DNA of 64,000 nucleotides, taken from assembly GCA_001314865.1 (NCBI GenBank), contig LJZR01000007.1:1-64000 (forward strand). The letters run 5' to 3'. The notes beneath the pieces were generated by a model. It searched no databases, was not told the origin of the DNA, and worked only from the letters and a program-made list of their open reading frames with translations. A program made the translations under genes and the position numbers. Within the stretch, counting starts at the first letter, position 1. Every line of letters begins with the position of its first letter. Positions 1 through 64,000 of the stretch are shown in pieces. The DNA is from Phormidesmis priestleyi Ana (GTDB lineage: Bacteria; Cyanobacteriota; Cyanobacteriia; Phormidesmidales; Phormidesmidaceae).

Positions 1-15
1 AGAGATAGAGCAACG

Positions 16-87
16 ACCCCCTTTGGGGGTTCATAAGCTTGCCCCTTTGAGGGGCTAACAGATATAAGCCTCCGGCTTTGCCGGAGG
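16..87. repeat. Three consecutive small hairpins with TTT-containing loops
   Basis: Three perfect inverted repeats follow one another: ACCCCC-TTT-GGGGGT (16-30), GCCCC-TTTGA-GGGGC (41-55) and CCTCCGGC-TTT-GCCGGAGG (69-87). The last ends 70 bases before the ParA start codon. No long T-run follows, so they are not clear intrinsic terminators. They could be processing or pausing hairpins in a leader, recombination remnants, or the far side of an upstream gene's terminator that lies outside the window. Confidence 0.6.
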
Positions 88-157
88 TCGCTTAACTTTA
101 ATTAGTGTGTTAAACTTTCGTTGAAGATGGAGACACCTCTGCCTAGGGAAATGAAAG

Positions 158-1240
158 ATGACCAAAATAATATCTTTATTTAACAACAAAGGTGGTGTTG
201 GTAAAACAACCACAGTTTTTAATTTAAGCGCCTCTCTATCCCAAAAGGGCAAGAAAATTCTCCTGATTGACTTTGATCCTCAGTGCAATCTCTCTATCGC
301 AACTATTGGATATGACGAGTTTGCACAACATCTTGAAAGAACAAAAGAGCATCCTTTCGGTAGAACTATTAGAGCTTTTGCACAGCCTTCTCTACAGCCA
401 ACACAGAGTAGCAAGGTCTATCGCGTTCAACCTAAATATCAAAAAGAGATACTTAATGACCAAGTCGAAACAGTTGATGGTCAAACCCTGATAGATATTG
501 TACCGGGTGATTTCTGGCTGAATAGCTTTGCTGACATCTTAACTGTTGGTACAGATGTTGTTCAAGGCTCAGGATTATACAAATTTCTTGTGCCTTTTCT
601 GTTGGTGGAGAAGCTGAAAGAAGACAACAATTCTTATGACTATGTGTTGATTGATTTACCTCCTTCGTTTAATACTCTAGTTCGCTCGGCTTTATATTGC
701 TCTGACTATTTTCTAGTACCTTGTACTCCAGATTCTTTCTCAGCATACTGTGTCAGTTTGATTGGGGAAGTTTTACCCTCATTTATTGAAGACTGGAATC
801 AAGGTAGAAAGCGCTATGAGGTGCTGAACAGGTACGATCAAGTTATTCCTGAAAAAGGTATACCTAAGTTCGGAGGTTGGATATTTAATGGATTCGCTAC
901 AACTGTCTATCGTAGTACTAAGGAACGTAAAGAAATAGGTGCTGATAAGTTTCACCTTGATAAAACATCTCTTACTGTAAAAGAGGATCTGTTTCCCAAG
1001 CTGAAAGGCATTTCTCACTACGACTGTTTACCTGACTTTGTAGAACCTACGCCCGTGGCAAAGATTCAAGATCTCAATACTATGGCTCGTGAGATCCAAA
1101 AGCTGAATGTACCTTTGAATCGGTTACGTTCACGCAAACCAACCCTATTCGCGAGTTGGTCGTATGCTCAAAAAGATTTAATGGAAAGAATGAATCAGGA
1201 ATATGACTCTTTAGCGCAGTACATAATTGATAACTTCTAA
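158..1240 (+). CDS. ParA/Soj-family P-loop ATPase, orphan
   Basis: A 360-residue ParA-type ATPase. The deviant Walker A motif KGGVGKTT is at residues 11-18, the A' motif LIDFDPQ near 36-42, and Walker B VLIDLPPS near 165. Family members bind ATP, dimerise and bind DNA to move plasmids, chromosomes or protein cargo. It is longer than minimal ParA (about 250 residues), with an insert after the A' region and a C-terminal extension (QKDLMERMNQEYDSLAQYI) that looks helical. No parB-like gene follows; the next 560 bases are non-coding. Codon use is AT-rich compared with the rest of the window, which suggests acquisition by transfer. The start follows GAAAG directly upstream. Its cargo cannot be told from sequence. 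Confidence 0.88.
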   Translation: MTKIISLFNNKGGVGKTTTVFNLSASLSQKGKKILLIDFDPQCNLSIATIGYDEFAQHLERTKEHPFGRTIRAFAQPSLQPTQSSKVYRVQPKYQKEILNDQVETVDGQTLIDIVPGDFWLNSFADILTVGTDVVQGSGLYKFLVPFLLVEKLKEDNNSYDYVLIDLPPSFNTLVRSALYCSDYFLVPCTPDSFSAYCVSLIGEVLPSFIEDWNQGRKRYEVLNRYDQVIPEKGIPKFGGWIFNGFATTVYRSTKERKEIGADKFHLDKTSLTVKEDLFPKLKGISHYDCLPDFVEPTPVAKIQDLNTMAREIQKLNVPLNRLRSRKPTLFASWSYAQKDLMERMNQEYDSLAQYIIDNF

Positions 1241-1800
1241 TAATGCAAAACACAAGTCGGGTTGACGTTGTTAACATTGTAAAGACTTGCAGCAGAACAA
1301 CACATGGGAGTGGCGAGCCGAGTCTTTTCGCTAAGTTTATGGGGTAGTGCCCCAAAGGTAAGGATGGTTGAAACTCCACGCCAGCATAAATTCCATTGAT
1401 TTACTGCCCTGTGGAAATATACAAGTATCTGCCCATAAGATCGCCCAGAGTGCCGATTATTTCGTTAACGTCTTGGCCTTGTAGCTAAAAATTTATGAAA
1501 AACCCTAGGATACTTCAGGTCTGAAAGGTTGGCCCGAAGTTCTGAAAACCTTGCAGGAAAGGAGTCATATCTATCCTGCCCTTTGGGGCACTACCAACAA
1601 CTGAATGCACAAAATGAAAAGGGTAAAACCATAAGACGAACCGTATCATTTGCTTCCTGGTTAATCGCCTTGGTGGCAGGTGATTTTTTAGGTGCATGGT
1701 TTCAAATTCAGCTAGAGCCAAAAGTTCAATTGCCCAAAAAATAGCCTACATCGCAGATTTCTAGGTAAACTAAAGCTCGCTTGTCCGTATCCGCTTTTCC
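1241..1800. other. Gene-free stretch after parA, contains a MITE-like element
   Basis: No convincing reading frame is present. The short frames on either strand here share only the peptide PLGHY, because they run through the two arms of an inverted repeat. The stretch holds the 253-bp inverted-repeat element listed separately. The flanking 100 bases on each side show no promoter or RNA gene that I recognise. Confidence 0.6.
1343..1595. mobile_element. MITE-like element with 35-bp imperfect terminal inverted repeats
   Basis: The arm at 1343-1377 and the reverse complement of 1561-1595 match at 28 of 35 positions, with the outer 16 bases (GGTAGTGCCCCAAAGG) identical. The interior of about 180 bp has no gene. 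Size, terminal inverted repeats and lack of coding capacity fit a non-autonomous miniature transposable element or a decayed insertion sequence. I see no clear target-site duplication, and no transposase with matching ends lies in the window, so a structured RNA or a chance remnant remains possible. Confidence 0.5.
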
Positions 1801-2133
1801 ATGCTCATTCCCAATGCAGAGAACGCAGTTGTTGATATTCGTAAACTTCGTGACTACTGCCTCAATCTAGAACACGACGATGGCAAGCACAAAGCGCGGC
1901 TTTTTTTGTCAATTCTTGGGCTAACGGCTGACAACGCTGAGGAATTGCGCCAAATTTTGCTTGAAGTGATTCAATCTCACGAAACTCGATTGGGAAGACA
2001 AGATGAGTTTGGGCAGCGCTATACTCTAGATTTCACGATTGAATGGCAAAATAGAAGTGCAACCCTTCGGAGTGGCTGGATCATTGAGAATGGTTCGAAG
2101 ATTCCGAGATTAACAACCTGCTATCCCCTGTAG
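1801..2133 (+). CDS. DUF6883-type small protein
   Basis: A 110-residue protein opening LIPNAENAVVDIRKLRDYCL, the hallmark start of the DUF6883 family (name recalled, not searched). The family is found in cyanobacteria and many other bacteria, often as a free-standing small protein. No signal peptide or membrane segment is visible. The charged HDDGKHKARLF segment near residue 25 is the most family-like part. The next gene starts 18 bases downstream on the same strand, so the two are probably co-transcribed. The biochemical role is unknown; the arrangement resembles small two-gene modules such as toxin-antitoxin pairs, but nothing in the sequence proves that. Confidence 0.75.
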   Translation: MLIPNAENAVVDIRKLRDYCLNLEHDDGKHKARLFLSILGLTADNAEELRQILLEVIQSHETRLGRQDEFGQRYTLDFTIEWQNRSATLRSGWIIENGSKIPRLTTCYPL

Positions 2134-2151
2134 TGTCTGGAGGTGATAAGA

Positions 2152-2400
2152 GTGGCAAAAAATACAGTCAAATTGCTAGATGTCGTTGCCTTGACCGTTG
2201 ACTGTCCTGAATACAACCTGTGGCGTGGACAAGTGGGGACAGTGGTTGAACTGTTGGCTAATGGTGCCGCTTTTGAAGTTGAATTTAGCGATCGCAACGG
2301 ACGGACATATGAGTCTATTGGGTTGCGCCCAGAGCAAATAATGGTGTTGCATTTTGCTCCAGCATCACCTGATTTTAAGCCCGAAATGGTCACGGCATAG
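2152..2400 (+). CDS. DUF4926-type small protein
   Basis: An 82-residue protein, MAKNTVKLLDVVALTVD onward, with the SH3-like pattern of DUF4926: VKLLDVVAL, then WRGQVGTVVELL, then FEVEFSDRNGRTYES (family recalled from memory). A frame-compatible GTG lies three codons earlier, at 2143, but it sits inside the strong Shine-Dalgarno GGAGGTGAT (2139-2147). That signal is ideally spaced for the GTG at 2152, which I therefore take as the start. It lies just behind the DUF6883 gene, an association I recall from other cyanobacteria. Partner or antitoxin roles are guesses. Confidence 0.75.
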   Translation: MAKNTVKLLDVVALTVDCPEYNLWRGQVGTVVELLANGAAFEVEFSDRNGRTYESIGLRPEQIMVLHFAPASPDFKPEMVTA

Positions 2401-2459
2401 CGCATCGCAGTACCATCACTACGATGGTGGCAACTGGGCGTCCATTCCCTTCCTTAAAC

Positions 2460-2494
2460 AAAAAAAGGGTTCACAGGTCTACACCCATGAACCC
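2460..2494 (-). terminator. Intrinsic terminator of the 123-residue protein gene
   Basis: Read on the minus strand, the hairpin GGGTTCA - 14-nt loop - TGAACCC is followed directly by seven T residues. It lies about 40 bases beyond the stop codon of the minus-strand gene that ends at 2532. Confidence 0.7.
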
Positions 2495-2531
2495 CAAATT
2501 CTGTTGTTGTTTCCTTTACGTCTTAAGCGCC

Positions 2532-2903
2532 CTATACGGTCGCCATCTCAGTCGCTGTGGTTTTTTTCCTCGTGGGTCGCTTGCGATCGCGACTCCTTAC
2601 CCCCCCTGCCATTTCATATTCCGAGCTGTCCTTGTCATAGCGAATCGCAACATTCGCCAACATCTTGCCAGAGAAAGTTGCCAGTGCCTTTTCAGAGGCT
2701 TCAAACGCATTGTAAGCTTCATCTAGCTTCGAGAGTAGCGTATTGTAAGTATCCAAATCGGCGTTGACTTTGGTAATAAGCGCTGCGAAAGCCGTGTTGG
2801 AAAAGCCGCTACCAAAATCGAGTTTAGGATCAATCGATCTCATTCCCGAAAGGCGCTTTGTCGCATTGGGCAATACAGTAGATTTTTTCTTAGGTCTTGG
2901 CAT
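2532..2903 (-). CDS. Conserved cyanobacterial small basic protein
   Basis: A 123-residue protein starting MPRPKKKSTVLPNATKRL. The basic N-terminus is followed by a helical stretch that looks coiled-coil-like (residues about 40-80, NADLDTYNTLLSKLDEAYNA). It ends in a highly charged tail rich in RKR/RKKT. I recognise the type from cyanobacterial genomes but know no function. The frame is open ten codons further upstream; I chose the ATG at 2903 because AAGGTG lies seven bases ahead of it and the upstream residues look like translated leader. The basic ends hint at nucleic-acid binding, which is inference only. Confidence 0.65.
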   Translation of the reverse strand: MPRPKKKSTVLPNATKRLSGMRSIDPKLDFGSGFSNTAFAALITKVNADLDTYNTLLSKLDEAYNAFEASEKALATFSGKMLANVAIRYDKDSSEYEMAGGVRSRDRKRPTRKKTTATEMATV

Positions 2904-2972
2904 GGTGACGCACCTTGCAAATATAGACAACAAAATTCAGTAAACGCCTTTTCCCACAAGGATCACAGGGGG

Positions 2973-2993
2973 CAGCAGGTCATTTACCTGCTG
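2973..2993. repeat. 8-bp-stem hairpin upstream of the small basic protein gene
   Basis: CAGCAGGT - CATTT - ACCTGCTG, a perfect stem with a 5-nt loop, about 70 bases upstream of the minus-strand start codon at 2903. It has no T-run. It could be a leader hairpin or an operator. Confidence 0.4.
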
Positions 2994-3159
2994 TTACAGT
3001 ACCCGCCTAAAACACTAAAAATCACACTCGCGATTGCGTATAATCACAAGCTTTTTCATAAAGATGCGATCGCACCCTCCCACACAGCCGTAACCCTACG
3101 GAATTGCCCTCCTATATCGGTAACTCGCGTGCATAATTTGCCAATTCATTGACACACAT

Positions 3160-3411
3160 CGGCGATCTGCCTTCATAGATCGGCGATCTGTCTTCATAGA
3201 TCGCCGATCTGCCTTCATAGATCGGCGATCTGTCTTCATAGATCGGCGATCTGTCTTCATAGATCGGCGATCTGCCTTCATAGATCGGCGATCTGCCTTC
3301 ATAGATCGGCGATCTGCCTTCATAGATCGGCGATCTGTCTTTATAGATCGGCGATCTGTCTTTATAGATCGGCGATCTGTCTTTATAGATCGGCGATCTG
3401 TCTTTATAGAT
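3160..3411. repeat. Tandem array, 12 x 21 bp, GATC-rich
   Basis: Twelve contiguous copies of a 21-bp unit (cggcgatctgccttcatagat) with only three variable positions (C/T at 11, C/T at 15, and one G/C change in copy 3). A partial copy follows. Each unit junction forms the palindrome AGATCG-G-CGATCT around one central base, and each unit contributes two GATC sites, so the block has more than 20 GATCs in about 250 bp. The last four copies share the same T variants, which suggests recent unit-by-unit expansion from that side. It lies between the small basic protein gene and tRNA-Arg. There are no spacers, so it is not CRISPR. Confidence 0.95.
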
Positions 3412-3475
3412 CGGCAGATCACAAGCGTACATCAGCAGATCATGACGCCACTTCAGCGAATGTTATGAATATCAA

Positions 3476-3549
<74 letters not shown>

Positions 3550-3746
3550 AAAAGGGATTGAGCGCTGCATTTGGCCTAGCCTGTTAGCCAGTAACCTATC
3601 AGCCAGTCAATGATATTACAAGCTCGTGGCATTTTCAAAACAGTCTGAAGCCGCATCAAGCAAAAAATAATCCTTTTGGGTACGCTAACCTCACATTCCT
3701 AGGCTGATAAAACTGCTTAGCCGGAGTTTTTGCAAGTGCTGACATC

Positions 3747-4385
3747 ATGTTTTTGCTAACCCCTAACGAAGTTGAAATCATCCGAATTCAACATCCAACC
3801 AAAGATAAGAAAGTCCCTATTTTGTCCTACGACGACAAAACATTTCGGCTGCTCAGCGTATTCAGCGCACAGCAAGAATCAGAAGCCCATGCCGCCTGGC
3901 GAGAGCTCACTGAAAACGAAGGCAAAATGTGCGTACTGCTCGAAGAACGCTCTCGCTACAGCGTTTGGCGGCAGGTTCGGTTAGACAAAGAAATGCTTCA
4001 GCCCATCGCACCAGCGACTTACATCAAAGCCTGTGTGCTCATGCTTCAGGCCATGTGTAGCGATGTTGAACAACTGCTAGGCAGTCGGCAAGCCAACAGC
4101 TTTGGCGCTGCCATAGAAGCCAACGCCCTCCGTCAAATCGAAGCCGCAGGCGGAATCGCCCATATCCTTAGGCTCGATCCCCTGACAGATATCCTGCCTT
4201 CGTGGGAGGAAGACGACCTAAGCGCCCTTTTGCTAGAGATGCATCGATTGGGCGCTAAGTTTTTTGGCCGATCCCAATTTGTATCGCGCACACTGGCCGC
4301 CTTAGATGACTTGAATCCAAACGACAAAACGATGTTTTTGCACTGGCTAGGACTGTCTTTGCTCAGCAACCTGTGGCTGGCTTAG
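3747..4385 (+). CDS. Npun_F0813-type conserved cyanobacterial protein
   Basis: A 212-residue soluble protein. The opening MFLLTPNEVEIIRIQHP, the segment ILSYDDKTFRLLSVFSAQQE and the motif KMCVLLEERSRYSVW match the Npun_F0813 family as I remember it, a cyanobacteria-restricted family of unknown function. No signal peptide or membrane helix is seen. The C-terminal half is rich in leucine and alanine helices. It stands alone between tRNA-Arg (opposite strand) and a membrane-protein gene 77 bases downstream. Confidence 0.75.
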   Translation: MFLLTPNEVEIIRIQHPTKDKKVPILSYDDKTFRLLSVFSAQQESEAHAAWRELTENEGKMCVLLEERSRYSVWRQVRLDKEMLQPIAPATYIKACVLMLQAMCSDVEQLLGSRQANSFGAAIEANALRQIEAAGGIAHILRLDPLTDILPSWEEDDLSALLLEMHRLGAKFFGRSQFVSRTLAALDDLNPNDKTMFLHWLGLSLLSNLWLA

Positions 4386-4462
4386 TCGCCGTAGAACCAC
4401 TGCTGAACCCTCGCTACAGATGTGAAACCATCGCCACAGACACATAACTTGAGGATTAGGGT

Positions 4463-5473
4463 GTGAGCATTCAGTCAAACAAAGTAATTAAGCAACGCCC
4501 GGTGCCCATGGGCATAATGCGAGCCGGTCGGCGCGTTATGGTCCTTTGTGGGGGATGGGCGCTGCTGTCGGCCCTGCTTTTTGTGGGCTTTGCCCTGGGG
4601 CCTCCAAGCCTTCGCACTGATTGGTTCCCTACGGTGGTGAGCCTGCTGAAGATAGGCGCGTTTTTGATTGCGGCTGTGCTGTGCTGGCGAAATATTAAAG
4701 ACAAGAATATTTTAAGTAGCCCAACGGTGTGGCAGGCGATCGCACTGAGCATGGCCGCTTATGCACTAGGCGATATCACCGTTATGCTGTGGCGTAGCCT
4801 ATGGGGCATTACCACCGTCGTATCGTTGGGCGATATGTTCTACGCGGCAAGCTACCTGTTTTTAATGACTGGCTTATTAAAAGCAGTATTGCCCCGGCCA
4901 ATTAACCTGAACTGGATGCAAGGCGTGAGCATTGTCACAGTCGGTATTGCCGGTATTGTCCTCGCCTTTTGGATAAATTTTTATATGCTCGCAGATGTCG
5001 GGAGTAGCACCATCCTCGTTGCGCCCGTTAGCATCGAGTCCAAAGGGGCCGCAATGGGTGGGGCCGTTACTAGCCCGGCCAACACTAGCCCGGCCAACAC
5101 TAGTCCGGCCAACACTGCGCCCCAAATCATTCAGATCCTTGACCAGCGCCTGGGTCGATTAAGCAGCAAAATGAGCCTGCTGTACGTTGCAGGCGACTGC
5201 GTTGTGATCGTCGTCGCAGTACTGATGCTCATTGCCTTTTGGGGCGGCATCTATTCTGAATCATGGAAACTAATTGCGATCGCGGGCCTTTGCCTCTACG
5301 GGGCAGATTTACTGCTGGTGTATCACGTCAGCCAGGGCAGCTACCGACAAGGCGCATCCTGGGAAATTTTGTGGGTTTTGTCAGCGCTGTTTTTTGGCAT
5401 GGGCGCTGCCGTAGAACGAGGCGTATCGTCCACAGTGCAGCAAAAGCGCGATCGCCGACAGCGGGTTCGGTGA
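4463..5473 (+). CDS. Polytopic membrane protein of unknown function
   Basis: 336 residues with about eight or nine hydrophobic segments (near residues 25-45, 58-78, 88-110, 120-140, 150-172, 245-265, 270-290 and 300-320), starting from GTG. The pattern recalls multi-helix membrane sensor modules at the N-terminus of signalling proteins, but no kinase, GGDEF or other output domain follows. The loop after the fifth helix contains three perfect copies of SPANT, encoded by three 15-bp direct repeats at 5072-5116. The gene for an HTH protein begins 77 bases downstream on the same strand, possibly in one transcript. Function unknown. Confidence 0.75.
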   Translation: MSIQSNKVIKQRPVPMGIMRAGRRVMVLCGGWALLSALLFVGFALGPPSLRTDWFPTVVSLLKIGAFLIAAVLCWRNIKDKNILSSPTVWQAIALSMAAYALGDITVMLWRSLWGITTVVSLGDMFYAASYLFLMTGLLKAVLPRPINLNWMQGVSIVTVGIAGIVLAFWINFYMLADVGSSTILVAPVSIESKGAAMGGAVTSPANTSPANTSPANTAPQIIQILDQRLGRLSSKMSLLYVAGDCVVIVVAVLMLIAFWGGIYSESWKLIAIAGLCLYGADLLLVYHVSQGSYRQGASWEILWVLSALFFGMGAAVERGVSSTVQQKRDRRQRVR

Positions 5474-5550
5474 AAGTTATTGTGAATTCGCTATTGCCCG
5501 CCCAAAAAACTGCCATACTGGGGGGGACAATTGCGAAGGACACTGGCAGC

Positions 5551-6756
5551 ATGGCTCCGCGAAAACTGTCTGACTCTGACAAAGGCGACATCATTGAGCT
5601 GTATCAGCAGCCCAATCAAACCACGTCTACGTTGGCTGAGCAATTTGGCGTCAGCAACAGCACCATCAGCCGTATTTTAAAAACAACGCTCCCCCCCCAG
5701 GAGTACAGTGCCCTGATCGCCCAAAAGCGGATGGCCGGTACCGACAAACCCGACTTTATCGTAGAGGCATCCGCCAAATCTGCGAAAAGAGTGGTCAATC
5801 AACAACCGCCTCAACCTGACCTTAATGACGCCCAGCCGGAAAGTGCCCAGCCGAAAAGTATCCAGCCGGAAAGTGCTCAGTCGGAAAGTGTCCAGCCGGA
5901 AAGTGCCCAGCCGGAATTCGACACGCAGTTTGAAGCCGACCTAGATGCAAAGCCTCAAAAAACCTCAGAGGTGCTCCCTCCCAAGCTAAAGTCTGCGGCT
6001 GAAAAAGACGAAGCCAAAAAGACAAGAACTTCGCGCAGACGCCGTGGCAGCAACCGCAACAGTGAGCCCGATGAACAGCTCCCTCTTTTAAATAATGATC
6101 TGAATCACGAGCTGAATAATGAGCTTGATAACGAGCCAAATTACCAGCCAAATTACCAGCCAGATAGGTATCTCGCCCATGCTGAAGATGACTCAGACAT
6201 CCCTCAGCCCAGCTCAATGCCTATTCCCAAACCCATCGCCAAACCGGTATTAGTGCCCGCTAGCCGCCTAGAAATCGACGACGACGACGATGACGACGAT
6301 GACGATGACGATCTCCTGGGCTTAGATGAAACCCTGGGCGATGACTTCGGCGACGACGACGATGACGATGAGGATGACGATGAGGATGACGATGACTTCG
6401 GTGATGACCTACCGAAGCCAAAGCTTCAGCCAGCCGCCGCGATGTCGATTATGCCACTGGGCGAAGCGGTGATGCCCAATCCCTGCTATTTGGTTGTTGA
6501 TATGCGATCGGAGCTAATTACGCGCCCGCTGAGCGACTTTGCCGACCTGGGCCAACTCCCCAGCAACGAAGAAAAGGCCAAAACACTGCCCGTATTTGAC
6601 AATCACCGAGTTGCACGGCGCTTTTCGCGCAATAAGCAACGGGTGATCAAAGTGCCCGATGGCAACTTAATTACGCGCACCAGTCCTTACTTACAGGCAA
6701 AAGGGATCACTCGGCTACTGGTCGATGGTCAGGTGTTTGATCTATCAGGCCAATAA
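5551..6756 (+). CDS. HTH-domain protein with very acidic linker, cyanobacterial
   Basis: 401 residues from the ATG at 5551. The frame is open further upstream, but that part overlaps the preceding gene, and MAPRKLSDSDKGDIIELYQQ is the natural start. Residues 1-55 form a Sleeping-Beauty/Hin-like helix-turn-helix (TTSTLAEQFGVSNSTISRIL), like transposase DNA-binding domains. A long disordered region follows: QPESA-type 15-bp repeats (about residues 90-130), a basic RRRRGSNRN patch, PNYQ repeats, then an aspartate-rich block (about 240-287) with a run of 12 Asp. The conserved C-terminal domain (about 297-401) ends LLVDGQVFDLSGQ. I infer a DNA-associated regulator rather than a transposase, since no DDE domain is present. 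Confidence 0.75.
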   Translation: MAPRKLSDSDKGDIIELYQQPNQTTSTLAEQFGVSNSTISRILKTTLPPQEYSALIAQKRMAGTDKPDFIVEASAKSAKRVVNQQPPQPDLNDAQPESAQPKSIQPESAQSESVQPESAQPEFDTQFEADLDAKPQKTSEVLPPKLKSAAEKDEAKKTRTSRRRRGSNRNSEPDEQLPLLNNDLNHELNNELDNEPNYQPNYQPDRYLAHAEDDSDIPQPSSMPIPKPIAKPVLVPASRLEIDDDDDDDDDDDDLLGLDETLGDDFGDDDDDDEDDDEDDDDFGDDLPKPKLQPAAAMSIMPLGEAVMPNPCYLVVDMRSELITRPLSDFADLGQLPSNEEKAKTLPVFDNHRVARRFSRNKQRVIKVPDGNLITRTSPYLQAKGITRLLVDGQVFDLSGQ

Positions 6757-6880
6757 GCAGGCTACAGGCCACATAAGTCTGCTTGTCCCTACATGCTTGT
6801 CCCTAAGCGCTTGTCCCTAAGCGTTTCAATAAGCAGGCCAGTGAATAGGCCAATAAATAGGACAGAGAGACCGTATTTTT

Positions 6881-7180
6881 TTATCTCTCTTGCTTGTTGT
6901 CTAGTTGTTCTGCATCGGGGCAGTCATTCGTGAGCGACAGCTCAGAGTATCCTTTGGGTACGGTCGCTAGCTTTTGGCTGACTGCGCCAATGCTTTCAAC
7001 TCTCACCATCTCTTCCCAAGCACAAATCTCATCTTCGTCTTCAGTTTCGTAGCGGAAAGTGACCAAGTCCCCCTCTATGCCTAAAATAGTGGCTGATTCA
7101 ATCCATCTTTGCTGATCGCGTAGAAAAATTTGAACTTCGCGACCGTCGCAAGAAAGCTGATAAATTTTACGTTGCAGCAT
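6881..7180 (-). CDS. Conserved cyanobacterial protein, DUF6679-type
   Basis: A 99-residue protein, MLQRKIYQLSCDGREVQIFL onward, with WIESATILGIEGDLVTFRYE and WEEMVRVESIGAVSQKLA as its conserved parts. I recall this family as DUF6679, found across cyanobacteria. The acidic EDEDEICAWEEM stretch and beta-rich pattern suggest a small SH3-like fold (inference). No signal peptide. It is divergent from the creatininase-family gene 84 bases away, so the two share a short promoter region. The stop codon lies inside a weak AGAGAGA/TCTCTCT hairpin (6864-6890). Confidence 0.75.
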   Translation of the reverse strand: MLQRKIYQLSCDGREVQIFLRDQQRWIESATILGIEGDLVTFRYETEDEDEICAWEEMVRVESIGAVSQKLATVPKGYSELSLTNDCPDAEQLDNKQER

Positions 7181-7264
7181 GATCGATAGGGTGCGGCAAA
7201 AGCAGTTGTGGTTACCTTACATTCTAGCAGCGCCCAATAAGGTAAAATTACAAATCGAAAACAT

Positions 7265-8014
7265 ATGCTTCTTCACCTATGTAGCTGGCCTGAAGTGGAA
7301 GATTACCTCGGGCGATCGCGCGGTATTATTTTCCCCATTGGCTCTACCGAGCAGCATGGCCCCACGGGCCTCATTGGCACCGATGCCATTTGCGCAGAAG
7401 TCGTTGCTAAAGGCGTCGGCGAAGCCACCGATGCGCTGGTTGGCCCAACCATTAATGTGGGCATGGCCCTTCATCATTTATCTTTTCCCGGCAGTGTGAG
7501 CCTGCGCCCTAGCACCCTCATTGCCCTCATTCAAGACTATGTAAAACCGCTGGCGCGTCATGGCTTTGAGCGCTTTTACTTTATCAATGGGCATGGCGGC
7601 AATGTGGCCTCGTTAAAGGCTGCTTTTTCAGAAACCTACGCCGCGATCGCCGATGCCAACCTGCCCAACGCTGGCCGCATCCGCTGCAAAGTTGCCAACT
7701 GGTATCAGGCCAAAGGCGTCGTGGAATTAGCCGACAAACTCTATGGCAATCAAGAAGGCTCCCACGCAACCCCAAGCGAAGTCGCGCTGACCCAGTTCAT
7801 TTATCCAGAGGCGATCAAAACCGCACCCCTATCGCCTCAAGTGGCACCCACAGGTCGATCTATCTACAATCCAACAGATTTTCGAGCCTTCTATGCGGAT
7901 GGTCGCATGGGCTCTAACCCCGATTTGGCCACGCCGGAGCATGGCAAAGCGTTCTACGAAACCGCTGTCCAATCGCTCAGCGATGGCTATTTATCTTTTA
8001 TTAAAGAGGTGTAG
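7265..8014 (+). CDS. Creatininase-family amidohydrolase
   Basis: 249 residues. The metal-site motifs of the creatininase family are all present: GSTEQHGP (residues 26-33, with Glu29 and His31), GTDAI (Asp40), NGHGGN near 108 and EGSHATPSE near 163. Family members include creatinine amidohydrolase and FAPy/riboflavin-pathway deformylases; cyanobacterial copies are usually annotated only to family level. It is cytosolic, with no signal peptide. Neighbours are not pathway partners, so the true substrate is unknown. The length matches the family's usual 240-260. Confidence 0.9.
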   Translation: MLLHLCSWPEVEDYLGRSRGIIFPIGSTEQHGPTGLIGTDAICAEVVAKGVGEATDALVGPTINVGMALHHLSFPGSVSLRPSTLIALIQDYVKPLARHGFERFYFINGHGGNVASLKAAFSETYAAIADANLPNAGRIRCKVANWYQAKGVVELADKLYGNQEGSHATPSEVALTQFIYPEAIKTAPLSPQVAPTGRSIYNPTDFRAFYADGRMGSNPDLATPEHGKAFYETAVQSLSDGYLSFIKEV

Positions 8015-8061
8015 TCGGTGTAGCGCGGTGTCACCGCATTTCGGCGATGGTAGCGCCCCCA

Positions 8062-8637
8062 TCAGCGGCAGCGCCCTTCTAGGTCACAAGCCGCTATTTG
8101 AGCCGCTATCTGCCGTTGTCGTTCGGCAATCACCTCCGGCAGGCTAGCCCGGCCTGTCATGGCCAGTCGCTTATCGGCCCATAGGTCATAAATTTTATTC
8201 ACCAGTGGGCCAATGATGGGCCATTGAGTGGGGGCATACATCCAACCAATGCCCAGCGCACTGTAAACCCTTTGGAAGACCTCGACATTTTTAATCACCG
8301 TGCCATCCGCCATCACCGCATGGATGCGGCCCATCGCTGTTTCAAAATCTACGCCCCCATTGTCTTCGGCACGATAGTTGAGATCCGCAATATCTGTAAA
8401 CTTAACGATGCCGCGTCCAGCGTCCTTTTTTTGCAGAAAGTTCACTTCGCGTAGGCACAGCGGGCAGTCCCCATCGTAGAGCAGGTTCACTTTCCAGCTA
8501 TCTGCCTGGACTGGCGCTGTTTCGACTGGCGCTGTTTCAACTGGCGCTGTTTCAACTGGCGCTGTTTCGGCTGGATTGGGATCATTCACTGACAAATTAG
8601 GGGCCAAATTAGCGGTAGCTTCTTCTAAGCGCGTCAT
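8062..8637 (-). CDS. DCC1-like thiol-disulfide oxidoreductase (DUF393)
   Basis: 191 residues. The signature VNLLYDGDCPLCLREVNFL holds the CPLC redox pair (Cys58, Cys61) that defines the DCC (DUF393) family. HAVMADGTVIKNVEVFQRVY and the C-terminal WPIIGPLVNKIYDLWADKR are typical too. The N-terminal 45 residues are a low-complexity linker with four TAPVE repeats (15-bp units at 8510-8569) and appear to be an addition to the family core. It is the last gene of a minus-strand run with the D27-like gene (57 bases upstream) and a lipoprotein gene. The redox role is established for the family; the partner is not known. Confidence 0.88.
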   Translation of the reverse strand: MTRLEEATANLAPNLSVNDPNPAETAPVETAPVETAPVETAPVQADSWKVNLLYDGDCPLCLREVNFLQKKDAGRGIVKFTDIADLNYRAEDNGGVDFETAMGRIHAVMADGTVIKNVEVFQRVYSALGIGWMYAPTQWPIIGPLVNKIYDLWADKRLAMTGRASLPEVIAERQRQIAAQIAACDLEGRCR

Positions 8638-8694
8638 ACAAAAGGCGAAGGGAGGACGACCGCTTTATTATAATTCTGTTTTTTAAGCCAGGGT

Positions 8695-9405
8695 TTAAGC
8701 GACTGTTTGGCTCAGTTTATGACAAGCCGAAGTTTGGGCATTGCCAGCCGAACAGGTTGGTAAGCAAGGCTGCGATAGCGCTTCATCTTCACAAAGGGCA
8801 GGCGGCACCTGCCCAAACACCATCTTGCAGCTGAGGTCATCAAAGTTGGGGATCATCGTCAGCGGGATGCCGAACTTTTCAGTAAAAAAGGTTTGGGTCG
8901 GCAGCTTGCACATGTTCACACACATGCCGACGCACTGGCTATCTTCTAGGTATCGGCACTTTTGAATTTCAACGGCGCTAGGCTGCGATCGCACCTCTCC
9001 ATCTATGCCAGTCACCTCTGCCTCTCCCACTTCACAAGGCCCCACCAGCCACTCAAACATCTGCGCCGCAAACCAAGCATTGAGCACACACACCAACCGA
9101 GTCGGCGAAAACACCGTGCGAATCATCCACAGCACAGGCGCAGGCACCAGCGATTGCAACACTTGTGCCACCGCTGCCTGCTGCGCTTGGGCATCGCGAC
9201 CCTGCATAATTTGCTTGGATAAATCAACAAAGCCACCATAGCCACTCACCGATGTTTCGGCCCCTATCGCATTCGCCATCTTGCGAGAAAACAGCCAAAT
9301 GAACAGCCGATCTAACAGGTTGTCGTGGTAGGTGTGATCTGTTGCCGGGTCTGTTGCCGGGTCTGTTGACGGGTCGGGCTGAGCTGTGGGCTGGTCAGGG
9401 GACAT
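8695..9405 (-). CDS. D27-like protein (DUF4033), beta-carotene isomerase homologue
   Basis: 236 residues. The core CRYLEDSQCVGMCVNMCKLP (residues 150-169) followed by TQTFFTEKFGIPLTM, PNFDDLSCKMVFGQVPP and CLPTCSA matches the DUF4033 domain of plant DWARF27, the iron-containing all-trans/9-cis beta-carotene isomerase that starts strigolactone synthesis. The Cys-rich pattern fits metal binding. Cyanobacteria carry D27-like genes, but their substrates are mostly unproven. The N-terminus has short TDPATDPATD repeats and no signal peptide. It lies between a lipoprotein gene (11 bases upstream) and a DCC-type oxidoreductase, which hints at a shared redox or membrane setting. Confidence 0.88.
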   Translation of the reverse strand: MSPDQPTAQPDPSTDPATDPATDHTYHDNLLDRLFIWLFSRKMANAIGAETSVSGYGGFVDLSKQIMQGRDAQAQQAAVAQVLQSLVPAPVLWMIRTVFSPTRLVCVLNAWFAAQMFEWLVGPCEVGEAEVTGIDGEVRSQPSAVEIQKCRYLEDSQCVGMCVNMCKLPTQTFFTEKFGIPLTMIPNFDDLSCKMVFGQVPPALCEDEALSQPCLPTCSAGNAQTSACHKLSQTVA

Positions 9406-9416
9406 AATTTAATTTG

Positions 9417-10025
9417 CTATTGACTCTCCGCCGTAGGATCGTAAACCTCTACAGTCACTGTTTCTTGAATGGGCGCGCCTTGAGTGGTTAAAATCTCATG
9501 CCTATTTGCATTGAGGGTAACGCGAATTTCATTGCTGCCGGGGGGTAGCTCAGGAAGATGCGTCCAGCTGCCATAAATGCGCTGCATGGGCTTGTCGTTC
9601 ACATACAAATAGGCATGGCCTTCAGAAGTGCTGCTTTCACCGCCCACTTTGTCGGGTGCAAAGTCAAAGTTGGCAACGCCCACATACAGATTCCAACCGC
9701 GCTCAATATCGGGCTCTACGCTCACAGTAATAGCCGGTACGGGCCTGCCCGCTGGCACTTCTAACGCTTTGGAATGATAAATGTCGTGATTGGTGCTGAT
9801 TCTTTCTTTCTCAGTTGGCGCGATCGCCTCTGCGGAGTCTGAGCCGGTTTGCTGCGCGTCAGATTGCGCTGACGACGACGATGTTGGGGTTACGCCGCCG
9901 GTCGCATCTACAGCTGCCATGCTTTCAGTTCCAAACCGAGGATGGCTGCATCCTACCGTTAAAATCGAGATGCTAAAGATGGCTGCGCTAGCAATGGTTG
10001 ATTTGCAAAATGGGTAGATAGCCAT
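9417..10025 (-). CDS. Putative periplasmic lipoprotein
   Basis: 202 residues. The N-terminus has a hydrophobic helix and a lipobox (LTVGC, Cys26), so it is probably lipid-anchored and faces the periplasm. A Ser/Thr/Gln-rich linker (about 40-70) leads to a beta-rich domain: YVGVANFDFAPDKVG, GHAYLYVNDKPMQRIYG and ELPPGSNEIRVTLNANRHE. That pattern recalls immunoglobulin-like or copper-chaperone-like periplasmic domains (the phrases VNDKP and PPGSNEIRVTLN are typical of such beta sandwiches). No specific family name is secure. It is first in the run ahead of the D27-like and DCC-type genes. Confidence 0.7.
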   Translation of the reverse strand: MAIYPFCKSTIASAAIFSISILTVGCSHPRFGTESMAAVDATGGVTPTSSSSAQSDAQQTGSDSAEAIAPTEKERISTNHDIYHSKALEVPAGRPVPAITVSVEPDIERGWNLYVGVANFDFAPDKVGGESSTSEGHAYLYVNDKPMQRIYGSWTHLPELPPGSNEIRVTLNANRHEILTTQGAPIQETVTVEVYDPTAESQ

Positions 10026-10308
10026 GATGAATCTAGGGGTCGCGAATGAAACTGCATAACATCCTATAGTGCAAATGTCGATATGAGTAGCTGCTTAGGG
10101 GCAATGTTTTTGAGTTCAGCCATGTGCCAGCCATGTGTCAGTGGGGCAAGCTGAGCGCAGGACTTACGGAATCCCGGCAGACTGGCTGTAGCTTATATAC
10201 AGATTCAATAGACTCAATAGACTCAATAGATTGAACAAAACAAAATAGATTCAACAGAAAATTAAGTTGAACAGACTGAACTTTTAAATTTTAAGGAAAT
10301 AACTTAGC

Positions 10309-11187
10309 GTGAATCAAAAAAAAATTATTGCGATCGCAGGCGGCGTTGGCGGTGTAATTGCGCTCTTTGTCGGTGCTCAGCTGGTGGCTTCTCGCGTGGC
10401 GGCCAAAGAAGTCGATAAGGCGATCGCTAGCGTTTCTGACTTGGTAGAAGTGGACTATAAAAGGGTGAATGCTTCGCTACTAGGCGGCGGCACGCAGGTA
10501 AAAGGGGTGACCGTATCGCCCGTGGGCTCAGGCGAGCAATACCAAGTCGATGAAATTGTGGTGTACGACTACAAGACCACCGACAACGATATTCCCACTC
10601 ACATCAATATGGCGATTAACGGCATGGCCTTAGATGTGGGTGCGATGGGAGAGTCGGCTAGCTCACTCAAAGAATATGGCTATGGCGATGCACTCTCGGT
10701 AAACTTTTCAACCCAGTACACCTATCAAGAAGCTGAAAAAGAAGTTCGGCTAGAAAAATTTAAAATGGGCGCAGATGAGGTCGGTGACTTAGATGTCAGC
10801 GTTCACCTGTCCAACATTGTGTTCGATCCTGCAACGGTCGCGGCCATGCCCTTTTCGCTGTTTGGCACCGTGTTTCACCAGGCGACCATTACTTATGATG
10901 ATGATTCTCTGGTAACGCGCATGTTTGATACGGCGGCGGCGACTGCTGGCGTCAGCGTAGCAGACTTAAAAAAAGAGGCGATCGCCAGCCTAGAAAAAGA
11001 CCTCGCCAGCGGCGACGAAAGCCTCAGCCAGGAACTGGTCGCAGAGATGAAAAACTTCATCAACAACCCAGATGGCTTTACCGTTTCTATCAACCCCAAT
11101 GAGCCCGTGCCGTTTAGCGCGTTGCTGGGCACCGGCGGAGACCCTGACAAACTCATTGAGCTGCTGAATGTTCGCTTTGAATCGTGA
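10309..11187 (+). CDS. Membrane-anchored protein of unknown function
   Basis: 292 residues from GTG. One N-terminal membrane segment (IIAIAGGVGGVIALFVGAQL, residues 5-24) without a clear cleavage site is followed by a periplasmic beta-rich domain (VNASLLGGGTQVKGVTVSPV, VDEIVVYDYKT). The overall shape recalls YdgA/DUF945 or AsmA-like proteins, but similarity is too weak to name. The upstream 280 bases contain A/T-rich direct repeats (CAATAGACT-like units near 10205-10230). The stop codon opens a 16-bp tandem repeat that is listed separately. Confidence 0.7.
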   Translation: MNQKKIIAIAGGVGGVIALFVGAQLVASRVAAKEVDKAIASVSDLVEVDYKRVNASLLGGGTQVKGVTVSPVGSGEQYQVDEIVVYDYKTTDNDIPTHINMAINGMALDVGAMGESASSLKEYGYGDALSVNFSTQYTYQEAEKEVRLEKFKMGADEVGDLDVSVHLSNIVFDPATVAAMPFSLFGTVFHQATITYDDDSLVTRMFDTAAATAGVSVADLKKEAIASLEKDLASGDESLSQELVAEMKNFINNPDGFTVSINPNEPVPFSALLGTGGDPDKLIELLNVRFES

Positions 11188-11224
11188 GCTGCTTGAGTCG
11201 TGAGCTGCTTGAGTCGTGAGCTGC
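11185..11224. repeat. Stop-anchored tandem repeat, 16-bp unit
   Basis: Unit TGAGCTGCTTGAGTCG, two and a half copies, starting exactly at the TGA stop of the upstream gene. Because 16 is not a multiple of three, the successive TGA triplets at 11185, 11201 and 11217 fall in all three reading frames. Confidence 0.9.
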
Positions 11225-11226
11225 GC

Positions 11227-12300
11227 TTACGCATAATACGACTGATACCAGTCTACGAACTTTTGAATGCCGACCTTTAAGGGCGTTGACGGTTTAAAGC
11301 CCACATCGTCCATCAGCGCTTGCACATCGGCATAGGTGGCGGGCACATCTCCGGGCTGCATGGGCAGCATGTTTTTTTGCGCCGTTTTGCCCATGGCTTG
11401 CTCAATGGTGGTGATAAAGTCCATGAGCGTAACCGGGCTGTGATTGCCGATGTTATAGATTTTGTAGGGCGCTGTGGTGTCGGCGGATTGGGCTCGGGCG
11501 GCCTCGGCGGCCTCAGCGGTTGATACGGTGGAAGCGGTGGAAGCGGTGAGCTTGGGCTGCGGCTTTTTCATCACGCGCGTGATGCCTTCAATCACGTCAT
11601 CTATATAGGTGAAGTCGCGCCTCATTTGGCCGTGGTTGTATACGTCAATCGGGCGGTTTTGCGCGATCGCCTCAACGAACTTAAAATACGCCATATCAGG
11701 CCGTCCCCAGGGGCCATACACCGTAAAAAAACGCAGCCCAGTAACCGGCAAATCGTATAGATGACTATAGGCATGGGCCATCAGCTCATTGGATTTTTTA
11801 GTCGCAGCATACAGCGATACCGGATGGTCTACCCTATCGTTGGTATGAAAAGGAACCTTACGATTTTGACCGTAAACCGAGCTAGAGGAGGCAAACACCA
11901 AATGGCCCACCTTGCTGTGCCGACAGCCTTCTAAAATGTTCACAAAGCCCAGTAGGTTGCTATCAGCGTAGGCCAGCGGATTTTGCAAAGAGTAACGAAC
12001 GCCCGCTTGTGCCGCGAGGTGGACGACGCAATCAAAGGCTTGATTGGCGGCTTGATTGGCGGCTTGATCCGCAGAGTGATCAGCAAATAGACGGGCGGTT
12101 TGGGTGCGATCGCCCACATCCATTTGCTCAAACGTAAAGTTTTTAAAAGTCAGCAGCCGGGCTAGCCGAGCCTTTTTAAGCGAAACATCGTAATAGCTAT
12201 TGAGCACATCAATGCCATATACCTGCTCACCCTCTTCTAACAGCCTGAGCGATAGAAAGTAGCCAATAAACCCAGCAGCGCCAGTTACAAGTATCGTCAT
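11227..12300 (-). CDS. NAD-dependent nucleotide-sugar epimerase (UDP-glucuronate 4-epimerase type)
   Basis: 357 residues of the extended SDR class. The Rossmann motif GAAGFIGYF lies at residues 7-15, SSSSVYG near 138, and the catalytic YAATKK near 160; GLRFFTVYGPWGRPDMAYFKF is typical of UDP-glucuronate 4-epimerases. The product would be UDP-galacturonate for exopolysaccharide or envelope glycans (family knowledge). Two low-complexity insertions interrupt the fold: AANQAANQA near residue 82 and a Thr/Ala-rich block near 258-280 (TASTASTVST). Both are encoded by short tandem repeats and probably sit in surface loops. It is divergent from pnp across about 200 bases. Confidence 0.9.
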   Translation of the reverse strand: MTILVTGAAGFIGYFLSLRLLEEGEQVYGIDVLNSYYDVSLKKARLARLLTFKNFTFEQMDVGDRTQTARLFADHSADQAANQAANQAFDCVVHLAAQAGVRYSLQNPLAYADSNLLGFVNILEGCRHSKVGHLVFASSSSVYGQNRKVPFHTNDRVDHPVSLYAATKKSNELMAHAYSHLYDLPVTGLRFFTVYGPWGRPDMAYFKFVEAIAQNRPIDVYNHGQMRRDFTYIDDVIEGITRVMKKPQPKLTASTASTVSTAEAAEAARAQSADTTAPYKIYNIGNHSPVTLMDFITTIEQAMGKTAQKNMLPMQPGDVPATYADVQALMDDVGFKPSTPLKVGIQKFVDWYQSYYA

Positions 12301-12502
12301 AGGACTGAAAAGAATGTAGACAAACAGCAGAAAAAATAATACTGGCTACATTAAAGCGGTTCGTCCCCCCTTTACCCAAACTCGCTGACCCGTTTTTGAA
12401 AAAAGGATGCTTGCTATATGCGCCATACCAAGGTCTCGTCATCAGTGATACGATTGCCAAAGCATATAAACGAGAAAACTAAGAAAGCGTAAGGACTCAT
12501 CA

Positions 12503-14656
12503 ATGCAAGAAATGGATAAGTCGATTTCTATCGACGGCCGAGAAATTCACCTGAAAGTGGGACTGTTAGCGCCCCAAGCAGGTGGTTCGGTGCTCATTAG
12601 CTCGGGCGATACGGCTGTGTTGGTTACAGCTACTAGGTCCTCAGGTCGAGAGGGCATCGACTTTTTACCTCTACTGATTGACTACGAAGAGCGTTTGTAC
12701 GCAGCCGGTCGCATCCCAGGCGGCTTTTTGCGTCGAGAAGGACGTCCACCTGAGCGCGCCACCCTCATCAGCCGCCTCATTGACCGCCCCATGCGCCCGC
12801 TTTTCCCCGGTTGGATTCGCGACGATATCCAGATCGTCGCCACAACCTTGTCATTAGATGAGGATGTTCCCCCCGATGTTTTAGCCGCAACTGGCGCTTC
12901 AATTGCCGTCCTGCTGGCCGAAATTCCGTTTAATGGCCCCATGGCCGCTGTCCGGGTGGGCCTCGTCGGCGACGACTTTATCATCAACCCCACCTATCAA
13001 GAAATTGAAGAGGGCGACCTTGACCTAGTGGTTGCCGGTTCGCCCGATGGCGTGATCATGGTAGAAGCGGGGGCCAATAAGCTGCCCGAGCAAGACGTGA
13101 TTGAAGCGATTGACTTTGGCTACGAAGTCGTGCGCGATTTAATTCAGGCGCAGCTCGATTTGGTGAAGGAATTGGGCTTAGAGCGGCCCACTGAGCCCGC
13201 CCCCGAAGAAAGCGAAGATCTGGCTAACTTTTTGGCCGACAAGGCAACGACCGCGATTAAAGAAGTGCTCAAGCAGTTCGACCAATCCAAGTCGGAGCGC
13301 GATGGCAAGTTAGATACCATCAAAGCAGCCATGGCTGAAGAAATTCAGGCCCTAGACGAGAGCGACGCGGTTCGCACTGCGGTCGATAGCGATAAAAAAG
13401 CCTTGGGCAAAGCGTTCAAAAGCTTAACTAAAAAGCTGATGCGGGCGCAGATTTTAGAAGAAGGCGTGCGTGTAGACGGTCGTAAGCTCGACGAAGTTCG
13501 CCCTATTAGCTGTCGTACAGGCGTGCTGCCCAACCGAGTCCATGGTACTGGACTGTTCCGCCGGGGGCTAACGCAGGTGCTGTCGGTCACGACGCTGGGC
13601 ACACCCGGAGATGCCCAGATGATGGATGATCTGCATCCGAATGACGACAAAAAGTATTTGCACCATTACAACTTCCCGCCTTACTCGGTGGGTGAAACTC
13701 GGCCCATGCGATCGCCCGGTCGCCGTGAAGTTGGCCATGGCGCACTTGCTGAGCGGGCGCTAGTGCCCGTGCTCCCCGCACCCGAAGATTTCCCCTACGT
13801 CATTCGAGTCGTTTCTGAATGCCTCTCGTCCAACGGCTCTACCTCTATGGGCTCTGTGTGTGGCTCTACTCTATCGCTCATGGATGCCGGTGTGCCCATT
13901 ACCCAGCCCGTCAGCGGCGCGGCCATGGGCCTCATTCGCGAAGGCGATGAAGTGCGCATCCTCACCGATATTCAGGGCATTGAAGACTTCCTGGGTGACA
14001 TGGACTTTAAGGTGGCCGGTACCGACAGCGGTATCACCGCCCTACAAATGGACATGAAAATCACCGGTCTCCCCATATCAGTGATTAGCGATGCCATTAA
14101 GCAAGCCCGCCCAGCGCGTTTGCACATTCTCGAAAAAATGCTAGAAGCGATTGACAAGCCCCGAACCGAGGTTTCGCCCTTTGCCCCGCGTTTGCTCACC
14201 ATGCAAATTAATCCCGATCAAATCGGCATGGTAATTGGGCCAGGCGGTAAGCAAATCAAAGCCATTACCGAAAAGACAACGGCTAAGGTCGATATTCAGG
14301 ACGATGGCACCGTGACCATCTCTGCCATTGATTCTGACAAGGCGATGCAGGCCAAAAAGATGATCGAAGGCATTACTCATGTTGCCGAAGCAGGCAATGT
14401 GTATATGGGTAAAGTCACACGGGTGATTCCAATTGGCGCGTTTGTAGAGTTTATGCCCGGTAAAGAAGGCATGATTCACATTTCGCAGCTTGCTGACTAC
14501 CGAGTAAATAAGGTAGAAGACGAAGTAAACCTAGACGATGAGGTACTCGTTAAGGTGCGCGAAATTGATAGCCGTGGCCGGGTCAACCTCACTCGCTTGG
14601 GCATTCATCCCGACGAAGCCGCATCGGCTAAAGCGGCAGCAGGCATCGAAGAGTAA
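12503..14656 (+). CDS. pnp: Polynucleotide phosphorylase
   Basis: 717 residues with the full PNPase plan: two RNase PH-like halves (about 10-220 and 310-540; [15 protein letters not shown] marks the second phosphate site), a linking all-helical domain, a KH domain ([19 protein letters not shown], about 570-590) and a C-terminal S1 domain ([20 protein letters not shown]). It degrades RNA 3'-5' by phosphorolysis and can add heteropolymeric tails in cyanobacteria. A second in-frame ATG three codons later is also possible. It is followed by a strong terminator, so it is probably monocistronic. Confidence 0.98.
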
Positions 14657-14752
14657 GGTGAAGAAAAGCAAGGCGAATTGGCGTGTTTGCCTAGCGCCGC
14701 TGGAGTGAATAAACTTGATTCACTAAACCCGATTCACTCAACTTGAGTCACT

Positions 14753-14785
14753 AAAAAAGGGGTATCCGTTGGGTGCCCTTTTTTT
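14753..14785 (+). terminator. Intrinsic terminator after pnp
   Basis: AAAAAAGGG, an imperfect inner stem (TATCC/GGGTG), then CCC and seven T residues. It lies about 100 bases past the pnp stop. The A-run opposite the T-run would also let it work weakly in the other direction. Confidence 0.85.
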
Positions 14786-14790
14786 ATTGA

Positions 14791-14841
14791 TTCGGTTTAA
14801 TTCGGTTTGATTCGGTTTAATTGGTTTAATTGGTTTAATCG
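14791..14841. repeat. Degenerate 10-bp tandem repeat between pnp and tpiA
   Basis: Five to six copies of a TTCGGTTTAA / TTGGTTTAAT-type unit lie between the pnp terminator and the tpiA leader. No coding potential; probably a replication-slippage product. Confidence 0.7.
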
Positions 14842-14955
14842 GTGTTGCGATCGCCCCAGAAATAGAGCCAACTGAGCGGGCTTTACACTTCTCATTGCGT
14901 GGCGTCGGTGTTTACCTGTACGATCCAAGATGCTGCGCCTATTTAAGATGAAACC

Positions 14956-15696
14956 GTGCGAAAAGTTGTAATTGCTGGTAATTGGAAAATGCATAAAACC
15001 CAGGCAGAAGCCTCAAGGTTTGTGCAACAGTTGATGCCCCTACTGGCACAGACGCCAGAGAGTAGAGAACTGGTAATCTGCGCCCCCTTTACGGCGTTAG
15101 GCCTACTGACCGACAAGCTCAGAGGCAGTGAAGTTAAAATTGGCGCGCAAAATGTCCATTGGGAAACATCAGGCGCGTACACGGGCGAAATATCGGGGGC
15201 AATGCTCACTGAAATTGGCGTTCGCTATGTGGTAGTTGGCCACAGCGAGCGCAGGCAGTACTTTGGCGAAACCGACGAAACGGTGAATGCTCGGCTGAAA
15301 GCTGCTCAGCTAGCGGGCCTTACGCCAATTTTATGCGTGGGCGAAACAAAGCAGCAGCGCGATGCGAATGAAACTGAGGCAGTGATTGCAGCGCAAATTG
15401 AGAAAGGGCTCGCTGGGGTGAATCAGTTTAACTTAGTGATTGCCTATGAGCCGATTTGGGCGATTGGTACGGGGGAGACTTGTGCGAGTGATGAGGCTAA
15501 CCGGGTGATTGGTGGGATTCGCGCTCAGCTAGAAAATAAAGAGGTGTCGATTCAGTATGGCGGTTCGGTGAATCCCAAGAATGTGGATGACATTATGGCG
15601 CAAAGTGAAATTGACGGTGCCCTGGTCGGTGGCGCTAGCCTTGAGGCCGAGAGTTTTGCCAGGTTAGCCAATTACAGCGTTGGTCACTTGGCTTAA
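14956..15696 (+). CDS. tpiA: Triosephosphate isomerase
   Basis: 246 residues from GTG ([18 protein letters not shown]). Catalytic residues are visible: Lys of NWKMHK (residues 9-14), His of VVVGHSERR near 93, and Glu of [11 protein letters not shown] near 165. The phosphate-binding GGSV and GALVGGAS motifs are near the C-terminus. It interconverts dihydroxyacetone phosphate and glyceraldehyde-3-phosphate in glycolysis and the Calvin cycle. Its 3' end overlaps the convergent GGDEF gene by four bases. Confidence 0.98.
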
Positions 15697-17237
15697 ATGC
15701 ACTCGGTTGCTTCTTCGGGTGGCGTTAGCTTAACGGGCTGAGCGGTTTCTGCGACGACAGTGCTGCTACTAGAGTCGTCTGGATTGAGGGTGTTGTAGTG
15801 GGCATGGACATAGGTGCGATCGCGTCCCTGCTGCTTAGCATGATACAAAGCCATATCCGCTGCTTGGACTAATCCCTGCGCAGTTGCTTCATGTCCTGGA
15901 ATAATGGTTGCAACGCCCATTGTAACGGTGACATAGGGTTTTTCATTGTCGGCAGCATGAGCAATTTTGAGCTGCCGAATGCTCTCATGAATTTTTTGAG
16001 CAATGCGCCAAGCACCGTTGGTATCAGTATTCGGTAAAATGACCGCAAATTCTTCACCGCCATACCGAGCAACCAAGTCAGCCGGTCGCTGAGGGCCGCT
16101 AAGGAGGGCTTTGGCGACTCGAATGAGGCAGCGATCGCCTGCCGGATGCCCAAAGGTGTCGTTATAGCGTTTGAAATGATCCAAATCGCAGAGTATGAGA
16201 GATAGCGGCTGACGGTCTCTTGCCAAACGCTGCCATTCATCTGAAAGGTGCTCGTCAAACCGACGCCGATTGGCTAAGCGGGTAAGGCCATCTGAGAGGG
16301 CTAGCTTTTGCAGCTCTTGATTGGCGAGCAGCAGCGACTGATACTGCTGCGCTTGCTGCATCGCGAAGGAAAGCTCTATTGCAATGCTCTGGGCACAGGC
16401 GATCGCTGCCGAACTCCAGCTTTGCTCACTCGGCAAAGCTAACGCTAAAATCCCCCAGTGCTGCACCAGACTAGCCTCCACAGAAGGCTCCCTCAGTTCC
16501 TCTGAAAGCGGTTCTTTGAGGATCGGCACCAAGAGCCAGCTTCCGGGCCAGCAAGCAAGCCATTGCCGAGTTTCTGCGGTGGGTAAGGACTGTTTCGCAC
16601 ATAGCGATGCCCCCCCTTCTAAAATCACCTGCTTCATCAAATTGGGATATTCAGATGATTTTGGGCTCACTTTTGGCCACCAAGCCAACGATTGATCGCT
16701 ACAGTACTGAGCAACCGGCTCCCAACACTGAGCATTCGGCTGATACGCCAGCAGGCTAACCTGTTGAGCCCCTAGTAACGTCGCCGATTCTACAACCGTA
16801 GTACCTAAAACAGTCGAAATATTGAGCGAACCTCGCAGATTTCGCTCTACCTGACGAAGCCGCTGATGCATTGCGATGTGTTTCTGCATTTGCCATGGGC
16901 TGTTGCGAGTGCCCATAGAGACTATGCCACTGCTTGGATAACCCCGATTCATCCGGGCTTCCGCACCAAAAGGGCTAGCTTTGGACTCGCTAGCCAAATG
17001 ATCGCTTAGTGCCATACTTTCTCGTTGGCGAGATTTTGTTACGGGCAGATGTGCCTGATTGGCAATAGGCACATTAACATCCATAGTGTTTGAGTCCTGT
17101 AGCTTTACGAGGGGGACATTGTCTTGTGTAAATGCATGACTGTTAGATTCCTCACTTGTTGCCTCCTCTGCATCCATCTTTGGGCATGAAAATAGAGAAG
17201 GTTGATACGGGGCAGGAAAGATATGTTGATCGAGCAT
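15693..17237 (-). CDS. GAF-GGDEF diguanylate cyclase
   Basis: 514 residues. An N-terminal variable region is followed by a GAF-like sensory domain (about 130-310) and a complete GGDEF domain (about 330-490). The active site is intact (RYGGEEF), and the inhibitory I-site RPAD lies exactly five residues ahead of it. [16 protein letters not shown] and [19 protein letters not shown] are typical. It should make cyclic di-GMP with product feedback control. No EAL domain and no membrane segment, so it is probably a soluble sensor; the GAF ligand is unknown. Convergent with tpiA. Confidence 0.93.
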
Positions 17238-17758
17238 TGCAGATCTTCCGCATCATGCGGAGAAGAGGTGCTGTAACCGAAACGTATGTAGTGACAATTT
17301 GATACGTCTTGATTAGAGCGGCCCTTGGCTAGAGAGAACCCAGACTTCGGTAGATACTCAGGAGTGTAGCCATATTAACGTGCTCCATATCTACACGGAT
17401 CGGGGTATATACTGATACGCCTCCGAAATACTACTTTAGTTCAGGTAAGAGTTGTCTGAAGGTGTAATTGATTACTTAGACTGATAGAGGACAACATCAG
17501 CCCTTGCCGAATTCGCCTGAATTTGTTGCTTTTATGAAGTTTTGGCGAAAAACCCAATGACTGAGATCCTGTGCAAAATAGAGACAGCGTAACTAATAAC
17601 CGTTCCTGTCCACTCCTTATTTATACGTAAGCAGTAGTACTTGTACGTAAGCAATGAGCGGCTTAAGTGATGCATTTTTGACTAACTTGTAGCAGTCTTA
17701 CTGAGCTAAAAAGGTATTACTCCAGCAGTTATTAACCCAAAAGGTATTAACCCGACAG
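17238..17758. other. Gene-free stretch between the GGDEF and TPR genes
   Basis: About 520 bases without a supported gene. It holds the leader of the GGDEF gene on the right side of that gene and the 3' flank of the TPR gene. Small direct repeats are present: TACGTAAGCA twice (near 17624 and 17645) and AAAGGTATTA twice near the left edge of the TPR gene. I recognise no RNA family in it, but a small RNA cannot be excluded by eye. Confidence 0.5.
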
Positions 17759-18691
17759 TCACAGGTTAAGGAAGCTTTCTAATGCCGCCACCATTCGGGG
17801 GGGCCACCGCCTGACGTTTGTTACCCAGCTGAGATCTTTATAGCGACCGTCAAGGCCGACCACTGCAACCCAGTTGCTTTCGGCTTCGCCTATTTGGCCC
17901 TGTGCCCAAAGGGCTGCTGTCAGGGCTGCTCGCATGTCAGCAAAGCTAGGATACTTACGTACTAGGCTTTTCATGATTTGGATGGACTTGTCAGTCTCTT
18001 CGGTTTGGTACAGCGCTAGGGCGTAGTTGCCATAGGCCAGAGAAAAGCTGGGCTGTAGTGTGATGGCGGCTTGATAGTCAGCGATCGCCAAAGCCCATTC
18101 TCCCTTTCCCGCTTCTGCATTGCCACGATTGTTATAGGCGGCTGGATCGTCAGGATCTATTTGTAAAACCTGGTTGTAGTCAGCAATGGCTTTTTCCCAC
18201 TGGCCCATGGCTTCCCACACAGCCCCTCTGTTCAGGTAAGGATCGGCTTCACCCGGTGCTAGGCTAATCGCCTGAGTGTAGTCAGCCAGAGCACCCTCTA
18301 GATTGTTTTGCCGGACGCGCACATTGCCTCGGTTGCTCCAAACCGCTGCTTCTTGGGGCAGTTTTTCAATCAGCTCAGACCATTGGGCTTCGGCTAACTC
18401 AAACTGGCCTTTGCTGGTGGCTTCAAAGGCGGCTTTGCGTAGCTGGCTAATGGTGCTGATGTCTTGCTCGCTTAGCAACGCGCTGAAAGATTGAGCACTT
18501 AAAGGTTGAGCACTTAAAAGTTGCGCACTTGAAGGTTGAGCACTTAAAAGTTGAGCACTTAAAAGTTGAGCACTTAAAAGTTGAGAAGATTGGGCATAGG
18601 CAATGGCATGGGGCATTGCAGGCACTGATCCGCTGGCCCAAATCACAATACTAAGAACCAGTGCAAGCCCGTACCGGAATTTGCCCTTCAT
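17759..18691 (-). CDS. Secreted TPR-repeat protein
   Basis: 310 residues from the ATG at 18691. A longer version starts seven codons upstream, but AAGGG precedes the inner ATG, and MKGKFRYGLALVLSIVIWAS then forms a normal signal peptide ending near AIAYA. A SAQLLSAQ linker of six 15-bp repeats follows (18495-18584), then at least four tetratricopeptide repeats, for example VWSNRGNVRVRQNNLEGALA, ADPYLNRGAVWEAMGQWEKA and AAYNNRGNAEAGKGEWALA. TPR proteins of this type scaffold protein complexes in the periplasm or thylakoid lumen. The partner is unknown. Confidence 0.85.
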   Translation of the reverse strand: MKGKFRYGLALVLSIVIWASGSVPAMPHAIAYAQSSQLLSAQLLSAQLLSAQPSSAQLLSAQPLSAQSFSALLSEQDISTISQLRKAAFEATSKGQFELAEAQWSELIEKLPQEAAVWSNRGNVRVRQNNLEGALADYTQAISLAPGEADPYLNRGAVWEAMGQWEKAIADYNQVLQIDPDDPAAYNNRGNAEAGKGEWALAIADYQAAITLQPSFSLAYGNYALALYQTEETDKSIQIMKSLVRKYPSFADMRAALTAALWAQGQIGEAESNWVAVVGLDGRYKDLSWVTNVRRWPPRMVAALESFLNL

Positions 18692-18801
18692 CTGCTGTGC
18701 CCTTTTTTGCATCTGCGCTTATTTCCGTTGCTGTTGAATGGTTGATATCAGGTGTGCTGTATCCATAGCGTAAAGGCAAACGCGGCGTAAGGGTATAGTC
18801 G

Positions 18802-20178
18802 CTAAGAATGCTCCGCAGACGGCTCAGAGGATGGCTCAGCAGACGGCTTATTAGCAGCGGTCTCAGTGGTTTGCTTGGGTGTTGGCTTGAGTGTTGGCTC
18901 CGGGTTCATAAGATTGAAAAGGGGGGTGTCGGGTAGGTTAAACCGGCTATAGATGGCTTCATATCCCAAGTGACGACAGGCCGCAGGGGTGACCATACGG
19001 CCTCGGGGTGTGCGTTGTAAGTAGCCAATTTGCAGGAGATACGGCTCGTATACTTCTTCAATGGTTTGCGGATCTTCACCGGTTGAAGCGGCCATGGTGT
19101 CGAGCCCGACTGGCCCACCGTTGAAGTTTTCAATCATCATGGTGAGGAGTCTGCGGTCTGTCCAGTCTAGGCCGCATGGATCTACGTTGAATAGCTCTAG
19201 CGCTTCGGCTGCGATCTCCTCATCAATTGGGCCTAGTTTTTTAACCTGCACATAGTCGCGCACCCGTTTGAGCAACCGATTGGCAATGCGCGGTGTTCCC
19301 CGAGCGCGGCGGGCAATTTCTGCTGCGCCGTCTACCAGCACTTTGGTTTTGAGCACATCGGCAGTGCGCAGCACAATTTGGGTGAGTTCGTCTACTTCGT
19401 AGAATCTGAGCCGCTGCACGAGGCCGAAGCGATCGCGCAGCGGCGAAGCGAGTGCCCCTACCCGAGTGGTCGCCCCCACCAGCGTAAAGGGCTGAAGCGG
19501 AATGCTGCGCGTCCTAGCGCTCTGCCCTTTGCCGATAGTAATGTCTAACCGGGCATCTTCCATTGCCGGATACAAAATTTCTTCTGTGACTCGTGAGAGC
19601 CGGTGAATTTCATCAATAAACAGAACATCGCCTGCTTTCATATTGACGAGTAGACCCGCAATGTCTCTGGGCCGCTCTAGCGCAGGTGCGGTCGTAATTT
19701 TGCAATCGACCTCCATTTCTTGGGCCAAAATGAGTGCCATCGTGGTTTTGCCCAGCCCCGGCGGGCCATACAGCAGCAAATGGTCGAGCGGCTCTTGGCG
19801 AGACTTTGCCGCCTGAATCGCGATCATCAGCACTTCTTTAAGCGCTTTTTGGCCAATATAGTCGCTAATGGCAACGGGTCTGAGCCCTTCTTCATTGCGC
19901 GACAACTCAGCAGGCTTGGCTTCGGCTTCTAGCAGCTTGTCTGGATCCGGGGACGGCTTAGCTCCTGATGTAGCTGGCCCTGACGTAGCTGGCCCTGATG
20001 TAGCTGGCCCTGATGTAGCTGGCCCTAATTGAGTTCCCTCGGATTTAGCCGTATTCTCAGCAGTAGCGCTGGCTTTTAGCGGGGCTGCCGCAGAGCTGTC
20101 TACCGCATGGGTTTGGGGTAAGAGCTGTTTTTTAGCGCTGTCGTCAGAGGCAGACTGTTTGGAAGAGATAATCGCCAT
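18802..20178 (-). CDS. ruvB: Holliday junction branch-migration helicase RuvB
   Basis: 458 residues. Walker A GPPGLGKT (138-145), Walker B DEIHR, the sensor [18 protein letters not shown] with the arginine finger, and the C-terminal winged helix ([20 protein letters not shown]) are all present. RuvB hexamers drive branch migration with RuvA. Cyanobacterial RuvB proteins carry N-terminal extensions; here it is about 95 residues and includes four GPATS copies (15-bp units, 19964-20023). The C-terminal tail is likewise low-complexity ([13 protein letters not shown]). No ruvA nearby. Confidence 0.98.
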
Positions 20179-20278
20179 AGTGCTGCGCTAACTAGAGTGC
20201 TGTGCCAGATTCAGAACATGCTGTTTAAACAAATGTACTATAACAGTCTAGTGGAATACTCTAGTGGTTAAGTGCGCT

Positions 20279-21226
20279 TTAACCAGGGGTTACGCCTGCT
20301 GAGCGAATCACAGCGGTCACGGTGGGATAGTGGTCTTTTAAGCCAAAATGAGAGGGCGTGACCGTATTTTCGTAGGTGAAATGGCGGTAGCGCATGCAAA
20401 ACCTGTCCCAGTCGGCCATACGGATATTGAAAATTTTAATAATGACGTTAGCGAGGCTAAAGGAGAGCGGCACGCGAAAGTACTGGCGTTTGCCTAAGTA
20501 AGCGCTAATATCAGCGACGACTTCATCAGCCGTTTTCGCCGGGTTGCCAATGACAATTTCGCGTGAGTCACCGGGGCCAGGGGGATGATCGACCAGATGA
20601 CGAACGACTTCAGCAATGTCTTGAGCATGGATAAAGTGGAAGCTGCCATCAGCGGAGATAAACCGGATAATGCCAATGTACTTGGCGACTTCTGGCAGGC
20701 CACCGGAGATGTGCGAGTAGGGCTTGGTGTCGCTGCCGCCAAATACCAACGTGGGGAAGACGGTCGTAATTTTAGGGAAAATGGCCAGGTTTTTTAGCTT
20801 TTCGTGACAGATATATTTGGTGCGAACGTAGTCTGTACCGATTTCACCGGCTTCTTTAAGGGGCGTGTTGTCTCTGTCTAAAATGCTAGCAGTAGAAAAG
20901 TAAATCACCTGTTGGCAATGCTCAGGATCGAGCATGGATATGATTTCTAGCGTTTTTTCTACATTGATTTCGTAGCTTTCTTGTGGGTCGCCCCAAGAGG
21001 TGGCCACTAATATTGCGGTGTCTATGGTTTTGAGCAGGTCTGCAAACTGGGCCACGTCGCGCATATCGCCCTGGAGCACATGAATACCCGCGCGCTGGTC
21101 AACTGGCACCTTTAGCTTGGCAGGATTGCGCATCATCAAAAACAGCTCATGGTCAGTATTTTCGATCAGGGTTTCTACGAGGTAGTGCCCAATGCAGCCA
21201 CTCGCGCCAGTCATGAAAATACGCAT
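20279..21226 (-). CDS. NAD(P)-dependent epimerase/dehydratase (extended SDR)
   Basis: 315 residues from the ATG at 21226 (MRIFMTGASGCIGHYLVETL). The frame stays open 50 codons further, but that part translates a tandem-repeat region, and the Rossmann motif GASGCIG should begin within ten residues of the start. The TDYVRTKYICHEK segment supplies the Tyr-x-x-x-Lys pair (YICHE is unusual; YVRTK is the likelier catalytic match). FHFIHAQDIAEVVRHLV is typical of the family. The substrate may be a nucleotide sugar, chlorophyll-type or lipid-linked group; sequence alone does not decide. Confidence 0.85.
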   Translation of the reverse strand: MRIFMTGASGCIGHYLVETLIENTDHELFLMMRNPAKLKVPVDQRAGIHVLQGDMRDVAQFADLLKTIDTAILVATSWGDPQESYEINVEKTLEIISMLDPEHCQQVIYFSTASILDRDNTPLKEAGEIGTDYVRTKYICHEKLKNLAIFPKITTVFPTLVFGGSDTKPYSHISGGLPEVAKYIGIIRFISADGSFHFIHAQDIAEVVRHLVDHPPGPGDSREIVIGNPAKTADEVVADISAYLGKRQYFRVPLSFSLANVIIKIFNIRMADWDRFCMRYRHFTYENTVTPSHFGLKDHYPTVTAVIRSAGVTPG

Positions 21227-21308
21227 GATGATCTCGTCCAAGAATGCCTGATTATTTTGACCCTGGTTATTTTGACACAGAGAAGCCCAGCGCATGGATA
21301 GGCGCTGG

Positions 21309-21360
21309 GCCAGTTGTTTGCCAGTTGTTTGCCAGTTGTTTGCCAGTTGTTTGCTAGTTG
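21309..21360. repeat. 11-bp tandem repeat upstream of the SDR epimerase gene
   Basis: CCAGTTGTTTG repeated about four to five times between hemE and the SDR epimerase gene. It produces the artefactual N-terminal extension QLANNWQTTGKQLAQ in the epimerase frame, which is one reason I moved that start codon inward. Confidence 0.85.
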
Positions 21361-21389
21361 CTGTACTAAACAGCACTTAACGAACAGTA

Positions 21390-22454
21390 CTAAACGGTTG
21401 CGCCGAGCAGCTCATTGACCTGCTTACCCACTTCAAAGAAGTAAGCGCCGTTTTCTTCGGGGGTGCCGGGTAAAATGCCGTGGCCCAGGTTGAGAATATG
21501 GCCTTTAGAGCCAGCTTTGCGGACGGTGTCGATGATGCGATCGCGAATCACTTCCTTAGAGCCAAACAGTACGCCTGGATCCATATTGCCTTGCACCTTC
21601 ATCTCAGCGCCCAAACGCCGCCGCGCATCCGCCATATCCACCGTCCAATCCACACTGATAATATCCACACCCGACTCACCCATTATCTCCAACACACCCG
21701 CACTGCCGCTCACAAGCAAAATCAATGGCGTATCGGGATGGGTCTGCTTAACCTGACGGACAATTTGCTGCTGGTAGGGTAGGGCAAACGTTCGGTAGTC
21801 TTGAGGGCTCAGCTGACCCGCCCAAGAGTCAAACAGCTGCACCACTTGCGCGCCACAGTCAATTTGGTGGCGCACATAAATAGCGATATTATCGGCAATT
21901 TTGCTCAACAGGCTGTGCAGCATTTTGGGCTGCGTGAAAGCCATATTTTTAATCACCGAATAAGTCTTAGAGCCCTTGCCTTCTACGATGTAGGCAGCCA
22001 GTGTCCAAGGCGCACCGACAAAGCCCAACACGGTAGACTCATTGCCCACTTCTGCGCGCAGTGCGCCCAAAATTTTACGAATGTAGGGCATCGACTCATC
22101 GGGCTCTAGCGTTGTGAGTGCGTCAATTTGGGCCTGAGTGCGAATGGGAGAATCAATCATAGGGCCTTTCCCTTCAGCAATATCCATCGCTACACCCATG
22201 CCTGGAAGCGGCGTGACAATATCAGAAAAGAGAATTACACCATCGGGCTTAAAAGCGCGCCAGGGCTGCAAAGAGACTTCAATCGCAACTTCCGGAATTT
22301 CGGAACGGTCGCGAAAAGAAGGATACTTCTCTCTCAGGTCTCGGTAGGCTTTCATGTATCGGCCTGCCTGTCGCATCATCCAAACCGGAGGGCGCTCAAC
22401 AGATTGGCCTTGGGCAGCCCGCAATAATAGGGGTGTTTGGTTAGATCCGCTCAT
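21390..22454 (-). CDS. hemE: Uroporphyrinogen decarboxylase
   Basis: 354 residues. The N-terminal signature [13 protein letters not shown], the [14 protein letters not shown] motif with its catalytic Asp, [13 protein letters not shown] and the C-terminal [18 protein letters not shown] are diagnostic. It decarboxylates uroporphyrinogen III to coproporphyrinogen III on the path to heme, chlorophyll and bilins. It is divergent from the bilin lyase gene across about 190 bases, so two tetrapyrrole-related genes share one promoter region. Length is typical. Confidence 0.98.
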
Positions 22455-22645
22455 GAGAGAAAGCTCTTAATGTCTGTTTAATTTTCCTTTGTAAGTTTAT
22501 CATTCGCTCACGGGCGTAATCCCTCAGGTCAGCGGATGAACAACTTTAGCAAGGGGTTCAATCGCTCGCTCGGATGCCCACTTACGCGTAAAATTGAAGT
22601 ACGTAAAGAACTGTAGACTTATTCACAGCGGCTAAGAGACGCTCT

Positions 22646-23203
22646 ATGGAAATTGTGAACTTTTTTGAAAAACTAGCCGGGCGATGGTTTTCGCAACGCA
22701 CCACCCATGCCCTTTCTACTCAGCAGTCTAAAGCCGGAAAGTCAGATCTAGAGATAGAATTTCTCCCGCCAGAGGCTGATGCTGTACAGCAGCTCTACCA
22801 GCAGGCCGATACTGGTTCTGGCTTATCAGCTGCCGAGGTGCCAGCCCCCTTATGCGGATTGCTCATTCAGCAAAGCAGCACCATAGAAGGCGATAGCAAT
22901 CCCCAAGTCTCAACGACGCTCATGGTTCCTTTAGTGCCAGCAAATGCCGATCCTTACACCGGTATCCTGCTCCGGAGCGGCACAAATGAAAAAAGCACCT
23001 ACAGCTTAGAAGAAGAGGTGCTAACCATCGTAAATGACAATAAAGACGTGCATTCTGAAGAGCGCCTGTGGTTTGTCAACGACAATTTGCGAATGCGAAC
23101 GGGAACGACAGAGCTAAAAAGCGGTGCGAACAGCGGTCTGCGAATCGCCTCATTTTGCTCAGAAATTCGTTTGGGCGTAAAGCCCCCCAAGGTCGATAGC
23201 TAA
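22646..23203 (+). CDS. cpcS: CpcS/CpeS-type phycobiliprotein lyase
   Basis: 185 residues. MEIVNFFEKLAGRWFSQRTTH at the start and ERLWFVNDNLRMRTGTTEL then ASFCSEIRLGVKPP at the end match the CpcS/CpeS/CpcU lipocalin-like lyases. These attach phycocyanobilin to Cys82/84 of phycobiliprotein subunits. The family is well fixed by the end motif SFCSEIR; whether this is the catalytic CpcS or the partner CpcU cannot be settled by eye. Its neighbour hemE, divergently transcribed, is upstream in the same tetrapyrrole supply route. Confidence 0.85.
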   Translation: MEIVNFFEKLAGRWFSQRTTHALSTQQSKAGKSDLEIEFLPPEADAVQQLYQQADTGSGLSAAEVPAPLCGLLIQQSSTIEGDSNPQVSTTLMVPLVPANADPYTGILLRSGTNEKSTYSLEEEVLTIVNDNKDVHSEERLWFVNDNLRMRTGTTELKSGANSGLRIASFCSEIRLGVKPPKVDS

Positions 23204-23250
23204 GAGCCACTACTTAAGAGCCACTACCTAAGAGCCACTACCTAAGAGCC
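23201..23250. repeat. Stop-anchored tandem repeat, 14-bp unit
   Basis: Unit TAAGAGCCACTACC, three and a half copies, starting exactly at the TAA stop of the lyase gene. TAA recurs at 23201, 23215, 23229 and 23243, so stop codons appear in all three frames within 31 bases. Confidence 0.9.
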
Positions 23251-23346
23251 ATGAAGCGCTGTTAAAAGCCATATGAGACCATTAAGCGCCGACAAAGGGC
23301 TAACTATGGGCTGACAAGGCGCTAACTATGGGCCGAGGAGGCCTTT

Positions 23347-24267
23347 TTAGTGAGATTCGGCCATCAGTTCAAGCGCCTTTTGCTTGGCCCGGCGTAAAGT
23401 GTGCGCTGAGAAGGGTAGTGCCGGTTTGAAGGGCTGAATGGCTTTGGCTGAGGTATAGAGCACACCGTTAAACTTTCGCTGCGTTTGCAGCATTTCCTCA
23501 CGACGTGATGTGCTCTGACTAGAATCGTCTTGAAGCTCATACAGAGGCGTTGTGTAAGTAGGAAAGTCTCGCCAGGCTTTGTTGTCGAGCACCTTGTGTC
23601 GAGAGAGCTTTTCATCTAGTCCCAAAGCAGCGGTTGTCTCTCTAGCTGTAACAGTAGGTGCAGCAGTAGGTGCAGCAATAGGCGCAGCAGCAGATGCAGT
23701 GGTTTGAGTGGAGTCGTCGTGACTCTCAGCTGCTGAAAAGCCAACGGCCATACCGGGTGAAACCGGCAGTGCGGGTGAGAGATCAAACGAAACAGCCGCG
23801 TTGCGAGCTCGCCTGGTAGTTTTGATCGATTGAATGCTATCAATTTGGCCATTCGTGTGGCCATTCATTTGGCCATTCATCGGGCCATTGTTGAGGTTAT
23901 CGTGCGGGTTGCGATCTTCTTTGATGCGAATAGAGCGGTGCTGCACTGGCAAAGCTGAAGGGGTAGGTGCGACTTTAACCTCCCCAAACTCTCGGCAAAC
24001 GGCGGCTTCAAACTCGTGTGTGACATGGCGAATAGGCTGACCGCGACGCTGCCACAGCTCTAAAATTTGCCTGACGGAGACCGACTTATAGCGACCCTGG
24101 TATAGCGCTTCGACTACGGCGTCGCGAATCCAACTGGGCCGATAGAACTCTAACCATAGGGATACCCACTGGCGAGCGTCATGGTTTGCCAGTTCAAAGC
24201 GGTAGGATTCGAGGAGTACAGCGGCTTGCTGGGCTTCTGTTGACGTAGAAAATGTGGCCGAAGTCAT
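23347..24267 (-). CDS. Conserved cyanobacterial protein of unknown function
   Basis: 306 residues, with no signal peptide or membrane segment. The N-terminal part (about 10-90) is the most ordered: QAAVLLESYRFELANHDARQ, WVSLWLEFYRPSWIRDAVVE and YKSVSVRQILELWQRRGQPI. The last reads like a helical DNA- or protein-binding module. A long disordered middle contains 12-bp repeats that encode NGQMNGHTNGQ and AAPTAAPTAAP. The C-terminal FKPALPFSAHTLRRAKQKALEL appears conserved too. I recognise the N-terminal block from cyanobacterial genomes but know no function. Confidence 0.7.
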   Translation of the reverse strand: MTSATFSTSTEAQQAAVLLESYRFELANHDARQWVSLWLEFYRPSWIRDAVVEALYQGRYKSVSVRQILELWQRRGQPIRHVTHEFEAAVCREFGEVKVAPTPSALPVQHRSIRIKEDRNPHDNLNNGPMNGQMNGHTNGQIDSIQSIKTTRRARNAAVSFDLSPALPVSPGMAVGFSAAESHDDSTQTTASAAAPIAAPTAAPTVTARETTAALGLDEKLSRHKVLDNKAWRDFPTYTTPLYELQDDSSQSTSRREEMLQTQRKFNGVLYTSAKAIQPFKPALPFSAHTLRRAKQKALELMAESH

Positions 24268-24570
24268 GATTATTCGCTACTTACTCTTTCAATGTCTTTT
24301 TAGGCTTGACAACGCAATTGCTTTTAAATAAAGCAGAAATAAAGCAATAAATAGCTAAAAGTACGCCGGTACGTACCTTTATCATTTACATCCATCGTTT
24401 TTCATCCGTAATACTACGGGATTAGGAAGATGTACATATAATTTAAGATTAGCTTAGTTTGATATGTGCTGTTTAGCCTAGTTTTATTCTGAACGTTTTT
24501 ATTTTGAGTGTTTTTAATTGGAATATTTTGATAGTTTGGAATATTTTGAGTGCTTTTAATCTGAGTACTT
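24268..24570. other. AT-rich gene-free stretch
   Basis: About 300 bases of AT-rich DNA. It serves as leader of the gene to its left (minus strand) and 3' flank of the LptD-like gene to its right. It holds an imperfect GTACG/CGTAC palindrome near 24360-24376 and, at 24500-24576, diverged copies of a TGAGTGCTTTTAATC unit. The right-most copy includes the stop codon of the LptD-like gene. Confidence 0.6.
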
Positions 24571-26865
24571 TTAATCGAAGCGCTGTTCAATCACGCCGCC
24601 TTCAACTCGCCGGACACGGGGCGTATCGAAGGGGGTCGTGTCGCCCAGCCAGCTAAAGTTACTGAGCCGAAAGCCAATTGAGCCAGTGTTTTGAGTGGTG
24701 TCGTAGCGCAGTAGGATGCCGTAGGTGCGGCGGCTGTATTCCAGTGTATAGATAGTGTTGATGGCGCGATTTTCACTGAAGCTGTAAGCCGTTTGAAAAC
24801 CGGCTAGGAATGGGCCATAAACCTGCTGGGTAATGCCGAGTGAGAGGACGGATTTATCGACTTCTCGATCAAATAAGAAGGGAGAGTCCGCGCCGCGTAA
24901 GAAAGATTGTGAATAGCCAATGTTAAAGGCGGTGTAGTCGGCAAAGTTGCGAGCCAGATGGCCAATTTGGCCTTCTATCCCGACCTCGGCAATTAAATTG
25001 CCCTGAAAGTCGCCGCTGGTATAGTACGTACCAGTGGATCGAATGCCTGTTGTAAGGTCGAGATAGGGGACCACTGGCTCGGGTGTGAAGCGTAGACCTT
25101 CGTCGGGGGTAGGTGGTTTGGGTTCACCGCGCCACAGTCGGAAGTTTCTGCTCAAAGCGGCGCTGGCCTGAAACCGCCCTAACGTGGCTCGACCTGAATC
25201 GGCACGGAGATTTTCGCGATCGCTCTGAGCGTTAATTACCTGCGCGCTCGCCTGATAGGTGAGCCTGAACCTATTGTCATCGCCAAAGGTATAGTCGGGC
25301 GAGAGCAACACCGCGCCAAAGCTCGACTGCACATTTTGAAACCCTAAGGACCCGTTAAACAAGCGCTCGCGGTAGCTGTACTGTAAGGCTAAACGGTGGT
25401 CGCCAATCAGCTGCTCGGCACGGATATTTGAGCGCAGCTCTTCAGTAATATTGGTGAGGTCAAAGCTTTTGAGATCGGCGCTGCCTGAGAAGGTGGTGCG
25501 GGGACCTAGCCTAGATTCTAGGTCAGCAGAAACGCCAAAGTTATCTAGCGCGATGGGCGAGCTGCTTTCTTCGCTAAAGGCTCTAGCGGCAAAGAATTGA
25601 GGCGTTACCGACAGCTGCGTACCAGGCGTGTCGATAATAGGGACTTCGCGCCCAATAAATAGGCCACCGCGATCGCTCCCATCTACGCCAATACTGGCCG
25701 GCACTGGGTTGAGATCTTCAGCATTAACAGTGCCTCGGCTAAAGAGAATACGTCTGCGTAGCAGCGGCAGTGAAAAGCCTTGATCAAACACAATCCGGGG
25801 CCGACTGAGTAACAGCTCGTCCTGCTCAGGTGAAAGGTTTCGTAGCCATAAGCTAGCGGCCCTCAGTTCTAGCTCAGGCGGCGAAAACGGATCATTTGTG
25901 ATCCTCACATCATTAGCGCGCCAGCCTTCTACATCAAAAGACAGCTCGTCGCTTTCAAAGCGTAGCTGTCGCAGGTCACCCTCATCGGCGCCGCCAGTTA
26001 TCTGAGTGTCGGAACGGGTTGCTATTTGAATGCTGCCCTCACTCTCAACGCGGAGATCTCGATTGATTGGATCGTAGGCGCGTCGGACGCTTAGAGGGGT
26101 TTGGTTAGGTGCGGTCTGAGTCGGATCGGCGCTACGCGCCTCTAGCGGCGATTGCAAATCACCTTCAATATCGGGCAGATACAGCGTCCCAACCGCATCT
26201 GCAACGGTGCCTGCCTGCTGAATAAAGTTGTACTCAGCCCGACTACCGCGCACAATCTGCGCGCCTCGGGTGAGTAGCACATTGCCATCGGCCAAGACAT
26301 AGCGGTTCACTAAGTTTAGCCACAGCTCATCTGCTTCTAAAATCGTGTCGTTGAGCCGCAGCAAAACGTTACCCCGAGCTGTAATCACCTGAGATATCGG
26401 GCTATATTCTTGAAAGTCGGCGGTGAGCCTAAGCTGAGAGGCAAACTCTTCAGGCGTTAAGCCATCAGCGCCTTCTATATCAATCTGAACAGGGCCTTCG
26501 CTTGGCTCCGCAGCGCCTTCACCTTCAGAACCCTCGACTTCAGAATCTTCTAATTGAACACTTTCTGGCTGAACACTTTCTGGTTGAACATCTTCTGGCT
26601 GAACATCTTCTTCAATGTTTTCTTGACCTGCTTCTGTGACAGGCGGTTCGTCAGCTGCATCACGGTTATCAGCCTCAGTATCCAGTGAGGGCAAATCGAG
26701 TTCTGTCACTGTCGGGTTAATGGGCTCTAACAGCTGAGCTAAGAAACTACTATCAGTTAGCTGAGAAGTTGAACCAAGTGCCGCAGTGGGGATAACAGTT
26801 TCAATAGCTGGCTTGGGAGATAGGGGCTCCGGCAGCTTTTCTGGCGGTAGGTCAAAGTAAATCAT
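24571..26865 (-). CDS. LptD/OstA-like outer-membrane protein (DUF3769)
   Basis: 764 residues from the ATG at 26865, which has GGGAGG ten bases ahead. A TTG 16 codons earlier is less likely. After an acidic, repeat-rich region (EDVQPESVQPESVQLED, about 105-150) comes an OstA-like beta-jellyroll (ITARGNVLLRLNDTILEADE, VLADGNVLLTRGAQIVRGSR). Then follows a long beta-barrel region with alternating aromatic strands to the end. Cyanobacterial DUF3769 proteins are taken as LptD counterparts that insert lipopolysaccharide in the outer membrane (family inference). No clear signal peptide is visible at either candidate start, which is odd for an outer-membrane protein. Confidence 0.82.
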   Translation of the reverse strand: MIYFDLPPEKLPEPLSPKPAIETVIPTAALGSTSQLTDSSFLAQLLEPINPTVTELDLPSLDTEADNRDAADEPPVTEAGQENIEEDVQPEDVQPESVQPESVQLEDSEVEGSEGEGAAEPSEGPVQIDIEGADGLTPEEFASQLRLTADFQEYSPISQVITARGNVLLRLNDTILEADELWLNLVNRYVLADGNVLLTRGAQIVRGSRAEYNFIQQAGTVADAVGTLYLPDIEGDLQSPLEARSADPTQTAPNQTPLSVRRAYDPINRDLRVESEGSIQIATRSDTQITGGADEGDLRQLRFESDELSFDVEGWRANDVRITNDPFSPPELELRAASLWLRNLSPEQDELLLSRPRIVFDQGFSLPLLRRRILFSRGTVNAEDLNPVPASIGVDGSDRGGLFIGREVPIIDTPGTQLSVTPQFFAARAFSEESSSPIALDNFGVSADLESRLGPRTTFSGSADLKSFDLTNITEELRSNIRAEQLIGDHRLALQYSYRERLFNGSLGFQNVQSSFGAVLLSPDYTFGDDNRFRLTYQASAQVINAQSDRENLRADSGRATLGRFQASAALSRNFRLWRGEPKPPTPDEGLRFTPEPVVPYLDLTTGIRSTGTYYTSGDFQGNLIAEVGIEGQIGHLARNFADYTAFNIGYSQSFLRGADSPFLFDREVDKSVLSLGITQQVYGPFLAGFQTAYSFSENRAINTIYTLEYSRRTYGILLRYDTTQNTGSIGFRLSNFSWLGDTTPFDTPRVRRVEGGVIEQRFD

Positions 26866-27050
26866 TCGCAACCGACCTCCCGACGATGCCTGTGCTACAA
26901 ACTCGCTCCACAAAAGAACAGCCCGACAAAGCGGGCTGACCTAAATCAATATTGAAGTATTTTAACCGGCTTAATCAAAAGGCTTGGTTTAATCGAAACT
27001 CAGTTGGAAAAGCTCATCCGGAAAAGCCTAGTCGAAAAAGCTCAGCTGGG

Positions 27051-27071
27051 AAAAACTGAGTAAAAACTCAG
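27051..27071 (-). terminator. Intrinsic terminator of psbI
   Basis: On the minus strand CTGAGT - TTTT - ACTCAG is followed by TTTTT. It begins four bases after the psbI stop codon. A short stem, but in the right place and with a T-run. Confidence 0.65.
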
Positions 27072-27074
27072 CGC

Positions 27075-27194
27075 TTAATCAAAATCGTTGCTGCCGCCAG
27101 GATTACGCGCAGGATCTCCGCTCAAAAAGCCGAAGATGAAGAGACCCACAAAGAAGGAGATTGTGATGTAAACAACGATTTTGAGCGTTATCAT
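27075..27194 (-). CDS. psbI: Photosystem II reaction centre protein I
   Basis: A 39-residue protein, too short for usual gene-finding cut-offs. Its first 20 residues are [20 protein letters not shown], followed by [13 protein letters not shown]. It matches PsbI: one membrane helix, then the conserved GFLSxDPxRNPG stromal end. PsbI binds next to D1 and CP43 and stabilises photosystem II assembly. The C-terminus GSNDFD differs from the common GRKDLE. GGAAG lies nine bases ahead of the ATG. It is upstream of, and on the same strand as, the LptD-like gene, with a terminator between them. Confidence 0.95.
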
Positions 27195-27413
27195 TTTTTA
27201 TACTTCCGAACGCAATTTGAAAGGTTATGCCATCATATCGCACTGCAATGCGCTCTTCTTAAAAGATTGTGATCTCCCTGAGCGATAAATTAGCGATAAA
27301 TTTGATCCAAGCGCTGGGTAAGCCTCCTAGAGCCGCCTAAACTCATAGCCTCGACATCGTGAGCTGGGCTGACTGCCCTGTTACAAAATCATAAGAGACT
27401 AGCGTTACGAATC

Positions 27414-28445
27414 TTAATCAATGGCGGCGAAGACCATTTTCGGTGCGAGCACATTGCCCAACTCTTCTAAAATGCTGCCATCTTCAGCAACCTTGGGCAA
27501 AGTGCGAATTTCTCCAATGCCTAGAAACTTCTCGGTGTCGGCAGCTAGAACGCGCAGCGGGTGCCAAGGCGGGGAAGGCTCACAGGTTGTTTTCTGCTGA
27601 GGGCTGAGCCCCACAATGCCGGCTTCAGTGAGTGAGAGCTTTTGGCCCATACACCAGCGGTGAGCTAAGTCGGGAGGGAGGGCGATCGCTGCTAACTGCC
27701 GAACCGCGTTCCCCACCTCATGAGGCATAAAAGTCTCTTCTGCAAGGCTTTGTTCTAACGCCTCTAGGCTGATGCTGCCAGAAATATCAAAGCCACTGCT
27801 GGCGGTGCGCGATAGCTGCGCGAGGGTTGCGCCTGTGCCTAGCCGCTCACCCATATCACGCGCCAAAGACCGAATATAGGTGCCAGGCCCACAGTCGATT
27901 GATAAAACCAATTCAGGTAAAACTAGATCGGAAGGATCATGAGGCGATCGCGCAGCATCCCAGCCCAACACCGCCAGCTGATTGATGACCACTTGCCGGG
28001 TCGGTATTTCTACCGTTTTGCCCCGGCGCGCCAGATCGTACAGCCGCTGGCCGTCGATTTGCACTGCGCTATACATCGGCGGCGTTTGGTTGATTGTGCC
28101 GATAAAGTCGGGCAGCACCGCTTCGACATCAGCTGGTTGCAGATGCCTGGCATCACAAGTGGTTAACACTTCACCTTCTAGGTCATCCGTGCTAGTTGTG
28201 ATGCCAAAGCGAATAACGGCTTGGTACGCCTTACGCGCGGGCAAATATTGCAGCAACCGGGTTGCTCGTCCCACGGCAATTGGCAATACGCCAGTTGCTA
28301 GCGGATCTAACGTGCCACCATGACCGACCTTTTTAGTATTGAGCAACCTGCGCACACGAGCCACGCAGTCGTGAGAAGTCCAATTGAGCGGCTTGTTGAG
28401 GTTAATAAATCCGTTGATATTGGCCGGAGAAATGGGTGGAGGCAT
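27414..28445 (-). CDS. truB: tRNA pseudouridine-55 synthase
   Basis: 343 residues. GFINLNKPLNWTSHDCVARV, the catalytic block KVGHGGTLDPLATGVLPIAV (with the active-site Asp in GTLDP, near 44) and QTPPMYSAVQIDGQRLYDLAR are diagnostic of TruB. It converts U55 of the T-loop of tRNAs to pseudouridine. The length includes the usual C-terminal extension of bacterial TruB. The gene lies just upstream of psbI on the opposite side of a 200-base gap. Confidence 0.97.
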   Translation of the reverse strand: MPPPISPANINGFINLNKPLNWTSHDCVARVRRLLNTKKVGHGGTLDPLATGVLPIAVGRATRLLQYLPARKAYQAVIRFGITTSTDDLEGEVLTTCDARHLQPADVEAVLPDFIGTINQTPPMYSAVQIDGQRLYDLARRGKTVEIPTRQVVINQLAVLGWDAARSPHDPSDLVLPELVLSIDCGPGTYIRSLARDMGERLGTGATLAQLSRTASSGFDISGSISLEALEQSLAEETFMPHEVGNAVRQLAAIALPPDLAHRWCMGQKLSLTEAGIVGLSPQQKTTCEPSPPWHPLRVLAADTEKFLGIGEIRTLPKVAEDGSILEELGNVLAPKMVFAAID

Positions 28446-28496
28446 TAGGTAAAATGGGTTTCGCCAAGTTGCAGTGGCGGTACTGGCTATGGCTGG

Positions 28497-30386
28497 CTAT
28501 GGAAGGAGTGACGCTGGCGGTAACTGACCCTGAAGTGGGGCGTTTTCTGTTTCACCAACTGTTTCACCAGCTGTTTCAACAACTGTTGTACCAATGGCCT
28601 CTATGGCCAACTGCAACTGTTGGTCAGCTTTGGCCGTGGCGCGAAGCTGAGCTTGCAGCTGTTGCTCGGTGAGATTTGAAAGAATGCTCAAAGGCATTTC
28701 TGGGCGGCTAAAGCGTGTCGTAAATGCACTGGTTAAAATAGGCTGATATTGACTTTCCCCCTTCAGGTAGAGGTTCATAAATGCCAGACTCATCGCTTGG
28801 GTGTACTCTCTGGCAACTTCAGGCACGGGTCCAATGATTTGAGGCGGCAGGTCAAACGTTTCATTGCCGGTTGGGCCAATGGTAGAGAAATGGGTTGCCC
28901 CCTCTAGTACAAGTAGGTAGCGATTCGGCGTAGTTAGCCAGGTAAAAGGACGAATTTGTTCAGGCAGAGCCGGGGCAACCGTATCGGCGCTGCTCGCCAT
29001 GATAAAAACGGGGACATTAATTTGGCTTAGGCTATCTGCACCAAAAACGGCATCTGTGATCGGATTGATCGCAAAAACGGCTTTAATGCGCGGGTCTTGA
29101 AAGTTGATATTCGCTTGTCCTGCTTCTCCAATTGCAGTGGCCTGACACTGCAACAGCAAAGAAATATCGACCGTAAAGTCGGGCGGACAAGCCTTTCGCA
29201 GCGAGTCTAGGTTAAGCGGTGCGCCAGCGACAGCCAGGGCTGTGTAGCCCCCAAAAGACTGGCCAATAACGCCAACATTGTTAAAGTCAAAACTGCTGAG
29301 ACTAGCATTGATCGATCCGCTGCTAGCCGTTGTGCTCTGCGCTCTGGCCTCCAAATAGCGCAGTGTTTGAGAAATCAGCTGAGGCCGATTTATAAACTCT
29401 TCGTCGGGGACCAAATTACCGGTTACCCCATCAATAAAATTATCAATCTGCGCTTCGTTGCTACCGGGATGCTCTAGGTTCACAACGGCAAAGCCATGCT
29501 GTGCTAAAAACTGCGCTAAATAGCTGTAGGACAGTCGGCTGCTTCCGACGCCGTGTGAAATCACCACGATGGGATACTTTTCGCTGGTTTGGTGATTTGC
29601 GCTCTGGGCTATTCCGTTCCGCAAAAGGCCGCCTTGCAGTTCGGGTATGTAGACATCAACCGGTGGTCCTAAAATTCCGATTTTAATCGTTGCTCGCTTC
29701 ACCTGAAATCTGCCGGGGCTGGTGACCAAGCCGTTGAGATCTGCGGCAGAAATACCCTCAGCTAAAGGCTCGCTTGCCTTTTCAAAAGAGAGTTGGTTAA
29801 CCAAACTCAAAGCTAGGCTGGACTGTTCAAAAGCTCTGGCTGCCTGTCGGGTAATGGCCTCCCCTTGCTGAATATCTACTCGCAGCACGCGTGTTGGAAA
29901 TTGCCGAATCACATTGAGCGCTGTGAGCCCTTCTTCAGGATCTGCGGCGGCTAGGATTGCCGCCCCGCTTAGGCCCTGCTTGCCCGATAGCCTCGCTCCC
30001 GTTCTAAATACTTCTCCGGCCCGCCCCAGCAAAAACTCACCCTGTGGGGAATACACCATTTGGGCTACTGTCGTCACATTGACGTCTAGCCTTTGAGAGA
30101 GCAACTCACGCATTTGCTCCTGTATGTCGGGCTCAATCAGTCGTAATAAAGGCGCTAGGTCTTCGGCAACATAGCCTTCTTTGACATAGGCTTCTAGCGC
30201 GTCTACTGAGACAGACCGCTCAAAAGCACCGGCTGAAAAGATGATTTGTTCGGCGGCGTAGGTGGGCCAAGCGAGTGGGGACAGGAGGCTGATGCTCCAC
30301 AGAAGTGGGGCTGCTATGGTACTTTGCGCTAGGCTCAGTCCCCAGCGCCCGCGCTTATGGTTATGGAGAAATTTCATAGCCCTCAT
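28497..30386 (-). CDS. Secreted alpha/beta hydrolase with DUF1400 domain
   Basis: 629 residues. The signal peptide (hydrophobic 16-40, ending AYAAE-like at PTYAAEQ) leads into a DUF1400-type N-terminal domain (AGAFERSVSVDALEAYVKEG, about 50-180), seen in cyanobacterial lipase-like proteins. A hydrolase domain follows with YPIVVISHGVGSSRLSYSYL (oxyanion region), the nucleophile elbow GQSFGGYTAL and a late His in GATHFSTIG. It resembles platelet-activating-factor acetylhydrolase or dienelactone hydrolase types. The C-terminal tail (VVETAGETVGETE) is repeat-derived. The substrate is unknown, probably an ester in the periplasm. Confidence 0.88.
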   Translation of the reverse strand: MRAMKFLHNHKRGRWGLSLAQSTIAAPLLWSISLLSPLAWPTYAAEQIIFSAGAFERSVSVDALEAYVKEGYVAEDLAPLLRLIEPDIQEQMRELLSQRLDVNVTTVAQMVYSPQGEFLLGRAGEVFRTGARLSGKQGLSGAAILAAADPEEGLTALNVIRQFPTRVLRVDIQQGEAITRQAARAFEQSSLALSLVNQLSFEKASEPLAEGISAADLNGLVTSPGRFQVKRATIKIGILGPPVDVYIPELQGGLLRNGIAQSANHQTSEKYPIVVISHGVGSSRLSYSYLAQFLAQHGFAVVNLEHPGSNEAQIDNFIDGVTGNLVPDEEFINRPQLISQTLRYLEARAQSTTASSGSINASLSSFDFNNVGVIGQSFGGYTALAVAGAPLNLDSLRKACPPDFTVDISLLLQCQATAIGEAGQANINFQDPRIKAVFAINPITDAVFGADSLSQINVPVFIMASSADTVAPALPEQIRPFTWLTTPNRYLLVLEGATHFSTIGPTGNETFDLPPQIIGPVPEVAREYTQAMSLAFMNLYLKGESQYQPILTSAFTTRFSRPEMPLSILSNLTEQQLQAQLRATAKADQQLQLAIEAIGTTVVETAGETVGETENAPLQGQLPPASLLP

Positions 30387-30530
30387 AATAGGTCAATGGT
30401 TGCCGCGTTGGGAGGTACCCGCAGCGGTAAGCCTTGGTGAACAACTTTGGTAATATGACGGCTGCACTAGCACTAGCATTAGCACTATATGATGGCTCTG
30501 CTGACAATGGCTGCGCTGACAACGGCTGCG

Positions 30531-32642
<2,112 letters not shown>

Positions 32643-32887
32643 TTAGGAGTGGGCCGTCTGGGAGTGGATTGGTTTATTCAGTCTGGTAGCGCAGTCTGTA
32701 GTCTTCTTGCAGTTTTCTTGCAGTCTTCTTAAATAGATAAATGATAATAGTTTGTTTGTACTAATTGATCTTATTTAAATTCTGAAGTGCTTGAAAAACA
32801 CTGGTCTGCACTGGGAATCCTGAACTGTCAGCGGGTATTTCATCTGTTTGTAGGCTATTTTGGGGACTATGCTGTAGTCCGGATTCA

Positions 32888-34711
32888 ATGCGAATCACGA
32901 CTAAGTTTATTGGATCTTCGGCCCTGCTGATTGTGCTAAGTGCTGCTCTTTTTGGCACTAGCTACGCAGTCAATCGGCAAGCCCGAAAATCTTTGGGAAC
33001 TACTCATTCTCAGGTAGAAACAGCAGTCGCGGCAGTGGCGAAGCTAGATGTCACCTTGGAATCGCAGATAGTGGCTCTGAGTCGGCTGGCGGTGCTGGGG
33101 GATGCGGCGATAGATGTGAGGGTTTATGAGCGATCGCGCCAGCAGTTTTTTCAGGCACTAAATACACTAGAGCGCTCGTCTTACGCGACCGAACAAACTG
33201 CGCAACTTCAGCTAGAAGGCCTGCGACGTCAGCACAAGTATCTAGAGCAGATAGCCCTTCAGCTGACCTCAGAAAGCCTTGATTCAGAACAAGCCCAGCA
33301 GATCGTTCGGTCCTTGAGAGTGTTTGAGCAGGGGACTCAGGGTTACATTCAGTCGCTTTCTAAAAGCGCCGCAGCCCAAACAGCGGCCTATCAACGACAG
33401 CAAGAGGCATTTCATGATCAAATCGTGTTGCTAGAGCTGCTGAGCTTTGGGTTGATTATTCTGCTGCTGACGGCTCAGTTTTACTGCTTACTTAGGCCCG
33501 TTACTCAAGCCCTGCGACGCTTGCAGATAGGCGCTGAGCGGATTGATCTGACCCCGACGCAAAGCGATGTGGCGCATATCGATATTGATACAGATGATGA
33601 GTTGCAAGCACTGGCCAAATCGTTCAATCAAATGAGCGATCGCCTCAGGTCGTCTTACCAAAACCTGGAGGTGCGGGTGGCTGAAAGAACTGCCTCTTTG
33701 CACCGAGCCAATCAGTCTTTGTTAGAAGAAGTCAGTGAGCGCTTAGAAGTTGAAGCCAGCCTGAGACAAGCAATGGCCCAGCTCAAGCAAACTCAGCTAC
33801 AGCTGATGCAAACCGAAAAAATGTCGAGCTTAGGGCAGTTGGTCGCCGGTGTCGCGCATGAAATTAATAATCCGGTGAGCTTTATTCAGGGCAATTTAGA
33901 ACCCGCTCAGGACTATATGAACAGCGTCCTAGCGCTGATTGCGCAGTATCAGGCAGAATGCCCAGAGACCACGAACCGGCTCCAAGAATCTTTAGAGCAG
34001 GCTGATCTGGCGTTTATTCAGGCCGATTTTCCGCTGTTGCTAAAGTCTATGGAAACAGGTGCTGAGCGAATTTCACAGATTGTGCGATCGCTGCAAACCT
34101 TCTCTCATTTAGACGAATCTGAAACCAAGTCTGTAGACCTGCATGAGGGCTTAGAGAGTGCGCTCTTTTTGCTGACGACTCAGCTAGGCGCAACGACTCA
34201 TCGTCCTGCGATTACAGTGCAGCGTCACTATGGCCATTTGCCGCCTGTTTACTGTTACCCCAGTCAGCTCAATCAGGTATTCATGGGCCTGCTCTCGAAT
34301 GCGATAGATGCCCTCTCTCCCGATTTAACTGCTGACTTAACGCCCGATGTCATCGGGCGTTATACCTCCAATTTAACCATTGCCATCACGACAGATGTCA
34401 TCCTAAAAGGCAATGCCGAGTTTGCCCGCATCCGTTTTTCAGACAGCGGCTGTGGCATTTCAGAGGATGTGCTCTGTCGTATTTTTGATCCGTTCTTTAC
34501 CACTAAGCCCGTTGGCTCGGGCATTGGGCTGGGATTATCAATGAGCTATCAAATTATGACCGTGAACCACAAAGGCCGATTGACTTGTGAGTCTACCGTT
34601 GGCCAGGGAACAACCTTTACGATGGAGATTCCGCTGAACCTAAAAGCGCTTCAGACGCTAGTTGAGCCCGAGGTAAAGGTGCTGTCGCTGCCTGGGTTAT
34701 TGACACCGTAA
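32888..34711 (+). CDS. Membrane sensor histidine kinase
   Basis: 607 residues. Membrane helices near 8-28 and 180-200 frame an extracytoplasmic helical sensor (about 30-178). HAMP follows (about 200-255, DDELQALAKSFNQMSDRL), then a coiled coil, the H-box LVAGVAHEINNPVSFIQGNL (His near 324) and a complete HATPase domain: N-box LMGLLSNAIDAL, G1 IRFSDSGCGISED, G2 GIGLGLSMSYQI. It should autophosphorylate and signal through a response regulator encoded elsewhere; none is adjacent. It is convergent with hisIE; only a tandem repeat separates them. The stimulus is unknown. Confidence 0.93.
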   Translation: MRITTKFIGSSALLIVLSAALFGTSYAVNRQARKSLGTTHSQVETAVAAVAKLDVTLESQIVALSRLAVLGDAAIDVRVYERSRQQFFQALNTLERSSYATEQTAQLQLEGLRRQHKYLEQIALQLTSESLDSEQAQQIVRSLRVFEQGTQGYIQSLSKSAAAQTAAYQRQQEAFHDQIVLLELLSFGLIILLLTAQFYCLLRPVTQALRRLQIGAERIDLTPTQSDVAHIDIDTDDELQALAKSFNQMSDRLRSSYQNLEVRVAERTASLHRANQSLLEEVSERLEVEASLRQAMAQLKQTQLQLMQTEKMSSLGQLVAGVAHEINNPVSFIQGNLEPAQDYMNSVLALIAQYQAECPETTNRLQESLEQADLAFIQADFPLLLKSMETGAERISQIVRSLQTFSHLDESETKSVDLHEGLESALFLLTTQLGATTHRPAITVQRHYGHLPPVYCYPSQLNQVFMGLLSNAIDALSPDLTADLTPDVIGRYTSNLTIAITTDVILKGNAEFARIRFSDSGCGISEDVLCRIFDPFFTTKPVGSGIGLGLSMSYQIMTVNHKGRLTCESTVGQGTTFTMEIPLNLKALQTLVEPEVKVLSLPGLLTP

Positions 34712-34764
34712 CTACCGGCATGACTGAAACTACCGGCATGACTGAAACTACCGGCGTGACTGAA
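34711..34764. repeat. 18-bp tandem repeat joining two convergent stop codons
   Basis: Unit ACTACCGGCATGACTGAA, three copies. The first begins at the last base of the kinase TAA stop, and the third runs into the end of hisIE, whose stop lies at 34748-34750. The whole inter-gene space is thus repeat. Confidence 0.9.
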
Positions 34765-35425
34765 GTTTGCGATAGACGGCTTTAATATCTACGTCATGGT
34801 GGGCGAGGGCCACGAGGGTGTGATACAGCAGGTCAGCAACTTCTCCGGCAATTTCGTCAGGCTTGTCGTCTTTGCAGGCCATGACCACTTCTACGGCTTC
34901 CTCACCGATTTTTTGCAAAATTTTGTTGTCGCCGCCTTCAAACAGTTTGTTGGTGTACGAGTTGGGCTGAGGGTTGGCTTTGCGATCGCAAATCACCCGA
35001 TACACCTGAGAGAGCGTATCAGCAGGGGGCGGTACAATCTGTACGCCTTTGGCGGCTTCTGTACCTTCAACCTGGCCTTCAACCCAGCCTTCAACCTGGT
35101 GAAAGCAGCTGCGCTCCCCGGTATGGCAAGCAATGTCGCCGACTTGCTCTATGGTCACCAGCAGGGCGTCGTTGTCACAGTCGTAGCGCAGGCTATGCAC
35201 CTTTTGGATATGGCCAGAGGTGGCGCCTTTGTGCCATAGCTCTTGGCGCGATCGGCTCCAGTACCACACCTCGCCCGAATCCATCGTTTTTTGAAGAGAT
35301 TCGGCATTCATCCAAGCCATCATTAGGACGGTGCCGTCAAGATAGTCTTGCGCGATCGCAGGCACCAGCCCCCGGTCATCAAAGCGAATTTTATCAATAG
35401 AAATAGCAGCAGCAGAAAAAGTCAT
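34748..35425 (-). CDS. hisIE: Bifunctional phosphoribosyl-AMP cyclohydrolase / phosphoribosyl-ATP pyrophosphatase
   Basis: 225 residues. The HisI half (about 1-125) has [50 protein letters not shown] and the zinc Cys of CHTGERSCF. The HisE half (about 130-225) has [20 protein letters not shown] and [14 protein letters not shown]. It carries out steps two and three of histidine synthesis. The linker between halves carries a short [12 protein letters not shown] repeat. Its C-terminus comes from the tandem repeat shared with the convergent kinase gene. Confidence 0.97.
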
Positions 35426-35646
35426 GGGCTATTAGCGCAGTATCGTCGCGCCGCATCGGCAATAGGTCATTTACCTATGCTACGCCCTCTTTGAGTTCGC
35501 TACATTCCTTAACACGGCGAAACAAAAAGGGATGCTGACCCGCTACGATAAAAAACACTGCTTTCCACAGCCTTTTTTTGGGTTTTTTTGAAACTCTTCT
35601 CCGCTGGCCTTTTTTTTGGATCTCTATAAAACTCAAGGAGCGCGTT

Positions 35647-36948
35647 TTGGCTACTATCACCACCTTAAACACAACCAAGTCTGACGAGATTTTTTCAGCA
35701 GCCCAGTCCCTCATGCCCGGTGGCGTCAATTCTCCCGTGCGGGCGTTTCGCTCTGTCGGCGGTCAGCCCATCGTGTTTGACCATGTTAAGGGTGCTTACG
35801 TTTGGGATGTAGACGGCAACCAATACATTGACTATGTTGGCAGCTGGGGGCCAGCCATTTGCGGCCATGCTCACCCCGAAGTGCTGGAGTCACTCAAGGC
35901 CGCTATTGATAACGGCACCAGCTTTGGCGCCCCCTGCTACCTAGAAAACGTGCTAGCCGAAATGGTGATTGAAGCCGTACCCAGCGTAGAAATGGTACGC
36001 TTCGTCAACTCTGGAACCGAAGCCTGTATGGCTGTGCTGCGGCTGATGCGAGCCTTTACCAACCGCAACAAAATCATCAAGTTTGAAGGCTGCTACCACG
36101 GCCATGCCGACATGTTCTTAGTCAAGGCAGGCTCTGGCGTCGCGACCTTGGGCTTACCCGACTCTCCAGGCGTTCCAAAGGCAGCGACTGCCGATACGCT
36201 CAACGCCCCCTACAACGATTTAGAAGCGGTGAAAAAGCTCTTCGCTGACAACCCCGGCGAAATTGCGGGCGTTATTTTAGAGCCCGTTGTTGGCAACTCT
36301 GGCTTTATCACCCCCGACGTAGGCTTTTTAGAAGGGCTCAGAGAGATTACCAAAGACAACGAGGCCCTACTCGTATTTGACGAAGTGATGACCGGCTTTC
36401 GGATCGCTTACGGCGGCGCTCAGCAAAAGTTCAACGTCACCCCCGATCTCACCACGATGGGCAAGGTAATTGGGGGTGGACTGCCGGTGGGTGCCTATGG
36501 CGGTCGGCGCGAAATTATGGAAATGATCGCCCCCGCAGGCCCGGTTTACCAAGCGGGCACGCTCTCAGGCAATCCGCTGGCAATGACCGCAGGCATCAAA
36601 ACGCTAGAAATTTTGCGTCGCCCCGGCGCTTACGACCAGCTAGAGCGCATCACCAAAAAGCTCAGCGACGGGCTGCTAGCAGCGGCTCGCGAAGCAGGTC
36701 ACGAAGTGAGTGGTGGTAGCATTAGCGCCATGTTCGGCCTATTTTTTACAGGTTCACCTGTTCACAACTACGACGATGCTAAGAAGTCTGATCTTGAAAA
36801 GTTCAGTCGCTTCCATCGCGGCATGTTAGAAAACGGCGTTTACCTAGCACCTTCGCAGTTTGAAGCTGGATTTACCTCCCTCGCGCATACTGATGAAGAC
36901 ATTGAAAACACGTTGGCTGCGGCTCGTCGTGTTTTTGCCCAAATCTAA
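35647..36948 (+). CDS. hemL: Glutamate-1-semialdehyde 2,1-aminomutase
   Basis: 433 residues starting from TTG at 35647. AAGGAG six bases ahead decides this start; the open frame further upstream translates a T-rich leader. [36 protein letters not shown] and the PLP lysine in [17 protein letters not shown] are diagnostic. It makes 5-aminolevulinate, the entry to all tetrapyrroles, so it feeds the same route as hemE in this window. The TTG start may limit translation (inference). Confidence 0.97.
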
Positions 36949-37085
36949 GCCGTTAAACCGCCAATAGTTGAATGTTTAGGGTCGTACCGCTGTGCGCCCC
37001 TTTCATGCACATAATGCACAATACGATTAGAATCCTATGGCCCCTCTAATGGCAGACAAGTGGCAGACAAGGGCGGCAGACAAAG

Positions 37086-37865
37086 GTGGCAGGTGCAGTG
37101 AATATATATGAAGATGAGTTAGCAGCATTAGACGCAGAAGTCGGTCGCGAAAGCCCTTTTGACCCGTTAGACAACATTGCGCCTATTGGGGAAGACGACG
37201 CCCCAAAGCCTAATCCTGAAAATATGCTGCTGCTCCTTCATCATCCTGATAAAGATCAGCGGATACAGGGCGCCAGGGCCTTTTGTGAAATAGAAGACGC
37301 CCGCGCGGTGCCCTACCTCATTGGCATGCTTGCCGATCCCTGCCCGCTGGTGCGTGTCAGTACTGCTTATGCGCTGGGCCGCAACACCAGCGCTATGGCG
37401 GTAGAACCTTTGATTGCTCAGTTTCACCGAGACTGGAACGGCTATGTCCGCAAAGGCATTATCTGGGCGCTGGGCAACATTCAAGATATGCGGGCCATCA
37501 GCACCTTAGTGGATGCGCTAGAAAACGACATTTCCGCCGTGCGTCTGTGGGCAGCGAGTGCCCTCGGCCAAACGCCAAACATCGGTTATGACGCCATGAT
37601 TAGGTCAATGCCGCCCCTCATTAAAGGCTTACGTAGGGACTCAATTCCTGCCGTACGGAGCAATTGTGCTTGGTCTATTGGGCAAATTTGCGCTGATTTA
37701 CCCTCGAATGTTGTATATGCAACGGCTATTGATGCATTGATTGAAGCCTTTGCCGAAGACGGTGAACTCGGTGTAAAAGAAGACGCCCGCACCGCCATTT
37801 TGAGCGTTGGTGACTCGCGTGGCTTGCAGGTAATTGAAGAAATTGAGCAGGATGGATACTTTTAG
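37086..37865 (+). CDS. HEAT-repeat protein
   Basis: 259 residues from GTG; a second GTG four codons later is equally possible. After an acidic N-terminal 50 residues come about five HEAT/PBS-lyase-like repeats, for example ARAVPYLIGMLADPCPLVRV, MAVEPLIAQFHRDWNGYVRK, MRAISTLVDALENDISAVRL and MPPLIKGLRRDSIPAVRS. Cyanobacterial HEAT proteins of this size act as scaffolds, and some are phycobilin lyases (CpcE/F-like). This one lacks anything I can tie to lyase activity. A symporter gene follows 78 bases downstream on the same strand. Confidence 0.85.
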   Translation: MAGAVNIYEDELAALDAEVGRESPFDPLDNIAPIGEDDAPKPNPENMLLLLHHPDKDQRIQGARAFCEIEDARAVPYLIGMLADPCPLVRVSTAYALGRNTSAMAVEPLIAQFHRDWNGYVRKGIIWALGNIQDMRAISTLVDALENDISAVRLWAASALGQTPNIGYDAMIRSMPPLIKGLRRDSIPAVRSNCAWSIGQICADLPSNVVYATAIDALIEAFAEDGELGVKEDARTAILSVGDSRGLQVIEEIEQDGYF

Positions 37866-37943
37866 TAGATCGACCATATCGACCATCGTTGATTGTTGAT
37901 CTGACGTATACGCATTGCTCTTGGGTTGTTTTAGGTTGCACCT

Positions 37944-39740
37944 ATGGAACAGATCGACTGGGTCATTGTGATGGCCTATCTTGTGCTAACGCTGCTGTTG
38001 GGAGTGTATTTGTCTCAGCAAAAGCCGGGTGGTTTGGTAGATTTTTTTGTCTCAAATCGGCAAATTCCTTGGTGGTTGGCAGGGACTAGCATGGCCGCAA
38101 CGACGCTATCGGTAGATACGCCGCTGTATATAGCGGGCGTTGTGGGCAATCGTGGGTTGGCGGGTAACTGGGAGTGGTGGTGCTTTGGCGTAGCCCATGT
38201 GGCGATGATTTATCTTTTTGCGCGGCTGTGGCGTAGGGCTCGAATCGTGACTGATGCGGAGCTGAGTGAGCTGCGCTATGGCGGTGAGACAGCGGCGATT
38301 TTGCGAGGGGTAAAGGCGTTTATGTACGCGGTGCCGCTGAACTGTATTGGGATTGGCTATGCCACGCTGGCGATGGCCAAGGTCATTAATGGGCTTCAGT
38401 TATGGCAGAGTTTAGGGCTAGATCCGGGTGCGAATGAAAAGTTGTGGAGCGTGCTAGGCGTTAGCCTATTGGTGATTTTTTATGTGGGATTTTCTAGCCT
38501 TTGGGGGGTGGTGAGTGCGGATTTGTTTCAGTTTGCACTAGCGCTGCTGGGGGCGGTGATTGTGGCGATCGCAGCGACTAATGCGACCGGCGGCATGCGA
38601 TCGCTCATAGAACAGTTCACCACCCTGACCACGCCTGACTCACTCAGCTTGGTGCCCTTTGGCTTTAGCGGTTGGAGCACGCTGGCGGCCCTGCCTTCGA
38701 GCACATTTTTGGCCTATGTGATGTTGCAGTGGTGGTCGTTTCGGCGGAGCGATGGCGGCGGCGAATTTATTCAGCGACTGATGGCCGCTAAAACCGAGGC
38801 CGAGGCTGAAAAAGCGGCTTGGCTGTTCAATGGGTTGCACTATGTTGTACGAACCTGGCCGCTGATTGTGGCTGCCTTGGCGGCAGTTGTGCTGTATCCG
38901 GATCTGCGCGATCGCGAGCTGGGCTATCCGCTGCTCATGCTTGACTACCTACCTGCACCGCTGCTGGGTTTGGTGGTTGCTTCTCTAATTGCGGCCTTTT
39001 TAAGTACGCTCTCTACCTTGGTGAACTGGGGCGCGTCTTATCTTTCTAACGACCTGTATAAGCGCTTTATCGCACCTGCTGCCACTGAGGACGAGCTGAT
39101 TTTTTCAGGTAGAGTTGCAGCGATTGTCGTCACCATGCTAGGCGCAATGGCGTCTTTTATCGCGACTGATATCGGCACCATGTTTCAACTCGCGATCGCC
39201 CTGGGCACTGGCCCCGGCCTCGTCTTTATTTTGCGCTGGTTCTGGTGGCGCATCAACGCGGCGGCAGAACTCGCTGCTGTTATCAGCGGCTTTATCAGCG
39301 GCTTTGTTCTCAGTACCTCGATCGGTCAATCCATTTTCTCGCCTTTATTTAACATGCAGATTTTTGGGGTGCGTTTGCTCATTATCTCGACCGTTACAAC
39401 CCTGTGTTGGGGGGTAACGCTGCTGCTAACCGAACCAGAAAGCGACGAAACGCTGGATGCTTTTTACACTCAGGTACGGCCTGGTGGCCCCGGATGGCAA
39501 CCTCAGCGGCAGCGCACCGGACTGCGACCTCAGCAAAATTTGGGGTTAGATGCTCAACGCGTTGTGGCTTCGACGCTGCTGCTATTTGGCGCGATGTTTA
39601 CCGTAGGCAGCTTTTTATTGTTTCAATCGCTAACTGGTTGGCTGTGGTTACTGACGGCAGTCGTTGGCGGCTTCTGGCTGAGGCAGCTGAATAAACGGCC
39701 CACTTTCCCAACGGCTCGCCCAGGCATAGAGGATGGTTGA
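37944..39740 (+). CDS. Sodium:solute symporter (SSS) family transporter
   Basis: 598 residues with about 13-14 hydrophobic segments. The SSS start pattern (IVMAYLVLTLLLGVYLSQQK ... VDFFVSNRQIPWWLAGTSMA) and the SVDTPLYIAGVVGNRG segment at TM2 are typical of the subgroup often annotated as Na+/proline or Na+/galactoside-like symporters. LVVASLIAAFLSTLSTLVNW is the conserved Na+-site helix. The extra C-terminal helices and cytosolic tail end in FPTARPGIEDG. The solute is not predictable from sequence. Confidence 0.9.
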   Translation: MEQIDWVIVMAYLVLTLLLGVYLSQQKPGGLVDFFVSNRQIPWWLAGTSMAATTLSVDTPLYIAGVVGNRGLAGNWEWWCFGVAHVAMIYLFARLWRRARIVTDAELSELRYGGETAAILRGVKAFMYAVPLNCIGIGYATLAMAKVINGLQLWQSLGLDPGANEKLWSVLGVSLLVIFYVGFSSLWGVVSADLFQFALALLGAVIVAIAATNATGGMRSLIEQFTTLTTPDSLSLVPFGFSGWSTLAALPSSTFLAYVMLQWWSFRRSDGGGEFIQRLMAAKTEAEAEKAAWLFNGLHYVVRTWPLIVAALAAVVLYPDLRDRELGYPLLMLDYLPAPLLGLVVASLIAAFLSTLSTLVNWGASYLSNDLYKRFIAPAATEDELIFSGRVAAIVVTMLGAMASFIATDIGTMFQLAIALGTGPGLVFILRWFWWRINAAAELAAVISGFISGFVLSTSIGQSIFSPLFNMQIFGVRLLIISTVTTLCWGVTLLLTEPESDETLDAFYTQVRPGGPGWQPQRQRTGLRPQQNLGLDAQRVVASTLLLFGAMFTVGSFLLFQSLTGWLWLLTAVVGGFWLRQLNKRPTFPTARPGIEDG

Positions 39741-39859
39741 AAATGTTGCAGGAAACGACCGACCAAAAGCACCTTAACGTTCTCCAAACGCCTTGAGGTT
39801 AATTCAACGCGGTAAGATAAGAACTAAAGATAAAAAATATTCATCCCAAATTGATTGTC

Positions 39860-40039
39860 ATGGCTTTCTTTCGCCAGTATATTGCGCCTTTGTTTATTGT
39901 TCTTATTTTTGCTGTGGCCCTATTAGCGGTAAGCGCTCGAATCTTTTTGCCCAGCGATATGATGGCACCTGCGCCAATCGAAGAGCCGGTTTCTGAGGTG
40001 CCTGCTGCAACGGCAATTTTTGTAAGCTTGGCGAGATGA
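39860..40039 (+). CDS. Small single-span membrane protein, cyanobacterial
   Basis: 59 residues, MAFFRQYIAPLFIVLIFAVA onward: one membrane helix (residues 8-28), then SARIFLPSDMMAPAPIEEPV and a short tail. I recall similar short proteins (RQYIAP-LL-SARIFLPSDM) in other cyanobacteria; no function known. A TTG three codons upstream is less likely than this ATG. Its TGA stop is immediately followed by the GTG start of the acetyltransferase gene, with no gap, which implies translational coupling. Confidence 0.7.
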   Translation: MAFFRQYIAPLFIVLIFAVALLAVSARIFLPSDMMAPAPIEEPVSEVPAATAIFVSLAR

Positions 40040-40576
40040 GTGGCGCTTCCGTTTCCAGCTGAAAAATATGGCGGTCGATATCGCCTAGAGGTGGGATCTT
40101 CTTTGCAACGGGCTCGCCTAGTGAAATTTATGCAGCGCGCCTACCGCGAACTAGGTCACCAAACGGATGCTCAATCAAATCGCCAACATGTCGGCACGCA
40201 TCTCGCCGATACCGTACAGCGTCATCTATCGCCTCAGTCACAGCTATGGTGGCTAATTGATAACGAAGCCGCCGCTCAATCAGTTGGTTTGCCCGGCCTG
40301 CATAGTTTGGAGCCGGTCGGCTGTCTTTGGTTAGGAGAAGCGATTGACCAGCGCAGCGGCAATAAGCAAGCCTATGTTTTTTTGCTGTATGTAGCGCCTG
40401 CGCATCGGCACAAAGGGCTAGGCAGTACGCTTATGCATCAGGCCCAGCGCTGGGCCAAACAACAGGGATATGCGCAAATCAGTCTACAAGTGTTTGAAGA
40501 TAATCAGGCGGCGATGAACCTGTATGCCAAGCTGGGCTATCAGTCGCAGGCAAAATGGATGTCGTTAGATTTGTAG
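40040..40576 (+). CDS. GNAT-family N-acetyltransferase
   Basis: 178 residues from GTG directly after the preceding stop (TGA-GTG). The acetyl-CoA-binding motif A is clear: YVFLLYVAPAHRHKGLGSTL then MHQAQRWAKQQGYAQISLQV, with motif B NQAAMNLYAKLGYQ. The N-terminal half is specific to this group. Substrate unknown. It is co-transcribed with the small membrane protein. Confidence 0.9.
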   Translation: MALPFPAEKYGGRYRLEVGSSLQRARLVKFMQRAYRELGHQTDAQSNRQHVGTHLADTVQRHLSPQSQLWWLIDNEAAAQSVGLPGLHSLEPVGCLWLGEAIDQRSGNKQAYVFLLYVAPAHRHKGLGSTLMHQAQRWAKQQGYAQISLQVFEDNQAAMNLYAKLGYQSQAKWMSLDL

Positions 40577-40692
40577 ACTTTAGGTCTGCGAGGTCAGGGC
40601 TTTTCAGTTCATATCAAGCCTTTACGCTCAGTCTTAATGCTAGTCCTAACGCTCAGTTTTAACGCTCAGTTTTAAGGTATTCAATCTTTATA

Positions 40693-41829
40693 CTAAGCAG
40701 TCACCGCTGGACTCAATCCTAAGGCATCCATCATCCGCGCCATATCAAAATGCTGCTCCATCAGATGCTCAATGCACGCGACCTTGATAGGCTCATGCAA
40801 ACGCACTTGATCAAAGGCTTTTTCAATAATTTCTACTGTGGTCAGCGTGTCCAAATCGACCGACAAAATGGGGACTTCTAAATCTTCTGCAAGTTTGAGG
40901 ATGTCGGCGCGGGGGGCAAGTCTGCCTGTGAGCACTAAGCACTGAGTAGAGCTTTCGAGGGCGGCCATTTGAATGTCGGAGCGATCGCCCCCTGTGACCA
41001 CCACCATATTATGGGCTTGGTTAAAGTAGCGCAGCGCCGAATTGGCATTCATTGCCCCAATCGAAATTTCCTCCACCATGATCTGGTCAATCCGCTCAGG
41101 ACTGTTGAGAATATCTGCCTTAAGATGATGCACCAGCGCTTCTACGCTGACGCTGCGCATAATCGGCGTCCGTGGCAAAATGCCGAACACTGCAATTTGA
41201 TGGCGCTCTAGGCAGTCTTTAACCGGTTTGAGCTGATTTTCCATTAGCTCTTCGGGCACATCGTTGATCACCACACCTAGCAGCTTATTGCCTAGCTTTT
41301 GCTTGGCCGCTAGCAGCTTATCAACCACTAACGCTGAGTGGTAGCGCGTCACCAAAATAACGCTGGCATTGCTCATTTGGGCCATGTCGGGCAGCGAAAG
41401 CCCAAACAAAGCGCCTTCTTCTAAGTCTCCTGGCCCTTCTATGAGCAAGATGTCTTCACCTTGGCTGCTCAGTACCGCTTCTACATCCTGGGGGTCTATG
41501 AGCTTTTCTTTAGAGAGTTGCTGGGTAATCGTGGCTTCATCTAACGCAAACAGGGGCGGTCTGATCCGATTTGCACTGAGGTTGAGGGTATTGCCAATAA
41601 AGCGAACATCTTCATCAATGGGGTAGCTGCCTGCTTTGCTGCCACCTTCTAGGAGGCCTTCACTGGGGCAGGTGCCGATAGGTTTGGCATAAGCCACATC
41701 TAGACCTTGCGATCGCAGTTGTATCGCTAGTCCCAAAACCGTTGCCGACTTACCGCTATATGACTCAATAGAGCCAATGAGCAAATGCTTAGATGAGCGA
41801 TCAGATACTCGGCTTGATGATTGGCTCAC
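40693..41829 (-). CDS. Phosphotransacetylase-like P-loop protein with DRTGG domain
   Basis: 378 residues. The N-terminal BioD-like P-loop domain (LLIGSIESYSGKSATVLGLA, residues 16-35) is followed by LLIEGPGDLEEGALFGLSLP. The DRTGG-type domain comes next (RTPIMRSVSVEALVHHLKAD to VVVTGGDRSDIQMAALES, about 215-320). Cyanobacterial proteins of this make-up are annotated as phosphotransacetylase-family, but they have only the regulatory N-terminal part of Pta, not the catalytic domain. Thus a regulatory or cobyrinate-amidase-like role is more likely. Divergent from nothing near; ebsA lies upstream on the same strand. Confidence 0.85.
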   Translation of the reverse strand: MSQSSSRVSDRSSKHLLIGSIESYSGKSATVLGLAIQLRSQGLDVAYAKPIGTCPSEGLLEGGSKAGSYPIDEDVRFIGNTLNLSANRIRPPLFALDEATITQQLSKEKLIDPQDVEAVLSSQGEDILLIEGPGDLEEGALFGLSLPDMAQMSNASVILVTRYHSALVVDKLLAAKQKLGNKLLGVVINDVPEELMENQLKPVKDCLERHQIAVFGILPRTPIMRSVSVEALVHHLKADILNSPERIDQIMVEEISIGAMNANSALRYFNQAHNMVVVTGGDRSDIQMAALESSTQCLVLTGRLAPRADILKLAEDLEVPILSVDLDTLTTVEIIEKAFDQVRLHEPIKVACIEHLMEQHFDMARMMDALGLSPAVTA

Positions 41830-41972
41830 GCCCCAACTCCTTTCAATTTGTGTCGCAAACGTGCGAGTGCGTCCCTCTCATTCTGCCATGTTCGTCAACA
41901 GGCGCGTTAGGAAAAAGAAAAAGAGCTTTCGACTGAGGTTTAACTGGGACTCAACTGAGACTCAACTGGAAC

Positions 41973-42353
41973 TCAACCGCTATCGCCCATGCGCAATAGC
42001 CTACGGTAAAAACTTTGATCAAAGTCAGGCGTTTTGTTCTGATTCATGGTCACCACCACCGCAATCAAAAAGTCTACAAATTCAAAAGTTGCCATCGTAA
42101 TTTCGTAGGTAAGCTCGCTATCGCCGTCAAACTGCATTCGGCAGCGGGTGAGGTCGGCAGGTAGCATAGAAACATTCCAGGTCGCCAAAAAAGGAATACT
42201 ATCGGTACCCTCAATTGCGCGTTCACCTTCAATATTGCCCTGCTTATACAGACCAATGGCGTAGGGCAGTGCGTTGCGTTTTTTTCCCTGGTAATAAGGC
42301 AGATAAACGCTGGCTTCTGGCTTTGTGGCAGGTTTGATAGATTGGAGAGACAT
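41973..42353 (-). CDS. ebsA: EbsA-family protein, type IV pilus / biofilm self-suppression
   Basis: 126 residues. ASVYLPYYQGKKRNALPYAI, GLYKQGNIEGERAIEGTDSI, PFLATWNVSMLPADLTRCRM and FEFVDFLIAVV match the EbsA family as I remember it. In Synechococcus elongatus, EbsA takes part in type IV pilus assembly, protein secretion and biofilm self-suppression, and was reported to associate with PilB and Hfq (established for that species). No pil genes are nearby. Naming is by motif recall. Confidence 0.75.
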   Translation of the reverse strand: MSLQSIKPATKPEASVYLPYYQGKKRNALPYAIGLYKQGNIEGERAIEGTDSIPFLATWNVSMLPADLTRCRMQFDGDSELTYEITMATFEFVDFLIAVVVTMNQNKTPDFDQSFYRRLLRMGDSG

Positions 42354-42656
42354 AGCTACTGTAAAACGTGGGTGATGCGGCCCCGTGAGTAGGCCATAGA
42401 GAGTATCCGGCTTTGCTTCATCATTCCCTTCCGACAGGTGAAAACTTTAATCATGCTGAGGGTGCGCCATAAGTAGTGCGATGAGGGCGGCATATCGGTG
42501 TGCACTGTTTCGTGACGGATTCAGCAGCTGTATTGCTGTATTCAAGCCAAGTGAGCAACGCGATGGAAACGCGATAGAAAAGCTGGAGAAGCCTACACCC
42601 GTAAGGATGTGGTTAAATTAAGAAACATTTGTTAAGGGATCTAAACAAAAATACGT
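42354..42656. other. Divergent promoter region between ebsA and the GT2 gene
   Basis: About 300 bases without a gene, between two divergent start codons. It must hold both promoters. I see no strong hairpin or repeat. A GGGATC stretch 15-20 bases ahead of the GT2 ATG is a weak ribosome-binding candidate. Confidence 0.5.
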
Positions 42657-44117
42657 ATGTCAGACTTTGCCGAACCGGTTGTCCCTGAGCTAGCTCACGA
42701 CCTTGCTCGCGAACTGTGCTCCGAGGCCGATCTTGCCTTCAATGCCGAGCTGTTTAAAGGCTACGAGGGACGACGGTTAAAAGCGGCTGTAGCCTTGGCT
42801 TTGCTTTGGCTCATTACCTTGGGGCTACACCTTGTACCTTGGGGGCGCAGCTTAGTATTGTGCGTGACGGCGCTCATGAGCGTTCATGCCCTGCGGGTGC
42901 TGTCTGCTAGGCCTTTGGCTGCGCCTCAACCGCTTCCTTCTACTCAAAATGATCTTGCCCAAGCTGATCTTGCCCAAGCTGATCTTGCCCAAGCTGATCT
43001 ATTGCCTGCTGCTCAGGTGACAACACAGGATTGGCCCTATGTGTCATTGCTAGTCGCTGCAAAAAATGAAGAGCAGGTCATCGGCAAACTGGTAGAGTCG
43101 CTGCTGCATATTGACTATCCCTCACATCTCTACGATCTGTGGATTATTGATGACTACAGTACCGACCGTACTCCTGAAATCCTGCGTGATCTCTCTAAGC
43201 AATACCCGCGGCTTAATGTGATTAATCGAGGGCCGGAGGCAACGGGGGGGAAGTCGGGTGCGCTGAACTTGGTATGGCCCCAAACCAAAGGGGATTTGCT
43301 GGCGGTGTTTGATGCCGATGCCCATGTACCGAGTGATTTGCTGCGCTATGTGGTGCCGATGTTTGACGAGCAGGCAAACGGGGGCAAAACAGGGGCGGTG
43401 CAGGTGCGTAAGGCGATCGCGAATGCGTCTACTAACTTTTGGACGCGCGGACAAAAGGCTGAGATGGCTTTGGATACTTACATGCAGGAGCGGCGGATCG
43501 CGGTTGGGGGGATTGGAGAATTGCGAGGCAATGGTCAGTTTGTACGGCGCAGTGTGATTGCCCAGTGCGGCGGCTGGAACGAAGAAACCATTACTGACGA
43601 CTTAGACCTGACGATTCAGCTGCATTTGCATCAGTGGGACATTGGGTTGCTCTTTGCGCCGCCTGTCGAAGAAGAAGGGGTGACCACGGCGGTTGCGCTG
43701 TGGCATCAGCGCAACCGCTGGGCAGAAGGCGGCTTTCAGCGCTACTTAGACTATTGGCGACAGCTGGTAAAAAATCGCATGGGTTGGCAAAAGTCGATTG
43801 ACATGGCGGGTTTTTGGATTATTCAGTACATGATGCCTGCGGTCGTGGTGCCTGATTTTGCGATCGCCCTCATTCGCCATCAGCTGCCCATCTTTGGCCC
43901 GATTACGCTTTTGGGCATTGCCATGTCGCTGTGGGGTATGTTTATGACCCTTCGCCGAGCTGAAACCACATCTTTGTGGAGTGCTGCTGTCCAGACCTTT
44001 CGCGGCACGGTGTATATGCTGCATTGGGTGCTGGTCATTGCCACTATGGCCATGCGAATTTCAGTTCGGCCCAAAAAACTCAAGTGGGTTAAAACGATCC
44101 ACGGTGCCGCTGATTAG
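42657..44117 (+). CDS. GT2 family glycosyltransferase, membrane-bound
   Basis: 486 residues. Two N-terminal helices (about 43-80) precede a GT-A domain with VSLLVAAKNEEQVIGKLVES, LWIIDDYSTDRTPEIL, LLAVFDADAHVP (DxD site), GNGQFVRRSVI, TDDLDLTIQLHL and the QRNRW motif (the Q-x-x-R-W signature of processive synthases). Three or four C-terminal helices follow. This plan is that of cellulose-synthase or BcsA/HasA-like processive transferases, so it probably makes or exports a polysaccharide. Three QADLA copies lie ahead of the catalytic domain (15-bp units, 42951-42995). Confidence 0.92.
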   Translation: MSDFAEPVVPELAHDLARELCSEADLAFNAELFKGYEGRRLKAAVALALLWLITLGLHLVPWGRSLVLCVTALMSVHALRVLSARPLAAPQPLPSTQNDLAQADLAQADLAQADLLPAAQVTTQDWPYVSLLVAAKNEEQVIGKLVESLLHIDYPSHLYDLWIIDDYSTDRTPEILRDLSKQYPRLNVINRGPEATGGKSGALNLVWPQTKGDLLAVFDADAHVPSDLLRYVVPMFDEQANGGKTGAVQVRKAIANASTNFWTRGQKAEMALDTYMQERRIAVGGIGELRGNGQFVRRSVIAQCGGWNEETITDDLDLTIQLHLHQWDIGLLFAPPVEEEGVTTAVALWHQRNRWAEGGFQRYLDYWRQLVKNRMGWQKSIDMAGFWIIQYMMPAVVVPDFAIALIRHQLPIFGPITLLGIAMSLWGMFMTLRRAETTSLWSAAVQTFRGTVYMLHWVLVIATMAMRISVRPKKLKWVKTIHGAAD

Positions 44118-44161
44118 CGAGCTGTCGGTTAGATTGATGGGTGTATTCACTGGCGCATTTA

Positions 44162-44992
44162 TTAGCGACTAGGACGGCCCTGACCCGTGACGACAACTCG
44201 GACAATCAGGGCGCTTAGCCCTATGGCTAACATGACGCTCACCACTGAGACCACGGAGCGGATAGGAAGGGTGTCTGCATGCTTGAGGGCGATCGCACAT
44301 AGTGCCCATACTGTCACAGCTGGATAGGCGGCGTCTCCATACCTGAAGGCGATGGTTGCAGAAATCGCTGCACTCACGCACAGCATGGCAACCGTCAGCG
44401 CAATGCCACCGGCAGAGGCTTCAACCGTACCGACATATTCCGACACCGTGCCTGCTGGAATTTTCATGGCATATAAGGCACCCGCCACATTCACCACTGC
44501 GGCTACTGTAATCCAACCAAAGTAAACGCTGATAGGGGCCTGTACCAGCCAGCGAATTTGCCGAGTCGGGCGCAGCGTGCGGGTCGCTAGGTAGGAAAAT
44601 ATCAGACAGCCCAAAATGCCTGCCATCAGCACGACCGACCCCCAAAACTGAAAGGTCAAGAACACATATATCCAGGCTATTTGCAGGACGCAAGCGCCAA
44701 CGAGCCCCCAAGAGACTTTTGCGATCGCTGCATTGTGGCGATTAGCCGGTAGCGCCTGATAAAGACTGTAAGCAATGAGTGCAAGGTATATCAGGCCCCA
44801 TATGGCAAAGGCGTAGCCAGCTGGCGTGATCAGCACACCGCCTAAAATAGTGTTAGAGACTTCGCCTGTATTTTTACCAGCTGGGGGATAAATGTTGGAA
44901 ATAGCGTTGACTGCGATCGCCATCAGCACCGCTACCACAGTTACCCACTGCCGCACCAGTGTCCCTAGTGCTGAGTGCTCGGACTTTTGCAT
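44162..44992 (-). CDS. TspO/MBR-related membrane protein
   Basis: 276 residues with seven or eight hydrophobic helices. The TspO-like signature appears as ITPAGYAFAIWGLIYLALIA (about 54-73), and a further WLVQAPISVYFGWITVAAVV repeat at about 148-167 recalls TspO helices 3-4. Classical TspO is 150-160 residues; this is the longer tryptophan-poor branch commonly annotated as tryptophan-rich sensory protein in cyanobacteria. TspO proteins bind porphyrins and steroids and regulate stress responses. Whether this branch does so is unknown. Confidence 0.75.
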   Translation of the reverse strand: MQKSEHSALGTLVRQWVTVVAVLMAIAVNAISNIYPPAGKNTGEVSNTILGGVLITPAGYAFAIWGLIYLALIAYSLYQALPANRHNAAIAKVSWGLVGACVLQIAWIYVFLTFQFWGSVVLMAGILGCLIFSYLATRTLRPTRQIRWLVQAPISVYFGWITVAAVVNVAGALYAMKIPAGTVSEYVGTVEASAGGIALTVAMLCVSAAISATIAFRYGDAAYPAVTVWALCAIALKHADTLPIRSVVSVVSVMLAIGLSALIVRVVVTGQGRPSR

Positions 44993-45328
44993 AGTTTTTT
45001 CCTAAGGCGTAATTCTCCCTAAATTGTATAAGGCGCCATAGAAATCCGATGCGGTTCGGGGCTCATGTTCGGCTTATTTAAGTAGGTTTAAGAATGCTTG
45101 ATTTAATAGCGACTGGTCAATATTAATGTTGTAATTGTCTTTTCTTCTGACATCTTTTTTCCAAGGAATCTTTTTCTGAAGGAATGTTATTGAGTTGCTT
45201 TATTTAGACTAAATTATTCATTTATTGAATTATCCGCTAGTGGCCATATGCTGTAGTTCTTTTGGTGGTGAGGCTTGCGGTGGTGAGGCTTTTGGTGGTG
45301 AGGCTTGCGGTGAGGCGCATAGCCACTG
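44993..45328. other. Gene-free stretch with GGTGGTGAGGCTT repeats
   Basis: About 336 bases, no supported gene. The left part is the leader of the TspO-related gene and is AT-rich. The right part (about 45263-45315) holds four diverged copies of a GGTGGTGAGGCTTTTG/TGC-type unit of about 15 bases. Confidence 0.6.
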
Positions 45329-45835
45329 CTAGGTTTGGGGGTAAGTAGAGGCAGTAACGACACTGGCTCCTGTCAACCAAGCAAGCGTGTCCATAAACTG
45401 CCTGCCGACTTCGTTTGTAGTGACTTGCCGTCCATATATAAACACTTGAGGCGTTTGTTGTGGTGACTTAGAAGTCGTATTAACGAACCACTTTTGCAAC
45501 TGATTAACGTATCTTTTGAGCGTTTGAAAACTAAAGTCACCATAGGTAAAATTCAGCGTGCCCGGCACACACTCAACGATGATATGAAGGTTACTGAAAG
45601 GTTTATTGAAGGAATGCAGCGCAGCGGTGATCTGACTAATGGCATCTTCATGAGGATCTAGTAAAACAACCTCAGCTTTAGAAGATATCGCCATCGCTAA
45701 GCAGTCATAATTACTGACCCCAGGGTCAATGACAACCAGCATGTCATCACCTGTATAGAGACTATTGTTGGATTGGAGTGGGGGCAAAGACAACATATCA
45801 TTGCTACTACAGAAGCTCTTGTGGGATGGGATCAT
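45329..45835 (-). CDS. Stand-alone DUF4347 domain protein
   Basis: 168 residues. MLVVIDPGVSNYDCLAMAIS, AEVVLLDPHEDAISQITAAL and QVFIYGRQVTTNEVGRQFMD with ALLTGASVV-like WLTGASVVTAS match DUF4347, a domain usually found at the N-terminus of very large secreted adhesin-like proteins. Here it is the entire gene: the stop comes right at the domain's usual C-terminal end. The usual HG and GC catalytic-like positions (SHGAPG and YGCNV in typical members) read VECVPG and YGRQV, so the caspase-like His/Cys pair is lost. It is either a decayed remnant or a small derived protein. No signal peptide. Confidence 0.75.
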   Translation of the reverse strand: MIPSHKSFCSSNDMLSLPPLQSNNSLYTGDDMLVVIDPGVSNYDCLAMAISSKAEVVLLDPHEDAISQITAALHSFNKPFSNLHIIVECVPGTLNFTYGDFSFQTLKRYVNQLQKWFVNTTSKSPQQTPQVFIYGRQVTTNEVGRQFMDTLAWLTGASVVTASTYPQT

Positions 45836-46505
45836 AATAAAAGAAAGTGAATAACAACTAAATAACTAAACTAAACAGCTAAACCAAACAACTAATAGAG
45901 CTAACTTAATGGATGCATCTCTTTGGACGCACCCAACCCACTTCTATACTTCACCCAAGTAGCCCTGGTTACTCCGAATTTACAAGGGATCCTATCTACG
46001 CTAGATTTACTCCAGTGGGTAGAAGCCCGTTATAAGCTAGGTTATAAGCATTATTCAAAGCGTCGTAGAAGCGTTGGGGCTAGCAGGACGGCATTGTTTT
46101 ATAGGGTTTGATAGGTGATTTTTTATAAGTGATTTTTGTAGATGATCGTCTTATAGTTTATAGTCCGCCTATAGCTTGCAGAGAGTCTGCCTGTAGATAG
46201 ATAGTCCGTCCCATAGACAAGTAATAAAGGGTGACCTGTCTGAGCGAAAAACATGCCTGCCCATAGCGAATAATTTATCGAGTCTATTTGTAATCTACAT
46301 CAGTAATTTAAGTACCAAAAGGCACATGGAGTCTGTGTAAGCAGGTGATGAGTCATCGTTATGCAAAGCAGATCAATGTTAAGCGATAAAAACTTTTTTG
46401 CGAGTTACTTAGTGTTTTGCAAGAAAGTTTCACTAGATGGAGAGTTTTCCTTCGCTAAGGTAAAAGGGCTCTCCTAAAACAGCTATTAATCGCCAGAGGT
46501 GACTT
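45836..46505. other. 670-base gene-poor stretch
   Basis: It contains ACTAAAC/CTAAACAG-type direct repeats near 45855-45895, a doubtful 62-codon frame near 45923-46111 that I do not call, and repeats of TATAGTC/GTAGAT type near 46130-46215. It ends in a hairpin (GGAGAG, 46439-46444, with CTCTCC, 46469-46474, and an inner CCTT-CGCT-AAGG) about 30 bases ahead of the next start codon. It may hold decayed sequence once joined to the DUF4347 gene. Confidence 0.5.
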
Positions 46506-47039
46506 ATGAATATTTCGCGGCTTTCTGCCCCGCTGTCTCGGCGACAGTTTAACTGGGATACGTTGGTTTTGCTGATAGTGACCTTTTGGCTCAGCAGCAG
46601 CGTCCTGCTTGATTTTTTGCTGATGCCGATGATGTATGAGTCTGGCATGATGAACTCGGCTAATTTTGCCACGGCAGGGTACAGCATTTTTTGGCTGTTT
46701 AACCGGGTGGAACTGCTATGCGCGGCGGCTATTTTGAGCTGTTTGCTGGCATTGCGGCAGCGGCGGAGCCCATTTGGAGTGGTCACGAGCGGTGCGCGTA
46801 GTCGATGGGCTGTGGTCATTAGCGGTTTGCTGTTGGCGATCGCACTCACCTATACCTACCTACTCACTCCCCATATGAGCGCGCTGGGTATGCACCTGAG
46901 CGGCGACTTCTCTGAGCCTGCGCCTATTGCAATGAACGCCATGCATCTTCTGTACTGGGCACTAGAAGCCATCAAGCTGTTTGCAGCGGGCTGGTTGGTT
47001 AAGCTGTGCTACCGCGATGTTGCGGCGATGATGGATTAG
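46506..47039 (+). CDS. Four-helix membrane protein, DUF4149-like
   Basis: 177 residues with four hydrophobic helices (about 19-40, 55-80, 100-120, 143-165). FNRVELLCAAAILSCLLAL and LLDFLLMPMMYESGM resemble the DUF4149/TMEM205-like fold (family recall, weak). A leader hairpin (46439-46474) lies just upstream and could influence translation. No partner gene. The gene is convergent with the TetR regulator; a strong bidirectional terminator lies between. Confidence 0.65.
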   Translation: MNISRLSAPLSRRQFNWDTLVLLIVTFWLSSSVLLDFLLMPMMYESGMMNSANFATAGYSIFWLFNRVELLCAAAILSCLLALRQRRSPFGVVTSGARSRWAVVISGLLLAIALTYTYLLTPHMSALGMHLSGDFSEPAPIAMNAMHLLYWALEAIKLFAAGWLVKLCYRDVAAMMD

Positions 47040-47132
47040 GAATGGATTGGAAATGGATTAGGCGATCGCGCCTCGACCGTACATATTGATCGCATATATT
47101 GACCGCACATATTGATCGCACATATTGAAGGT

Positions 47133-47171
47133 AAAAAACGCTCAATGAATTTCAATCATTGAGCGTTTTTT
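47133..47171. terminator. Bidirectional intrinsic terminator
   Basis: A perfect 16-bp stem AAAAAACGCTCAATGA / TCATTGAGCGTTTTTT with a 7-nt loop. The A- and T-runs at both ends let it stop transcription from both convergent genes (the DUF4149-like gene and the TetR gene). Confidence 0.95.
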
Positions 47172-47220
47172 GCTTTTTTGCTGCTGATCATTTTCGCCGA
47201 CTGTTTCGCCAACTGAGGGC

Positions 47221-47874
47221 CTATCGCTGTCCCATGCCGCGCTTAAACACTTGAACCAACTGATCAAAAATGTGATCAATCGCCTGCATATTTAGCTCAA
47301 AATCAGCGTCTTCGGCTATCTTTTGCGTTTCAACGCCTAACTTTTGCGGAATATAGTATTTAAGATTGTCGCTGGCTGTCACAATGATAAAAGTGGCCAA
47401 ATCAGGATCTATCGTTGGTATCAAGTCACCTTGGGCCATGCCTTTTTGAACCAAATCCTGAATGTATTGGCGCGCAGTGGCCTGCGCGCGCGCCAGCAAG
47501 ATTTTCTTCACTGGGCTGTCTCCATATGCCGCGCGGTTAATCACTTGCGTGAGGAGCGGCTGTTGCAAGTTAAACTGAACGCTCACGTGAAATAGCCAGC
47601 GTAAGGATTCAAAAAAGTCTCTTGGCTCAGGAGTGGGATGATTCTCTCGGATAAACGCTATGCGCTGATCGTAAGCCAAATTAACCACATATAAATACAG
47701 CTCTTTTTTATCTGCAAAATATTGGTAAAAGCTGCCTTTGGCGATTTTGGCCTGCTTGACGATATTAGAGATAGAAGCCGTGTCGTAATCAGCATGGGCG
47801 AATTCTAAAATTGCCAAATCAGTAATTTTCTGTCGCTTTTTGTCGGGTAGGTTAAAAAATGTCTGATTGGGCAT
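47221..47874 (-). CDS. TetR/AcrR-family transcriptional regulator
   Basis: 217 residues from the ATG at 47874. The N-terminal HTH is clear: KKRQKITDLAILEFAHADYD then TASISNIVKQAKIAKGSFYQ and YFADKKELYLYVV. The C-terminal ligand domain is helical (about 70-215). A GTG 15 codons upstream is also in frame, but it lies inside the motif ATGACC-N4-AGTCACAT (47904-47921), which I read as this regulator's own operator, so the inner ATG is more likely. The same motif occurs twice ahead of the adaptor-RND operon at 56457, suggesting that this regulator controls that pump. The ligand is unknown. Confidence 0.9.
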   Translation of the reverse strand: MPNQTFFNLPDKKRQKITDLAILEFAHADYDTASISNIVKQAKIAKGSFYQYFADKKELYLYVVNLAYDQRIAFIRENHPTPEPRDFFESLRWLFHVSVQFNLQQPLLTQVINRAAYGDSPVKKILLARAQATARQYIQDLVQKGMAQGDLIPTIDPDLATFIIVTASDNLKYYIPQKLGVETQKIAEDADFELNMQAIDHIFDQLVQVFKRGMGQR

Positions 47875-47903
47875 GTCAGCGATGATGCTAGGCTGATAGT
47901 GAT

Positions 47904-47933
47904 ATGACCATAAAGTCACATTTATAAGGTCAT
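47904..47933. promoter_or_regulatory. Putative TetR operator in the tetR leader
   Basis: ATGACC-ATAA-AGTCACAT, followed at 47928 by GGTCAT, the inverse of the first half (ATATGACC and GGTCATAT form a perfect 8-bp inverted repeat, N18 apart). It begins 30 bases ahead of the chosen tetR start codon. The 18-bp part recurs at 56558 and 56574. Confidence 0.6.
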
Positions 47934-48050
47934 ATTGTAGTTAAAGAATGTCAGCGTGTCTATTAGGCAATTTGTTTGCCGTTTGTTTACGGTTTGTTCG
48001 CCATTTGTTCGCCGTTGGTTCGCTGTTTGTTCTCACAGGAAAACAGGGCT

Positions 48051-48812
48051 ATGAATTTAACAATTTCAGCAGCTGAGTATAATGCTGTTTTATTTGATCT
48101 CGACGGTGTGCTAACGCCGACTGCCCAAATCCACGCAGCTTGTTGGAAGCGCTTGTTTGACAATTTTTTAAAGCAGCGAGCTAAGGAAACGGGTATCTCT
48201 TTTCGACCCTTTGAAATTGAGCGCGACTATCCGCCCTATGTGGATGGCAAGCCTCGCTATGAGGGTGTCAAAAGTTTCTTGGCCTCTCGAAATATCTATT
48301 TGCCTGATGAACAGGAAGCGTCTTCGTCAGCGGAGATGGCTGGGGAGATCACTGTGCAAAAGCTGGGCGATCGCAAGGACAGATATTTTGAAGAAATCTT
48401 AGATGCAGAGGGTATTGAAGCCTATCGAGGTGCGGTTGCTTTGGTTCAACATCTGCGCAGTCAGGGGGTGAAAACCGCTGTTGTTTCGTCTAGTCGCAAC
48501 TGTAAAAAGGTGCTAAAAGCCGCGAGCATTACCTCGCTGTTCGATTACATTATGGATGGAAGCCTCGCTGAACAGCTTCACCTAGCGGGTAAGCCTGAGC
48601 CCGATACCTTTTTGAAAGCGGCTGAACAGTTGGGGGCTAGCGCTGATCGTAGCGTGGTGGTGGAAGATGCGATCGCAGGTGTTCAGGCAGGGCGAAAAGG
48701 CAATTTTGGCTTAGTCATTGGGGTTATTCACGGCGAAAACGCGACCTCCCTAAAAGAAAACGGTGCAGATATTGTTGTTCGCGATCTCAGTGAGCTGCTG
48801 CCTCAGGACTGA
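48051..48812 (+). CDS. pgmB: Beta-phosphoglucomutase-type HAD phosphatase
   Basis: 253 residues from the ATG at 48051. The longer open frame upstream translates a TTTGTTCGCC-like repeat. The HAD nucleophile motif VLFDLDGVLTPTAQIH (residues 13-28), the Ser motif VVSSSRNCKKVL and VVEDAIAGVQAG place it in HAD subclass IA, as does the helical cap between. GH65-linked HADs of this type interconvert beta-glucose-1-phosphate and glucose-6-phosphate; the phosphatase alternative cannot be excluded by eye. The GH65 gene follows on the same strand 142 bases on, which supports the mutase assignment. Confidence 0.88.
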   Translation: MNLTISAAEYNAVLFDLDGVLTPTAQIHAACWKRLFDNFLKQRAKETGISFRPFEIERDYPPYVDGKPRYEGVKSFLASRNIYLPDEQEASSSAEMAGEITVQKLGDRKDRYFEEILDAEGIEAYRGAVALVQHLRSQGVKTAVVSSSRNCKKVLKAASITSLFDYIMDGSLAEQLHLAGKPEPDTFLKAAEQLGASADRSVVVEDAIAGVQAGRKGNFGLVIGVIHGENATSLKENGADIVVRDLSELLPQD

Positions 48813-48954
48813 TCTCAGTTCTAACCTCAGTTCCACTCAGTTGAATCAATTCACACCTGCTTTTTACCGCTTCTTCGATTCCCAGCTTCTTCGATTTCCA
48901 AACAAAAACAAGAGACCAAGCCGAGAGACCAAACTGTCATTCAGCCCAGAAAAC

Positions 48955-51333
48955 ATGCTTCATCGTCACCCTGTAAACCTGCCTCGATACACCTATCCCT
49001 GCTGCCCATGGCAGCTGATAGAAAAGCAGTACTATCCTCGTTTTTTGGGCCAAATGGAGACGCTCTACGCTTTGAGCAATGGCTATATCGGAATGCGAGG
49101 CTGCTTTGAAGAAGGCGATCCGGTGTATCACAGCGGCACCTTTATCAATGGTTTTTATGAGTCTTGGCCTATCGTTTACCCTGAGGAAGCGTATGGATTC
49201 GCTAAAACTGGGCAGACCATGCTGCATATCCCCGATAGCACTTTGATCAAGCTATATGTGGATGATGAATCGTTTCATTTACCCACTGCGACGTTGCTAG
49301 GGTATGAGCGATCGCTCGACATGCAAGCTGGCCTGCTCAATCGTGAGATTATTTGGGAAACACCCGCTGGAAAACAAATTTCGATAAAATCCAAGCGATT
49401 GGTCTCCTTTAAGCATCGTCACTTAGCCGCCATCTCTTATGAAGTCACTGCGCTCAACGCTGACGCGCCGATAGAGATTGTCTCTAAAATTCACTATGAG
49501 CCCAGCGTGGCAGGAAACAGCCAATCAGCCAACTATGACGATCCGCGCCAATCCAAAGAGTTTGCTAGGCGAGTGTTGCTGCCTCGTGTTTGTACGGCTG
49601 AAAATCTCCGAGTAATTTTGGCCCATAGAACCCGCAGCAGCCATCTCACCTTAGCCTCTGGCATCGACCATAGTTTTGAGAGTCAGTGCGCTGTTTCGAC
49701 TAGCAGTGAATGCATCGCAGATAGTGGCGAAGTTGTTTTTGCGGTAGAAGCCAAGGTAGGGTTGCCCATTCGGCTCACCAAGTATATGACCTACCATACT
49801 TCTCCACGGGCTTCGGCGCAGGAGTTATGCATGCGGGCGCAGCGAACGCTGGATCGAGCTATTGATAAAGATTTTCAAGATCTTTTAGTGAGTCAGCGAG
49901 CGTATTTAGACGACTTTTGGGCTCGCAGCGATGTTCAAATTGAAACGGAGCCAGATGTTGCCGGTCAAGCTGAAGCCGTTCAACAGGCCATTCGTTTTAG
50001 CCTGTTTCATGTTCTGCAAGCGACCAGTCGCACAGATGGCCTTGGGCTACCCGCCAAAGGCCTGACCGGCCAAGGTTACGAAGGTCACTACTTTTGGGAT
50101 ACTGAAATTTATGTTCTGCCTTTTTTGATTTATACCAATCCAAGGCTCGCTCAAAATTTGATGAGATTTCGATACAGCCTGCTTGCCAAAGCCCGCGATC
50201 GCGCCAAAGCCGTGAGTCAGGCCGGGGCTTTGTTCCCTTGGCGCACAATCAACGGTGAAGAAGCCTCCGCTTACTATGCCGCTGGCACCGCTCAGTACCA
50301 CATTAATGCCGACATTATGTTTGGTCTTAAAAAGTACGTAGAAATCACGGGCGATCAGGATTTTCTGTATAAGGAAGGCGCCGAAATGCTGGTTGAGACA
50401 GCTCGTTTATGGTACGACCTAGGCTTTTTTTCCGAACGAGAAAACGATCAGTTCTGCATTCATGGTGTCACCGGCCCCGACGAGTACAACGCAGTGGTGA
50501 ACAACAACCTATATACCAATGTGATGGCTCAAGAAAATTTGCAATATGCAGCTGCAACGCTTAGGGAGCTAAAGAGAAAAAGGCCCAAACAGTTTGAGAG
50601 CCTGGTTGAAAAAACTCACCTGGAATTTTCAGAAGTCGCCGATTGGCAACGGGCCGCCGACCAAATGTATATTCCCTTTGACGCAAAGCTAGGTATTCAT
50701 CTTCAGCACGACGGTTTTTTGAACGAACAAGTTTGGGACTTTGAGAATACCCCAGAAGACAAATACCCCTTGCTTTTGCACTTTCATCCCTTGTTTATTT
50801 ATCGCCATCAGGTCATTAAGCAGGCTGATTTGGTGTTGGCGATGTTTTTGCTAGGAGACAAATTTTCTTTAGATCAAAAGCGCCGAAACTTTGACTACTA
50901 TGATGCTCTGACCACGGGCGACTCCTCTTTATCGGTTTGTATCCAGAGCATTATGGCCGCCGAAACGGGCCACCTTGAAGCCGCGACGACCTATGCCTTT
51001 TATGCAACTGTGATGGATTTAGAAGATTTATCACGCAATTCGGCAGATGGTTGTCACATTGCCTCAATGGGCGGTAGTTGGATGGCCATTGTCTATGGGT
51101 TTGGCGGGTTGCGAGACTATAACGGCATTCTTTCTTTTAATCCTAAAATGCCTCAGCAGCTAAAGTGCCTACGATTTTCTCTGAGTGTTCGAGGCCAGCT
51201 TTTAAACGTAGAAATTGAGCATGAGCAAGTCACCTATCGGTTAACGGAAGGAACCCGTTTGGCCATTACACATCAAAACACAGAAATTTCTCTGACGCCT
51301 GACTTGCCTGTTTCTATGGCGCTCTCTTTGTGA
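48955..51333 (+). CDS. GH65 disaccharide phosphorylase
   Basis: 792 residues from the ATG at 48955. The upstream extension of the frame overlaps pgmB and is not protein-like. The N-terminal beta-sandwich (METLYALSNGYIGMRGCFEE) and the (alpha/alpha)6 barrel with the catalytic acid in HGVTGPDEYNAVVNNNLYTN and the phosphate-site HIASMGGSWMAIVYGFGGLR define family GH65: maltose, trehalose, kojibiose and related phosphorylases. They release beta-glucose-1-phosphate, which the neighbouring mutase uses. The exact disaccharide cannot be told; in a cyanobacterium, trehalose or kojibiose are candidates. The stop opens a 17-bp tandem repeat. Confidence 0.93.
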   Translation: MLHRHPVNLPRYTYPCCPWQLIEKQYYPRFLGQMETLYALSNGYIGMRGCFEEGDPVYHSGTFINGFYESWPIVYPEEAYGFAKTGQTMLHIPDSTLIKLYVDDESFHLPTATLLGYERSLDMQAGLLNREIIWETPAGKQISIKSKRLVSFKHRHLAAISYEVTALNADAPIEIVSKIHYEPSVAGNSQSANYDDPRQSKEFARRVLLPRVCTAENLRVILAHRTRSSHLTLASGIDHSFESQCAVSTSSECIADSGEVVFAVEAKVGLPIRLTKYMTYHTSPRASAQELCMRAQRTLDRAIDKDFQDLLVSQRAYLDDFWARSDVQIETEPDVAGQAEAVQQAIRFSLFHVLQATSRTDGLGLPAKGLTGQGYEGHYFWDTEIYVLPFLIYTNPRLAQNLMRFRYSLLAKARDRAKAVSQAGALFPWRTINGEEASAYYAAGTAQYHINADIMFGLKKYVEITGDQDFLYKEGAEMLVETARLWYDLGFFSERENDQFCIHGVTGPDEYNAVVNNNLYTNVMAQENLQYAAATLRELKRKRPKQFESLVEKTHLEFSEVADWQRAADQMYIPFDAKLGIHLQHDGFLNEQVWDFENTPEDKYPLLLHFHPLFIYRHQVIKQADLVLAMFLLGDKFSLDQKRRNFDYYDALTTGDSSLSVCIQSIMAAETGHLEAATTYAFYATVMDLEDLSRNSADGCHIASMGGSWMAIVYGFGGLRDYNGILSFNPKMPQQLKCLRFSLSVRGQLLNVEIEHEQVTYRLTEGTRLAITHQNTEISLTPDLPVSMALSL

Positions 51334-51380
51334 GCCGGGTTATGTAGTGAGTCGGGCTATGTAGTGAGCCGGGTTATGTA
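51331..51380. repeat. Stop-anchored tandem repeat, 17-bp unit
   Basis: Unit TGAGCCGGGTTATGTAG, nearly three copies, starting exactly at the TGA of the GH65 gene and running to the end of the convergent RND gene at 51374. TGA at 51331, 51348 and 51365 falls in three different frames, and each unit also ends in TAG. Confidence 0.9.
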
Positions 51381-54300
51381 CTCGGAGAATGGGTGAGCAA
51401 TTCTGAATTTCTATGTTCTGTTTTAGGGGTGAATTGTAGGTATAGACAAGGGACGATAATGAGCGCGGTGCCAGTGGCTGCTATCAGACCAAAGATAATG
51501 GCCGCACATAGGGGCATCCAGGTTGGGTCGCTGAGGGCTAGCGGAATGAGACCAATGATGGTCGTAACGCTAGTGGTCAAAATGGGCCGGAGCCTGTCTG
51601 CAACGCCGTTTGCGGCTGCTTTTTGGACGGTCATCCCCTCCGCCTGATAGCCGTTCATGGTGTCTACCATGACGATGGCGTCGTTAACCACAACGCCGAC
51701 TAGGGCAATCACGCCGATAAAGGTAGAGAAGGAGAAAGGAATTAAAAAGATAAAGTAGCCGACAAAGGTGCCGATGAGGGCGAGGGGAATGGTGAACAGA
51801 ATAATGAATGGCTGGCGGAAGGAGCTGAGCTGAATGACCAGAACTGAGAAGACTAAAAGGATGGCGATCGCTAATGCCTGACCCGCCGATCCAAAGGTCT
51901 CGGCTTGATCTTCAGTTTCACCGCCGAGGCTGTATTGGTAGCCTGCGGGCCAGCTTTCTTGTAATTCGGTCAGTTTGGGTTCTAGGTCACCGAGGATTTC
52001 GCCGACGGTGCGATCGCTCGTTTTAGAGAGCACCGTCACCGTCCGCTCGCCCCCCCGATGCGTAATCGACAGCGCCGACTCACTCTGCACCGGATCTACC
52101 ACTGCGCCAACCGGAATCACCTCGTTGTCAGCATTGGAGCCAAAGAACCGGATGAGGTTTAGCTCATCGCGCCGAGTAGGGCCACCCACTTCACCATTGC
52201 GAGAAGGCCATGCGGTACTTAACCGAATCTCTAAATCTTCCTCATTTCCGCCGAGATCAAAATCTCCTACATCGACTGCCGTGGTGTAGTATCGCGCCTG
52301 AGTGGTCACCGCCTGTGCGGTCAGGCCATAAAAATCTAACGCTTCACGCCGAGGCACAAGCTGAAGGTCAGGCTGCAAATCGCCGAGATTGTCTCGCACA
52401 TCAGATGAGCCGGGAATTTGTCTGAGCGCCTGCTGAACTTCAGCCGAAATCTGGCGGAGCTGGGTGATATCGTCGCCGCTCAGTTCAATTTGAATGGGAT
52501 CGCCTGCGCCTGTGGCGCTCTGCGCGTTGACCACCAGCGAAGCACCTGGATACTGCTGTAGGGCTGCTTCTAATTCATCTCGCAGGTCGTCCAAATACTC
52601 GTAAGAGATCAGCTCACGCTCGTCTTCAGGTTCAAACACCGCCGAAAAGCCGACTAAATAACTGCCTTCAGTGGGCTGTAGTTCTCCCGAACTCACCAAG
52701 TTGCTGCGCTGTCCTGTGTATTTAATCACGCTTTCAAAATAGTCTTTTTCGCTGAGCAGTCTGCCGATGTCGTCGGCCACCGCTTGAGAGGTATTCAGCG
52801 TGGTGGTGGGTGCAAGCTCAACGTTAATGCTGAGCTTGCGACTGTCTTGCTCTGGGAAAAAGGTAACCGGCAACTGAGTAAAGGCAAATATAGAACAGAT
52901 AAAGAGTGCGAGTGCGCCGAGTGACCAGGCCCGCGCGATCGCCTTATTGCGAACTGTATACCGCAAGCTCCAGCGAGAAAACCGCTCTGAGGCACGCTCA
53001 CTGAGCCGGTCGATACGAGACTTTTGGTGGTTCTTTTTGATGCCTGCGAGTAGGTAGCGAGAGAGCGGAATATCTACAAAAAGAGCAATCACAAAGCTCA
53101 AAATTAAACAGGTGACCGCCGTAATGGGCAATACCCGAATAAACTTGCCCAGGGTGCCGCTAATAGACATCAGCGGCGTCATCGCCAAAATGGTCGTGAG
53201 CTGACCTGCAAAAGCGGGGCCTGAATAGGTTCGCACCGTCCGCAGCGCTGCCTGATTAAAGCTTAACCCCGAGACAAAAATGCCCTCATGCATACCCTCC
53301 ATCATCAAGATAAACACATCCACCAAAATACCCAATGCCAGCACCATGCCAATGAGCACCATATTGTTGAGCGTTTGGCCCAGAAGCCATAGCACTGCTA
53401 GCGTCCCTAAAAACGTGAGCGGAATTGAGAGGCCCGCAATAAGTGCTTCTCGCCAAGAGAGGGCAATGAACAGAATCACAAACACCGCTGCCATTGCCTG
53501 AAGCGCGTTGACAAATAAGCTGCCTAGCTGCTCCCAAATGATATCGGCATCGTTAGCGGTGACTCGGTAGTCTAACCCGAACGGCCATTCGCTGGATGAC
53601 TGAGCCGCTTCGACTTCTGCTAATACACTGTTGATAACAGCGATAGAGTCTTGTCCGGGTACTTTGGTGACACCCACACTCACCACGGGCTCGTAGGGCG
53701 TACCCTCCCAGCTAATGGCCGCTCGGGTCTCTTCCTGCGCAAGCTCGCGGCGAACGCTGGCGACTTCTTCTAGCCGCACTACGCGATTGTCTATACGTGC
53801 TACTGGCAGCTGTCGGAGATCTTCTAATCGGCGAAACTTACCGTATAGCCTTACTTGTGTACCAATTGCGTCGCTCTCAATTTGGTTGAGCGGTGCGTCT
53901 ACATTGGCTGAACGGATGCTGTTGGCGATCGCTTCTGGGGAGAGTTCTAAAGCAGCTAATCTGCTTGGATTTAGCTGTATTTGTACCACCTCCTCACGGG
54001 CTCCCCCTAAGTTCACTTCGGTGACACCGGGAACATCTTCCAATCGATCTTGCAAGTCTTCTGCGGCCTGACTCAGAACAGTAGGGTCTAGATCTCCAAA
54101 CAGCGCCAGCGTAATAATCGGCGCGTCATTTACGGACACCTGCTCAACCACCGGCTGGTCGGCTTCCGAAGGCAAATCGGGCTCTGCTAGCGCCACCGCA
54201 TCTCGCAAGCGCTGAATTGACTGATCGACATCAGCATTGGAGTTGAACTCAACATTGATTAATGAAAACCCGTCATAGGAAGCGCTTTGAATGGACTTAA

Positions 54301-54583
54301 GCCCTTCTACAGACTGAATTTCAGACTCTAGCTCGTTTGTTACCTGCTGTTCAATGGTGGTAGGATCAGCGCCGCCCCAGGTGGTGGTGACAATGGCCGT
54401 GGCAATATTGATGTCAGGGTTCGATTCTTTAACCAGTGAAAAGTAAGCGAGCAGGCCTCCGACTGTAAGCAGCAGCGCTAATAAAATGCCAAAAATGGGT
54501 TTGAGGAAAAAGAAGCGAGCAAAACGAGAGGCTTTTTCTACGCCTGGATGAGAGGGAACTACAGGGCCAGATGCACTGCTCAT
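51374..54583 (-). CDS. RND efflux pump permease (first system)
   Basis: 1069 residues, AcrB/HAE1-like. One N-terminal helix (FFFLKPIFGILLALLLTVGG) then a large periplasmic loop, helices 2-6, a second periplasmic loop and helices 8-12. The transmembrane proton-relay region GILVDVFILMMEGMHEGIFV has Asp but lacks the classic VVDDAIVVVE wording of helix 4; the second half has VGVVVNDAIVMVDTMNGY. It pumps amphiphilic compounds in exchange for protons with an adaptor and outer-membrane channel. Its adaptor gene lies upstream, 263 bases away, in the same transcript. No TolC gene nearby. Confidence 0.93.
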   Translation of the reverse strand: MSSASGPVVPSHPGVEKASRFARFFFLKPIFGILLALLLTVGGLLAYFSLVKESNPDINIATAIVTTTWGGADPTTIEQQVTNELESEIQSVEGLKSIQSASYDGFSLINVEFNSNADVDQSIQRLRDAVALAEPDLPSEADQPVVEQVSVNDAPIITLALFGDLDPTVLSQAAEDLQDRLEDVPGVTEVNLGGAREEVVQIQLNPSRLAALELSPEAIANSIRSANVDAPLNQIESDAIGTQVRLYGKFRRLEDLRQLPVARIDNRVVRLEEVASVRRELAQEETRAAISWEGTPYEPVVSVGVTKVPGQDSIAVINSVLAEVEAAQSSSEWPFGLDYRVTANDADIIWEQLGSLFVNALQAMAAVFVILFIALSWREALIAGLSIPLTFLGTLAVLWLLGQTLNNMVLIGMVLALGILVDVFILMMEGMHEGIFVSGLSFNQAALRTVRTYSGPAFAGQLTTILAMTPLMSISGTLGKFIRVLPITAVTCLILSFVIALFVDIPLSRYLLAGIKKNHQKSRIDRLSERASERFSRWSLRYTVRNKAIARAWSLGALALFICSIFAFTQLPVTFFPEQDSRKLSINVELAPTTTLNTSQAVADDIGRLLSEKDYFESVIKYTGQRSNLVSSGELQPTEGSYLVGFSAVFEPEDERELISYEYLDDLRDELEAALQQYPGASLVVNAQSATGAGDPIQIELSGDDITQLRQISAEVQQALRQIPGSSDVRDNLGDLQPDLQLVPRREALDFYGLTAQAVTTQARYYTTAVDVGDFDLGGNEEDLEIRLSTAWPSRNGEVGGPTRRDELNLIRFFGSNADNEVIPVGAVVDPVQSESALSITHRGGERTVTVLSKTSDRTVGEILGDLEPKLTELQESWPAGYQYSLGGETEDQAETFGSAGQALAIAILLVFSVLVIQLSSFRQPFIILFTIPLALIGTFVGYFIFLIPFSFSTFIGVIALVGVVVNDAIVMVDTMNGYQAEGMTVQKAAANGVADRLRPILTTSVTTIIGLIPLALSDPTWMPLCAAIIFGLIAATGTALIIVPCLYLQFTPKTEHRNSELLTHSPST

Positions 54584-54745
54584 TCGGTTACCTTCAGTAA
54601 TCTAAATCTTGTTTGAGTTCTTGTTTAAGCTTTGGCAAGGATGTTTTGAGGGGCAGGTGGCCATTGATCTGTTGATCTAAGTAGCTAAGCAAAATAAATT
54701 ACAAAACACTAACAGACGGTTTAACTCACTCGTAATGCCCCCAAA

Positions 54746-54761
54746 CCCCCAAATTTGGGGG
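54746..54761. repeat. Perfect 16-bp palindrome between adaptor and pump genes
   Basis: CCCCCAAATTTGGGGG, followed 16 bases on by AAATTTGGGGGG and AAGGGGGG. Such C-rich/G-rich palindromes could form a strong hairpin in the mRNA between the two genes. With no T-run, it is more likely an mRNA-stability or attenuation element, or a remnant of a dispersed repeat. Confidence 0.6.
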
Positions 54762-54846
54762 CTCTGAGTCCGGTTCAAATTTGGGGGGTAAGGGGGGCGT
54801 CGGGATTTAGGTAATTAATTATGCACATCTACTTATTGCGCATGAT

Positions 54847-56457
54847 CTATTGCGCAGCAATCCCCTGCGGGCGAGCAATTTGAACCTGTGCGCCATCTAC
54901 CAGGCGATTTTGTCCGGCAGTGACGACCTGTTCGCCCGGTGCAACATCGCCGATAATTTCCACGCTGGAGAGTCCTTCAATGCCTATATCCACCGATCGC
55001 TGTTCAACCTCGTTGGTCTGAGGGTTTACAACAAACACAGAGGGCTGCTGGTTGCGATAGACCACTGCGCCGAGTGGCACAACGGTCGCATTTTCGTTTT
55101 CTGCAACTGCCACCCATAGGGTCACGTTTTGGCCATGTCTGAGTTGGTTCTCGCCTTCAGTGACTCTGGCGGTGACTTCAATGGCCCGACCGCCCGGATC
55201 TACCGCTGGATTGACCGCAAATACTTCGCCACGAGCATCGGCTCTGGCGAGGAGGCTGCTATTGCTCTCGTCGGCTAAGCTGGCTGACCCAACCATTTGG
55301 TCGGCGGCAATGAGCGCTGTTTGTTCGACTTCCACCTGTTCGCCTCGATAGGCGGCAAAGTCGGCGGTGACTTCATATTCACTGGGGTCTACCACGACAA
55401 TGGGAATGCGATCTAAAATTGCGCCGTAGTCCTGACTGAGCTGAGATGAAACGGCCTGGGGCGAGTAGTATTCGTTTTCACGCAGGTTCATATAAGCGAC
55501 GATGCCATCAAAAGGGGCATACAGCCGCGTGTCTTCAAGCGCCACCTCTGCTTGGGTGAGTCTGGCTTGGGCGGTTTCTACCTGAGAGGCGATCGCCTGT
55601 CGCTGACCTTGGGCCGCCTGTACGCCTGCTTGGGCGGTTTCTACCTGCACGCGGGCAGCGGCGACTTGCGACTGGGCAGCGGCCACCTGAGCGCTAGCGT
55701 CTTGGACACTGTTGCGACGAGCATCGAGTTCGGTGGCTGCGATCGCACCTTGGCCAAACAGGGTTTGATACCGATTCAAATTTGTTTGGGCGAGGGTCTG
55801 TGCGGACTGGGCCTGATTGAGCTGCGCGATCGCCTGATCGACTTGGGCTTGGGCTTGCGCGACCTGGGTTTGAGCGCTAGCAACATCGGCACTAGCGGCA
55901 GCGGTTCGCTGCCGAGCTTCGGCGATCGCTGATCTTGCCTGGTTAATATCTGCCTGCAATGTGCGGTCATCAACTTGAGCGAGCAGTTCGCCTGCCCTAA
56001 CCCTGTCTCCGGCTCTAAGGGTGCGACCATCGCGGTCGGCAATGTAGGTGACATCGCCAGCCGCATCGAACGCCAAATGCTTGAAGCGAACGGCCTGTAC
56101 TAGCCCTTCGCTGGAGCTCCAATCGCGGATGGGCGATCGCGTAACTTCAGCCGTTCGCACGGATATCGGTGCGGCGGCTTCTGCGGCTGGCTGCTCAGCG
56201 CCCTCATTACCAATTCGCACATAGGCAAAGCTCCCTATCGCCAGCGCTACAGCCACTATGGGCACTGCCCACCAGGCTTTTTGCCAGCGACTTTTGGACG
56301 AATGCTGACGCTCTTGGCTGGCTTCTTCTGAATTCTCTAGGCCTTCCGGCGTAGGCTCCTTCTTGGGTGAACGAGGTTGGAGATCTTCTTCAGGGATGCG
56401 TAGTTGAGGACGCTCATCTAGCGCTGGATTGTGGGAAGCGATCGTATTAGGAGACAT
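54847..56457 (-). CDS. RND efflux periplasmic adaptor (first system)
   Basis: 536 residues of the HlyD/AcrA type. A cytoplasmic start and one membrane helix (WWAVPIVAVALAIGSFAYVR, about 65-85) are followed by the barrel/lipoyl part (GDRVRAGELLAQVDDRTLQA), a long coiled-coil hairpin rich in Gln/Ala (about 165-310), and LYAPFDGIVAYMNLRENEYY closing the lipoyl domain. The beta-barrel and membrane-proximal domains follow. It links the inner-membrane pump to an outer-membrane channel. First gene of the operon, with two ATGACC-N4-AGTCACAT sites upstream of it. Confidence 0.93.
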   Translation of the reverse strand: MSPNTIASHNPALDERPQLRIPEEDLQPRSPKKEPTPEGLENSEEASQERQHSSKSRWQKAWWAVPIVAVALAIGSFAYVRIGNEGAEQPAAEAAAPISVRTAEVTRSPIRDWSSSEGLVQAVRFKHLAFDAAGDVTYIADRDGRTLRAGDRVRAGELLAQVDDRTLQADINQARSAIAEARQRTAAASADVASAQTQVAQAQAQVDQAIAQLNQAQSAQTLAQTNLNRYQTLFGQGAIAATELDARRNSVQDASAQVAAAQSQVAAARVQVETAQAGVQAAQGQRQAIASQVETAQARLTQAEVALEDTRLYAPFDGIVAYMNLRENEYYSPQAVSSQLSQDYGAILDRIPIVVVDPSEYEVTADFAAYRGEQVEVEQTALIAADQMVGSASLADESNSSLLARADARGEVFAVNPAVDPGGRAIEVTARVTEGENQLRHGQNVTLWVAVAENENATVVPLGAVVYRNQQPSVFVVNPQTNEVEQRSVDIGIEGLSSVEIIGDVAPGEQVVTAGQNRLVDGAQVQIARPQGIAAQ

Positions 56458-56765
56458 AGAGACTAATCGAAACTATAGGCAGAAGCAAACTAGCGAAACA
56501 GTCATGACTTGCTTGATTTGGCGAATCAAATATGATTTTCACATATGATTTTTGCAAATGACCTGTCAGTCACATGACCGTCAAGTCACATTATAAATCA
56601 AAAAAAAAGAGCCGATATCCTCTAAAGATGGATTTATCTGCTCCTTCAGAAGTTAGGAATTAGATCTATCACAACTGGCTTGACGAGATCATCCCTATTG
56701 CGCGATTATATGAGTCCGGTTGACATGTGTTTTTCACATCATGTGTTTTTCACATAGAGTACTGC
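56458..56765. promoter_or_regulatory. Control region ahead of the first RND operon
   Basis: About 300 bases without a gene. Besides the two listed operator copies, it holds ATATGATTTTCACATATGATTTTT (near 56530-56553; a direct repeat of ATATGATTTT) and two copies of CATGTGTTTTTCACAT near 56724-56757, just before tRNA-Ala. The pileup of CACAT/ATGTG words makes a multi-site regulatory region likely. Confidence 0.55.
56558..56591. promoter_or_regulatory. Two tandem putative TetR operator sites
   Basis: ATGACC-TGTC-AGTCACAT (56558-56575) and ATGACC-GTCA-AGTCACAT (56574-56591), overlapping by two bases. Both match the copy in the tetR leader in 14 of 14 fixed positions. Each contains an inverted TGAC-N6-GTCA core. 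They lie about 100-135 bases ahead of the adaptor start codon. Confidence 0.65.
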
Positions 56766-56838
56766 GGGGCTATAGCGCAGCTGGTAGCGCACCTCAATGG
56801 CATTGAGGGGGTCAGGAGTTCGAATCTCCTTAGCTCCA
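56766..56838 (+). tRNA. tRNA-Ala (anticodon GGC)
   Basis: Acceptor arms GGGGCTA / TAGCTCC (with one G-T pair), discriminator A, D-arm AGCGCAGCTGGTAGCGC, anticodon arm CCTCA-ATGGCAT-TGAGG with anticodon GGC, T-arm GGAGTTCGAATCTCC. It reads GCC/GCU alanine codons. CCA is not encoded. It sits between the two RND operons on the opposite strand. Confidence 0.97.
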
Positions 56839-56876
56839 TAATAAAAGTTAAAAAATCACAAGTAAAAGTTAAAAAA

Positions 56877-59800
56877 TCACGAGCTTTGGCTGGGTAGCGT
56901 CGGAACCACGGTATCGCCCTTTCTGGGCAGTCCGCTGCCAACACTGCCGCTGTGTGGATACCCGCCGTCTGAGCCATTACCAGAGCCATTACCAGAGCCA
57001 TTACCAGAACCGCTATCTACAAAAGAGGTTGGTCTGGGGCTGGTGCGATCGCTCAACTGCTTGATAATAATGTACAAAATCGGTACGACAAACAGGCTTA
57101 AAAACGTTGCCACTAACATGCCGCCAAACACCGCCGTACCTAAAGACTGACGACTGCCCGCGCCCGCGCCCGTTGCAATCACCAGCGGAAAAATACTGCT
57201 CAGCGTAGAGATTGCCGTCATCAAAATAGGCCGCATTCTTTGCTGAGCCGCTTCTAGTGCCGCATCAGTAATCGACAGCCCCTGCTCCCTAAGCTGGTTG
57301 GCAAACTCAACAATGAGAATGGAGTTTTTGCTGGCCAGCCCAATCAGCATCACCAACCCAATTTGGCAGTACACATCGTTGGGCAGGCCGCGCAGGGTTT
57401 GGGCCAGCAGTGCGCCAAAAACCGCGAGCGGTACTGCAAACAGAATAATCACCGGGTCTATGTAGCTTTCATACTGGGCCGCCAGCACCAAAAACACCAA
57501 GATAATGCCTAGCCCAAAAATAATCGGAGCCTGGTTGCCGCCTTCAATTTCTTCTAATGCCGTCCCCGACCATTCGTAGCCCAGACCAGCCGGTAGCACT
57601 TGCGCCGCAACATTTTCCATCGCTGCAATGGCCCCCCCAGAGCTGATGCCGGGGGCTGGCGCACCGTTGATCGCAATGGAGCGGAAGAGGTTGTAGTGGT
57701 TGATGGTTTGAGCGCCTACTGTGTCGGTAGTGGTAATCAGGTTGCTCATGGGCACGAGGGTGTCGTCGCGCGATCGCACATACAGCTTATTAATATCGTC
57801 TGGCGTAGATCGGTACTGTTGGTCGGCTTGAACATACACCCGATAGGTGCGGCCCTGGAGATTAAAGTCGTTGACATAGCGCGATCCTAAATTGGTTTGA
57901 AGCGTGCTAAAAATATCGTCAATGCCGACGTTTAGCGCTTTGGCCTGGTCGCGGTTAACAGCGATCGCAATCTGCGGCGTACCGGCTGCGTAGGTACTAA
58001 ACACGTTTTGTAAATTGGGATTTTGATTGGCCGCGCCCATCATGGCACCCATGCTGGCCAGTAGATTGTCGAGCCCGGCGTTGCCGCGCTTATCTTGCAG
58101 CTGAAACTCAAAGCCGCCAAAGCTGCTAAGCCCTTGGATCGCAGGCGGATTTACCGGCAGCATACGTGCTTCGGTGGTGCTCATGAGCGGGCCACGCACC
58201 CGGTCGATCACGCCCTGAGCTGAGCTTTCATAGCCTGAGCGCTCGGCCCAGGGCTTAAGCGTGGTAAAAATCACGCCGCTGTTGGCAGTGTTGCCGCTAA
58301 AGCCAAAGCCACCTACCGCAAAGGTCGCCCGAACCTCTGGCTGTGCGAGCAGCACCTCTTCTGCCCCGCGCATGACTTCGCTGGTGTAGTTCAGTGATAC
58401 GCCTTCAGGGCCTTGGAGCAAAGTGATGAAATAACCCTGATCTTCATCGGGCAAAAAGGCAGAAGGAACCGTAGAGTAAAGCCAGCCAGTGAGCACCAGC
58501 GAAGTGACAAAAGCAGCTAGGACAAAGGGTTTTAACCCGACAAGGGTTTGCAGAATCTGGCCATAGCGATCGCGCAGCCAGTCTAGCCCATGGTTAAACG
58601 GTATAAACACCCGTGCCCGCCAGCCGGTTGGCTCGCCTTTACGCCTTAAGAGCAAGCCGGAAAGCGCGGGCGTGAGCGTGAGGGCGTTGAAGGTAGAGAT
58701 GGCGATCGCAAACGCAATCGTCAGCGCAAACTGCCGGTACAGTGCGCCTGTTGTCCCTGGAAAAAAGGCCACCGGTACAAACACCGCCATCAGCACCAGC
58801 GAAGTGGCAATGACCGCGCCCGTTAGCTCATTCATGGCCTCAATGGCGGCCTGCACTGGGTTGAGCCCACGCTGGTTGATTTTAGCGCTGATATCTTCTA
58901 CCACCACAATGGCATCGTCAACGACCATGCCGGTTGCCAGCGTTAGGCCAAACAGCGTCAGGCTGTTAATGGAGAACCCAAACACCTTGATAATGGCAAA
59001 CGTTGCAATTAACGACACTGGAATCGTCACCGCTGGAATCACCGTCGTGCGCCAGTCTTGCAAAAAGATGTAAATCACCAGCACCACTAGGCCAATGGCC
59101 TGCACCAGCGTCCATAGCACGCTCATCAGCGACTGCTGGACAAACTCAGTCGTATCAAACCCAATGCCATACTGCATACCGGGCGGAAAATCTGCCGACA
59201 GCTCGGCCATTGTTTCCTTGACCCCAGAGGCAACCTCTAGCGCATTACTCCCCGGCAGCTGAAAAATGCCGAGCCCAATCGCTGGCTGGCCGCGAAACCG
59301 CAAAAACGAACTATAGCGCTCGGCGCCTAGTTCAGCTCGGCCCACATCCTTAAGCCGAATCAGCTGCCCTTGCTCGCCGGTTTTAATCACCAAGTCTTCA
59401 AACTCATCCGCATTTTGCAAGCGGCTCTCAGCCCGCAGGTCAATCTGAAAATTTTGGTCGTCAGGGGTGGGCGGTTGGCCAATTTGGCCCGCCCCGACCT
59501 GAATATTTTGCTCCTGCAAAGCTGCGACTACATCATCGGCAGTGAGCTGGCGAGACGCTAACTGCTGGGGGTTTAGCCAAAGGCGCATGGCATAGGTGCG
59601 CTCCCCAAAAATTTGGACATTGCCGACACCTTTCACCCGACGCAGCGCATCAGCCACATACAGGTCAGCATAGTTACTGAGAAAAATATCGTCGTATTCG
59701 TTATTTTCGGTGTAGAGGCTCATCGCCAGCAAAATGTTGCTGGTTTGCTTGGCGACAGTCACGCCTGTTTGCCGCACAGCCTCTGGCAGCTGAGGCTCGG

Positions 59801-60143
59801 CCAAAGACACGCGGTTTTGCACATCCACTGCGGCCAAGTCTTTGTCCCGCGAAGAGTCAAACGTAACGACAATGTTGCTCGCGCCGTCGTTACTGCTGTT
59901 AGAGGTGATGTAGCGCATCCCCTCAACGCCGTTAATTTGCCGCTCAATGACGGTGGTGACTCCCCGCTCGACGGTTTCGGCATCGGCGCCGATGTAGCGA
60001 GCGCTAACATTGACCTGAGTGGGGCTGATGTCAGGATACTGGGCGATGGGCAGCGTAGGGATGCTGACCGCACCGATCAGCAGCATGATCAGCGCGCAAA
60101 CGGTGGCAAAGACGGGGCGCTTGATGAAGTAGTGAACGAACAT
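56877..60143 (-). CDS. RND efflux pump permease (second system, HAE1 type)
   Basis: 1088 residues and close to classical AcrB. MFVHYFIKRPVFATVCALIM at the start, helix 4 with the proton-relay aspartates (TGMVVDDAIVVVEDISAKIN), and the second-half GLASKNSILIVEFANQL are all present. It differs from the first pump, which lacks the canonical Asp pair. The C-terminal tail has a GNGSGNGSGNGS stretch (12-bp repeats near 56980-57010), then ends in a proline/serine-rich segment. Its adaptor gene precedes it by 93 bases. Confidence 0.96.
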   Translation of the reverse strand: MFVHYFIKRPVFATVCALIMLLIGAVSIPTLPIAQYPDISPTQVNVSARYIGADAETVERGVTTVIERQINGVEGMRYITSNSSNDGASNIVVTFDSSRDKDLAAVDVQNRVSLAEPQLPEAVRQTGVTVAKQTSNILLAMSLYTENNEYDDIFLSNYADLYVADALRRVKGVGNVQIFGERTYAMRLWLNPQQLASRQLTADDVVAALQEQNIQVGAGQIGQPPTPDDQNFQIDLRAESRLQNADEFEDLVIKTGEQGQLIRLKDVGRAELGAERYSSFLRFRGQPAIGLGIFQLPGSNALEVASGVKETMAELSADFPPGMQYGIGFDTTEFVQQSLMSVLWTLVQAIGLVVLVIYIFLQDWRTTVIPAVTIPVSLIATFAIIKVFGFSINSLTLFGLTLATGMVVDDAIVVVEDISAKINQRGLNPVQAAIEAMNELTGAVIATSLVLMAVFVPVAFFPGTTGALYRQFALTIAFAIAISTFNALTLTPALSGLLLRRKGEPTGWRARVFIPFNHGLDWLRDRYGQILQTLVGLKPFVLAAFVTSLVLTGWLYSTVPSAFLPDEDQGYFITLLQGPEGVSLNYTSEVMRGAEEVLLAQPEVRATFAVGGFGFSGNTANSGVIFTTLKPWAERSGYESSAQGVIDRVRGPLMSTTEARMLPVNPPAIQGLSSFGGFEFQLQDKRGNAGLDNLLASMGAMMGAANQNPNLQNVFSTYAAGTPQIAIAVNRDQAKALNVGIDDIFSTLQTNLGSRYVNDFNLQGRTYRVYVQADQQYRSTPDDINKLYVRSRDDTLVPMSNLITTTDTVGAQTINHYNLFRSIAINGAPAPGISSGGAIAAMENVAAQVLPAGLGYEWSGTALEEIEGGNQAPIIFGLGIILVFLVLAAQYESYIDPVIILFAVPLAVFGALLAQTLRGLPNDVYCQIGLVMLIGLASKNSILIVEFANQLREQGLSITDAALEAAQQRMRPILMTAISTLSSIFPLVIATGAGAGSRQSLGTAVFGGMLVATFLSLFVVPILYIIIKQLSDRTSPRPTSFVDSGSGNGSGNGSGNGSDGGYPHSGSVGSGLPRKGDTVVPTLPSQSS

Positions 60144-60236
60144 TGGGAAAAGAGGGCGAAGGGGAATGCAGGACGCGGAAAAATATCCTTTAGCTCGTTT
60201 AGCTCGTTTAGCTCATGGCTGATGATTCGTTCATCG

Positions 60237-61691
60237 CTATTCGCTCATCGCTGATGATTCGTTTTGAGGCGCAATAGGAACGCCGTCGCGAAGGTTTAGC
60301 AGGCCAGAGGTAATGACGGTATCACCTGGGCTTAAGCCTTCTAGCACCTGATATTCGTTACCTTGGAGGTCGCCTAGCTTGACGGGTTTGAGCCTAGCGA
60401 CCACTGGCGGTGGCCCTTCTGCGCCTGTCCCCTCTGGCGGTGCGCCGGGAGGCGCACCTTCGGTTTCGGTTGGGGGGTCGGGCTCACCCGGCACAAATAC
60501 AAAGGTTTCGCCCCCTAGTCGGGAAACAGCCGTGGTTGGAATTAAAATGCCGGGGCGCTGATCCCAAATGACGCGCACGCTGAGTCTCTGGTCATTCTGT
60601 AGGGGTTGAGTTGGGCTAGAGAAGCGGGCTTTGGCCAGAATGGTTTGGTTGGTGGGGTCAATAGTGGGTGAGACAAAGCTGATGGTGCCAGTGGCCACAA
60701 CGTTATCTTGGCCCGTTAGCATGAGTTCTACCGGTAGGCCGGTGCGCAGTCGTGGCGCGTTGCCGATGTCTACATTAATTTCGAGATCTAGATCCTGATT
60801 TTGGGTGATGGTGGCTAATCCAGCGCCCGCAGTGACATAGTCACCTAGCTTGACGGGAATGTCGCCAACGATGCCTGTAATCGGAGCGGTGACGGTTTTA
60901 TCTAGCAGATCTTGCTGGGTGGCGCTGGCGTTGTTGTTCGCTTGGGCAAGGGTGGCCTGGGCCTGTTCGCGGCTGGCGTTTAGGGCCTGAATTTCTTGCT
61001 CGGCGGAGCTAATGGCCGCTTGGGCTACGGTGCGATCGCGCACGGCCTGATCCAACTGTTCGGCGGCTAATGCGCCCCGATCAACCAGCGTCGCCGTCCG
61101 CGCATAGTCGTTTACCTGTAGGGCCAAATCAGCTTCTAGCTGAGCCTTGCGCGCTAATGCCGCGCGGAGCTGAGCTTCGGCAGCATCTCGCGCTGCGCTT
61201 GCTGCTGTGATGTTGGAGAGCGCCGCATTGTAGTCAGACTGCGATCGCTCAGCGCTGAGTTGCATAATCGGGTCGCCTGCCGTTACGCGATCGCCCGACG
61301 ATACAAAAATTTGCACCACCTGCCCATCGGCCTCCGGCTGTAAGCTCACGCCTGCTCGGGAATCTAAGTTACCGACAAATTCGCTGCTGTCTTCTAACGA
61401 TTCTCTTTGCAGCCTTTCAACCTTCACCGGAAAGGCAGGTGGCCCTTGCATAGCGGGCTGCCCGCGACCGGCAAACGCTCGCCAAGCCGCAAACCCAATC
61501 CCAGCAGAGAGCAGTGCTAGTAGCAAAATTCCCCACTTTCGCGAGGGCCACTTTTGTGAAGAGCCTTTACGCGCCCGCCCCGCCATTGTTTTATTGGCCG
61601 CTTTATCGCCTGTTTCGTTGGCCCGAAAGTCAGGAACGGGCGTTGGATCAGGCGAAATGGGAGAAGGCGAGGAATCTGATGAAACCGTCAT
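60237..61691 (-). CDS. RND efflux periplasmic adaptor (second system)
   Basis: 484 residues. One N-terminal helix (WGILLLALLSAGIGFAAWRA, about 48-68), a lipoyl half-motif (LQPEADGQVVQIFVSSGDRV), a coiled-coil hairpin (about 150-255), VTAPITGIVGDIPVKLGDYV and a beta-barrel with DLEINVDIGNAPRLRTGLPV. The C-terminus has a proline/glycine-rich loop (PPTETEGAPPGAPPEGTGAE), then LSPGDTVITSGLLNLRDG. First gene of the second pump operon. Confidence 0.94.
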   Translation of the reverse strand: MTVSSDSSPSPISPDPTPVPDFRANETGDKAANKTMAGRARKGSSQKWPSRKWGILLLALLSAGIGFAAWRAFAGRGQPAMQGPPAFPVKVERLQRESLEDSSEFVGNLDSRAGVSLQPEADGQVVQIFVSSGDRVTAGDPIMQLSAERSQSDYNAALSNITAASAARDAAEAQLRAALARKAQLEADLALQVNDYARTATLVDRGALAAEQLDQAVRDRTVAQAAISSAEQEIQALNASREQAQATLAQANNNASATQQDLLDKTVTAPITGIVGDIPVKLGDYVTAGAGLATITQNQDLDLEINVDIGNAPRLRTGLPVELMLTGQDNVVATGTISFVSPTIDPTNQTILAKARFSSPTQPLQNDQRLSVRVIWDQRPGILIPTTAVSRLGGETFVFVPGEPDPPTETEGAPPGAPPEGTGAEGPPPVVARLKPVKLGDLQGNEYQVLEGLSPGDTVITSGLLNLRDGVPIAPQNESSAMSE

Positions 61692-61735
61692 AGGGAGATT
61701 GCCCTGGCGTTTATTTGAGTTGTAGCCTGCCTTTG

Positions 61736-61765
61736 AGTATATCTAAACTAGTCCGTCTGGTTTAG
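61736..61765 (-). promoter_or_regulatory. Putative TetR-type operator and -10 box for the second RND operon
   Basis: CTAAACTAG-TCCGT-CTGGTTTAG (61743-61765) is a 9-bp inverted repeat with one mismatch, the spacing and AG-n-CCG-n-CT wording common for TetR-family operators. On the minus strand TATACT, a good -10 box, follows directly (61736-61741), about 45 bases ahead of the adaptor start. It is unlike the ATGACC-type sites of the first pump. Confidence 0.6.
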
Positions 61766-62031
61766 TTTTTGTCGAAAGAATAATTAAGCTAAAGAAATTG
61801 GCTTGTTTAGCCAGGAAGCATACAGATGAACTGGTAGAACGACATCTACCTATCTATAGAAGAAGTCGCTGTAGAAGAAGTCGCTGTAGAAGAAGTAGAA
61901 CTGTAGAAGGTCTAGTTAGGTAGTCCACAGTTTGTGAGTCCACGGCTGGAACGGATAGAACGGATAAACCAGAGATCTGTGGCTGTGAATGGGCGGACTG
62001 GTCATTGCCGACTATTGGATTTTTTAAAACA

Positions 62032-62059
62032 AAGGCCCAGTCATTACTGACTGGGCCTT
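62032..62059 (-). terminator. Intrinsic terminator of the secreted repeat-protein gene
   Basis: On the minus strand AAGGCCCAGTCA - GTAA - TGACTGGGCCTT is followed by TGTTTTAAAA. A perfect 12-bp stem with a 4-nt loop, 28 bases past the stop codon. Confidence 0.9.
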
Positions 62060-62087
62060 ACAAGCCTATTTGAGCGTTGCGCTAAGT

Positions 62088-63356
62088 TTAGTTAGAGGAT
62101 CGGGCGTCTTTTCTAAAGATGGTGAGGAAGCGGTCAACCCCTGCGGTGTAGTCGTCCTCATCACTGGCCGCTGTGCCTAAGCGATTGCTCATCGCCCCTG
62201 CTTCCACGATGTCTTCAGCGGAGATATCACCTGCTTCATAAGCGCTGACCAAGATTGGGCCGCCTGGGATGCCTTCTTCCTCAAGGCCCCCTGCGAGCGC
62301 TAAATAAGACAGCTGAAAGGGGGTAAAGCCCTCACCAACCAGACTATCGCCAGTATTACTCATCGGAAACTCGTTGGGCACCGGCGTAATTGACTCTTCT
62401 GGTGGCGTCCCAGGCGTGATCGGCGTTGGCTCATCTAGAACTGGCTCATCCAGAGTTGGCTGATTTAGACCGGGTTCACCTAGACCGGGTTCACCTAGAC
62501 CAGGTTGGCCTAAACCGGGTTGGCCTAAACCGGGTTGGCCTAGACCGGGTTGGCCTAAACCAGGTTGGCCTAGACCGGGTTCGCCCAGACCAGGGCCACT
62601 TGGAGTCGCGGGAACAGCAGGTGCGAGCTGACCTTCAGGAACGATGTTGCCCTCATTAGGAATAATGTCGCCTTCAGGCGCCAGCTCCTCTGCCGGGCTC
62701 ATCAGACCTTCTGGCGCAATCTCTTCTTCAACACCTGTATCGTCAGCTGGTGCCAAATCTTCAGCTTCCACATCTACAGGCATATCCATAGGCATCGGCT
62801 CATTGGCGGGCGGCATTGTTGCTGGTGGCACTGTTGCTGGTGGCATCATCTCATCGGCAGCGTCACCACCTGTGGGTGCTTGCGCCTCTATCACCCAGGC
62901 CTCTTCGGCAGTAGGCTCTGCACCCATTACAGCGTCGCTTTCTACTGCTTCTAAGTCAGCTTCTAGGTTAGTTTCCAGGTTAGTTTCTCCACCTAGCACT
63001 GGGCTTAGGGCTGGGCCAGGTACCAGCCCTGGCGTATTTGGTGCAACAATGGTCCCCGCTGGCTTCACATTGAATATGTTAGATGTGGGGGGTATCACTG
63101 AAGTCTTTGAAAGCTCCTTACCGAGTACGCCTGCGCTGTTGATATCAGCCGATAAGAGCTGATCAAATGTCTTGTTTAATGAATTATCGCGCGTAAGCTT
63201 TGGAAGCGCGGCAGCGGCGCTTTTGTCTGAGTTGGCGATCGCTTCATTACTCTTTGAAACGGTCGCTTCTGGGCTAAAAACTTCTGCCTTGGCTGTCATA
63301 AAAACAGTTCCAATCGCAGCAAACGCAGATAAAGTGGCGTAGATGATTCGTTTCAT
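62088..63356 (-). CDS. Secreted proline/glutamate-rich repeat protein
   Basis: 422 residues. A signal peptide (MKRIIYATLSAFAAIGTVFM, cleavage near TAKAE) precedes a long low-complexity region with acidic and MPPA/TVPPAT stretches, then eight GLGQP/GLGEP units (15-bp repeats, 62469-62588). The final 90 residues look folded: GEGFTPFQLSYLALAGGLEE then EGIPGGPILVSAYEAGDISA and EDIVEAGAMSNRLG. Probably a cell-wall or periplasmic spacer protein carrying a small conserved C-terminal domain; I do not recognise the family. It ends in a clean terminator. Confidence 0.75.
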   Translation of the reverse strand: MKRIIYATLSAFAAIGTVFMTAKAEVFSPEATVSKSNEAIANSDKSAAAALPKLTRDNSLNKTFDQLLSADINSAGVLGKELSKTSVIPPTSNIFNVKPAGTIVAPNTPGLVPGPALSPVLGGETNLETNLEADLEAVESDAVMGAEPTAEEAWVIEAQAPTGGDAADEMMPPATVPPATMPPANEPMPMDMPVDVEAEDLAPADDTGVEEEIAPEGLMSPAEELAPEGDIIPNEGNIVPEGQLAPAVPATPSGPGLGEPGLGQPGLGQPGLGQPGLGQPGLGQPGLGEPGLGEPGLNQPTLDEPVLDEPTPITPGTPPEESITPVPNEFPMSNTGDSLVGEGFTPFQLSYLALAGGLEEEGIPGGPILVSAYEAGDISAEDIVEAGAMSNRLGTAASDEDDYTAGVDRFLTIFRKDARSSN

Positions 63357-64000
63357 AAAAAACCTGATTGATTACAAACTAAGTGCTGCACAAGCGCTGT
63401 TTGTAGAGGGCCGTCCTAAGCGCTAAAGCCTCCTCATTAAGGTTGTTATAGAGGCATCAGCGGCTGGGGAAATAGGCCCTGTGAATATCCGAGTGAAATG
63501 ATAGCGATGTCACAGTAAAGCTACCGACTCAGTGGTTTTTGGATTTTGTCTGTGAACTTAACGTTTGGCTTTTTGTGAGTTGACCGTTTGATTCAGTACC
63601 GTTTAGCTCAATTCTGTTGGCTTTCTGTTAGCTTAAGTGCGTTTTGAATGAGCGTTATCTGGTGATGAGTTGTTTTGTAATGATCTGTCTTGTGATGATC
63701 TGTTGTGATCTGGCTAGCTGTTGTCATTTAGACTGTTGTTATCTGGGCTGTTGTGATCTGTCGAGAGCGGTTTAGAAAGGGCGTGACGTACCCTCTTTTT
63801 CACGTTCTTCACAGTTGTGATCCTCAGCGATCCTCAACTGTGATCTTCACAACTGTGACTTTCACAGATATGAATTGACAGATATTAAAACACAGACACC
63901 CAAACTAAACTAAATACAGAATTTGAATTTTCAGGGCTTATCCAAAATAACAGCAAATACTGATATTTTCTATACCTGAAGGCATAGTTATAATTACGGA
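63357..64000. other. Gene-free right end, repeat- and palindrome-rich
   Basis: About 640 bases with no supported gene. It includes diverged copies of TGATCTG(T)TTGTGAT-like words (63660-63760) and the palindrome cluster listed at 63809-63866. It is the leader of the secreted-protein gene on the left and possibly the flank of a gene beyond the window on the right. Confidence 0.6.
63809..63866. promoter_or_regulatory. Cluster of TGTGA/TCACA palindromes
   Basis: TCACAGTTGTGA (63809-63820), TGTGA-TCT-TCACA (63839-63851), TCACAACTGTGA (63847-63858, exact inverse of the first) and TGTGA-CTT-TCACA (63854-63866). The half-sites are those of CRP-type regulators (cyanobacterial SyCRP1 consensus TGTGA-N6-TCACA), but the spacers are shorter (3 or 2 bases instead of 6). 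They could be operators of a gene to the right of the window or of the secreted protein. Confidence 0.5.

Follow-up and report, generated by a model that had tools for sequence, protein, structure and literature searches.

The 21-bp tandem array described here belongs to a two-part module that is dispersed over the chromosomes of some cyanobacteria, and forms its upstream half. The module consists of an array of 21-bp units, a putatively regulatory spacer and a gene for a small, basic and mostly helical protein; that array and gene recur together as a module is close to certain. The window, the whole stretch of 64,000 nucleotides that was analysed, corresponds to C126:1-64000, and its left edge is therefore the end of the contig. 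Read along the minus strand, the order is tRNA, array, small gene, and the features of the locus are as follows.

3475-3550, minus strand: tRNA-Arg(TCT), 54 bp from the array; a neighbour of the module here and in the relative G006, elsewhere not part of the module.
3158-3420, minus strand (gene sense): 21-bp tandem array of 12.5 units (TRF), the upstream part of the module.
2904-3157, minus strand: 254-bp spacer separating the array from the gene; some blocks in it are conserved among paralogs of the genus.
3088-3101, no strand assigned: CCGTAGGGTTACGG, an imperfect palindrome that is conserved, with consensus CCGTAAnTTTACGG, in the majority of 11 aligned spacers.
3026-3051, minus strand: terminator-like hairpin and T run in the array-gene spacer, weak as a family-wide feature.
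2990-3007, minus strand: GGCGGGTACTGTAACAGC, a block common to paralogous spacers; consensus GCGGGCATTGTGAnAGCAGC.
2532-2903, minus strand: gene for a 123-aa basic protein of a multicopy family, starting with the ATG at 2903 and under purifying selection.
2466-2495, minus strand: terminator-like hairpin past the gene (family-wide, 29/111 in gene sense).
158-1240: ParA-like ATPase, about 2 kb from the array.

The single array that TRF finds, at 3158-3420, has 12.5 copies of period 21 with 96% matches and without indels; it is slightly longer than in the preliminary description, which had correctly placed it beside the tRNA-Arg gene. The near-identity reported for its units is borne out: across the 12 full units (3158-3409) variation is limited to three positions, T/C, C/T and a single G/C at the centre of the palindrome, and like units stand in runs, the final four being of one form and units 6 to 8 of another. 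Identity at a lag of 21 bp is 0.946, against a maximum of 0.361 among 1000 shuffles. The array contains 25 GATC sites, in line with the more than 20 first reported (window average 4.9 per kb), and 11 occurrences of AGATCGGCGATCT, 10 forward and one reverse in which the centre base is flipped. The proposed genome search for further clusters of this motif placed it in the window array alone, across an assembly of 5.93 Mb.

The protein partner belongs to an uncharacterised, multicopy cyanobacterial family. Comparison of the window gene with its G006 counterpart gives a dN of 0.12 and a dS of 1.55 (dN/dS ~0.08), with third positions carrying 54 of the 85 differences, which marks it as a real, constrained protein gene, while the adjoining array has drifted. 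The protein has a pI of 9.8 (family median 9.5, n=58); its first 24 residues contain seven K/R and no D/E, and the region past residue 100 contains eight K/R and two D/E. An AlphaFold2 model with a mean pLDDT of 90 predicts a helix at residues 11-24, a 54-residue helix at 36-89 and a loose tail. Conservation in the family is strongest at KDSxEYEMAGG, close to the C end, although one of the scan patterns was built on this motif and its conservation in the set of 80 relatives is partly a product of how that set was picked. Searches of Pfam, PDB sequences, Foldseek and VIA-align revealed no recognisable DNA-binding fold. Pfam matches among 31 members were weak and scattered, the lowest E being 0.0007 (two members), and no family was matched by more than five members; the best E in the PDB sequence search was 0.026; Foldseek with the predicted model returned no match at E<=0.001; and the best VIA-align Z of 5.5, over 74 residues, lies in the range that the tool calls common for helical models.

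Matches to the 123-aa protein number 73, in 17 of 58 genomes, with six in this genome (G000), and 45 of the 73 were fetched. All six copies in this genome were found with an upstream array of period 21, the units differing between copies; TRF gives one of these arrays as period 63, or 3 x 21. In a first set, limited to copies with enough upstream sequence, a copy was counted when its best period was 21 or 42 and its identity over 126 bp reached at least 0.5; by this measure 33 of 41 copies had such a period at -650 to -150 and 1 of 40 at -1250 to -750, while 0 to 2 of 150 random 500-bp windows in each of five genomes pass the same period threshold. A scan of GTDB contigs yielded 268 relatives, and of the best 80 that were kept, 79 lie in records titled cyanobacteria and one in a record labelled Desulfobulbaceae. 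In the second set, drawn from these best 80 of 268 and overlapping the first in some genomes, 46/73 copies had an upstream period of 21 or 42 and three more a period of 41, compared with 4/69 and 0/67 in controls and 1/78 downstream of the gene. When the sets were pooled, counting copies distinct in their first 200 bases rather than independent lineages, a strong 21- or 42-bp period was seen at -650 to -150 in 69/101 and further upstream in 5/94; among the weak cases the best period was 21 or 42 in 12/28 (control 10/87), and 20/101 copies showed no best period of 21 or 42, strong or weak. Within the G003-G006 clade, six of nine copies could not be judged, having short upstream sequence or decayed genes. 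At other genes an upstream period was found in 1/122 cases in the same loci and in 1/167 on contigs of this genome without array hits. These data place phased tandem direct repeats directly upstream of, and on the same strand as, one small-protein gene. At least five 21-bp arrays in this genome have no recognisable copy of the gene within 3 kb:

C28:4342-4566, 21-bp array without family gene.
C45:47089-47243, 21-bp array without family gene, 100 bp from a tRNA-Val.
C40:10201-10440, 21-bp array without family gene.
C40:50288-50652, 21-bp array without family gene.
C133:374-677, 21-bp array without family gene.

These may be remnants, given that decayed copies occur in other genomes, or the class of arrays may be wider than the gene.

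What is conserved in the arrays is their period and place. The 65 best arrays, which passed a length and identity cut and were preselected for period 21 or 42, fall into 43 unrelated clusters (blastn-short, E<=1e-3), with no motif common to the units of different clusters and hence no unit sequence conserved across the family. Their mean identity is 0.58 at lag 21 and 0.48 at lag 147, falling to ~0.25-0.28 one base to either side, so that identity is found at exact multiples of 21 only, up to 147; since these arrays were preselected for period, it is the linkage tests and not this lag profile that carry the claim. Repeat length is conserved, but at either 21 or 42, higher-order units of 42 bp being common. 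GATC is absent from 40 of the 65 arrays, and a dyad at p<=0.05 is present in 4/65 consensus units, compared with 8/186 flank k-mers and 1/65 spacer k-mers (rank test p 0.055). A profile test had indicated a general palindrome in 22/65 arrays at p<=0.05; it is confounded by contiguous conserved columns, and we rejected this candidate on the consensus test. The GATC density and the 13-bp palindrome, both raised in the preliminary description, are local peculiarities of the window. That account had itself taken freely varying array length with no conserved palindrome as the mark of a neutral repeat, and on this reasoning too the palindrome falls, the G006 array having diverged and Nostoc-type arrays differing by whole units.

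Within units, variable positions are clustered at p<=0.05 in 13/59 of the arrays preselected for period and in 2/41 background arrays, which is what a constrained core in each unit would produce; in the window array the clustering is not significant (p 0.24). Autocorrelation of W/S composition revealed no phased 10.5-bp signal inside the unit. Coding for a heptapeptide, hinted at by open frames (YEDRSPI in the window and a homologous frame in G006), was considered and rejected: stop-free frames occur in 27/65 arrays in gene sense (27.6 expected) and 25/65 in antisense (24.4 expected), as often as after permutation of the 21 columns, so that the array has no appearance of coding for a peptide.

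We tentatively read the array as a docking platform, spaced at two helical turns, for the neighbouring basic, long-helix protein, a reading that we place somewhat short of an even chance and infer from the fixed two-turn spacing, the free unit sequence, the basic helical protein and the constrained core suggested in some arrays. The iteron-like protein-binding array of the preliminary description thus survives as the preferred reading, with period and gene linkage as its basis in place of a palindrome and a GATC density that are not conserved. The protein, or a complex containing it, would dock once per unit and, because 21 bp corresponds to two turns of B-DNA, on one face of the helix; docking at many phased sites could then build up cooperatively into a nucleoprotein patch, whose task would be to control the gene of the module itself or to mark the locus and condense it. 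Units would drift and be re-homogenised by whole-unit duplication provided that the spacing is kept, which would explain a fixed spacing combined with a free sequence, and a recent homogenisation in the window may have produced its near-identical, palindromic and GATC-rich version. Against docking stand the lack of a motif common to different clusters, unexpected where a protein recognises a specific site, the copies with no best period of 21 or 42 (20/101), the gene-less 21-bp arrays of this genome (at least five), the lack of a recognisable DNA-binding fold and the non-significant clustering within the window's units. A further proposal, possible but doubtful, is that the spacing is itself the information: each paralog would keep its own 21-bp array, free in sequence and enforced in phasing, and the modules would act as dispersed, individually addressed nucleoprotein landmarks.

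The spacer, usually 140-235 bp long in these modules, bears on a different partnership, in which the array would be transcribed in gene sense, end at a terminator before the gene and yield RNA units that bind the protein, in the manner of a type III toxin-antitoxin system. Such systems share the layout of repeats, terminator and gene, as far as the cited account describes them (PMC5086642), and here too the array lies upstream of the gene on the same strand, with a terminator-like hairpin at 3051-3026. The palindrome-like CCGTAAnTTTACGG and the block GCGGGCATTGTGAnAGCAGC are common to the spacers of 11 paralogs of the genus. Two terminator-like sites were found in the stretch, where 1.2 are expected. 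Among 65 spacers, 12 have such a site in gene sense, compared with 7 in antisense and 5.1 in shuffles, which leaves 53 without one; past the gene the counts are 29/111 in gene sense, 13 in antisense and 5.6 in shuffles, so that these sites are commoner 3' of the gene than between array and gene. No consensus RNA structure was found in the spacers, and, read in gene sense, the arrays do not as a rule fold better than versions with permuted columns (z<-2 in 7/65 in gene sense and 13/65 in antisense). The unit measures 21 or 42 nt rather than 34-36 nt, the modelled protein is helical, and none of the libraries searched contained a toxin-like match for it. We consider this partnership unlikely; the type III comparison fails on unit length and is without RNA-structure support.

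A self-expanding, selfish element, whose protein drives duplication or spread with 21 bp as the copying step and with no host function for the array, is improbable to much the same degree. It fits the dispersal and turnover of the module. In a phylum-wide draw, 12/244 genomes were positive, 10 of them with 2-14 matches (counts that include fragments), and eight genomes picked for carrying the family have 7-14 matches each. Neighbouring genes vary between loci, the largest neighbour family occurring in 7/80. Between conserved flanks in G321 the module is absent, 1073 bp of L353 (query 2398-3470) corresponding to 106 bp, and G320, G325 and G327 retain decayed remnants with only fragments of spacer and gene. 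In Nostoc-type genomes, the differences between orthologous arrays come in whole units, and the flanks and edge units are kept. The element does not fit the missing ends: in 64 copies with roughly defined ends, no terminal repeats beyond chance were found except one 21-bp direct repeat, and the longest inverted match averages 8.2 bp, compared with 7.7 bp in shuffles. We also found no nuclease or recombinase motif in the protein, no relatives in viral contigs or phages, and a single plasmid record. At the window locus itself, the tRNA-Arg(TCT) gene adjoins a DUF7469/Npun_F0813 gene (window 3747-4385) in 26 of the 29 fetched loci of relatives, and among the same-genus genomes examined the small gene is kept beside the tRNA only in G006. 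There, a diverged repeat of equal period lies between small gene and tRNA, and blastn-short joins it to the window array as a homolog. By eye, the 3' side of the tRNA seems to bear an integrase in G001, G002 and G005. The family copy in L323, the MAG record labelled Desulfobulbaceae, has an array of 42-bp period and may reflect transfer or a mis-binned cyanobacterial contig.

An ordinary neutral minisatellite in a genome prolific in tandem repeats, akin to the fast-evolving minisatellite first proposed, is very unlikely. In the sampled stretches short tandem arrays are unusually dense in this genome: 841 were counted over 1.18 Mb, and 186 over 318 kb of contigs that lack heptad hits, which gives 0.59-0.71 per kb against 0.13-0.18 in G001, G002, G006 and G046, and the runs of identical neighbouring units in the window are what recent local duplication would leave. 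Most of these arrays, however, have periods of 12-15 outside ORFs and of 12 and 15 inside them. Period 21 accounts for 7/529 non-ORF arrays below 150 bp; at >=150 bp it accounts for 7/11, with period 63 in one more, in a biased sample of contigs chosen for heptad-query hits, and for 1/2 on contigs without such hits. The 21-bp class also stands upstream of the one gene family in repeat-poor genomes such as G003 and G006, and its period and place are not independent of gene identity. From the divergence and whole-unit differences of the arrays plain neutrality does not follow, since units unrelated in sequence keep both the period and the linkage to the gene.

That the array is a centromere-like site for the ParA-like ATPase at 158-1240, a partition role suggested at first by their proximity of about 2 kb, is scarcely credible, since at E<=1e-40 this ParA has one relative in the 57 other genomes of the 58 searched (G075, 57% identity), on a contig with none of the 12 family copies listed for G075, and the array-gene pair recurs without any recurrent ParA neighbour or parA/parB linkage, the G006 locus being free of ParA within the 7 kb read. 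At 1801-2400 of the window, genes of DUF6883 and DUF4926 lie side by side and are possibly a functional pair.

The module is apparently undescribed in the open-access literature that we searched, which mostly leaves aside subscription papers, and within that literature there may be no kind, tested or nameable, that combines a fixed period with a free unit sequence beside one gene family. If this is right, filamentous cyanobacteria possess a conserved type of locus that has escaped notice, since the protein matches no family in the libraries searched and the array resembles a random minisatellite in any single genome. Each genome would then hold several natural replicates of how a protein enforces spacing without sequence, or of how repeat RNA and protein co-evolve. 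The palindromes, GATC sites and nearby ParA, which invite a tempting reading of the window, are not conserved features.

Among known systems, the short tandemly repeated repetitive sequences of cyanobacteria are likewise tandem DNA repeats in cyanobacterial genomes, but have heptanucleotide units and are not known to be linked to a gene family, unlike the 21-bp units and gene family described here. In the iterons of plasmid origins, as in the module, direct repeats with a length of about two helical turns precede a gene, there that of the protein which binds them; their unit is conserved within an iteron family, whereas here the unit sequence is free, the location is chromosomal and there is no replication gene. 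In the type III systems ToxIN, CptIN and TenpIN, tandem repeats, sometimes a terminator and then a small gene follow one another on the same strand, and repeat number varies; the ToxIN examples given in the cited account have 2.8-5.5 repeats of 34-36 nt and an endoribonuclease toxin (PMC5086642). Measured against that account, the module differs in its 21/42-bp units, in the lack of any RNA structure found and in its helical protein model, for which searches gave no family match to a ToxN-type endoribonuclease and no informative fold match. StbA of plasmid R388, as far as the cited account goes, is a small DNA-binding protein that binds direct repeats around its own promoter and acts in stability without need for a ParA-like partner; its stbDRs, carried on plasmids, have one fixed sequence and come as two groups, each of five 9-bp repeats with 2 bp between them (PMC3098194). 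Compared with what is described there, the units of the module are 21 bp long and free in sequence, each genome has several copies on the chromosome, and the binding is putative; the adjacency of a small-protein gene to direct repeats is shared. By analogy, StbA with its repeats would be the nearest known logic for the module, and type III toxin-antitoxin the rival with the next best match in layout.
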